From a virus, in the IMG/VR virus record IMGVR_UViG_3300048838_000286, positions 1-33,320 of that record: a DNA stretch of 33,320 nucleotides. The stretch is one strand, 5' to 3'. The position numbers were made by a program, and so were the translations under genes. Within the stretch, counting starts at the first letter, position 1. Each line of letters opens with the position of its first letter. Shown in pieces: positions 1 through 33,320 of this stretch. The notes beneath the pieces are model-generated. The model was not told the origin of the DNA and searched no databases. It saw nothing but the letters and a program-made list of their open reading frames with translations.

Positions 1-1928
1 GTGCCGGTAATGTTGCCGGAGCCGTAGCCATAAAGAAAAAAGCTGTCTCTTTGTATGCGGGCTTTTTCTGTAAGCGTTTGCAGGGTGGAACCGCTTGCGC
101 CAGGTGTGGAAATTGAAAATGAAATATGGCCAGGTGTGCCGGTGCCGGTGCCTTTGCCGCCTGCTATTGTTATATTTCCTCCTGTTTGGTTTGTGCCCCT
201 AGCGCCACTTCCATTAATGGTATAATTTTCTCCAGCTCCGTCATTGTAACCAGATCGTTGAACCCCACTTCCAAAATATATGTCTTTGATTTCTCCAGTT
301 TCACCGGAACTGGCAGTATCGCCAGTTCCGCCAATTACTAGCTGAAATTCAGCGGTTGTTTCTGAATTTATACCTATTGCAATACCGCATTTATGCGTAG
401 CAGACCCAGTGCCTACTAAAGGTGGGGTTATACAAATTGCTCCTGGTTGTGTTGCGCTGCCTCCAATAGCAATAGAATTTTGAGCCGTGGATTGTGCATC
501 TTTTCCAATAGCAAGTGTGCTTGATTGGGTTGCATCTGCACTATTCCCTATTGCAATTGCAGAAGATGCGTTTGCTACTGCTCCATTACCTATTGCAATA
601 CCTTCACTGGTACTTACACTACTGTTAAACCCAATGGCTACCCCGTAAGATCCAGCTGCACGTCCTCCAATAGAAACAGAATAATCACCTAAACTGGTGC
701 TGCTCGCATCTATCCCAATTCCATCCGAAATATTTAGATATAAAACTCCGTCTCCCGCATCATTATAGTACAAATCTGCACTAGAAGTAAGTGAAATTCC
801 ATTACTGTACGGGATTCTATAATTTGCGTAATTATCCGCATCTGCCCACGGCAAAAACCTTTCTGCTGTACCATCATATCCCTGCAACCCGTTCACCGTC
901 GTATTATACCTCAACATCCCCGCACTCCAAACCGGGTCCTGCGCATCCGTACCCGCTGGCAGCTTCAGCGCCCCGGTAAGGGAGGAAGAAAGCACCCCGC
1001 TACCTTCCGTAAGGCTGCTATTCCCCAGCGTATTTGCCCCCGTCCAGATCGGGAGGGTGCCAGCGGTGCCGGAGCCGGTGGGATAGCCAGAGAGGAGGGA
1101 GTCGATGTGAATCCACCCGGTAGAGTCTTGCCCCTTGCGCACCCCTGCCTGCGACACAATCCAGAAGTAATCGCCAGAGGGTAGCCCTTCGGCGGTGGGG
1201 GTGTTGCCGGGTAGCTGGTAGTTATTCACCTGCACTGTGGCGTCGGTGTAGCCACCGCCAGAGCCGGAGCGCAGGGTGATCTGCCCGTCATTGCCGCCGG
1301 TGTTGCTCACCGATATGAAAGCCCCGGTGTTCTTCTCGTCAATATCGCCCACTGTGAATGAGCCAAGGCTGTCGATGTCGAAGATCAGCGAGCCGAGCTG
1401 CTCGGCCCAGGTGGAGGCGGGCACAGTGCCGGAGCCGCCGTAGATGCCGCCTTTTATCTCTGCTTCGTATGGCGTAGGATTGCCGCCGAAGTAAACGCGC
1501 AGCGTGTCTCCGTAGTACGACACTGAATCGAGCGAGCCGCTTTGCACCTCCACCGCATACTCCACCCCGCCAAAGTACAGGCGCAGCGTGTCGGAGGAGT
1601 AGGTGAGGGAGTCGACACCAGGCGGTATGATCGCCACGCTTAATGCCGTCGCGCCGCCGTTCTGGTAGAGCCTCAATGTATCGCCCGAGTAGGTCAGCGA
1701 ATCCACCAGCAGCCATTTTTGCCACTCCGATGAATCCCGGTTCCACACATACGCCTCCCGTGTCTGCGTGTTGATTGCCACTTCGGAGCCTGCTGTAATG
1801 CTTGGGGTAGTGCCGGGGATGCCAGTGAAGTACAGCCAGCCCGAACCCTTATCGATGGTCGCGTCTACCTGGCCCCACATTGTAGAGGCGAAGACGACGA
1901 ATAGGAATATTGCGAATGTATTTTTCAT
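1..1928 (-). CDS. Receptor-binding tail fibre / YadA-head-like adhesin (3' end missing)
   Basis: At least 642 residues; the reading frame is still open at the left edge, so the C-terminus is missing. It begins with a hydrophobic stretch resembling a signal peptide (MKNTFAIFLFVVFASTMWGQ). Residues about 75-145 carry three imperfect repeats built on DSLxYxxDTLRxYfGG. A glycine/serine/threonine-rich region follows, then from about residue 420 repeats of the type xAIGxxAxAxxxxSIAIG, typical of the left-handed beta-roll heads of trimeric autotransporter adhesins (Hep_Hag/YadA head). The start ATG overlaps the upstream stop by one base (TAATG). Being last in the tail block fits a host-recognition fibre. 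The distal part (below about 890) is clearly more AT-rich than the N-terminal part, suggesting an exchanged receptor-binding module. Function is inferred from repeats and position. Confidence 0.75.
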   Translation of the reverse strand, partial: MKNTFAIFLFVVFASTMWGQVDATIDKGSGWLYFTGIPGTTPSITAGSEVAINTQTREAYVWNRDSSEWQKWLLVDSLTYSGDTLRLYQNGGATALSVAIIPPGVDSLTYSSDTLRLYFGGVEYAVEVQSGSLDSVSYYGDTLRVYFGGNPTPYEAEIKGGIYGGSGTVPASTWAEQLGSLIFDIDSLGSFTVGDIDEKNTGAFISVSNTGGNDGQITLRSGSGGGYTDATVQVNNYQLPGNTPTAEGLPSGDYFWIVSQAGVRKGQDSTGWIHIDSLLSGYPTGSGTAGTLPIWTGANTLGNSSLTEGSGVLSSSLTGALKLPAGTDAQDPVWSAGMLRYNTTVNGLQGYDGTAERFLPWADADNYANYRIPYSNGISLTSSADLYYNDAGDGVLYLNISDGIGIDASSTSLGDYSVSIGGRAAGSYGVAIGFNSSVSTSEGIAIGNGAVANASSAIAIGNSADATQSSTLAIGKDAQSTAQNSIAIGGSATQPGAICITPPLVGTGSATHKCGIAIGINSETTAEFQLVIGGTGDTASSGETGEIKDIYFGSGVQRSGYNDGAGENYTINGSGARGTNQTGGNITIAGGKGTGTGTPGHISFSISTPGASGSTLQTLTEKARIQRDSFFLYGYGSGNITG

Positions 1929-3691
1929 TATGACAGTCGTTTCGTGATTAAGTAAGGCGGGAAGCCCGCGTCGATATAGTTTCGGATGTAGAACTCACCA
2001 ACAGCCACGCCACCCGCCGCTGCTGCCGTGTCGTCGTCGTAGGTATCGAGGCCGTCCACGTTGATACGCAAGATGCCACCCGGAAGGCCCATTTCATTGT
2101 CCGTCGAGACGGGGAATACGACGTTGTAGCCCAGGGCAAGCAGCGCCGACATACTGGAGGGGTAGCCGGTAAATGGCGCGAGCTGCTTCACCACCCCCAC
2201 AGGCAGACCGTAGATATTGTCCACCGTCAGGCAGTACATATCGCCCGCCGTCACCCCATCAGCCAGGGCTGCTGCGTCGCTGGCGTAGTCGCCCGCGCAG
2301 GATACCAGGGCCAGCGGTTCGAGGTATAGCCAGGATGAAGTATAGACCGCCGGGCATGACGGTGTGCTCACTACCATCTTAACGGCCCGGGTTCCGGCAG
2401 GGAAGGAAGCCGTGAAGGTCTCCTCAGCCAAAGAGGGCGATACCACCCCAATAAGCTGCTCCCCGTCGGCTCCGATCAGCGCATAGAAGGCGACAATAGC
2501 CGTTGGAACCGCCGCAAATTCAATGTCTTCGCCGTCGATCTCGATGATCTCATTAGTAATGAGGTCGCCAAGGCTGGGGCCATTCTGGAAGAAATACCGC
2601 CCCGTGTTGGCCTCATAGATGTATGTCCCCGGCGTTTGTGCCGCGTTGACAAAGTTCGTTCCGTTGTATTGCGCCATGTACCACCCTTGCGCCGGTGGCG
2701 TGGCGTTCGGGTTGTAGATCGCCACATAATCATCTACCTCCAGGTCCACCTGGGCGCCGCCCGGTGTGGTGTATTGGCGCGCGTCATAATCGCCTGAATC
2801 CTTCACGATCCAGGCGACTGCAAAAAGCGTTTCTGGCTTGCCCAGCACGTGATCGTAACAATTTCCCGCGTCTACATCGCAATCGCCAGCGCTATCCACA
2901 CCGCGCCCGTTGACCACTACTACCGAATCGGTGCGAAACTCGAACTCACAGACGGCCAGGTCTCCCTGCTCCTGCCATTCGACGTTCACAGTGATCTCAT
3001 CCACCTCGTGCTCTACATCGCCCCGGCTTACCACCACTGTGTCATGCAGAGGAATTAAGCTCATAACGTCGATCACCTCTTCGGGCAATACCAGGGCGAA
3101 ACGGTGGGACTTGAAACGGATCTGCTGCAATGGCAAGTTCACCCCGTCGCGGCGCTTCACCTCCTCCTCGTAGCCGTAAGACGGTTTCCCGATCTCTGTA
3201 TTCAGGTAGAAGTAGTTGCGGTAGCCTTCCGTATAGTCAATGTGCCCAATGTCGGGCAGCGGAAAGTCTTCGGCGTGGCAGTATTCGATCTTCCAGAGGC
3301 TCGACACGTCGCCCTTCATGCAGAAGTCCTCTGAATACCAGATGTAGACGCCGTTGCTAATCTTCAGGTAGTACACCCCTTCGCCCATCAGCGAGCCGGG
3401 GATGGCGGTCGATGCGCGCCACTTCAGGATCTTGTAATCGGGAAAGGTGTTCGTCTTCAGCCCGGCCAATACCATGCCGGGGTAAATGTCCGTCTCTGCT
3501 CCCGTCTCCCTGGAGATGAGCACTACCGAATTTACAGAAGCGGCATCCAGCGGATAGACTACCTGGAAGGGCGGGACCTGGTTGCGCGTCGTGCAGATCG
3601 GCGCGGCATGGCCGTAAGCATACGGCTTGTTGCGGTGCTGTTGGTCCAGCGACGTGTATATCCTCAATGCGCCTCCGTTATTCAGTATCAT
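1928..3691 (-). CDS. Large tail/baseplate protein, unknown family
   Basis: A 587-residue soluble protein with no membrane segment. I do not recognise a named domain. It is rich in beta-prone and aromatic residues (for example the YNGTNFVNAAQTPGTYIY region near residue 360) and has the look of a virion structural protein. The N-terminal half (to about 235) and the C-terminal half (after about 300) differ in texture, the latter resembling beta-sandwich repeats. It starts inside the end of the upstream gene (14-base overlap) and its TAA shares a base with the fibre ATG, so it is probably translationally coupled to both. Its place between the tail-tip gene and the fibre suggests a baseplate component or fibre-anchoring protein. 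Confidence 0.6.
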   Translation of the reverse strand: MILNNGGALRIYTSLDQQHRNKPYAYGHAAPICTTRNQVPPFQVVYPLDAASVNSVVLISRETGAETDIYPGMVLAGLKTNTFPDYKILKWRASTAIPGSLMGEGVYYLKISNGVYIWYSEDFCMKGDVSSLWKIEYCHAEDFPLPDIGHIDYTEGYRNYFYLNTEIGKPSYGYEEEVKRRDGVNLPLQQIRFKSHRFALVLPEEVIDVMSLIPLHDTVVVSRGDVEHEVDEITVNVEWQEQGDLAVCEFEFRTDSVVVVNGRGVDSAGDCDVDAGNCYDHVLGKPETLFAVAWIVKDSGDYDARQYTTPGGAQVDLEVDDYVAIYNPNATPPAQGWYMAQYNGTNFVNAAQTPGTYIYEANTGRYFFQNGPSLGDLITNEIIEIDGEDIEFAAVPTAIVAFYALIGADGEQLIGVVSPSLAEETFTASFPAGTRAVKMVVSTPSCPAVYTSSWLYLEPLALVSCAGDYASDAAALADGVTAGDMYCLTVDNIYGLPVGVVKQLAPFTGYPSSMSALLALGYNVVFPVSTDNEMGLPGGILRINVDGLDTYDDDTAAAAGGVAVGEFYIRNYIDAGFPPYLITKRLS

Positions 3692-5828
3692 GCGCCACCG
3701 TGATTTTCAGCGAGCGGGAAGAGATATTCAGGGTTGTTTCCCTGATTTCCCCAGTTCCTATTGCTGTGGTAATTAATTGCATCGGGTTCAGCCCCGCCGG
3801 TGCGGGTAGCTGCTCCTCCTGTATCTTTGCCCTGCGTACCGTCTCCGCTTCATCCTCCGCGCCGTTGATGCGGATGTCAGGCGCTGGCAATGCCCAGCGG
3901 TGATACTTATCATGCAGGTACAGCATACAGGCATAGCCGTTTTGCAGGTAGTACTCTTCTTCGGCAGAAATCACCACCTCCACCGTCGGCACAAACAGCC
4001 CGCCCGTTTCCTCGTCAGCGTCGAACAGGTAGAACCCATCTGGCGAAAGTGAGGCAGGCTGCACAAGCCCGTAGGCAAGGTCCGAGGTGAAGTTTCCAAG
4101 GTTCACATCCTCGAATTGCCCGCGCTGGATGAAAGGTGAAAGCATATCGAGCGAATAGCCAGAGAACGGGAACGACACCTGGTCCATCCATGCGAATCGG
4201 AAGCCTTCCGGCATGGCCTCTTTTTCGTACTTGTAGCGCCTTCCACGCCATCCCCATATCTTCCCTGTCTTTGGCTCCAATGCGGTGGTAATGTCTTCTC
4301 CTATGCCCGGTGTGGTGTAGCTGAGGCCGTTTTCGTAGTAGTGGACGTGTTCCAATACCATCTTCCCGCTTGCGATATGCCAATACACCCGGTATGCGTT
4401 CTTGAGTAGCGTGATGATCTCTCCCAATTTGACCGGCGCGCGCTGCGCTGGCTTGTCATAGTCGCCCTTCAGTACGTTCGATTTTGGCGTGATAACCAGG
4501 CGGGACCGGATAGCGCGGATGGTATTGCTGCCTGAATAGAAAAAGTCTGAATAAGCAGCCCCGTCGTCGTGCCCTACCAATGGGTCTATTTCAGCCAGTA
4601 GGTATTTCAGTACGTCGGACACCTTATAAGCGTCGCGGATGATGCGTTCGGTTGCTCCGTCGATCAATACCTGTTGCATATCGGCTGAGATGTACAGCCA
4701 CGCTGAGAACTGTGTCCAGTCGGAACGGTTCAGCGGGTACAGCGTACCGGATGCCGCCGTTGGCCTGACGAAGTATTCCCCAGCGAAGTGCAGGGAATCA
4801 TCGGCGAACTTGCCCCACATCCCGGCGTCGGCCTGGTGCAGGCTGCTGGCGATGACGCTTACAGCCTCATAGGGCAATACACGGGTGTAGTTGTAAGCCT
4901 CTTCCACTATGTCAGAAGTAGGTAGCGGGTCTGTTGGATCGCCGTCCACCGTCGCCTCGTTGGTCAGGATTCGCGCCCAGATATTGAGGAAAAAGACGTG
5001 GCATTCCGAAGAGCTTGTCAGGCTCTCGAATGGCGCGGGGTTCGGTGTGAATGAATCGGCCGGGATGTTCAGCGCCGCATTCAGCGCCTTTCGGTACACC
5101 ACCGCACCGGATGCCACCTCGTAGACTTCCCATTGAATATCCGGCGAAGATACAAGCGGGTTAAGCCGCATGGCATACACGCCGTCCTCCCGGAAGATTG
5201 GCGGCGAACCGCCTGTATAGATGTATTGCCCTGAAATATCCGGGTCTAATACGCTATCATCCCCTGCGATGATATACACGCCGGACGGCGCGAAAAAGTA
5301 GGTATATTCCAGGTCAAACTGCAATGGCGGCGCGATAGCTAGTGGTTGTTCCCAATGCGTTGATCCTATGTAGTTGGTCAGGTAGTTGGCTCCCAGCAGA
5401 TACACCTGTATTACCGGCTGCTGCAAAAACCTCACCGGCGTTCTCGGAACATCCAGGCGAACAAGGTCAAACTCCCGATCCATTGCCGCCATCACGTTGT
5501 CATAGTCGTCCAGCGGTTCGGGCGTGACGGTCCACGTCCGGTTGTCCTCGTCGATGGTGGCGTCGCTTCGGTAAAAGTACCCGGTAAACAGTGCGTCCCA
5601 CGTCCCGGTGAACTCTTCCAGCGTGATTTCTACTTTGTCGCTCATGCCGCAATTCGCCAGCAGGTAGTCGAAATCGCCCCGAACAAAGGTGATCTCCCCG
5701 GATAAGCGCGAACGGAAGAATACCTCCCCGCCTTCCCGGCTGGACTGTATCGAAAGATCGCCCTCATAAATGGGGTTGACGTTTCGGAACTCGTCGGTGT
5801 ATATGGTCCAGCGAATCGGATTACGCAT
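3678..5828 (-). CDS. Tail tip / baseplate hub-like protein
   Basis: A 716-residue protein lying directly after the tape measure gene, where distal tail and hub (Tal/gp27-like) proteins are normally encoded. It opens with MRNPIRWTIYTDEFRNVNP. Residues 1-110 hold segments (LSGEITFVRGDFDYLL, WDALFTGYFYRSDATID) that read like the two-layer beta structure of Dit/Tal-type proteins: a displacement imposed by a substrate description followed by a TGYF strand. No peptidase or lysozyme motif was seen. It overlaps the end of the tape measure gene by 8 bases. The role is inferred mainly from synteny and size. Confidence 0.6.
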   Translation of the reverse strand: MRNPIRWTIYTDEFRNVNPIYEGDLSIQSSREGGEVFFRSRLSGEITFVRGDFDYLLANCGMSDKVEITLEEFTGTWDALFTGYFYRSDATIDEDNRTWTVTPEPLDDYDNVMAAMDREFDLVRLDVPRTPVRFLQQPVIQVYLLGANYLTNYIGSTHWEQPLAIAPPLQFDLEYTYFFAPSGVYIIAGDDSVLDPDISGQYIYTGGSPPIFREDGVYAMRLNPLVSSPDIQWEVYEVASGAVVYRKALNAALNIPADSFTPNPAPFESLTSSSECHVFFLNIWARILTNEATVDGDPTDPLPTSDIVEEAYNYTRVLPYEAVSVIASSLHQADAGMWGKFADDSLHFAGEYFVRPTAASGTLYPLNRSDWTQFSAWLYISADMQQVLIDGATERIIRDAYKVSDVLKYLLAEIDPLVGHDDGAAYSDFFYSGSNTIRAIRSRLVITPKSNVLKGDYDKPAQRAPVKLGEIITLLKNAYRVYWHIASGKMVLEHVHYYENGLSYTTPGIGEDITTALEPKTGKIWGWRGRRYKYEKEAMPEGFRFAWMDQVSFPFSGYSLDMLSPFIQRGQFEDVNLGNFTSDLAYGLVQPASLSPDGFYLFDADEETGGLFVPTVEVVISAEEEYYLQNGYACMLYLHDKYHRWALPAPDIRINGAEDEAETVRRAKIQEEQLPAPAGLNPMQLITTAIGTGEIRETTLNISSRSLKITVAHDTE

Positions 5829-8800
5829 GGTAGATGGTTTTGCGGTTGCGGAATACCTCTACCGTGCGGCCCTGCGCGTCCGTGTATATCTTGCGTTCCC
5901 CCTGGCGCCGTATCTGCTCAAGCTCCCTCTCCGTGCGGCGCATATCGGCAGACATGACTACGGGGGAGAAGTTTATGCCCTCGGCCCCCGGCATGGCGCG
6001 TTCCAGCCTGCCCCGGTTGATCGCATCGACAAGGCCCGGCAACACATCCCGGTAGATGCCGACGGCGCGCCGATTGAAAACCGCGAATGCCTCGCCGCGT
6101 TCTGCCGTGCGTTGCCGACCGTCGCGCGTGAATCCCAGCGGGTTGTCGTTGCCACTGGCGTGGCTGCCCCCGTAGTCCAGAAACTCGAATCCACCTTTGG
6201 CGTACTGCTTTTTCGTCAATTGCCCTGCTTTGATCTGCGCAGTGGCGAATGCACCCCACATGACAGCCAGGGCAAGCAGGGCGAATGGTAGTTTGAAGTC
6301 GGCAAGGATCTTCGATGATGCGGTGACAAGGTTGGCCGCCTGCGTCGCTGCCTGTATCTGCTGCTGCGCCCGTTGCGCCTGCCGTTGTTGCTCCAGGGCC
6401 TTTTTCTGATTGTCTTGCGCCAGGCGAAGCTCCTTTTTGGCCCGTTCCACGTTCGAGGCATAGCCCAGATTTGCGGCTTCCAGTTCTGCCTGCAACGCTG
6501 CTTGTGCTGCTTGCACCTCGTTATCCGATCGCTGCACCGCCTGGTTGGCCGCCTCCACGCGCTTTTGCATGAACTCATCGAGCTGCTGCTTGGCGAAGGA
6601 GAATGCGTCGTTGAGTACACCCATTTCCTCGTCGGTGATTCCCAGCAATTCGGCGATGGTTCGCCCGTCTCGCTGGTTCAGCTTTTCGTCAATGGCGCGA
6701 ATCTGGTTTTCGATGGTCTGTATTTGCAGGTCGGTGAGGTTCCCGGCGTATTGCTGATTCAGTTCCAGTAGCTTTTTCAGTTTGGCGCGTTCCAGTTCAA
6801 GTTCGGTATCTGCCCTTTCCTCTGCGCTCATCTCCACCAATGCCAGGCGGCTGCGCTCCAACTCTTGTTGCTGGTCGAAGCGTTCCAGGTCGGCGGCATA
6901 GAGGCGGTCAGCCTCCGCAATGGCGGCATCCATGCGCTCCTTGGCGAATTGCGCGCGCACCCTGGCTTTTTCGCTCTCGATCAGGTCTTCCAAAGCTACC
7001 GTGCTCAATCCGAACTGCTCCAATTTTGCGCGCTGTTCTGCATACACCTCGTCCAGCTTGGCAAGCTCTACGGCCTGCCTCTCGGCGATGGTCTTTGCGC
7101 GCCCCTGAATTACCCCGGCCTCGAATTTGGCGAAGTCTTCCAGCGTCTTTTGGCGTTCGGCTGCGATGCGCGCTTCCTCAGCTTGTTGCTCCTTGAGGAT
7201 GGCAGCTTCTGCGGCGGCGGCTTGCGCCCGTATCTCCACCCCTTGCGTGACCAGTTCCCGCCGTCTGTCAATGGCGGCGCGTTCGGCCTTCACTACCTCG
7301 CCCTGCAAGCGGGCTATTTCGAGCCGCCCTTCTGCGTTGGTATCGTTCGCGCTGGCTTCCAATTGCGCCTGAGTCAGCCGCATCTTTGCGAGCTTCACTT
7401 CAGCGGCTGATACCTGGTTGACCAGTGAGATGGCCTTCTGGCTGGCAGCAAGGCGCTGCGCGGTGTCTTTCTCCCGGTTGGCGGCTATCTCCCTGTTGAT
7501 GGCTATCTCTCTTTCCAGCGTCTCCCGTCGCGCTTCCCAGGCTATTTCCTCTTCCCTCAACGCGATGCGGTTGGCGATGATGCGTTTACCCAACTCGAAA
7601 TTAGCTTTCACATTCTCCTTGGCCGCCTCGGTAGCGCCGCCGATAGCCCGGCCCAGGGCGTCTAATCCAGTAGCCTGACCGGCGGCCTTACCCAACTCCT
7701 CGAACCCTTCCTTGAAGTCGCCTTTCAGAATCTTGGCGAACGCCACACCGAACCGCGCAAAGCCTTCTATCCGGTCGATCAGGAATTCCTTAATTGAGTT
7801 GCCCAAGCTCTTGATGGCGCCAATAGGGTCCTGCACCGCTGCTTTGAATCGGTCGAACGCCTTGAAGGACAATTCCTGAAGCAGCCCCAATAGCCCTTGG
7901 AATACAGTCTTCAGCGGAACCAGCACCCGATTGAGCGCGTCGATACCCCGCTGCGTAGAGAAGAAGGCAGCCACAAGGGAGCCAAGTATTACCACTATGG
8001 CCCCGATGCCGGTAGAGATAAGAGCGATGCGGAACAGCTTCAGGGGCGAAAGATTGGCGGCGATGGCGCGGGAAAGGGCTATTTTGGCCTGTGCAAGTCC
8101 ATCAACCGCGCTACTATATGCCCGCATCACAGCCGAATAGCCGGGTATATTGTTTGCGAACAGGTCGCTTTCTGCCAGGGCCTTCTTGACACTTTCGGTG
8201 TAGTTACCCACGTTGAGGGTGTGCTTTCCGGTCACCTCTTGCAGCCGCTTCATTTCCTCATACAACTCTGCCGCCTGCTTTTCCATCGCTTGCCCCGCTT
8301 GTGTGCTGGCCCGTTCGGCGGCCGTCATGTCGTTGAGCTTGATTTTGAGGATGGAATATTGGGCGCTCAGCGCATTGTACGATCCGGCGCGGCTCATAGC
8401 TAGCTTGGCTTCCAGCTTATTGATCTGGTTCATCTTTTGCGTGGCAAGCCGTATAGCCTCCGATTTGATTTTGTTATCATCCAGCGCTTCGGCATACTTG
8501 GCCAGCGCCTTTTCCATCTCTTCAGTAAGCTCCACACTTTCTGCGATGGTCTCATTCTGTTCCTGTTGGGCTTTTTCGGTCTTCTTGATAGCCTCCTCTG
8601 CGCTCTTTGCCGCCGCTGAAAATTCGCGGTGCTGCTTGTCTAGTTCGTCAGCCCTGGCTGCTGCCTTTTGCAGCGATTCGGCGTAGTTCTCCGTTGTGCT
8701 GGCAATCTTCTTCACCTCTACCTCCAGGCGCACAGCGTCCTTGCGGGTACTCTCCAGGAGTGCCTCGTAGGTAGACTTCAGGCTCTTCAGTTGCTCTATC

Positions 8801-8859
8801 GCCGCCTGAATCGCGCCGTCATCTTGGTATAGGTCGCTTGCCTTGATTGGATTGGCCAT
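5821..8859 (-). CDS. Tail tape measure protein
   Basis: A 1012-residue protein, the longest in the window. Residues 15-230 are almost continuous charged heptad-like coiled coil, followed by a hydrophobic helix at about 278-300 (ALISTGIGAIVVILGS). Residues 430-850 are again long helical coiled coil rich in A, E, R and Q, with a second hydrophobic segment at about 855-876 (LPFALLALAVMWGAF). A conserved-looking C-terminal domain with a GGSHASGNDN stretch follows. Long coiled coil plus internal hydrophobic segments, directly after tail assembly chaperones, is diagnostic of tape measure proteins, which fix tail length and are ejected ahead of the DNA. Using the usual ~0.15 nm per residue, a tail near 150 nm would be expected. 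The start lies 41 bases inside the upstream chaperone frame. Confidence 0.92.
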   Translation of the reverse strand: MANPIKASDLYQDDGAIQAAIEQLKSLKSTYEALLESTRKDAVRLEVEVKKIASTTENYAESLQKAAARADELDKQHREFSAAAKSAEEAIKKTEKAQQEQNETIAESVELTEEMEKALAKYAEALDDNKIKSEAIRLATQKMNQINKLEAKLAMSRAGSYNALSAQYSILKIKLNDMTAAERASTQAGQAMEKQAAELYEEMKRLQEVTGKHTLNVGNYTESVKKALAESDLFANNIPGYSAVMRAYSSAVDGLAQAKIALSRAIAANLSPLKLFRIALISTGIGAIVVILGSLVAAFFSTQRGIDALNRVLVPLKTVFQGLLGLLQELSFKAFDRFKAAVQDPIGAIKSLGNSIKEFLIDRIEGFARFGVAFAKILKGDFKEGFEELGKAAGQATGLDALGRAIGGATEAAKENVKANFELGKRIIANRIALREEEIAWEARRETLEREIAINREIAANREKDTAQRLAASQKAISLVNQVSAAEVKLAKMRLTQAQLEASANDTNAEGRLEIARLQGEVVKAERAAIDRRRELVTQGVEIRAQAAAAEAAILKEQQAEEARIAAERQKTLEDFAKFEAGVIQGRAKTIAERQAVELAKLDEVYAEQRAKLEQFGLSTVALEDLIESEKARVRAQFAKERMDAAIAEADRLYAADLERFDQQQELERSRLALVEMSAEERADTELELERAKLKKLLELNQQYAGNLTDLQIQTIENQIRAIDEKLNQRDGRTIAELLGITDEEMGVLNDAFSFAKQQLDEFMQKRVEAANQAVQRSDNEVQAAQAALQAELEAANLGYASNVERAKKELRLAQDNQKKALEQQRQAQRAQQQIQAATQAANLVTASSKILADFKLPFALLALAVMWGAFATAQIKAGQLTKKQYAKGGFEFLDYGGSHASGNDNPLGFTRDGRQRTAERGEAFAVFNRRAVGIYRDVLPGLVDAINRGRLERAMPGAEGINFSPVVMSADMRRTERELEQIRRQGERKIYTDAQGRTVEVFRNRKTIYHA

Positions 8860-9196
8860 TGCGCTTTGATTGCTGCTTCAATAATTGCAGGGTGTAGAAA
8901 AATTCGCGTGTCGTCATCTGTTTGGGTTCCCGCCCGGTAGCCTGCGCCACCGATGCACATATCTCTTCGTAGCGCCTTACATGCTGAGCCTCTGCCCCAT
9001 TTCGTCCTGCGAAGTTGCGAGGACGGAACAGCTTGAAAAGGCGCTTGTCTATGTTTTCGATCTCTACCCCAGCATCGGCCCCGCGGATAATGCCAGAAAG
9101 AGTGAGCAGGGTTCTTTGCCTCAATTCGCCGATATATTCGCGCTCTTTCGCGCTTGTGCTGTCCTCCGGGAAGAAGAAAGCCATTTCGGCATCAAT
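8819..9196 (-). CDS. Tail assembly chaperone, downstream (T) part made by -1 frameshift
   Basis: This frame contributes 125 residues after ribosomes slip -1 on the A10 run at 9196-9205: the codon after the last AAA becomes ATT, giving IDAEMAFFFPEDS onward. The resulting GT-type fusion is 136 + 125 = 261 residues. An internal ATG at 9184 could start a separate 121-residue protein, but the frame stays open upstream through the slippery run, as expected for the lambda G/GT arrangement. The protein is basic toward its C-terminus (QQSKRNGQSNQGKRPIPR) and overlaps the tape measure start by 41 bases. In known systems the T domain recruits tail-tube subunits to the chaperone-coated tape measure. Family assignment rests on architecture and position. 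Confidence 0.75.
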   Translation of the reverse strand: MDAEMAFFFPEDSTSAKEREYIGELRQRTLLTLSGIIRGADAGVEIENIDKRLFKLFRPRNFAGRNGAEAQHVRRYEEICASVAQATGREPKQMTTREFFYTLQLLKQQSKRNGQSNQGKRPIPR

Positions 9197-9603
9197 TTTT
9201 TTTTTGCCGCCTCGAATAGGTTCCGCATGAATCCTATGGTTCCTCCCATCTGCGAAAGGGTCTTTGCCGTTTGCTGCAATCCCGTTTCACTCAGGTCGTT
9301 GTACTCTTTGCCGTCAATCCTGGCAACAAGCGCCGCAAAGGCGATGGACCGGGGGTTGATGCGCTCCATTGCGAAGTGCACGGACTGGAGCAGGTTTTTG
9401 GCCGCATTGTCCACGCTGTCCTTGTCCCCGTCGGCATTGTAGCGCCGGATCGTGGCGATATGCCGCGCGAATGCCTCCAGGTCGCTACCTATGCCCGCCT
9501 CGATCAGCAGGCCGCGCGTGTATTCCTGGTAGCGCGGGAAGGGTAGTTCCTCGATGCCTGCGTAAAACTCGACAGTATGCCCGTTTATCTTCTCCGTTAC
9601 CAT
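9121..9603 (-). CDS. Tail assembly chaperone (G-like)
   Basis: A 160-residue protein beginning MVTEKINGHTVEFYAG. It is predominantly helical after residue 20 (LIEAGIGSDLEAFARHIATIRRY; SVDNAAKNLLQSVHFAMERI), as usual for tail assembly chaperones. The zero-frame product continues 24 codons beyond the A10 run and ends in a short, low-complexity basic tail (SSSRRTAQARKSANISAN), as expected when the tail is only the non-shifted terminus. The gene begins immediately after the TGA of the upstream gene (TGAATG). Its position directly before the tape measure gene fits lambda gpG-type proteins, which bind and keep the tape measure protein soluble during tail assembly. Confidence 0.75.
   Translation of the reverse strand: MVTEKINGHTVEFYAGIEELPFPRYQEYTRGLLIEAGIGSDLEAFARHIATIRRYNADGDKDSVDNAAKNLLQSVHFAMERINPRSIAFAALVARIDGKEYNDLSETGLQQTAKTLSQMGGTIGFMRNLFEAAKKKLMPKWLSSSRRTAQARKSANISAN
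9196..9205 (-). other. Programmed -1 frameshift slippery site (A10)
   Basis: Ten consecutive A on the coding strand are read GCA AAA AAA AAA TTG in the first chaperone frame. A -1 slip inside the run makes the next codon ATT and opens the downstream frame, which is 419 bases out of register, i.e. the -1 frame. This is the hallmark G/GT arrangement of siphovirus and myovirus tail chaperones. I did not identify a convincing downstream pseudoknot. Confidence 0.85.
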
Positions 9604-10167
9604 TCAGCAGTGGTATTCATAAGTCAATTCACCGTCCAACCGGAAGCAGCCGTAAGGCCGCATTGCAAACTGGTTATCTATCTCGCTCAGGGTGTAGCCC
9701 CTGTATATGTTTTCTGTCCTGTCCCATACCCGATTTACGATGAAACGGAGGCCCGGTGTCAGCTTCTTGGATAATGCCGCCAATACCTCGTCCTTTACGT
9801 TCTCCGGCGTCTTCTGCTCATAGGTGGAAGGATATACTGTCCGCATATCGAACCACACCACGAGCCCCGCGTTGGCCCTTACCTGCCACGTCCGGCGTGG
9901 TGTCCACTCTGCGGTATATCCGTCCTGAACATCAAGGAAAGAGAAGCAGCCCAGCGCATCGTCGGGGAACATAGAGAGGTATTCATTTGCCCCGCAATAG
10001 ACGGCAGGGTAAAGGCTGCGCTGCCCGTCCTTCGTGCGCTCCCTCTTGTCGGCCTTTGGGTATGCGGTTGTCAGCCATGTGAGATTCGCGTCCAGGATGT
10101 CCGCAACCGCTTTGGCTGCTTTGTCCAGCAGCGCCGGGCCTGATATGGTGATCGGCGTCGGGTTCAT
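9604..10167 (-). CDS. Neck/tail-completion-like virion protein
   Basis: A 187-residue protein with no membrane segment. N-terminal helix (ALLDKAAKAVADILDANLTWL), then a mixed region ending in beta-prone strands (GCFRLDGELTYEYHC). Size, mixed alpha/beta character and position between a gp10-like gene and the tail chaperones match tail terminator/completion proteins, but no family motif is recognised. The TGA stop abuts the chaperone ATG, and the start overlaps the upstream stop by 4 bases (ATGA), so it is translated as part of the neck/tail operon. Alternatives include a connector or stopper protein. Confidence 0.5.
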   Translation of the reverse strand: MNPTPITISGPALLDKAAKAVADILDANLTWLTTAYPKADKRERTKDGQRSLYPAVYCGANEYLSMFPDDALGCFSFLDVQDGYTAEWTPRRTWQVRANAGLVVWFDMRTVYPSTYEQKTPENVKDEVLAALSKKLTPGLRFIVNRVWDRTENIYRGYTLSEIDNQFAMRPYGCFRLDGELTYEYHC

Positions 10168-10715
10168 CCTATGGCGGTTTTCAGGTCCTCCAATAGCGGC
10201 TCCCGGATCATCTCGATAAGGCGCTGTATATTGGCGTCGGTCAAGCCCAGGATAAGGTCCCCGTACTTGGCCTTCAATTTCTGCTCCTTCCAGTCGCCCG
10301 CCACGATCTCGAACTCATCGGCCTGAAACTCCAGGCGTAAGGACCTATGGAAGTCGCCCTCATCTCGCAGCGTCACCCGGTCGGTTGGTTGCCCTTTCAT
10401 GCCCTTGATGCGAACAGTGAATGGGGTATATGCCGGGCGTATGTCCGTACCATCGGAGCGCACACCGGCGGCGAATAGCTGCTCATCGGCGTTCATCGCA
10501 ACGACAGCAGGCTCCACATCCTCTACCTGCTCCAGGATGCGGAGTGGGGTGTTGTTCTGGAAGTCCTCCAACGGTTGTATTTTGCGGTCGAAAATATCCA
10601 TCTGCGCTATTTGCGGCCCTACCACCATAGCAAGGCCCATGAGCAGGAAGAACAAAAACAGGCTCTCGAAATGCCTGAAGATGAAGTCTTTCACGGCTTT
10701 GAATGCCTTTTTCAT
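10164..10715 (-). CDS. HK97-gp10-like neck protein with an N-terminal membrane segment
   Basis: I place the start at 10715 (MKKAFKAVKDF, 183 residues) because that ATG overlaps the upstream TGA by 4 bases, as at neighbouring junctions; an in-frame ATG at 10757 would add 14 residues and a 46-base overlap. Residues about 14-36 form a strongly hydrophobic helix (HFESLFLFFLLMGLAMVVGP), unusual for a neck protein. The later part contains PFTVRIKGMKGQPTDRVTLR and DEGDFHRSLRLEF, which I associate with gp10-like / virion morphogenesis proteins, ending in helices (TDANIQRLIEMIREPLLEDL). Likely a head-tail joining or tail-completion protein. The membrane segment is unexplained. Confidence 0.5.
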   Translation of the reverse strand: MKKAFKAVKDFIFRHFESLFLFFLLMGLAMVVGPQIAQMDIFDRKIQPLEDFQNNTPLRILEQVEDVEPAVVAMNADEQLFAAGVRSDGTDIRPAYTPFTVRIKGMKGQPTDRVTLRDEGDFHRSLRLEFQADEFEIVAGDWKEQKLKAKYGDLILGLTDANIQRLIEMIREPLLEDLKTAIG

Positions 10716-11929
10716 ACCGTCCGGTATTTCACCCCGCTTTTTCGGCAGGGTATGCACTCGCTGTCTATGTTTTCCCGGTCGAATCGTGCGGCTTTGAGTT
10801 CGGCTTCGTACTGCATCTTTAATCCTCCCGGCCTTCCCTGGCTGTCCCCGTCGATCTCGTAGAGGATCTGTGTCGTGTTCATATTACTCTCGTTCCGGTT
10901 CACCCGCACATTGGTATTGTAGGCCATTTCGCGCAGCAGGCTCATAGCTACGCTTTTTGCAATCAGCCCTTTCAACACGTCGCCCTGGGATAGCAGGAAG
11001 CGGGTATAGTCACACCTTACCGTCGTGCGCAGGTTCATCCCGTAATTACTGGATGCGCTGTACCTGTTCTGCCTGGCATTCCATAGCGCGGAACCGTCAG
11101 CGTCGGCGGTGAACGGAGAGGCGAAGAAATAGCGGTTCTTGTTTTGCATCTCCATCGTCTCCCACCATTGCGCCCCGTTGACGCTTGCCCCTGTAATGGC
11201 TGCCTGCGAATAGGTGATGTAGTACACCGGCCCTGCGGGTAGGTCCCAATCCAGGGCAAACCATTGTTCTGTATAGGCCTCGGCGTACACAAGTGCTTTG
11301 GTTTCAATCGGCCCGGCCTGGTTCGATGCAAACAGCTTGACTGTCACCGTCTGCGCTTCGGAGAGCGTCAGCCCGATTTGATCCACCCGGATAAGCATGT
11401 TGTCGGATGAGCTGGGTATGATTTCGATACCCGCCAACCTTCCCTCGTTTGCATCCGTTTCCCTTCCGGCTTGCTGGTGAGGATACAGGCGGGCACTCGA
11501 TAGCAGGGTCCGCGCTGTGCGCTGCTCGAACTTGCTGGAAATCCAGTCCTCCACCGCCCGGATGATGCCCGATTCGGTCTTTTCTTGTAGCCATTCAGCG
11601 AAGAAATGCACCTCTTCCCAATACACCCCCGCCGCCGGTGTCTGCCCAGTGCTGCCCTGCAATGCCCTCCACGTCTTACTCGAATGTGAAACCAGGTCGC
11701 CCGTGGCGTATGTCGTACCTATGCCCCATGCGGTAGCGGCATATAGCGAGAAGTCCGGCGCGATTGCTCGCAGGTTCGGGTAGGTGAGCAGAGGGTGTTG
11801 GTCGTTGTAGTACAACCCGGACGTGCTGGCGAGCAGCCCGACGGGTTGTTGAGGCGGGGATCCGGGGAACTCCGGCCTCCACCCGATCAGGTCAATGAAT
11901 CCAGCCTTGATTTGCGCGGCGTCGTACAT
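10712..11929 (-). CDS. Virion protein with a carbohydrate-binding-like module
   Basis: A 405-residue protein lying two genes downstream of the major capsid gene, in the head-completion region. Residues about 65-107 (TAWGIGTTYATGDLVSHSS ... TPAAGVYWEEV) have the W-x-Y-x-x-G-D-x-V ... W ... P-x-x-G-x-x-W pattern of small CBM5/12-type carbohydrate-binding modules. Residues 110-150 are helical (EWLQEKTESGIIRAVEDWI) and the remainder appears beta-rich with many aromatics. The C-terminus has a CIPC pair. This may be a neck or connector protein carrying a glycan-binding insertion. A 65-base gap with a strong hairpin separates it from the preceding gene, so its expression may be set apart from that of the capsid genes. 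Confidence 0.5.
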   Translation of the reverse strand: MYDAAQIKAGFIDLIGWRPEFPGSPPQQPVGLLASTSGLYYNDQHPLLTYPNLRAIAPDFSLYAATAWGIGTTYATGDLVSHSSKTWRALQGSTGQTPAAGVYWEEVHFFAEWLQEKTESGIIRAVEDWISSKFEQRTARTLLSSARLYPHQQAGRETDANEGRLAGIEIIPSSSDNMLIRVDQIGLTLSEAQTVTVKLFASNQAGPIETKALVYAEAYTEQWFALDWDLPAGPVYYITYSQAAITGASVNGAQWWETMEMQNKNRYFFASPFTADADGSALWNARQNRYSASSNYGMNLRTTVRCDYTRFLLSQGDVLKGLIAKSVAMSLLREMAYNTNVRVNRNESNMNTTQILYEIDGDSQGRPGGLKMQYEAELKAARFDRENIDSECIPCRKSGVKYRTV

Positions 11930-11944
11930 GGCGGCTTATGGTTA

Positions 11945-11970
11945 GGGGGCAGGACCGAAGCCCCGCCCCC
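11945..11970 (-). terminator. Strong hairpin with UUCG tetraloop after the capsid gene pair
   Basis: On the minus strand an 11-bp GC-rich stem (GGGGGCGGGGC pairing with GTCCTGCCCCC, two G-U pairs) closes a TTCG tetraloop with the stabilising C-G closing pair. It lies 25 bases after the stop of the 170-residue gene and ends 15 bases before the next start codon. No T-tract follows (TAACCAT), so it may be a partial terminator, an mRNA 3'-end stabiliser or a processing block rather than a classical intrinsic terminator. Confidence 0.6.
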
Positions 11971-11994
11971 AAGTGGTGTAAACCGTGAAAGGTC

Positions 11995-12507
11995 TTAATA
12001 CTTCTTCATCGTCACATCCAGGTCATATGACAGCGTGTCGGCAGTCCCGGCGATAATGTCGAAAATGATGCGCTGCCGTTGCCCCCGGACGAATGCAGGC
12101 TCTACCATACTACGCCCGGCGTCAGTGCCGTATAGCCGTACCGTTGTAGAACCGGTGAGGCTTGCCACGCTGTCGCGCTCCAACTCATACCACTGCGAAC
12201 CCGTACCCTCGTTCGACTCCTGGAGGATCACAACAAAGGATGCAGTATCATCCTCCATTGTCACATCGCAGGTGTAGTTGTAGGACCACAGGGAGTATAA
12301 CAGGGTCGGAACAGTCGTCGTGTCGTTGTTCGTGGCAAAAAGCCGGTCGTCGGTCGCGTTCAGGTCCAACTTGTAGATCGGCGACTCGCTGCCAGCCTCG
12401 AAAGCGATGGTGGATTCGGAGCGCGCGTTCTGCGTCGATTGGATGCCGAGGTAAGCAACCGCACAGACGGCCAGCAGGGCCAGGATTGAAAAATGCTTCT
12501 TATTCAT
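11995..12507 (-). CDS. Probable virion-associated protein with N-terminal hydrophobic helix
   Basis: A 170-residue protein encoded directly after the major capsid protein. Residues 5-23 are a hydrophobic helix (HFSILALLAVCAVAYLGI); the rest is beta-prone and acidic (WYELERDSVASLTGSTTVRL). I recognise no domain. Its mRNA leader resembles that of the capsid gene (shared GGTGAA and TTGTGAATT blocks on the plus strand), implying similar, high translation. A capsid decoration or cement protein is possible from position, but the hydrophobic N-terminus is unusual for that role; a membrane-associated protein is the alternative. Confidence 0.55.
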   Translation of the reverse strand: MNKKHFSILALLAVCAVAYLGIQSTQNARSESTIAFEAGSESPIYKLDLNATDDRLFATNNDTTTVPTLLYSLWSYNYTCDVTMEDDTASFVVILQESNEGTGSQWYELERDSVASLTGSTTVRLYGTDAGRSMVEPAFVRGQRQRIIFDIIAGTADTLSYDLDVTMKKY

Positions 12508-12537
12508 CGTTTGTGAATTTGAAGGTGAAAAAATGCG
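12508..12537 (-). promoter_or_regulatory. Leader element shared with the capsid gene
   Basis: The 30 bases before the 170-residue gene read, in mRNA sense, CGCAT, a T-rich stretch, TTCACC, a short spacer and AATTCACAA just before the start codon. The same ordered blocks, with one compensating indel, lie before the capsid start. No Shine-Dalgarno is present. This is probably a translation-enhancing 5' element. Confidence 0.45.
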
Positions 12538-12543
12538 GGTTGC

Positions 12544-13587
12544 TTACACCGCGTTCTCGATGGCGAACTTCAGGATCGGCGCGGCGTTGGCGGCAGCATC
12601 CGTGTTGTACGCCGTGATCGTGGCCACTTCGATGGCGAAGCCGTAATGCTCCTTCCTTGCCCGCGTCATGTCGGCAGAAGCCGCACCGGCGATGGCGTTG
12701 AAGTCGCCTTTGGACTCGTAGAAGTAGGTGTCGATCGGGATGCCCAGCATAGGCAGGATGGCGCGCCCCCATTCCGTACCGTCCTGCATGACCGTGCCGA
12801 GGATAGCTTCACGCTCATGACGGAAGACCAGGCCACACGCGCCGGGGTTGACGATGTAGCCGGTGGCGCCATGCCCCGTGCCGTTCGTCAGGCGGTTGGT
12901 GAAGTGGAAGGTCTTGTCCAGCCATTGCAGCGTCTTGTTCTGCTCATTGTACAGGCCCTTTTCAGCCAGGCGCATCATGAGGGACTGGATGCCGGTGTTG
13001 CCTACAACGCGGAACGGAGCGCCGTAGAAGTCGTTGGCGTTCATGATGGGCGTGAGATCGCCGATGACGCGCACTTCGGTGCTGTTGTCGGCGATCAGCA
13101 CGTTCGAGGCGGTCGTGTAGATCAGCTCATCGGCGAACACCTGCGTTTTGGCTGTGTTCAGGGCGCTCAGACAGGCGCTGTCCAGCGTCTCGGCGAACTT
13201 GTACAGGTACTTGAGGAACTTGCGGTTGAAGTCCCGCTGCATCCCCATCTCGTTGTTCATGAACAGGGACGGGATGATAGTGAAGCCCCACGCATAGGTG
13301 GTGAAGCTGACCGTGTAGAGCTGCGAGGTGTTCTCGCTGTCTGCGATGGTCACCGAGCGCGTGGATCCGATGGATACGTTTTCGGCGTCGTAAACAGGCA
13401 CTTTCACGTCGCGCCCGACGGCGGTGGCTGCCTGGTCGAGGAGTTCCGGCGCGATGATGCTATTGGCGTCGCTATTGCCCGTGATGAAGCAATCGAAAGC
13501 GCCATACATCGAGGGCCGGAGCATCCATTGGTCGAGGTTGGGAGACTGGGCGCGAAGCTCCAACAGTCTCGTGTTAATCAGACTCAT
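12544..13587 (-). CDS. Major capsid protein
   Basis: A 347-residue protein directly following the scaffold-like gene, in the order expected for head genes. It begins MSLINTRLLELRAQSPNLDQW. Features compatible with an HK97-fold capsid protein: an N-terminal helical region, a beta-rich section (VKVPVYDAENVSIGSTRSVT) resembling the E-loop/P-domain strands, a long spine-like helix (FNRKFLKYLYKFAETLDSACLSALN), and an A-domain-like C-terminus ending YGFAIEVATITAY. No protease domain is fused. It has its own AT-rich leader and lies behind a 20-base element also found upstream of the 17380 gene. The assignment is from size, position and texture rather than a diagnostic motif. Confidence 0.8.
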   Translation of the reverse strand: MSLINTRLLELRAQSPNLDQWMLRPSMYGAFDCFITGNSDANSIIAPELLDQAATAVGRDVKVPVYDAENVSIGSTRSVTIADSENTSQLYTVSFTTYAWGFTIIPSLFMNNEMGMQRDFNRKFLKYLYKFAETLDSACLSALNTAKTQVFADELIYTTASNVLIADNSTEVRVIGDLTPIMNANDFYGAPFRVVGNTGIQSLMMRLAEKGLYNEQNKTLQWLDKTFHFTNRLTNGTGHGATGYIVNPGACGLVFRHEREAILGTVMQDGTEWGRAILPMLGIPIDTYFYESKGDFNAIAGAASADMTRARKEHYGFAIEVATITAYNTDAAANAAPILKFAIENAV

Positions 13588-13616
13588 GGTTGTGAATTAT
13601 TATGGTGAATAATGCG
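13588..13616 (-). promoter_or_regulatory. AT-rich translation leader of the capsid gene
   Basis: In mRNA sense the leader reads CGCATT, TTCACC, an AT-rich spacer and AATTCACAA ending 2 bases before the ATG. It matches the leader of the following gene (12508-12537). There is no Shine-Dalgarno sequence; such A/T-rich leaders are typical of strongly translated Bacteroidota genes. Confidence 0.45.
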
Positions 13617-13634
13617 CGCTTTGGCCCTTTGCGC
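13615..13634 (-). repeat. 20-base element, copy 1 (capsid 5' region)
   Basis: This stretch is identical over 20 bases to 17412-17431 (mRNA sense GCGCAAAGGGCCAAAGCGCG). It lies 27 bases before the capsid start codon; the other copy lies 31 bases before the 17380 start. Its ends GCGC/GCGC can pair around a GGCC core. No promoter match was found upstream here, so it most likely acts in RNA. Confidence 0.6.
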
Positions 13635-13650
13635 TTTCGTGGAATTTTTC

Positions 13651-14607
13651 CTATCTAATCGGCAAAGCTGACAGGTCGTTAGCCTGGTACAGCTTATTCA
13701 GTTCTTCGTCGTACTTCGTCGTCCCGGCCACTAGCCCCTGCGCGGCCAGGTGTTCGCGGAATGCCGTCACAGCCTCCGCTTTCGTCCTCCATCCGCCTGC
13801 CAGGCTTGCGCCGTTGCCGTTGCTGGCTCCTGGCTTCGTTCCTCCTCCCGCCTTGCCCTGGTCGAGTAGCGGCGCAATTTCGCGCAGCAACATCTCCCCG
13901 GGCGTGAATGGGTTTTGCAGGTTGTCGGGGTTGTTCGCGATCATGCCGTTGCCGTCGCGGAACACGATCATCTGTTTGCCGTCGCGCTCAATGGTGTCCG
14001 GTTTGTACTTCTCCATAATGGAGCGCTTGGCATTTTCGATGAAAGTCTGCCGCACCTCTTTCGGGATGGCTGTTTCGTCCTTGAACCTGGCTCCGATCAG
14101 GCCCCGCTCGAACTCCATGCCGACCACCAGCCTGTCGTTTTCAGACTTTGCGGCGGCCAGTGCGGCGGCGGCTTCTTGTTCTTTGGTCTGCACCAGCTTT
14201 TGCAGGTCGCTGGCTCGTTTCTTCTCATCGGTGATGGCTGCGGTCAGCGCTTCCACTTGGCTCTTTAGCGCGGCGTCTGTGGCTCCTTCCTTGATCTTCT
14301 TGAGCAGGTCCGCGCGTTCGGCCTCCAACTGCTGTACCTTCGTCTTCCACTCCGTCGCGCCGTTCTCGGCCTGTGCCTTTAGCGTGGTCAGCACATTTTT
14401 CATGTGCTCGTAAGTCTTCACCCCTGCGGGCTTGTCCTGGCCTGTTACCGCCTTGATGTCTGCATCGTAGGCGTCGTGGATCTCTTTCACCTTGGCGGCA
14501 ATCACCGCTGCCTCGTCATTCTGCGATAGCGTCACAAGGGCGGTGATAGCGTCGTCGGCAAGGCTGGACAATGCCGGGATGCTCTTAATTTGTTCTGCTG
14601 TAAGCAT
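13651..14607 (-). CDS. Capsid scaffolding-like protein
   Basis: A 318-residue protein immediately before the capsid gene. Residues 95-180 form a charged coiled coil (TKVQQLEAERADLLKKIKEG; EQEAAAALAAAKSENDRL), followed by a region (RGLIGARFKDETAIPKEVRQ) and a glycine/asparagine-rich linker near residue 265 (AGGGTKPGASNGNGASLAGG), then a short C-terminal helix-rich module. A long central coiled coil with a flexible linker and a small C-terminal domain is typical of scaffold proteins (GP20-like) that guide procapsid assembly. The position between portal and capsid genes supports this. No protease motif is evident. Confidence 0.75.
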   Translation of the reverse strand: MLTAEQIKSIPALSSLADDAITALVTLSQNDEAAVIAAKVKEIHDAYDADIKAVTGQDKPAGVKTYEHMKNVLTTLKAQAENGATEWKTKVQQLEAERADLLKKIKEGATDAALKSQVEALTAAITDEKKRASDLQKLVQTKEQEAAAALAAAKSENDRLVVGMEFERGLIGARFKDETAIPKEVRQTFIENAKRSIMEKYKPDTIERDGKQMIVFRDGNGMIANNPDNLQNPFTPGEMLLREIAPLLDQGKAGGGTKPGASNGNGASLAGGWRTKAEAVTAFREHLAAQGLVAGTTKYDEELNKLYQANDLSALPIR

Positions 14608-14627
14608 ATTTCACGGTTTTGTTTTCG

Positions 14628-14891
14628 TCACTTGCGGCGCGGTGCTTTGGGTTTCTCTTCATCGGGGCTGTCTTCACCCTTGATCGAATAGTCTGCCGTC
14701 GGGTCGTAGATCACATCCACGATGGTATGCCCATTCGGGTACTGCTGGAATAGCTTGAATTCGGACGGGGTGAAGTATTGCTCGAACGGCGCAAACTTCT
14801 GCTTCCCGGTCTGCGGGTCGAACTCCTGCCGCTGGAGGCGTACCAGGTAGCAGCTCTTGCGGTAGGCCTCGATTCGTTGTTGCTTGGTCAT
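14628..14891 (-). CDS. Small head-region protein
   Basis: An 87-residue, highly charged protein (MTKQQRIEAYRKSCYLVRLQ ... EEKPKAPRRK) between the portal and scaffold genes. Its start overlaps the portal stop by 4 bases (ATGA), so it is probably coupled to portal translation. No family is recognised. Small proteins in this position are often head-assembly accessories; the basic C-terminus could contact DNA or the portal. Confidence 0.6.
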   Translation of the reverse strand: MTKQQRIEAYRKSCYLVRLQRQEFDPQTGKQKFAPFEQYFTPSEFKLFQQYPNGHTIVDVIYDPTADYSIKGEDSPDEEKPKAPRRK

Positions 14892-16594
14892 ATCACGGTT
14901 GTTGTGGTGTAAGAAATCAGCGTCTCGTATATGCGTTGCACCCGCTTGTCATAGTCACTTGCAATGTCGAAGCGGGTAATCGTGCCGTTTTCGCGCTCGA
15001 ATCGGGCCAACAGGCTGGAGAAGTTGGCTTTCACCGCGTAGTCATCCCGGCTCACCGCCCCCTGTCCCTGCAATTGCGCCGCTCGTTCGATGGTGACGTG
15101 CCGCAATGGCTCTATGTCTACGATCATCCGGCTGCGCTCAAGCTCTGCGGGGTTGTTGCGAAATCGGGTGTCAAGATATTGGTCATACAGCAGGTCCAGG
15201 GTAAGCATTCCGGCTTCTTTCTCCCTGGCCTCTATGTACAGGGCCAGGAAGTCGTCGGCTTGCAAGAGGTAGAACTCGCTGCCGTAGTCAATCGTGGCAG
15301 AAATGAAGGCGCTAGCGTACCGAAGGCGGCAGGCTGTCGCCTCTGTCCATTCCTGAATCGTCTCAAAGTCTTTTTTCAGGCTGCGCAGTACGTTGGTACG
15401 GTTCTCGAAAAAGGCTTTCACCTGCTTCTCGTTCACCGCCTCTGCCGTGATGCGCTCCCCGGCAAAGCCCGTAACTTGCTCCAGGAACGCCACGCGCTGC
15501 CTTTGCATCTCTTCGGTGTTGTAGTCCAGGCTTGCGCGGTCTACTGTGGTGATCTGCACTGGGTTTCGCAGGTCTGCATTTCCGTTTTCCAGCGATGGGG
15601 CCGGAACCTCTACGAAAGAGCCAACACCGGCGATGCGCTTTTTCGAGCAGGCGGGACATTCAGCTATGCGCCCGTTGCGCAGGATGTAGCGCCCTTCCCG
15701 GTCTTTCAGGAATCCCCCGTCGCACTGCTCGTAGGTCACTTCCGTTTCCAGCTCATAATCGCAGTCGGCAGCGAAGCCGGAGTAGATGGGATAAGGCGCG
15801 TACAAGTCCAGGTGTCTTTTCGACACACTGAAAAACAGATGCCAGTCGAGATCCCCCAATGCGTTGGTGACCGGGGAGCGTTTCACTGGCGGTACGGTTC
15901 TCGTGATGGGCGTCGTCCAGAAAAAGCGAGCAGGGCAATAGCCCAGACCATGCGCGCTTTCCCTTTCCAGTGTCCGAATGTCGCGCCCTTCAGCCTTGAA
16001 CACCCGCCATGATGTGTCGTCGATGACGGCGATGCGGTCGTCAGGCTGTTGGAAGATCACCCATGCCAGCGCGTCGCTTTTCATCTCGAAGTCAATCACA
16101 TGGGCGATGCTCAGGAAGTAGAAGTAAGGCTCGGGAAGTCCTGGGCCGGGTGCCTCTGGGAGGTCCACAACGACCAGGGAGTTGATGGCGCCCTTCATCA
16201 CCTCAAAGCCCTCTTCGCGCCATACCCAAGGGGAGTTCAGCGAATCGGCGCGGTATTGCATCCAGTCTTTCTCCGCTTCCGGTGTGGTGAACTCAAACAG
16301 GTCGGAGGCATTTCGCCCATCGAACACCTTTTCCAGCGCCTTGTATGCCTCATCCGTAAGGGAGACGGTATGCATAGGAAAGCGAAGCAAGGAGGTGAAG
16401 ATGTGGTATTTGTCGGCAGGGATCAGCTCTTGAACCCATGCCAGATAGCGGGTCAGGGAGGTGCCGTTTTGCTTGGCCTCCCATGTGGTCTCGGAGTGAA
16501 AGCGGACACGGGCTTCGTGCTCCCGTGCCGCCTTCAGCTCACCTGCCTTTTTTGGGCTTTCCAGCCTTTTCCGTATCTGGCTTATCTCCAGCAT
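14888..16594 (-). CDS. Portal protein
   Basis: A 568-residue protein at the canonical place between terminase and scaffold. It contains portal-like segments: DRIAVIDDTSWRVFK followed by HGLGYCPARFFW (residues about 215-225), a typical G-x-x-P-A-x-F strand, and long helices near residues 355-420 that would form the stem and wing. A four-cysteine cluster (C278, C291, C313-x2-C316) looks like an inserted zinc-binding loop, unusual for a portal. The C-terminal 100 residues are helical, as in portal crown regions. Twelve copies of such proteins form the DNA entry ring and bind the terminase. Its first 56 bases overlap the previous small gene, so a start slightly further downstream cannot be excluded. 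Confidence 0.8.
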   Translation of the reverse strand: MLEISQIRKRLESPKKAGELKAAREHEARVRFHSETTWEAKQNGTSLTRYLAWVQELIPADKYHIFTSLLRFPMHTVSLTDEAYKALEKVFDGRNASDLFEFTTPEAEKDWMQYRADSLNSPWVWREEGFEVMKGAINSLVVVDLPEAPGPGLPEPYFYFLSIAHVIDFEMKSDALAWVIFQQPDDRIAVIDDTSWRVFKAEGRDIRTLERESAHGLGYCPARFFWTTPITRTVPPVKRSPVTNALGDLDWHLFFSVSKRHLDLYAPYPIYSGFAADCDYELETEVTYEQCDGGFLKDREGRYILRNGRIAECPACSKKRIAGVGSFVEVPAPSLENGNADLRNPVQITTVDRASLDYNTEEMQRQRVAFLEQVTGFAGERITAEAVNEKQVKAFFENRTNVLRSLKKDFETIQEWTEATACRLRYASAFISATIDYGSEFYLLQADDFLALYIEAREKEAGMLTLDLLYDQYLDTRFRNNPAELERSRMIVDIEPLRHVTIERAAQLQGQGAVSRDDYAVKANFSSLLARFERENGTITRFDIASDYDKRVQRIYETLISYTTTTVI

Positions 16595-16733
16595 CCGCTT
16601 TTTGTTCTAACTGTTTGGGTTCCTTCAATACCCACCCGCCATTGTTCGGCATAGATAGAAGCCGCCGGGCGTGTTCCTCGGTGATCTCCATGTCGCCGTT
16701 ATCCGGGCAGGTGACAGTTACTTTTTTACTCAT
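16539..16733 (-). CDS. Small protein between tail-tube candidate and portal
   Basis: A 64-residue protein starting MSKKVTVTCPDNGDMEITEE, with a compact N-terminal part (beta then helix, EEHARRLLSMPNNGGWVLKE) and a lysine-rich tail. The coding character of the first 40 residues looks real, and the start is 11 bases after the preceding stop. It overlaps the portal start by 56 bases. Function unknown; small basic proteins in this location are often head or packaging accessories. Confidence 0.55.
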   Translation of the reverse strand: MSKKVTVTCPDNGDMEITEEHARRLLSMPNNGGWVLKEPKQLEQKADAGDKPDTEKAGKPKKGR

Positions 16734-16744
16734 AGCTCACTCGT

Positions 16745-17380
16745 TTACGGCGTCACCAATGCGGTCAGCGCGTCGAAGTTGGTGGGCGTGATAATGTACA
16801 GGTTGTCGCTCCAGTTCGGGTAGAAGTAGAAGCGCAGCTCGTTCATGTCCGGCTCTTCCAGGCCGCCCAGCTTCTTGTCCCCGACGAAAAACCCGTGCAC
16901 CGGGATGGGGTAACAGATGGTTGGGGATGCGATGGAGTTGGAGATGCCGATGATGCGCCCGTACTCGTCGATCAGGTAGACGCCCACTGTCTCGCACATG
17001 ATCTCCTTGAGGTCCTGAATGGAGCGCTGCGAAGCGGAAAGGAAGGACGCGGTGAAAAGGGTAGCCTCCCGGCCTACGATGATCTCCACGCCTCCCAGGG
17101 TGGCGTTACCGCCTCCGTAGGTGCGCGGCGCTCCTGGTTCCGTGACCGGGTTGGTCAGGTAGGGGGTCTGCACCACCTTCGTAGAGTCGGAGGCGGCCAG
17201 GACGGTTGCCCAGGTAGCGAGGACGTTTGGGTTGGTGGTTCCAATGGTGAAGGAATTTTTGACACCGGCGGAGGAGAAAACGCGCTGGACCAGCAATTTT
17301 TGAATCTGGCCTACTTCTTCGGGGCAATCACTGATATAGATGTCAGTGATTTCAGACCCCAGAGGGCATGTGCAAAGCAT
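16745..17380 (-). CDS. Abundant virion protein, candidate major tail tube protein
   Basis: A 211-residue protein starting MLCTCPLGSEITDIYISDCP. I reject the longer in-frame start at 17485 because a promoter and a 5'-UTR element occupy that stretch. The protein is beta-rich with a central GGGNATLGGVEIIVG segment and a C-terminus (YNxxITPTNFDALTAL-like) that I associate with phage tube-type proteins. No other gene between the capsid and the chaperones looks like a tail tube, and this gene alone in the head block has its own strong promoter, as expected for a protein needed in many copies. A head decoration protein is the main alternative. It is displaced from the usual tail-tube position. Confidence 0.5.
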   Translation of the reverse strand: MLCTCPLGSEITDIYISDCPEEVGQIQKLLVQRVFSSAGVKNSFTIGTTNPNVLATWATVLAASDSTKVVQTPYLTNPVTEPGAPRTYGGGNATLGGVEIIVGREATLFTASFLSASQRSIQDLKEIMCETVGVYLIDEYGRIIGISNSIASPTICYPIPVHGFFVGDKKLGGLEEPDMNELRFYFYPNWSDNLYIITPTNFDALTALVTP

Positions 17381-17411
17381 GTTGAGAGATTTTTTAGTTA
17401 AAAAAACGTCT

Positions 17412-17431
17412 CGCGCTTTGGCCCTTTGCGC
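17412..17431 (-). repeat. 20-base element, copy 2 (5'-UTR of the 17380 gene)
   Basis: Exact 20-base copy of 13615-13634, in the same orientation and at nearly the same distance from the start codon. Here it lies downstream of the predicted transcription start of the 17455 promoter, so it is part of the transcribed leader. Confidence 0.6.
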
Positions 17432-17454
17432 GTAAGAAAATATCTGATTATCCG

Positions 17455-17486
17455 CAAATATACATATTCTGACGAATGAAAGCAAA
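17455..17486 (-). promoter_or_regulatory. Bacteroidota-type promoter for the virion operon
   Basis: On the minus strand TTTG (17486-17483), a 20-base spacer, then TATATTTG (17462-17455), an exact match to the TTTG-N19-21-TAnnTTTG primary sigma consensus of Bacteroidota. The predicted start is near 17450, giving a leader of about 70 nt for the 17380 gene. The promoter sits in the gap right after the large terminase stop. Confidence 0.8.
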
Positions 17487-17490
17487 TTTC

Positions 17491-18732
17491 TTAGTTGCGG
17501 CGGCGTACACCCGCCTTGACTTGTTTTCCCGCCAATAGCATGAAAGCGTATCTCATTGCATCCATCGCGTGATCGTTGCCGTCCGCCGGCGTGTCGCTTC
17601 GGCGGTCATGCCATGCGTAATTGCGCAGCTCGTGTGTCACATTGTACGAGCCTGGCGCCACGATGATCTCGTAGTCGTGAATCTTGCGTATGCCGTCCTT
17701 TACGCTACCAGGGTACTTGTGTGTCTTTCGGACGTTGTACCCAGCCCGGTCGATCTCTGCCAATAGCCGCCCTTTGTCATCTGCTACAATCAGGTCATTC
17801 CGCTTGCAATGCTCCCCGATGCACTGGATGACGGAAGCGGTAGAAAGGCGCGCCTCGTAGAAACACTCCCGCACGTACAGCCGCTTTCGGCGATGATCGA
17901 CAGCCACCTGCACCATTGCTGCGGGGTCCGGGGAAAAGCCCTCGTCGAACCCGTACACACTGGGTAGGCTGTCATCAAATGGCCCTTCCTTCCAGTTTTC
18001 GTAGATCACCCCTTCTACCTTGTCGCGCCATGCCCCGATGTAGCGGTGTGCGTACTTGGCTGGGTGCGATTCCTTCACCCCTTGCGCGATATGCAGGAAG
18101 GATGCAGATAGGTTGCGCTTGTTCTCCAGGTAGGTCGTATGAATATGGAACACCTCCGGGTGCGTGGTCATCGTCACGCGGCAGCCGTCCACCTCTTCGT
18201 ATCGCTCGTGCCCCTTGAAAAAGCGCTGGTATATCCAGTGCTCCGTACTGGCCGGGTTCATTACAAGGATGATGTAGTTGCGCCCTGCCGTGCTGCGGAT
18301 GCTCTCGTCGATCGTGTCGAAGTCGCGCTCAGATGTGAACTCTTCGGCCTCGTCTACGATCAAGACGTTGAGGCCAGGAATTGATTTCAGCTTGGCCGTC
18401 TGGTTCCCTGCGCTTGTCTTGATGCCGGAAAAGAGGATGTCGGAGCCGGTGGTGATGTTCTCAATGCGCATCTTGCGGACTCGGAAATGCTCGGCAGCCT
18501 GCAATAGTTCGATCTTGCCCTGAAATTCGGGGATGATTGATATTTCCGCACTGGAAAGGGTGTATCGGGTGTATAGGGTGCGCTGTCCTGGCGTGAAGGT
18601 ATTTTGGCAGGCCCATAGCGCGGTGGTAAAAGACTTCATAGAGCCGCGCCCTCCGGTAATGAGAACGTATCGCTGTTCAATCCCCCTGAATAGAGGGGCA
18701 AATCTTGGATGTATGCAGATGCGCTCATTCAT
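17491..18732 (-). CDS. terL: Terminase large subunit
   Basis: A 413-residue packaging motor subunit. I take the ATG at 18732 (MNERICIHPRFAPLF), which overlaps the small subunit's end by 8 bases; a longer in-frame ORF upstream runs across the small subunit gene and looks non-coding. Walker A is GGRGSMKS (residues 27-34), Walker B VLIVDEAEE (123-131) with the catalytic Glu, and a coupling-like motif sits at ILVMNPAS. The C-terminal RNase H-fold nuclease has acidic residues in YGFDEGFSPDP, IVADDKGR and NDHAMDAMRYAF. The protein cuts concatemers and drives DNA through the portal using ATP. It pairs with the small subunit immediately upstream. Confidence 0.93.
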   Translation of the reverse strand: MNERICIHPRFAPLFRGIEQRYVLITGGRGSMKSFTTALWACQNTFTPGQRTLYTRYTLSSAEISIIPEFQGKIELLQAAEHFRVRKMRIENITTGSDILFSGIKTSAGNQTAKLKSIPGLNVLIVDEAEEFTSERDFDTIDESIRSTAGRNYIILVMNPASTEHWIYQRFFKGHERYEEVDGCRVTMTTHPEVFHIHTTYLENKRNLSASFLHIAQGVKESHPAKYAHRYIGAWRDKVEGVIYENWKEGPFDDSLPSVYGFDEGFSPDPAAMVQVAVDHRRKRLYVRECFYEARLSTASVIQCIGEHCKRNDLIVADDKGRLLAEIDRAGYNVRKTHKYPGSVKDGIRKIHDYEIIVAPGSYNVTHELRNYAWHDRRSDTPADGNDHAMDAMRYAFMLLAGKQVKAGVRRRN

Positions 18733-19090
18733 TGTCTTCGGGCCATTCAAACGAGATGACAGGCAGTTGGATAGGCTTGCCGTCGGTGGTGTGGTCGTGG
18801 TGCTGGCTCTCGACGTAGCCGCGCCGCTTGCCTTTTGTCTTGAGGTAGAAGATTGTGGCTGCGGTGTTATTGTCTTTGATTTGCTTGTGTAGCTGCGACT
18901 CCGCGAAGTCCAGTACAACATCGTCCATCTCCCTGACTGCCTCCGCAAATTCGGGGTCTTCCTTCAGATACTCGTAAAACGTCACCCGGGAAACGCCTAC
19001 ATTCCGGCACGCAATCGTTACAACGCCGAGCGATGCCTCCAACGCGGAAAGCAACGCTTTTTTAGTCTGTAAGATTTTGTTAGTCTTCAT
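18725..19090 (-). CDS. terS: Terminase small subunit
   Basis: A 121-residue protein with an N-terminal helix-turn-helix (GVVTIACRNVGVSRVTFYEY, residues about 22-42), followed by an acidic helix (DPEFAEAVREMDDVVLDFAE) likely used for oligomerisation and a C-terminal tail ending EWPEDNE that may contact the large subunit. HTH plus coiled oligomerisation helix, upstream of and overlapping terL, is the standard small-terminase layout. It would recognise the packaging site and load the large subunit. Its start overlaps the methyltransferase stop by 11 bases. Confidence 0.85.
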   Translation of the reverse strand: MKTNKILQTKKALLSALEASLGVVTIACRNVGVSRVTFYEYLKEDPEFAEAVREMDDVVLDFAESQLHKQIKDNNTAATIFYLKTKGKRRGYVESQHHDHTTDGKPIQLPVISFEWPEDNE

Positions 19091-20200
19091 CGCTTCGTTT
19101 TTCGTACTTCTTCCCGTTTACCTTCACCTCAATATCCGGGTCAAGCTTTACCATCCGGTCAACAATCACTTGACAGTATTTGGGATCGTTTTCCATGAGA
19201 AAAGAATCGAATCCCATCTGATGCGCAGCAACCATAGACACGCCGCTGCCGCCAAAAAAATCAGCAATATTTGAACTACTCAACTTGAATCGCCTCATTA
19301 TCCACGATACAAGGCTTACGGGTTTTTGAGTTGGATGTACCCTGTTGCTTTTTTCACTCGCCTGTGTGAATTGCCTAACAACGCTCCTAAAATTTGTCCA
19401 TGCAAGCTCGCAGTCGGTTTGGTCGGATTCGCCGTTATTTTTATCCCACACGATCCAGCACTCAGAATCCGGCAAAACAGATGAGTAATAATTAGCACCC
19501 CACCAAACGTGCCTTGATTCCGGGTATAGTGAATGGATTAAACTGAAAGCATCTTTGGCTGTAGCTGTGTCATTGTCTCCGTTGATGTCTCCTGAGTACC
19601 GCTTACTCAACACACCAGACTTGCTAACTGCACTCATACCATATGGCGGGTCGGTTTGAATTAAATCCGGGTAGATACCATTCATAAGTCGTTCCACATT
19701 GTCAGCATTCGTCGAATCCCCACACAATAACCGATGCCTCCCTATCTCGATCAAATCGCCCAACACGAAGTCTGTCTTTATCTCGTCCGGGATTTCGTAA
19801 TCATCCTCCTGCGCCTCAACTTCCTTCCCCCAATCAGGCACCTCCAGCCCCCATTCCACCAACTGCTCCGCCTCCCACTCGTTGCCCAATATTTCCCAAT
19901 CCCATTCACCAAAGCCAACGTTATCTTTGATAATAAATTCCCGCTTCTGTTCCTCCGTCAGGTCATTGGCTACTTTCACCCACGCGGCAGGGACTTCCTT
20001 GTATCCAAGTTGCTTGAGGGCTTGCAAGCGCATATTGCCCCCGAGGACAGTCCAGGTTTCATCCACGACAATAGAGCGTAACTCAAGCATACGTTCAAAC
20101 TGCTGGATGCTCTTTTGAGCGACGCCATTTTACCCTCTGCAATCTTGCGCGGGTTGCCTGGGTTGATCTTCAGCGATGACAGTTTTATCTTTTCGCTCAT
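19080..20200 (-). CDS. ParB-domain DNA methyltransferase, split by a one-base frameshift
   Basis: Read from the ATG at 20200 (ATGA overlap with the upstream gene), the product starts MSEKIKLSSLKINPGNPRKI, a ParB-like N-terminus, but leaves frame near 20111. A -1 change there restores LKRSIQQFERMLELRSIVVDE and the rest of the enzyme, 373 residues in total. Residues about 55-65 carry GGNMRLQALKQLG (ParB/Srx domain). The methylase has DPPYG (about 184-188), HPTQKPVSL and a FFGGSG motif I-like segment (about 315-320), the order of beta-type amino-methyltransferases (N6-A or N4-C). Without the shift, the ORF starting at 20090 lacks the N-terminal 37 residues. AT-rich compared with its neighbours. 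It could protect phage DNA from restriction. Confidence 0.75.
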
Positions 20201-20502
20201 AGCTTCACTAATTTCCCTTCCTCCACCCGCTGCGCATCCATCGCGGCGTATGCCCGGAAGTTCATCGCGGCGGTGATCGCATGTGCAATATCCGGGTGCA
20301 TCTGCCACAAGGTAGCCAGCAGGCTTCCGAGGTTGGCGGGTGTTTCAAGATGATACCCTACTTCCGCCTCCATGCTCTTCTGCCCCTTGCCGGGACGCGG
20401 GTATGCAATCAGTAGGTAGTCATACCCGTGTTGCTCGCATAGCTTGGCCAGCTTGCGCGTTTCAACCACAGGGCGGGGTAAGATTTTCGGTTGTTTGTTC
20501 AT
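20197..20502 (-). CDS. Conserved-looking small protein, unknown function
   Basis: A 101-residue soluble protein (MNKQPKILPRPVVETRKLAK). Its end overlaps the methyltransferase start by 4 bases (ATGA) and its start lies 41 bases inside the zinc-ribbon gene. Helix-rich in the second half (NLGSLLATLWQMHPDIAHAI). Nothing diagnostic was recognised. Coupled position suggests it belongs to the same accessory group as the methyltransferase. Confidence 0.6.
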   Translation of the reverse strand: MNKQPKILPRPVVETRKLAKLCEQHGYDYLLIAYPRPGKGQKSMEAEVGYHLETPANLGSLLATLWQMHPDIAHAITAAMNFRAYAAMDAQRVEEGKLVKL

Positions 20503-20704
20503 GCTCTATTTTTTCGACACAAGGCGAACAGGTGAAAAACTGCTTACCCGACGTGTCAACGATTAAGTTCACATATGCGCTCCCGGTATCCTTCCACTTC
20601 TTCCCGCATGCCCCACACTTTGCGCGGCACGCTATCCGGGTGTTCGGGTTGCTGATCCACTCCTGGACCGTGCGGAATTGGTGGATGATGCGGTGCGGTG
20701 TCAT
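20462..20704 (-). CDS. Small zinc-ribbon protein
   Basis: An 80-residue protein with two CxxC knuckles (C30-GA-C33 and C59-SP-C62, with further cysteines at 26 and 78) separated by 25 residues, the spacing of a zinc ribbon. It begins MTPHRIIHQFRTVQEWISNP, where the first 20 residues could be a helix. Start and upstream stop overlap as ATGA. Probably binds zinc and nucleic acid or protein; the specific role is unknown. Its last 41 bases overlap the next gene. Confidence 0.6.
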   Translation of the reverse strand: MTPHRIIHQFRTVQEWISNPNTRIACRAKCGACGKKWKDTGSAYVNLIVDTSGKQFFTCSPCVEKIEHEQTTENLTPPCG

Positions 20705-21075
20705 TCCTGCGTCTCTTTCCCGGTGATCGTCGCCGGGTCACCGGCGACGTGGAAAACGAATATCTCTTCGACTAGGGGCAGCGACGTGGACAGATGAAAG
20801 CTCCTTTGCGGGCTATCTCCATCCGCATAGAACATGAACCCGCCGTGCTGCGCTACCAAGATGCGGGTGTTCCACATTTCGATAACATCATCTTCGACTA
20901 CTTGCCCTTCCGCGCCATGCGCCGTTTCCGGCATGGCTGGGGTGTCGGTGCGAAAAAGCAAAATCTCCCAGTGCGGCTCGTGGATGGCCTGACCGCCGTA
21001 CTCCTTGCGCACATACTCGAACCTGCCAACGATGTGCAGATAGCCTTCAATTTCGGTTGTGGTGATTTGCCTCAT
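20701..21075 (-). CDS. Hypothetical protein
   Basis: A 124-residue protein starting MRQITTTEIEGYLHIVGRFE. This start gives an ATGA overlap with the stop of the upstream gene; the longer frame to 21330 lies wholly inside another gene and has non-protein-like composition. Acidic, beta-prone (HWEILLFRTDTPAM; GFMFYADGD), no motif recognised. Possibly a small virion or lysis-timing accessory, but I have no direct evidence. Confidence 0.55.
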   Translation of the reverse strand: MRQITTTEIEGYLHIVGRFEYVRKEYGGQAIHEPHWEILLFRTDTPAMPETAHGAEGQVVEDDVIEMWNTRILVAQHGGFMFYADGDSPQRSFHLSTSLPLVEEIFVFHVAGDPATITGKETQE

Positions 21076-21722
21076 TTCACCCCAATATCCAGCCCAACCC
21101 CCACTTGGAACGCTTTGAGCGTCGGTAGGTATCCGGCTGTTGTGAAGAAATACTTGTTGCGGTACGAGATACCCACCACCGGCGAAAGTTGCGGGCCTGT
21201 CTGCACCCCTAGCCATGCGCCCACCCTGTGCGTTTTGGCGGCCTTTGGCGGGATGACCACCGGGATGGGGCAGAACGGGATGATTTGCGGCGTGTACGAC
21301 ACTACCGACCCCTCTGCCACGATCTCCCATTTGTGGAAGTAGTCGGCAGTGGTTACGCTATCAGCATAAGTGTACTGTGGGGGGGAAATATTGAACGGGT
21401 TGCCTTCGCCCTGGAACCAACCCCACTGCACCTCTGCTTCGAGCTGGCTGTACCGGTTCGCTAATTCCGCATAGGCGCGGGCCAGGCTGTCGGCTTGCTC
21501 CTGGTTCGTGACGGTCACGGTGACGTAGCGGAGGACCTGTTTTGTGGGGCCGGGAAGAAATACCGTATCGGGCGGATTGGCAGCTTTCAGGCTGTCGAGA
21601 TTCGCCGGCAGGTATTTCACCACCGTCTGCACTTCCGGTTTCTCACAGCCACGAAACAGCAGCGCTCCGAGGGCGAATGCGGCAATAGCGGAGATGATGT
21701 ACACCCAATCTTTCGCTTTCAT
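21072..21722 (-). CDS. Membrane-anchored periplasmic protein, candidate spanin
   Basis: A 216-residue protein with an N-terminal hydrophobic helix (residues 6-24, WVYIISAIAAFALGALLF) followed by RGCEKPEV. A periplasmic-type region contains a helical segment near residues 75-97 (QEQADSLARAYAELANRYSQ), and the C-terminal 50 residues have a strand pattern typical of outer-membrane proteins (GAWLGVQTGPQLSPVVGISY ... FQVGVGLDIGVK). A protein tethered to the inner membrane with a C-terminus fit for the outer membrane, in the operon with the endolysin, suggests a role in bridging or fusing the envelope at lysis. No known spanin family is recognised. Cys27 is a poor match to a lipobox. Confidence 0.5.
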   Translation of the reverse strand: MKAKDWVYIISAIAAFALGALLFRGCEKPEVQTVVKYLPANLDSLKAANPPDTVFLPGPTKQVLRYVTVTVTNQEQADSLARAYAELANRYSQLEAEVQWGWFQGEGNPFNISPPQYTYADSVTTADYFHKWEIVAEGSVVSYTPQIIPFCPIPVVIPPKAAKTHRVGAWLGVQTGPQLSPVVGISYRNKYFFTTAGYLPTLKAFQVGVGLDIGVK

Positions 21723-21877
21723 TCCGTCGGCTTTTTCGGCAATTTTTCGATCAACTTTTTAAGATGTTTCGCCTCATCTCGCAGTTCTTCTGCGGTTGCC
21801 CGCATCTCGAATATCATGCGCTTCACTTGGTCGGTCATTTCGCGCATCTTTTCCTTTTCGGTCGTCGTCAGGGTCAT
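21719..21877 (-). CDS. 52-residue coiled-coil protein
   Basis: MTLTTTEKEKMREMTDQVKR onward: almost entirely helical with heptad hydrophobic residues (M, I, F, A, L) up to residue 45, ending in KLPKKPTE. Its TGA overlaps the next ATG by 4 bases, the same junction type as its neighbours, which supports real translation. In the lysis region between NinB-like and spanin-like genes. It could be a partner of the membrane protein downstream, but that is inference. Confidence 0.55.
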   Translation of the reverse strand: MTLTTTEKEKMREMTDQVKRMIFEMRATAEELRDEAKHLKKLIEKLPKKPTE

Positions 21878-21888
21878 ACAGGTTGTTT

Positions 21889-22356
21889 TTATGCGAAAAA
21901 ACTAATCTCTGCTTGCTCGTTCGGCGCGGCTATCTCGATGCCGAAAAATTCAGATGCCCATTTTCGGCAGTGGTCATGATACACTTCCTGCTCTGTCGTT
22001 GTGAGCTTCGTGGTGCTGGGCGGCTCACTTACTACCTCTCCGGTATCCTCATTCACCACTTGCCGCCATTCGCGCACAAGCGGTAAGAACTTGCTTTTCA
22101 ACACCTCATGCACCATTTCGTTCGACCATCCGGTCTCCGGGTCTGCCTCTCTGATCGATGCGGTGATGTCGCGTATGATGCAGCCCCAATAATACCTGTT
22201 TTGCGGGTCGCTGCGGCGTTTGCGCTTGCGTCGCACCGTCACCTCAATCGGCTTGCCCCTGAACGCTTGCGCCAATTCGGCGCGCATCTTCTTGGGAAGC
22301 CTGATTTCTCCGGCCTCCGTCACTTCGCCGTAATATGTCAGGTCGGGGTCAGTCAT
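21889..22356 (-). CDS. ninB: NinB-like recombination accessory protein
   Basis: A 155-residue protein with the NinB-type layout: a basic stretch and DPQNRYYWG near residues 49-57 (RRSDPQNRYYWGCIIRDI), a central segment MVHEVLKSKFLPLVREWR, the STTKLTTTEQEVYHDHCRKW region, and a C-terminal IEIAAPNEQ. NinB/Orf proteins bind single-stranded DNA and assist phage recombination. The match is by motif memory, not alignment. The start overlaps the upstream stop by 8 bases. Confidence 0.6.
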   Translation of the reverse strand: MTDPDLTYYGEVTEAGEIRLPKKMRAELAQAFRGKPIEVTVRRKRKRRSDPQNRYYWGCIIRDITASIREADPETGWSNEMVHEVLKSKFLPLVREWRQVVNEDTGEVVSEPPSTTKLTTTEQEVYHDHCRKWASEFFGIEIAAPNEQAEISFFA

Positions 22357-22609
22357 TGGTCACCTGTTTCACCTCGACGACCTTCTTCCCGTTCTTGAAC
22401 ACGCGAAACTCGTTTTTCACCAACTCGAACAAGTATTGGTCGACGTCCTTCTTCAGCATCTTGTTCACCTTCTCCCATACGCCTTTCGCTACTTCGTTCA
22501 GGGTAGCGCAATCGGGTAATTCCCGGTTGAGCCAATCCCGAAGCGGCGCGGGCGTCTCCTTGCTTGTCGGCGTTGTGAACTTGCCGATTGTTGTTTCTTG
22601 CTCTTTCAT
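22349..22609 (-). CDS. Small hypothetical protein
   Basis: An 86-residue protein (MKEQETTIGKFTTPTSKETP) with a disordered polar N-terminus followed by a helical region (LNEVAKGVWEKVNKMLKK) and a basic C-terminus (FRVFKNGKKVVEVKQ). It overlaps the endolysin gene by 4 bases (ATGA) and the NinB-like gene by 8. No family recognised. Possibly a nucleic-acid-binding or lysis accessory factor. Confidence 0.55.
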   Translation of the reverse strand: MKEQETTIGKFTTPTSKETPAPLRDWLNRELPDCATLNEVAKGVWEKVNKMLKKDVDQYLFELVKNEFRVFKNGKKVVEVKQVTND

Positions 22610-23418
22610 CCAAGCATCGTTTTCCCGTCCTTATCCCGGAACGGCACATCAGAAAAGCAGAACTCTCGAAGTTGGCGAAGCGGAAAGGCGGGGCCTGGGT
22701 CTTGCTTCCCCCGAAAGCTGGAAACGTCTTCATGCCCCAAGGAGTCGATCAGGTCGTAGGCCCTGAACACCTCTCGGGCTACATTGAAGTACACCTCAAG
22801 TTGTTCGTCTGTGTATCGCTGCCACCACATCATTTTCCCGTCTTTAGTCCGGCGAAGCTGGATCGCGTCGGAAATATCCACTGCGTCGGATTCATTGCGT
22901 GTCCATGGGATGAGCAAGCCGTTTCTCATCGTCAGCGGACCCCAATTCACAAGCTCCACCCCAATCGAACATTCGTTGAGCGCCCACGTGTCGCCCCAAC
23001 GGCTCTCTCCTGCATGCCAGGCCTTGCGGTTAAAGTCGACCATCTGCACCAATTCACCGTCACGGCCAACGATAAGATGGGCGCTTGCTTTGCTCTTCTC
23101 GCTCCTGAACCAATCTATTGTGTCTTGCATCCCGCCGTTCGCGGTGTAGTGCGTAAGCAGGTATCGCGGTTCGATCTCATGGGAGGATTGGTTCACCGTC
23201 GGCACGTAACGCGCCGTCGTGATGCGGTGCGCTACGATGACCGGCGGCTCTGGTTCCGGGTCGGGGATGGGTGATGTCACCGGAACGGTTTCTGTGGTGT
23301 CCACCTGCTCCGCCTGCGGCTGTTCTTCCTGCAATGCAGATTTTTGCCCCCTGATAGCGGTGAGAATTTGCGCCAGCAGGCGGAGGAGGTGGAGGATTAT
23401 ATCTTTCAGTCCTGTCAT
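22606..23418 (-). CDS. N-acetylmuramoyl-L-alanine amidase (endolysin)
   Basis: A 270-residue protein. I set the start at 23418 because the longer in-frame ORF would translate through a terminator hairpin. Residues 3-23 are a hydrophobic or amphipathic helix (GLKDIILHLLRLLAQILTAI), suggesting membrane tethering. A proline/glutamate linker (PIPDPEPEPP) leads to an Amidase_2 domain (about 70-245): zinc ligands likely H90 (LTHYTA), H229 (GHED) and D240 (KQDPGPAFP), with the catalytic segment CSIGVELVNWG. It would cut the amide between N-acetylmuramate and the stem peptide to lyse the host. First gene of a long run that also carries the spanin-like gene. Confidence 0.88.
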   Translation of the reverse strand: MTGLKDIILHLLRLLAQILTAIRGQKSALQEEQPQAEQVDTTETVPVTSPIPDPEPEPPVIVAHRITTARYVPTVNQSSHEIEPRYLLTHYTANGGMQDTIDWFRSEKSKASAHLIVGRDGELVQMVDFNRKAWHAGESRWGDTWALNECSIGVELVNWGPLTMRNGLLIPWTRNESDAVDISDAIQLRRTKDGKMMWWQRYTDEQLEVYFNVAREVFRAYDLIDSLGHEDVSSFRGKQDPGPAFPLRQLREFCFSDVPFRDKDGKTMLG

Positions 23419-23425
23419 AGTTTTG

Positions 23426-23450
23426 AAAAAAGCCCGGCGCAATGCCGGGC
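23426..23450 (-). terminator. Intrinsic terminator directly before the endolysin start
   Basis: Perfect 7-bp stem GCCCGGC/GCCGGGC with a 5-base loop, followed on the minus strand by six T. The T-run ends 7 bases before the endolysin ATG. It terminates the resolvase transcript, and any endolysin mRNA must read through it or start within a few bases. Confidence 0.85.
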
Positions 23451-23470
23451 CGATACCCCCAAAAACCAAA

Positions 23471-23989
23471 TTATATGCGAACCCTATGTTTTGCGGAAAA
23501 TAATCCTCTGCTTTTCTTGATCTCGAATATCCCCATGTGCGCCAACTTGTATGCGTCTCTTTCGTCCTGCGTTCCCGAGTAATTGACCGGCTGGACTCCG
23601 TCGCCCTTTAGCGCAGCCCGGAAGTACTGCTCATTGTACTTTGCGCCTTTGCGCTCAGGGGATACACCCAACACCGCGTCTTTCCCGTACCGGTCAACAG
23701 CGCTGACGTATGTCAGTTCAGAAACGGCCTGGTTAGTTCCGACGTTGCGACTTTTCCGGGTAATTTCGTTCATCTTGCCGCCCATGTGCCGGGAAAAGGT
23801 GATATTTTGAAGATTGCTGTTCTCAACCACCACAAAAGCCCGCTCCGGCGCATCCTCGCTCGTCAGGAAGCGGTCAAACTCCAGGACGTTACGGAAGCAT
23901 CGGAATTGCGCCGTCCTTTCCCTGATGTCAAGGAAACAAGCCCAAAAGCCATTTTTCCGGAAGGCGGGATCTATGCCGATTATTACCAT
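23471..23989 (-). CDS. RuvC-like Holliday junction resolvase
   Basis: A 172-residue RNase H-fold protein. Starts MVIIGIDPAFRKNGFW with the first catalytic Asp at D7; VVVENSNLQN gives E56 as the second acid; QDERDAYKLA gives D142 and D145 as the third. This is the acid pattern of RuvC-type structure-selective nucleases, with a length typical of phage versions. It would cleave branched recombination or packaging intermediates. The gene lies between two terminators and starts 5 bases after the upstream terminator's T-run. No clear promoter was found, so expression may depend on readthrough. Confidence 0.78.
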   Translation of the reverse strand: MVIIGIDPAFRKNGFWACFLDIRERTAQFRCFRNVLEFDRFLTSEDAPERAFVVVENSNLQNITFSRHMGGKMNEITRKSRNVGTNQAVSELTYVSAVDRYGKDAVLGVSPERKGAKYNEQYFRAALKGDGVQPVNYSGTQDERDAYKLAHMGIFEIKKSRGLFSAKHRVRI

Positions 23990-23994
23990 AATTG

Positions 23995-24021
23995 AAAAAG
24001 GGCAGGGAGTTACCCCCGCCC
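23995..24021 (-). terminator. Intrinsic terminator before the resolvase start
   Basis: A 9-bp stem on the minus strand (GGGCGGGGG pairing with TCCCTGCCC, two G-U pairs) with loop TAAC, followed by TTTTT. It ends the transcript of the acidic membrane protein and lies 5 bases before the resolvase ATG. Confidence 0.8.
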
Positions 24022-24028
24022 GTCAATC

Positions 24029-24502
24029 TCATGAAAAATCTACTATCATCTTTTCGTCCGGGCGCTCGATCTCGTCATCGTCCGGCATATCGTCGGGGCC
24101 GTCGTAGTCCCCGTCTGTGTCGTTCAACACCTCCAGGACTGTGCCGGGGTGATGCGGCATGGTTTCGGGGGCCAGGACCTGCCACCCTTCGGCGTCGTTG
24201 CGGGCAGCCCTTTCTTTTGCCTTGGCTGCCACTTTCAGGATACTCCGAACTGTGTCGGCGTCGGCTTGACTCATCGAGACCCACCCCGTGCCGTCATAAA
24301 CGTAATTACCCCCGTCACGCGGAGCGCCAATCGGCAATTCAGCAAGCGGGTTTTTCTCGAACACGGGCTCGGGTTCCGGTTTCCCTAATGCGCGGCGCAA
24401 CGGCTCGTATATTGCCCAGAACCCCGCAAACACGATGATAGCGGCAACCGGGATGCAGAGGATGACCGTGATGATTGTGCCGACAAGATCGTGGATATTC
24501 AT
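24029..24502 (-). CDS. Single-pass membrane protein with acidic cytosolic tail
   Basis: A 157-residue protein. The start at 24502 (MNIHDLVGTIITVILC) is chosen because the promoter -7 box lies within the longer in-frame extension to 24547. One hydrophobic helix at about residues 8-30 (GTIITVILCIPVAAIIVFAG), then a soluble tail with DGDYDGPDDMPDDDEIE near the end. No family recognised. A monocistronic unit bounded by its own promoter and terminator, so it is expressed independently of its neighbours. Could be a holin-like or superinfection-related protein, but the single TM and long tail do not settle this. Confidence 0.6.
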   Translation of the reverse strand: MNIHDLVGTIITVILCIPVAAIIVFAGFWAIYEPLRRALGKPEPEPVFEKNPLAELPIGAPRDGGNYVYDGTGWVSMSQADADTVRSILKVAAKAKERAARNDAEGWQVLAPETMPHHPGTVLEVLNDTDGDYDGPDDMPDDDEIERPDEKMIVDFS

Positions 24503-24516
24503 AGGGGCAATTTTCC

Positions 24517-24548
24517 CAAAGTTACTGAATTGCGGTGAATTATGCAAC
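24517..24548 (-). promoter_or_regulatory. Bacteroidota-type promoter
   Basis: TTG (24547-24545) preceded by G, a 20-base spacer, then TAACTTTG (24524-24517), an exact TAnnTTTG match. It lies just after a terminator and 14 bases before the ATG at 24502, giving a very short leader. Confidence 0.8.
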
Positions 24549-24571
24549 AGTCAAGAAATCCTTTACAGTTG

Positions 24572-24600
24572 AAAAAAGGCCCCCACCACCGGGCAGGGGC
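24572..24600 (-). terminator. Intrinsic terminator of the GIY-YIG operon
   Basis: A 9-bp stem on the minus strand (GCCCCTGCC with GGTGGGGGC, including G-U pairs) and tetraloop CGGT, followed by six T. It closes the operon that starts at the 25899 promoter, 9 bases after the last stop codon. Confidence 0.8.
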
Positions 24601-24609
24601 AAAACAACA

Positions 24610-25002
24610 TCATATAAAACCATCAGGATACATTTTCCAAAGCCACAGAACCCCAAGCACCACCGCGCCCAACAACGCCCACCGGATGACGAACACGGCA
24701 AGCGAGATGACAATAGCCGGGATAGCGGCGATGATGAAAAAGCGCTCGGTATGCCCCGAACCCCAAAAGCCCACCCTACACCACGCCATGAGGCTATGAA
24801 CGAATTGTTCAACCTGGTAGGCAAATGGAATGCGGATGTACCATATCGGAATATCCCACCCCGGCGCGGACTTGTCCACCTGCTTGTGGCGGGTTTTCCA
24901 GTCGCCTGAAATGCCCACCTTGACCGTCCAGATGAAAGGGATATTCCATAAGACGTATAGCCATTGTGCGCGGGATGTGCCGTTTCCTGATTTGCGGGTC
25001 AT
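24610..25002 (-). CDS. Membrane-anchored GIY-YIG-like (T5orf172/MUG113-type) protein
   Basis: A 130-residue protein. Residues 13-90 fit a compact GIY-YIG-like fold: WLYVLW as the GIY-like strand, VKVGISGDWKTRHKQVD as the YIG-like strand plus catalytic Arg helix, a conserved Glu in AYQVEQFVHSL, and GHTERFF at the end, as in T5orf172 proteins. Two hydrophobic helices follow (about 88-105 and 108-124), so the nuclease-like domain would sit on the inner face of the membrane. That combination is unusual. The start overlaps the upstream stop as ATGA, and the gene is last in its operon. Possible roles include attack on incoming DNA at the membrane (superinfection exclusion); this is inference. Confidence 0.55.
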   Translation of the reverse strand: MTRKSGNGTSRAQWLYVLWNIPFIWTVKVGISGDWKTRHKQVDKSAPGWDIPIWYIRIPFAYQVEQFVHSLMAWCRVGFWGSGHTERFFIIAAIPAIVISLAVFVIRWALLGAVVLGVLWLWKMYPDGFI

Positions 25003-25097
25003 GGCCTTCTCCTTTTGGGCTGCCCCTTCTTCACCTCTAACTCAGCGAGCCAGGATGCGAGGACAAGCAGCGTGAACAATGCGATGCTATAACTCAT
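24999..25097 (-). CDS. 32-residue membrane peptide
   Basis: MSYSIALFTLLVLASWLAEL then a basic tail (KKGQPKRRRP). One transmembrane helix with a positive C-terminus. Both junctions are 4-base ATGA overlaps with neighbours, which is strong support for translation despite its length. Topology (short N-terminus, one TM, basic cytosolic tail) is compatible with a pinholin-like or regulatory small membrane protein. Confidence 0.55.
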   Translation of the reverse strand: MSYSIALFTLLVLASWLAELEVKKGQPKRRRP

Positions 25098-25336
25098 ATC
25101 TTTCCCCATTTTTCCCACCAATTCAAGGCGTATCCCCTGAAAAAAGGCGGGAGCATGTACAATGTGGTTTCATTAATCTCGATCAACTCAATGCACCCAG
25201 CCTGCCTATCCCGTGATGCCCGTTCCCATACCGCCAGCCGCTTTTCGTCGGGTATGACTACCAGGTATTGGTAGTCTGTCCGGCCTAGCGGAAAGTCGAT
25301 TATGTGGTATATGTACGGGATTCGGGCAAAGATCAT
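25094..25336 (-). CDS. Hypothetical protein
   Basis: An 80-residue protein (MIFARIPYIYHIIDFPLGRT) with strands YQYLVVIP and CIELIEINETTLYML. ATGA overlaps on both sides place it firmly in the operon between the 182-residue gene and the small membrane peptide. No family recognised. Confidence 0.6.
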   Translation of the reverse strand: MIFARIPYIYHIIDFPLGRTDYQYLVVIPDEKRLAVWERASRDRQAGCIELIEINETTLYMLPPFFRGYALNWWEKWGKI

Positions 25337-25881
25337 CCCCTTTCCTTTTCAGCGTTCGCCTCTTCGATGATCCTGGCAAGCTCAGCCACCGCATCACAAA
25401 AAGCGGTGTCTACGGTCCGGTGGATGCGGTCTTTCACACTCGACGAAGCCGCCCCGCTGCTGACTTCGCGGGCAAGGCGGGTGATATGGTTCGCCCATTC
25501 GCATTCGATGGCGTGGCGGATAATCTCCTGCGCCTCTTTGTCGGATGCTTCAACGGTGTTCTGCGCATAGTCAACCCATGGCAACTCCTGGCCCTCGTAG
25601 TTGTCGTTGATCCAGCATTTGCGGGTGCGCCCATCATAGGCTCCAATGAAGCCCAGGTAGTACGCACTGGAAAGGAACGATTCCAAGGAGAGGTAGAACG
25701 GGATGCCAGTTTCGTAGCCCTCGAAAAAGCCGGAGATGCCTTCGGGGGATACGGTGATGTCGTAGAAAAAAGCGTCCGGGTGTTGGAGTTGGGACGCGAT
25801 ACTTTGAAGGATAGAACCCAAGCTGTCAATCTTGGGATGGCTGATCTTGGACGCGATGCGCTGGAGGTCTTGCGGTTTCAT
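25333..25881 (-). CDS. Hypothetical first gene of the GIY-YIG operon
   Basis: A 182-residue protein from the ATG at 25881 (MKPQDLQRIASKISHPKIDS); a longer in-frame start at 25911 would lie upstream of the predicted transcription start. The middle contains an aromatic beta-like region (FFYDITVSPEGISGFFEGYE) and the C-terminal third is helical (AIECEWANHITRLAREVSSG; AELARIIEEANAEKERG). No catalytic motif seen. Its promoter is directly upstream, so it is the leader cistron of a four-gene operon ending at the 24572 terminator. Confidence 0.6.
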   Translation of the reverse strand: MKPQDLQRIASKISHPKIDSLGSILQSIASQLQHPDAFFYDITVSPEGISGFFEGYETGIPFYLSLESFLSSAYYLGFIGAYDGRTRKCWINDNYEGQELPWVDYAQNTVEASDKEAQEIIRHAIECEWANHITRLAREVSSGAASSSVKDRIHRTVDTAFCDAVAELARIIEEANAEKERG

Positions 25882-25898
25882 ATCCGATGTTGTTTCCT

Positions 25899-25930
25899 CA
25901 AAGATAAACAAACCTATTCACATTTGTAAA
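25899..25930 (-). promoter_or_regulatory. Bacteroidota-type promoter of the GIY-YIG operon
   Basis: TATCTTTG (25906-25899) matches TAnnTTTG exactly, with TTTA (25930-25927), three of four -33 bases, 20 bases upstream. The -7 box ends 17 bases before the ATG at 25881. It follows the tRNA-cassette terminator. Confidence 0.7.
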
Positions 25931-25952
25931 TAAATTTATTCCCTTGGTTGGG

Positions 25953-25992
25953 TTTTAAAACCCGGCCCGCCAACAGGGCGAAGGCAGGCCGG
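25953..25992 (-). terminator. Terminator of tRNA cassette A
   Basis: A 10-bp stem on the minus strand (25992-25983 with 25971-25962; CCGGCCTGCC with GGCGGGCCGG, one G-U pair) and 11-base loop, followed by GTTTTAAAA. Short T-run, so termination may be partial. Equivalent hairpin in cassette B. Confidence 0.6.
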
Positions 25993-26014
25993 GCGCCAAC
26001 AAATTGTAATCTCG

Positions 26015-26087
26015 TTGCGGGGGCCGGACTCGAACCGGCGATCTCCAGGTTATGAGCCTGGCGAATTACCACCTTTTCCACCCCGCG
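26015..26087 (-). tRNA. tRNA-Met(CAT), initiator-like
   Basis: A 73-nt cloverleaf. Acceptor GCGGGG/CCCCGC preceded by C1 facing A72, the unpaired C1-A72 end that marks bacterial initiator tRNAs. Anticodon arm CCAGG-CTCATAA-CCTGG gives anticodon CAT with U33. T arm GCCGG-TTCGAGT-CCGGC. The D arm is weak (GAA/TTC) with GGTAA in the loop. Two of the three initiator G-C pairs are present in the anticodon stem. No CCA is encoded. The same octamer (GGCAACTT) precedes nucleotide 1 as in the other three RNAs, supporting the 5' end. Confidence 0.85.
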
Positions 26088-26177
26088 AAGTTGCCGTCTC
26101 TCCGTGCTGTCACCCTTCTTTCAGCCTCTCAGTTTTCTTTCTGTAAGGGTAAGGCAATAAAGTGCCGGTTGCACTTG

Positions 26178-26321
26178 TGCAGACTCCCGGACTCGAACCG
26201 GGATGGAAAGAGCAACCAATCCACACCCCTCACTTTTGCCGCAACGCTGCAACCGGCGCGGATATCCGTCGTCACGGAAGGCATAATTGGGGCGCGCGTC
26301 TACCATTTTCGCCAAGCCTGC
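26178..26321 (-). tRNA. Class II tRNA-like RNA with a 59-nt insertion at the anticodon loop
   Basis: The ends are a good tRNA: acceptor GCAGGCT with AGTCTGC (7 bp), discriminator A, T arm CCCGG-TTCGAGT-CCGGG, and a tRNA-Leu-type D arm GCG-AAAATGGTAGA-CGC. The anticodon stem is best drawn as CGCCCC (26294-26289) with GGGGTG (26229-26224), closing a 59-nt loop (26288-26230) instead of 7 nt; a variable arm TGGA...TCCA follows. Without the extra loop the RNA would be about 92 nt, normal for a class II tRNA. The anticodon cannot be read. It may be an intron-bearing tRNA, a decayed tRNA or a repurposed tRNA-like RNA. Confidence 0.6.
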
Positions 26322-26376
26322 AATTTGCCGCCCAACTCTTTTGCAGGGCGGCCCTTTCCAAAAACGAAAAACCAAC

Positions 26377-26508
26377 TTATTCTTTCACCTCCACCCACCG
26401 GCTACTTAAGTTCATTTCGTCAGGGCCGATGATGTGCCGTGTGCCGAAGTCGAACGTGACGTACCACGTCTGGATGGATGGGGTTGGGGTTGGGTTGCGC
26501 TGGTTCAT
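26377..26508 (-). CDS. 43-residue protein
   Basis: MNQRNPTPTPSIQTWYVTFD onward, ending SSRWVEVKE. A proline/threonine-rich N-terminus leads into a beta-like region (WYVTFDFGTRHIIGP). The start overlaps the upstream stop as ATGA. Its end, SRWxxVKE-TAA, matches the end of the unrelated 167-residue protein in the other cassette copy (SRWNAPVKE), so the duplication boundary falls inside the coding region. Function unknown. Confidence 0.55.
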   Translation of the reverse strand: MNQRNPTPTPSIQTWYVTFDFGTRHIIGPDEMNLSSRWVEVKE

Positions 26509-26888
26509 GGGTGGAAATGTTCGAGATTAAACGCCCAATTATCGATCTGGCCATTTTCGCTGATATCCATTATGATGTAATCTCCATACCCTTTTTCTTT
26601 CGGGCAAAGCGAGCCCGGCACGTATGAATCCTGAACTATCAACCTTTCATCGTTGTCGAACACAACCTCCCAGCTACATTCGTCGCAAACCTTGTAATGA
26701 ATATCTGCTGTTTTTCCTTGCTCCCAGTTCGTTATTTTGCCTGTGTCTATTTCAATCTCTGGACACCATCTATCCCCGTCCTTGCACGGGATATTATCGC
26801 CCGATTCGGTATCGGGCTGCCCGTTAACAATGGCATCCTCCCAGTATCGAACATAGGCGGATAGTTTCAAAATGATTGGCTTTTTCAT
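26505..26888 (-). CDS. Conserved phage protein of unknown function
   Basis: A 127-residue protein from the ATG at 26888 (MKKPIILKLSAYVRYWEDAI); the longer in-frame start at 26948 runs back through the terminator and tRNA spacer. It has a recognisable hypothetical-phage-protein pattern: AYVRYWEDAxVNG, then WCPEIEIDTGKITNW, HYKVCDEC, and GYGDYIIMDI near the C-terminus, with five cysteines (35, 42, 68, 71, 95) that may bind metal. No function is established for such proteins as far as I know. It starts 15 bases after the T-run of cassette B's terminator. Confidence 0.65.
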   Translation of the reverse strand: MKKPIILKLSAYVRYWEDAIVNGQPDTESGDNIPCKDGDRWCPEIEIDTGKITNWEQGKTADIHYKVCDECSWEVVFDNDERLIVQDSYVPGSLCPKEKGYGDYIIMDISENGQIDNWAFNLEHFHP

Positions 26889-26899
26889 AGATTGAGTTT

Positions 26900-26937
26900 T
26901 TTTAAAACCGGCCCACCAACGGGGAGAATGCGGGCCG
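26900..26937 (-). terminator. Terminator of tRNA cassette B
   Basis: An 8-bp stem on the minus strand (26937-26930 with 26916-26909) followed by GTTTTAAAAAAAC. The sequence and loop (ending CCCCGTTG) match cassette A's terminator. It lies 15 bases before the ATG at 26888. Confidence 0.55.
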
Positions 26938-26959
26938 CGCACTAACAAATTATATCTCG

Positions 26960-27054
26960 CAGGGATGGCAGGACTCGAACCTGCAAGGGCTTAGCTGCTT
27001 AACAGCTTACCCACCCGATCATCGCCGGGCGCGTGTGCATTTCGCCACATCCCC
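26960..27054 (-). tRNA. Class II tRNA-like RNA, anticodon uncertain
   Basis: A 95-nt RNA. Acceptor GGGGATG with CATCCCT (one G-U), T arm GCAGG-TTCGAGT-CCTGC, D stem GCG/CGC. The D loop lacks the conserved GG. The anticodon stem CCCG/CGGG would close an 8-nt loop (GCGATGAT) without a proper U33. A long variable arm (GGGTAAGCTG/CAGCTAAGCCC) with AGCTG/CAGCT pairing follows; its apical TTAAG would read as UAA if it were instead the anticodon loop. It may be a decaying Leu- or Ser-type tRNA or a tRNA-like RNA. Preceded by the same GGCAAATT octamer. Discriminator G; no encoded CCA. Confidence 0.55.
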
Positions 27055-27124
27055 AATTTGCCGTCTCTCCGGGCTGTCAAGCCTTGTAAATGATTGGGGA
27101 GGCGGCTTTCCCCCATGTTTTTTG

Positions 27125-27228
27125 TGCAGGCTCCCGGACTCGAACCGGGCGTAATGCTCGCCGACTTGCCTCTCGTGCAAGCCCCGATGCTTTCGCTTAA
27201 CACATTACCTGGCCTTTGCCAAGCCTGC
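27125..27228 (-). tRNA. tRNA-like RNA with an enlarged core
   Basis: A 104-nt RNA. Acceptor GCAGGCT with AGCCTGC (perfect 7 bp) and T arm CCCGG-TTCGAGT-CCGGG, nearly identical to those of the RNA at 26178. The region between acceptor and T arm is too long for a normal tRNA: it has a GGTAA typical of a D loop, a helix CTTGC-ACGAGAG-GCAAG with a 7-nt loop (anticodon GAG if real, but lacking U33), a GCGAAAGC hairpin, and GTAATG that can pair with CATTAC next to the T arm. Functional tRNA-Leu(GAG) is possible but not supported by a clean cloverleaf. Confidence 0.5.
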
Positions 27229-27365
27229 AATTTGCCCCACCTTCCGATGGGGCCATCCTGGGAGGGTCTGGTCCATGCTTTAGTAGCTCGCAGAATTGCC
27301 AGGACTTTTAAGCTTGCCGCCCAGCTCGTTTGCCGGGCGGCTTCCCCTACAAAACGAAAAACCAA

Positions 27366-27869
27366 CTATTCTTTCACCGGCGCATTCCACCGGCTGTCTC
27401 TTGTACTCAGTACGATGTCGCGGTTGAGGAAAATGTAAGTGGTGATCTCCACGTAATCGCGGTACGGCTTTTCCAGGTTGGCTCCTTTCAGCTTGCCTTG
27501 CCGGGTAAGTTCACCGACCAGCCGGTCAAGAAGGCAGTCTGGCGGTATCGGATTTTGGTCGGTGGCTACCTGGAAGCAGTTCGTCTGGAACGCTACCGCT
27601 CCGGAAACGTAGCCGCCCCAATTCCGCTTAATCGTGTACGACACCAACACCGTCGGGTCTTTTGGCGCGGCAATGGCATACCAATATGGAATTGTGTCGC
27701 AAACAGGCGGCCATTGGATATTCTCCGATGCGTCGTATCCGTACCAGTACGGGAAATGCATTGCCGGTTTCGCAAGGGGGCCCCTCACTGACGAAGCATA
27801 TTCGGAATCCTGGCCAAATACTGCCACTGCGAAAAGGGTGAAGAGAACGAGGAAAAATGCGTGTCTCAT
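27366..27869 (-). CDS. Secreted or periplasmic protein, unknown function
   Basis: A 167-residue protein with a clear signal peptide (MRHAFFLVLFTLFAVAVFGQ, cleavage likely after residue 19 or 20). The mature part has aromatic motifs (FPYWYGYD, CDTIPYWYAIAA) and three cysteines; no domain recognised. It lies 9 bases after the exonuclease gene stop and upstream of tRNA cassette B. An exported phage protein could modify the host envelope or interfere with superinfection; this is only inference from the signal peptide. Confidence 0.6.
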   Translation of the reverse strand: MRHAFFLVLFTLFAVAVFGQDSEYASSVRGPLAKPAMHFPYWYGYDASENIQWPPVCDTIPYWYAIAAPKDPTVLVSYTIKRNWGGYVSGAVAFQTNCFQVATDQNPIPPDCLLDRLVGELTRQGKLKGANLEKPYRDYVEITTYIFLNRDIVLSTRDSRWNAPVKE

Positions 27870-27878
27870 ATCGTTGTG

Positions 27879-28703
27879 TTAAAAGTTGAAAAATCCGTCA
27901 GCGTCGCCCCAAAATTCGGGGCCTTGGCTCATATCTTCCTCCATATTCAGCCTGTGCGCGGCGCTTATTAGGCGGTTCCATTCAATGCGGGCCTTTTCCC
28001 TAGCGTCGCGGCCAATTCGGAACGGGGTAACATATCCGTCATCATCGACGGCGATCAGGTAATATTCCACCGGCTCGCCCACTTCATCGAATGGGTGGCA
28101 GTAAATGGCGGCTTGCAGGTCGTACTTATTGTGGCGTATCTGAGCAGCAACGAGGCTTTCACCTGATCGACTGCCCATTTTTTTCAAATCCCATATTACC
28201 CGCTTACCGTTGCGGTCGTAGCCGGAAGCATCCCGGATACCGCGATGCAGGAAGCCCTTATAAAAGAACTGCACCGGCTCCTGGAATTTGAAAAAGTCCG
28301 GGTTGAGCAGGCCGGCAAACGCGACGGTTCCAGAATTGCGGACGCTTTCAGCGAGGAACAAAGCATTGTCGTATTGCTCTTGCTTCAGTACCGTGCGATC
28401 TCCTATCTTATCCTGCAATGCCTCCCACTGCGCTACCTGCGCTAAGGTGGCTTCGCTTGGCTTTTTGGCTTCAATCTGCGCTTTTGTCGGCTTCTTCACA
28501 TCGTCCGGCATGATGAAAAACAAGCGGTCGAAATCGTCCGGCGTAAACAGTAGGCAGTCCAGGGCGCTACCCTCGATCATGGCGGCGGTAGGCTCGAATG
28601 CCTTGTCGATGTACCGGGAGAGTGCAAGCGGAGAATGCGCCAACTCTTTCAGCCTGGAAAAAGACAGGTGTGTGATTGTTTTGGTTGTAGTGCCGGCCGT
28701 CAT
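27879..28703 (-). CDS. PD-(D/E)XK exonuclease, RecT partner
   Basis: A 274-residue nuclease. LSFSRLKELAHSPLAL (residues 13-28) is the typical N-terminal motif of phage RecE/exonuclease-VIII-like and DUF3799 nucleases. The catalytic core follows: D158 in GIRDASG, D172-x-K174 in VIWDLKKM, and YDLQAAIY (about 194-201). The usual His in the G-x-A-x-H motif is replaced (GSALDCLLF, Asp at 49). Together with RecT it would make 3' overhangs and promote single-strand annealing during replication and repair. Stop and start with RecT overlap as ATGA. Assignment by motifs. Confidence 0.82.
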   Translation of the reverse strand: MTAGTTTKTITHLSFSRLKELAHSPLALSRYIDKAFEPTAAMIEGSALDCLLFTPDDFDRLFFIMPDDVKKPTKAQIEAKKPSEATLAQVAQWEALQDKIGDRTVLKQEQYDNALFLAESVRNSGTVAFAGLLNPDFFKFQEPVQFFYKGFLHRGIRDASGYDRNGKRVIWDLKKMGSRSGESLVAAQIRHNKYDLQAAIYCHPFDEVGEPVEYYLIAVDDDGYVTPFRIGRDAREKARIEWNRLISAAHRLNMEEDMSQGPEFWGDADGFFNF

Positions 28704-29449
28704 GCTGCAAGTTGGTTTTTGCGTTCGCTGAATAGGTCGGCAAATTGCGCATGGCGGTAGTCCTGCTTGTACAGATTCATCAGGTCGGCTGCGCTATTAC
28801 ATTGTGCTATCTTCTCCTTCAGGTCGTCCACGTCGATCAGCACTTCCGGGCGCTGTGTGGCAGCTTGCACGGTAGTATCCTGGAATGCTTCACGCTCCTC
28901 TTCGACATGGAGGCCGGCGGTTTCGTCTGCGAATGCCATACGCAGGGCAGCGGCTTCGGCGCACTTTTCGAGCATATTGAAACCCATGCCTATCCACTTG
29001 CCGGACAACTTGGCTGGTGCGTATTCGCGCCAAAGAACAGTTTTCGTAAAGGCGGCTCGATGCCCGGAAACCATGCGGTACACGGTCACGGTGCAGGTGT
29101 CCGGGAACGGCTTCCCGGATGCCAGCACATCGGCGGCGGTCAGGTATGAGCCGTCAGCGCGGCGGTTGAACTGCGCATCGTCTTTCCCGGCGAGCTGCCC
29201 CGTGCGGGCTGCTTTGGCCCGGAGACCGTCGATGCCGACGATGGTGTTATACTGCGTGCCGTACTTCACCAAGTATATTTCCCGCTTGTACGGGCTGAGG
29301 CCATGCGCTGCGCAGGTGGCGGCGAATACCTGGAGGACCGGCGCCGGCGTGTCATACGGGATGATGCTAGCTTTCGCCAGCGTGTCAATCTGCTCACGGG
29401 ATAGGATGCCCTCCCGGATGTTGTTTACTTTTTCAACTTGGGTTTGCAT
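28700..29449 (-). CDS. recT: RecT-family single-strand annealing protein
   Basis: A 249-residue protein with the RecT/Bet signature: FAATCAAHGLSPYKREIYLV, then YNTIVGIDGLRAKAARTGQL (residues about 67-86), KTVLWREYA, and MGFNMLEKCAEAAALRMAF. It binds single-stranded DNA and anneals complementary strands in phage recombination. The C-terminal third (from about 190) is a linker and helical region that may bind host SSB or the exonuclease. Neighbours (nuclease downstream, 4-base overlap) match a RecET-type pair. Confidence 0.88.
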   Translation of the reverse strand: MQTQVEKVNNIREGILSREQIDTLAKASIIPYDTPAPVLQVFAATCAAHGLSPYKREIYLVKYGTQYNTIVGIDGLRAKAARTGQLAGKDDAQFNRRADGSYLTAADVLASGKPFPDTCTVTVYRMVSGHRAAFTKTVLWREYAPAKLSGKWIGMGFNMLEKCAEAAALRMAFADETAGLHVEEEREAFQDTTVQAATQRPEVLIDVDDLKEKIAQCNSAADLMNLYKQDYRHAQFADLFSERKNQLAA

Positions 29450-29744
29450 ATGATGTGTTTTTTATTCTCAACTTCTCTGCCCACTTTGCGATGAAGGCCT
29501 CTGCTGCCTCCTCAAACATTGGGGCTTGGTTTTCCGGGTCGCTGATGTACGCCGGATTAAGACCGGCTCCCGGCAGCTTATTAGCGTGGCGCTGCCAGAA
29601 CGCCGGCGGCAAGGTCGTCATGCCGTACAAGATGTTTACCCGGCTCTGGCTGAGGCCCAAAAAATCTGCGGCCTCTTGCTGCGTGTCGAACTGCATTCCC
29701 AGCAGTTCGGCCAATCGTTTTCCTTCTCCTTTCAATTCTTTCAT
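29433..29744 (-). CDS. Small helix-turn-helix protein
   Basis: A 103-residue protein from the ATG at 29744 (MKELKGEGKRLAELLGMQFD). HTH at about 20-42 (TQQEAADFLGLSQSRVNILY). The C-terminal half is acidic and helical. A promoter ends 4 bases before this start, so the mRNA would be nearly or fully leaderless, and longer in-frame starts (29927) are excluded. Overlaps the RecT start by 17 bases. Probably a transcriptional regulator of the recombination genes, but Cro/repressor identity is not established. Confidence 0.65.
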   Translation of the reverse strand: MKELKGEGKRLAELLGMQFDTQQEAADFLGLSQSRVNILYGMTTLPPAFWQRHANKLPGAGLNPAYISDPENQAPMFEEAAEAFIAKWAEKLRIKNTSYANPS

Positions 29745-29748
29745 AATG

Positions 29749-29780
29749 CGAAGGTAGAAAAAGGAAATGAGATTTGCAAA
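29749..29780 (-). promoter_or_regulatory. Promoter for the HTH-RecT-exonuclease operon
   Basis: TTTG (29780-29777), 20-base spacer, TACCTTCG (29756-29749). One mismatch to TAnnTTTG. Predicted transcription start falls at or next to the ATG at 29744. Confidence 0.7.
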
Positions 29781-29790
29781 TATTTTTATT

Positions 29791-31665
29791 TTAAAAAGGA
29801 ACATCCTCGTTATTTTTTCGCCCCGGCTCAATCCATGCGTCTGCATAATAGAACGGTGCGGGCGTTCCTTCAATGTACGGCATACCCTTTTCGTCGCGGA
29901 GGAACGAAAATCCAGGGAATGGCGCAAAGCGGGTTTCCCGGCATTTCACGTCGAATATGTTCGTATTGCGGTCCCTCAACACTTCTATGCCGAAATCGTA
30001 CTTGTTCTGTAATGCGGTGCCCAAGTGCCCGCGCATGAAGCCCTCGCTTTTCGTCAGGTGGAGGACGGTCAGGAACAGAGCGCCGGTTTCGTCACTCCAG
30101 CGCATCAGGTGTTCCATCGTCCGGGCACTGGCTGTTTCGTCGTTGAAATTGTCGCACAGGTCGACAATACCATCTATGACAACTAAGCCCAGATCTTTTC
30201 GCCCTGCCAACATCGCTCCTATCGCGCGCACCCGGTCACGTGGATTAAGGCGGCGCAAATGGTAGGCTTCGTAGTAATCCCGGTTAGAGTATATCCCTGC
30301 GAGATGGTGGATGCGTTCTTGCGTCTTTTTATAGAAAAACCCGCTTTGCTCGGTGTCGAAGAAGGCAATGTTTTTGCCGCGCATCTCCATACCGAAGCCT
30401 AACTTCCGATCACCATCAGCAAGGGCAGATGCCACAATACAGGAAGCGACGACACTTTTTCCGGCCTTTTGCGCCCCTACTACTGCCCCGATCATGCCGA
30501 AGCCTCCTAGCTTCCATATCTTCCCTTCGTTGTCAAGGGTCAGGGTCGCGTGTTCCTCTTTTATCGGTGCAAGAATGTCAAACCGGGTCGACTTAACAAA
30601 AGCCAGCAAATCGCCGATATGTTCTTGTTTGCGCTCAACGGCGGGCTGCTCTTGCTCGGTTGCCGGCTCAACCCTTTCAATAGGCGCTGGGAGGCTTTCG
30701 CCGTACCCTTGCGCTCCAAGATCTTTTACCGCCGCTTTCGCATCCCCGCCATGCTCCATCGCTGCATATATTCCAAATGCGCTGTATCCTTTCTCCGCTT
30801 CCAATGCCGTCGACGTGGAGAACGTCATGAACACCCCACGTCCTTTATGGAAATTGCCTGATGTTTTTGCGTCGCTGTTCCCTGGCCTTTTGAGATGCAC
30901 CCTTTCGCCATCCTCGCTGACCACTGTCCACCCATAACCGCAAAGCAGGTCGACGGCGTGGTTCTTGTCGTTGAAATCGTCAATGACCGTTTTGCCGCCT
31001 GTAGCGCTTGGCTGATTGATGCGCGGCACTTCAGTGTCGGGCTTGCTCTTTTGCGTCACTTCGTTGAACGCCCTGGCTGCCTGAAGCAGGTAAAACCGTT
31101 GGCGCTCAGTGATGGTAGGGATATTGGTAAGATCCCCGTATTGCATTTCATACCCTGGTGTCGGATGCGCCACCACATAACCACCTGTGCCGCGCGTCTC
31201 GATCAGGCATTGAGGCAGCTTTGCCGGGTCATCTATCGGGCGCTCAACGGTGGCATTGTGCGCGGCAAGCTCTTCATCCGTGGCTATCCGCATCGCTAAC
31301 TTCTGATTACCCTCGATAGTGCGACAGCGATACAGGACATGATACCCGCCGTTCATAGTGGACTGAACCGGCATATCCAAGATGCCGCATTCATTCCCAC
31401 TGTACAGATCATTATACTTCACATACCGCACAAATATGCTTTTGGTTGGGTCGTGCTTCTCATCCACGTCGATCACCTCCAAACCTCCCGGCCCCGTCAA
31501 GATCGCCAAGCCCCAGGGGTTGCCGGAAAATAGCCTGCGCACATCCTCCTCCGTCTGCTGCGCTTGAAATTGCTTCCAGGGTCCGGTCGGTCGCTTGTCG
31601 GGGTTCACGGGGATGACGTGCAGCCCGGTTCTGTGGTACTGGAGTGCGGCTTCCTGGATGGTCAT
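29791..31665 (-). CDS. Primase-polymerase fused to a RepA/DnaB-type helicase
   Basis: A 624-residue replication protein. Residues 1-180 are a bifunctional prim-pol domain: catalytic IDVD (D66, D68) and GGYH (106-109) plus GTGGYVVAHPTP around 159-170. A middle region (about 225-320) resembles the domain linking primase to helicase. The C-terminal RecA-fold motor has Walker A GAQKAGKS (397-404), Walker B LVVIDG (494-499) and a sensor-like FLTVLHLTKSEG (about 531-542). It would unwind DNA and synthesise primers at the phage fork. It overlaps the upstream initiator gene as ATGA. Confidence 0.85.
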   Translation of the reverse strand: MTIQEAALQYHRTGLHVIPVNPDKRPTGPWKQFQAQQTEEDVRRLFSGNPWGLAILTGPGGLEVIDVDEKHDPTKSIFVRYVKYNDLYSGNECGILDMPVQSTMNGGYHVLYRCRTIEGNQKLAMRIATDEELAAHNATVERPIDDPAKLPQCLIETRGTGGYVVAHPTPGYEMQYGDLTNIPTITERQRFYLLQAARAFNEVTQKSKPDTEVPRINQPSATGGKTVIDDFNDKNHAVDLLCGYGWTVVSEDGERVHLKRPGNSDAKTSGNFHKGRGVFMTFSTSTALEAEKGYSAFGIYAAMEHGGDAKAAVKDLGAQGYGESLPAPIERVEPATEQEQPAVERKQEHIGDLLAFVKSTRFDILAPIKEEHATLTLDNEGKIWKLGGFGMIGAVVGAQKAGKSVVASCIVASALADGDRKLGFGMEMRGKNIAFFDTEQSGFFYKKTQERIHHLAGIYSNRDYYEAYHLRRLNPRDRVRAIGAMLAGRKDLGLVVIDGIVDLCDNFNDETASARTMEHLMRWSDETGALFLTVLHLTKSEGFMRGHLGTALQNKYDFGIEVLRDRNTNIFDVKCRETRFAPFPGFSFLRDEKGMPYIEGTPAPFYYADAWIEPGRKNNEDVPF

Positions 31666-32711
31666 ACGATTGGCTTTTGTTGGTTGATAATGGCGCGGGC
31701 GCTTTGAATGAAGCAGTCGAACACGCTGGAAAACTTCTGCCGGAAATAGTTGTCCGAGTTGAGGCGGTCGTGAACCCGGGTCATCAACCTTTTCTTTTCG
31801 TTAGGGGTCATCTGGAAGGGCAGGCCCGGAAGCGTGGCGTTGGTTTTGTAGTCCTTCCAATCGGCCTTGCTCATTACTTTGCAGGCGCTTCGGTATAGTG
31901 GGTTGTAGGTTTCAATGACGTAGGCGATGTACTCGCTATACCCTTGGTTTTCTTCCGGGGTTAATTCAATGTCGTTAAGTCGGTCATCGGCGTTGCTGAA
32001 TTTTTCCGCCTGGAGGTAGCTCTCAAAGTTTGAGCTGAACAGCGTTTGAGGGCGCATATACTTGCTCATCTTTTCATCGCGGCCCCACTCCCTGAACTTG
32101 CTGTCAATTACCTGCTTCATATCTGCCACACTAAAGCCTTCCTTTAGCCGCGCGTGTATGTGGCTTTTCGTCGCTTTGGTGGTCAGCTTGTAATTTGTGC
32201 TACAAACTTTATTCAGGTATTGAATGACCTCTTTCACATCATCAACAGGCACGGGGTCGGGTGCAACCCGACTATCTTCTTCTTTGGTATGAGATGGTAT
32301 GAATTGGTATGGTTGGCTATTTTCGGATAATCCATTGTCAGTTTTTCGCACATCCATTGTCAGTTTTTCGCCAATGGCCGTAATTATTGCGTTGTCGTAC
32401 TTTTGAAAGTCAATAGCGTACCATTTTGTTCGGTCAAATCCATTTGAATTATAGTTCCCTGATTCAATCCACCCGCCCCTCTCCAGGTCGTCAAGATACC
32501 CGGCAATGGTGCGCGGCTTCATGTATGGATATTTCTCGCTGAAAGCCTTGGCTGAGTTGTACGTCCACGCTTTGCCGCCGTGAATATGCCTGGCGTTGTG
32601 CTGGTTAAGCATACACCACCCGTAGAGGTCTTTTAGGATGATCGCTTTTTCAATGCCCACTAAGCAGGCTATGTGAATATTGAAAGCGTGGCATTCGTCT
32701 ATACGTTTCAT
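31662..32711 (-). CDS. Replication initiator-like protein with Phg_2220_C-type C-terminus
   Basis: A 349-residue protein. The N-terminal 110 residues look like a winged helix (IEKAIILKDLYGWCMLN; TIAGYLDDLERGGWIESG), followed by a charged linker. Residues about 158-245 match the conserved phage C-terminus seen in many replication proteins: VIQYLNKVCSTNYKLTTKAT, HIHARLKEGFSVADMKQVID, YMRPQTLFSSNFESYLQ. A further helical C-terminal module follows (from about 260). It likely opens the origin or loads the helicase encoded directly downstream. No origin repeats were recognised inside it. Confidence 0.78.
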   Translation of the reverse strand: MKRIDECHAFNIHIACLVGIEKAIILKDLYGWCMLNQHNARHIHGGKAWTYNSAKAFSEKYPYMKPRTIAGYLDDLERGGWIESGNYNSNGFDRTKWYAIDFQKYDNAIITAIGEKLTMDVRKTDNGLSENSQPYQFIPSHTKEEDSRVAPDPVPVDDVKEVIQYLNKVCSTNYKLTTKATKSHIHARLKEGFSVADMKQVIDSKFREWGRDEKMSKYMRPQTLFSSNFESYLQAEKFSNADDRLNDIELTPEENQGYSEYIAYVIETYNPLYRSACKVMSKADWKDYKTNATLPGLPFQMTPNEKKRLMTRVHDRLNSDNYFRQKFSSVFDCFIQSARAIINQQKPIV

Positions 32712-32782
32712 GGTATCGAGATTAGAAAAGTGAATTAATGTCGCTGACCTCCTCGAAGAAAAAGACGATCCGTTGCCCGGTT

Positions 32783-32917
32783 TTACTGCGAAGGTAGGTG
32801 CTTAATCCACGTCCGACATTTCGCGCAATAGCAGGAGCGGTGAACGCCTCGCTGCTCTTCGAGGTAGTCGGTCCCTGTATGCTTGCAACGGGGACAGGTA
32901 AGGGGAATATTTTCCAT
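32783..32917 (-). CDS. 44-residue zinc-ribbon peptide
   Basis: MENIPLTCPRCKHTGTDYLE onward, with C8-PR-C11 and C31-AK-C34 as a zinc ribbon (extra Cys29). The start at 32917 is used because a terminator lies inside the longer frame. A different ORF (32722-33003) overlaps in another frame and is less convincing. It lies upstream of the replication initiator by 71 bases. Could bind nucleic acid or an RNA polymerase subunit; no family identified. Confidence 0.6.
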   Translation of the reverse strand: MENIPLTCPRCKHTGTDYLEEQRGVHRSCYCAKCRTWIKHLPSQ

Positions 32918-32928
32918 AGTTTCAGAAA

Positions 32929-32961
32929 TAAAAAAACCCCGGCAGGTGCAGCTACCGGGGT
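32929..32961 (-). terminator. Intrinsic terminator / attenuator before the replication genes
   Basis: Perfect 7-bp stem ACCCCGG/CCGGGGT (32961-32955 with 32942-32936) with a 12-base loop, followed by TTTTTTTATTT. It lies 11 bases before the zinc-ribbon ATG and 70-100 bases downstream of a promoter-like site at 33035-33042, as an attenuator would. Confidence 0.8.
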
Positions 32962-33034
32962 CCGTATCGGATTCAAAGTATGAATTTCCGAACAGTATAT
33001 CATTTCGGCTGCACTCGAAGTGATATTCTCCGCA

Positions 33035-33042
33035 CAAATATA
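33035..33042 (-). promoter_or_regulatory. Promoter -7 box upstream of the replication genes
   Basis: TATATTTG (33042-33035), identical to the -7 box of the virion promoter. No TTTG at the usual distance upstream, so it may be weak or activator-dependent. It lies 30 bases after the stop of the 49-residue gene, in a non-coding gap. Confidence 0.5.
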
Positions 33043-33071
33043 CGACTCAATTCTGAATAAAACCTGAATTT

Positions 33072-33221
33072 TTAGAACAAAGTTGTCTGGGTCGGGTCGA
33101 TTCCCGGCTGGAGGTTGAGCCTGGCCTCCCCGTCTTGCTCGACGAACCGGAAGTGGTGGGGTTCAAGACTGGTGAAGTAGGATTCGTGCATGATGTTGGG
33201 GTTGGCTGGGTCGATGGTCAT
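33072..33221 (-). CDS. 49-residue protein
   Basis: MTIDPANPNIMHESYFTSLE onward, ending PTQTTLF. The start overlaps the upstream stop as ATGA. Two histidine/aromatic stretches (EPHHFRFVEQD) and an acidic middle; unknown function. Reading frame is clean and the junction pattern matches neighbouring real genes. Confidence 0.55.
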   Translation of the reverse strand: MTIDPANPNIMHESYFTSLEPHHFRFVEQDGEARLNLQPGIDPTQTTLF

Positions 33222-33320
33222 GGCTGTTTGTTTTTCGCATACACTAAAAATAAGGCAATTATCGCCTCATACCCCCTTCGCGCGGCACTTGATTCGTCGG
33301 GGTATCGTTCCGCCACTGCG
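33218..33320 (-). CDS. Incomplete gene at the right edge
   Basis: Last 33 codons only (AVAERYPDESSAARRGYEAI ... YAKNKQP), the 5' part lies beyond the window. Ends with an ATGA overlap to the next gene. The fragment has an amphipathic helix then a hydrophobic stretch (AIIALFLVYA). Not enough to name. Confidence 0.5.
   Translation of the reverse strand, partial: AVAERYPDESSAARRGYEAIIALFLVYAKNKQP

Follow-up and report, generated by a model that had tools for sequence, protein, structure and literature searches.

The window analysed here, a stretch of 33,320 bases of viral DNA, contains a duplicated small-RNA operon in which each copy includes a conserved, pseudoknotted RNA element, here named RNA X. 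RNA X is spread across phages and prophages of many bacterial phyla and, as far as the tools used here reach, represents an undescribed RNA family; it is new as a family, and its mechanism may prove to be of a known kind. Each cassette consists of a tRNA-like RNA, RNA X, a tRNA or tRNA-like RNA and a terminator. A preliminary description of this DNA had counted two RNAs per cassette, separated by a spacer. There are three elements, since what had been taken for a spacer (GACAGC-N-CGGAGAGACGG) forms the 3′ core of a structured RNA in its own right.

The main genes of the window lie on the minus strand and belong to tail, portal, terminase, primase/polymerase and replication initiation families. 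Searches returned neither near-identical phage DNA nor close relatives found through the DNA polymerase of the window. The cassettes are transcribed wholly from the minus strand, in the order copy B (27378 to 26900), a protein gene, and copy A (26389 to 25953). Comparison of the two copies on the coding strand by blastn gave five collinear blocks with E values from 2e-16 to 4e-6. These cover the gene end with AAGAATA(A)GTTGG and a hairpin (85% over 67 positions, E 2e-15), the CGGCAAATTGCAGGCTTGGC junction (95% over 22, E 4e-6), the T arm and acceptor of RNA 1 (96% over 28, E 2e-9), the GACAGC motif (92% over 25, E 1e-6) and the T arm of RNA 2 with the terminator (79% over 87, E 2e-16). The top local alignment of A and B scored 80, against 20.6 ± 2.5 (maximum 30) in 300 dinucleotide shuffles. 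The tandem duplication is thus real, and pairwise alignment confirmed the blocks and coordinates first proposed for it. Copy B has ~90 nt more than copy A between the hairpin and RNA 1.

The features of the cassettes are given below in order of transcription, all on the minus strand. Copy B opens with a gene end at 27355–27378, comprising the C-terminus ..SRWNAPVKE* of the 167-amino-acid upstream gene (27869–27366) and a conserved AAGAATAGTTGGTTTTTCG block with 85% identity to its counterpart in copy A. That counterpart, at 26365–26389, holds the C-terminus ..SRWVEVKE* of a 43-amino-acid open reading frame and a conserved AAGAATAAGTTGGTTTTTCG block. The two protein genes had been described as unrelated, which holds in general, but the shared C-termini SRWVEVKE and SRWNAPVKE lie within the duplicated block. 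A perfect 7-bp hairpin with a 12-base loop follows in both copies, GCCGCCC-GGCAAACGAGCT-GGGCGGC at 27316–27341 in B and GCCGCCC-TGCAAAAGAGTT-GGGCGGC at 26327–26352 in A. A search for this hairpin, the other proposed processing signal, gave two matches elsewhere, both within transposase-like coding sequence with no RNA X or tRNA nearby, and we regard these as chance occurrences. A search for the AGAATA-GTTGG flank returned no further copies.

RNA B1 (27126–27228) has a 7-bp acceptor stem (GCAGGCT/AGCCTGC) and a canonical T arm (CCCGG TTCGAGT CCGGG) around an aberrant body, with a fold z score of −2.0 against shuffled sequences. In RNA A1 (26179–26321) the acceptor, the D arm (GCG-AAAATGGTAGA-CGC) and the T arm are all intact, and the anticodon position is occupied by an 8-bp stem (CGCGCCCC/GGGGTGTG) enclosing ~59 nt. 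ARAGORN reads A1 as a tRNA only if 54 nt of the anticodon loop are treated as an insert (-i option), and its fold shows no excess stability over shuffles. Neither A1 nor B1 is called as a tRNA by default ARAGORN or by Rfam, and there was no Rfam match to either even at E ≤ 5. By the RF00005 standard of a score above the gathering threshold and a 7-nt anticodon loop, both are tRNA-like only. The third elements of the cassettes, A2 and B2, do belong to RF00005, with scores above the gathering threshold and full cloverleaves. RNA A2 (26015–26087) is a tRNA(CAT) scoring 60.6 bits that begins 3 nt past RNA X; its C1×A72 mismatch at the first pair and loop CTCATAA, as drawn by ARAGORN, resemble an initiator tRNA. 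RNA B2 (26959–27054), which also begins 3 nt past RNA X, is a poor class-II tRNA (34.7 bits; Ile(GAT) by ARAGORN) with an abnormally long variable region and a second hairpin that exposes GTTAAGC. The RNAs between the blocks have diverged as originally claimed: A2 is a sound tRNA, B2 a poor one, and A1 and B1 give no tRNA by default. Each copy closes with a terminator-like hairpin followed by a run of T. The one in copy A (25957–25996) has a fold z score of −3.8; the G+C hairpin of copy B (26904–26940; z −1.25) was recognised by inspection of the sequence, and the terminator scan did not call it, the loop being too large.

RNA X comprises an H-type pseudoknot with helices S1 and S2, then a joining GAC(A), then P2, a hairpin whose loop is GAGAGA. 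S2 forms between the bases directly 5′ of GACA and an upstream strand, and S1 between the bases preceding the 5′ strand of S2 and the start of the S2 loop. The copy in cassette B (27058–27115, minus strand) has S1 TGGGG/CCCCA, S2 AAGCC/GGCTT, GACA and P2 GC(C)CG-GAGAGA-CGGC. In cassette A (26091–26155, minus strand) the corresponding parts are GCCT/AGGC, ACCCTT/AAGGGT, GACA and GC(A)CG-GAGAGA-CGGC. A covariance model, R1, built from other loci with the window copies left out, recovered copy B at 41.6 bits (E 4e-9) and copy A at 25.7 bits (E 7e-5) in cmsearch.

Both helices of the pseudoknot are supported by partner-swap tests. For S2, where this is the unselected test, an exact 5-bp partner within 25 nt was present in 97 of 259 non-redundant sites; swapping partners between sites gave 17.8 on average and never more than 31. 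For S1, which played no part in choosing the sequences, at least three Watson–Crick pairs were found at 42 of 88 sites (15.2 expected, maximum 31 in 500 swaps), and at least four at 18 of 88 (4.2 expected, maximum 12). An alignment of 61 sequences shows varied pair types in S2 and in P2, the latter including CG, GC and UA; as these sequences were picked for their S2 stem, the 100% pairing there reflects selection and only the variety of pairs counts. Likewise, sites were gathered by an exact core pattern, so the invariance of GACA and GGAGAGAC comes partly from selection. Both window copies fit this structure, and the covariation of S1 and S2 marks the former spacer as part of a separate folded RNA.

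A scan of IMG/VR with GACAGCNCGGAGAGACGGCAA matched 27 contigs, and a pattern tolerating pairing changes matched at least 120 stretches there and at least 119 in GTDB genomes. Among the GTDB matches listed, the hosts include Proteobacteria, Clostridia, Spirochaetes, Planctomycetes, Bacteroidales, Chloroflexi and Akkermansia. Short blastn searches also placed RNA X, mostly in intergenic positions, in the cultured phages mEp390, Cronobacter CS01, Sinorhizobium phiM9 and Gordonia Sour, and further in Mannheimia 587AP2, Phaeobacter MD18, Microcystis Mwe-JY26 and others. In one genus it is present in 2 of 41 genomes, a pattern that fits a phage-borne gene or prophage cargo. Against Rfam 15, at gathering and at permissive thresholds, RNA X matched no family, and the only hits in the same loci were tRNA and abiF RNAs elsewhere in them. 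In the open-access journal papers searched, neither its sequence nor a description of it was found. It seems that a common and conserved phage RNA has so far been left out of the library of RNA families with which genomes are annotated. A tentatively similar core is present in the genomic 3′ UTR of two ssRNA phages.

The element occurs as single intergenic units, in tandem arrays, or as one unit within tRNA arrays. Most sites are single, have no adjoining tRNA and lie close to a phage gene of an ordinary kind. The usual position is intergenic; the start of the next open reading frame lies within 50 nt at 40 of 148 sites and farther away at the rest, and about two-thirds of sites are co-directional with both neighbours. 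The neighbours are ordinary, diverse phage genes with none in common, no PADLOC defence family recurs beside the element, and ToxN is absent from the families listed for these neighbours. Abi_2 was considered as a possible partner and set aside, as RNA X and Abi_2 were found together in none of 26 loci.

tRNAs are enriched around the element. We counted 34 in 259 RNA X windows (−500/+420) and 14 in 1479 control windows, a density ~14-fold higher, and many of those adjacent to RNA X begin 2–9 nt past its hairpin, as they do in the viral DNA studied here. The CAT (CAU) anticodon accounts for 19 of the 34, compared with 1 of the 14 controls. In MD18 the order is tRNA-Leu, tRNA-Leu, RNA X, tRNA-Leu and more tRNAs, with 77 nt for the RNA X slot, and in Mwe-JY26 RNA X stands between tRNA-Gly and tRNA-Trp. 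In both phages it behaves as one more small-RNA gene of the tRNA array. Locus L070 has five consecutive RNA X units in which S2 is constant while loops and P2 stems differ, and upstream of RNA X in L016 there is a tRNA-like RNA whose anticodon loop is enlarged. The expectation that the flanking block would recur with differing cargo is borne out: the GACAGC block is found in hundreds of phage and prophage loci, and its companions there vary from tRNAs of diverse isotypes to tRNA-like RNAs and RNAs resembling abiF. The proposed picture of a cassette with swapped cargo and kept signals is partly supported. It describes the duplication well, but the GACAGC block forms the heart of a folded RNA in its own right and is at most a candidate processing signal.

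The abiF-like RNAs came to light at L069, where one (RF03085) stands directly behind RNA X, in the slot taken by a tRNA at other loci, and is followed by a second RNA X. Using a stem-and-loop pattern, we found such elements in L069, L070, L104, L110, L111 and L116, all within ~120 nt of RNA X. The loop motif of the family, an AAG...CUCAAA internal loop in a stem, is present, the stems covary, and a reversed-pattern control gave none. The RF03085 scores were 27.5 bits for L069 and 23.2 bits for one other of the six, with a family cut-off of 37. Judged by their common S2 stem and gene context, the six contigs look like a single related phage group, and an Abi_2 gene (PF07751) was present in none of them. 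The same pattern also matched once in L171, where RNA X is absent nearby.

How might such an operon work? We favour the reading that the array is processed into stable RNAs and that RNA X works in trans, mimicking an antitoxin or serving as a decoy, as one unit in a phage array of small decoy RNAs, and we give this a probability of roughly 0.4. A transcript would begin upstream of each cassette and stop at the terminator. It would then be cut into separate stable RNAs, with RNase P making the 5′ ends of the tRNAs, as general tRNA biology suggests, and RNA X and the tRNA-like RNAs would remain as small stable RNAs. Less certainly, RNA X and its companions (phage tRNAs, tRNA-like RNAs, abiF-like RNAs) may serve as trans-acting decoys or antitoxin mimics against host defences that cleave RNA or are controlled by it; the outer framework might then provide stability and the exchanged part specificity. 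Such a role would account for a constant outer framework around a fast-changing pseudoknot loop, hairpin stem and anticodon domain. The covarying helices, the wide spread with no shared neighbour gene, the slot between tRNAs in MD18 and Mwe-JY26 and the nearby tRNAs and abiF-like RNAs speak for the favoured reading. There are precedents for both kinds of companion: abiF RNA has been proven to act in trans as an RNA antitoxin (PMC12373285), and phage tRNAs are known to defeat tRNA-directed defences (PMC11555353). Against a decoy, no toxin or defence partner has come to light, RNA X adjoining neither Abi_2 genes nor any recurrent PADLOC family; most sites are isolated, as would befit a cis element; and the six abiF-like contigs seem to be one phage group, with the two scores obtained below the family cut-off. 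More speculatively, phages of most bacterial phyla may carry exchangeable arrays of small decoy RNAs, from tRNAs and tRNA-like RNAs to antitoxin mimics of the abiF kind, that disarm such defences, with RNA X as the most widespread member and a pointer to an undiscovered defence; in this general form we consider the proposal improbable.

A serious rival, which we rate as possible though rather unlikely, treats RNA X as a cis element, a processing or stabiliser site or a structure on which RNases land or are blocked, that separates or protects polycistronic phage RNAs. This is in essence the earlier notion of a processing signal. It is consistent with the position of RNA X a few nucleotides 5′ of tRNAs, with the open reading frame that starts 0–50 nt away at the 40 sites noted above, with the co-directional setting of about two-thirds of sites and with the lack of a constant neighbour gene; a cis element would account just as well for single copies upstream of genes. 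A separator has little to do, however, in tandem arrays such as L070, in which as many as five units adjoin and there is nothing to keep apart. The element also keeps sequence besides shape (GAC, GGAGAGAC), beyond what an RNase site needs, and the same RNA X is found across hosts with very different sets of RNases.

The second serious rival, to which we attach a low probability, is a small self-cleaving ribozyme: by cutting itself, RNA X would release the individual RNAs of the array. In keeping with a ribozyme, the pseudoknot is compact, many of its unpaired bases are invariant, its loop varies greatly in length, and it is placed at RNA boundaries. On the other hand, no Rfam ribozyme family matches it and no fixed dinucleotide resembling a cleavage site is seen outside the core. 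The similar core in the 3′ UTR of the two ssRNA phage genomes, where cutting would be harmful, may count slightly against cleavage as well.

It is more doubtful still that an ordinary tRNA array is decaying after tandem duplication and that the odd RNAs are broken tRNAs. Phage tRNA genes are frequently lost, and in A1, B1 and B2 good acceptor and T arms go with a tRNA that is poor overall. Yet in the tRNA-like RNAs the acceptor and T stems remain paired and only the body changes, a comparable RNA of this kind, its anticodon loop likewise enlarged, is found upstream of RNA X in L016, and RNA X itself, which covaries and recurs in hundreds of loci, is no tRNA relic.

The put RNA of phage HK022 is a protein-free two-stem RNA that binds the zinc-binding domain of RNA polymerase (PMC9378689). 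An RNA-only antiterminator of this type, letting the polymerase cross untranslated tRNA regions, would suit the wide host range of RNA X and its position before tRNAs and operons, but we think it very improbable, as HK022 24000–30500 contains no R1 match, antitermination needs neither tandem arrays nor slots between tRNAs with few nucleotides to spare, and put has not been described with a pseudoknot of this form. As phage RNAs, put and RNA X are alike in being short, protein-free and built of adjoining stems; put differs in being placed once, behind an early promoter.

The occurrence of RNA X across many phyla without a constant neighbour gene implies that it acts either on itself or on a near-universal bacterial target. 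As a decoy, it would offer a way to find the defence against which it works; as a ribozyme or an RNA that binds RNA polymerase, it would found a new class of such molecules. Small-RNA arrays in phage genomes that lack annotation can, in addition, be recognised easily by its presence.

Among known systems, the tRNA arrays of phages such as MD18 and Mwe-JY26 are the nearest in organisation, being short, intergenic, single-strand runs of tRNAs a few nucleotides apart with RNA X in the slot of one unit. The window differs in that its units are mostly aberrant tRNA-like RNAs and in that the array is duplicated around a protein gene; the tandem duplication alone is a modest variant of such arrays. 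The ToxI antitoxin RNA is a pseudoknot. RNAs of the ToxI family, the type III antitoxins, are ~34–50 nt long and occur in tandem repeats (PMC12373285). RNA X likewise occurs as short tandem pseudoknots, but it has an extra hairpin, its units vary in sequence within one array, and no ToxN-like neighbour is seen among the gene families listed around it. With abiF RNA (RF03085) it has in common that a small structured RNA is used in tandem, and abiF-like copies lie within the RNA X arrays of six contigs; it differs in sequence and fold, having the pseudoknot and GAGAGA hairpin, and has neither an abiF-model match nor a nearby Abi_2. The T4 tRNA cluster gave no match to R1 and differs in having no RNA X, but it does encode species 1 RNA (rnaC), a stable RNA that combines a canonical T arm with an aberrant body, as do A1 and B1.

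The tRNA-like RNA that opens cassette A, A1, carries an insert, GCCGGTTGCA, that is perfectly complementary over 10 nt to TGCAACCGGC in its 3′ trailer (window 26248–26257 and 26164–26173, minus strand). The trailer sequence lies directly 3′ of A1, ahead of RNA X, the pseudoknot RNA at the centre of each cassette; no counterpart of this insert and trailer pairing was seen in copy B. Copy B has about 90 additional nucleotides between its hairpin and the tRNA-like RNA B1 (window 27229–27315, minus strand), ending in a second hairpin (TGGCCCCA..TGGGGC). The 12-mer GGCAATTCTGCG is common to this extra segment and to a tRNA-like RNA downstream of RNA X in another of the stretches collected for comparison, L001.

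Like A1 and B1, T4 species 1 RNA (rnaC; T4 70908–71046, L271 909–1047) combines an aberrant body with a canonical T arm, which in rnaC is CCGGGTTCGAATCCCGG and forms the end of the molecule. Stretch L016 holds a tRNA with a large anticodon-loop insert (3484–3613), located ~440 nt upstream of RNA X and followed by a tRNA(CAT), an order that nearly matches cassette A. The tRNA(CAT) of cassette A itself, A2 (window 26015–26087, minus strand), combines a C1xA72 mismatch with the loop CTCATAA, both features of initiator tRNA. Near RNA X in other phages, 19 of 34 tRNAs have a CAT anticodon. Some VapC toxins target initiator tRNA.

In the genomic 3′ UTR of two soil ssRNA phages, we observed TGACAGCTCGGAAAGACGGC or a relative: Esthiorhiza.2_44 (record 4250–4280; about 1490–1525 of L275) and Gerhypos.1_32 (record 4153–4193). 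E-values for these sites are weak and helix S2 of RNA X fits poorly; the presence of RNA X in a phage with an RNA genome would nevertheless support a role at the RNA level.

RNA X also occurs in arrays. Five units and one abiF-like RNA, resembling the AbiF antitoxin RNA (Rfam RF03085), occupy an intergenic region of L070 (415–950, minus strand), where the stem GCGACACC..GGTGTGAC is constant and the loop domains vary. Similar arrays are present in L104, L110, L111, L113, L116 and L117. The IMG/VR record of the last, phage contig L276, encodes an abiF RNA (6142–6178) scoring 43.2 bits, above the Rfam cut-off of 37 bits; it is not adjacent to the RNA X array, lying ~8 kb away. In Pseudomonas phage Medea1 (L307 393–1160), a gap of ~770 nt between annotated genes contains RNA X together with an unannotated tRNA(CAT).
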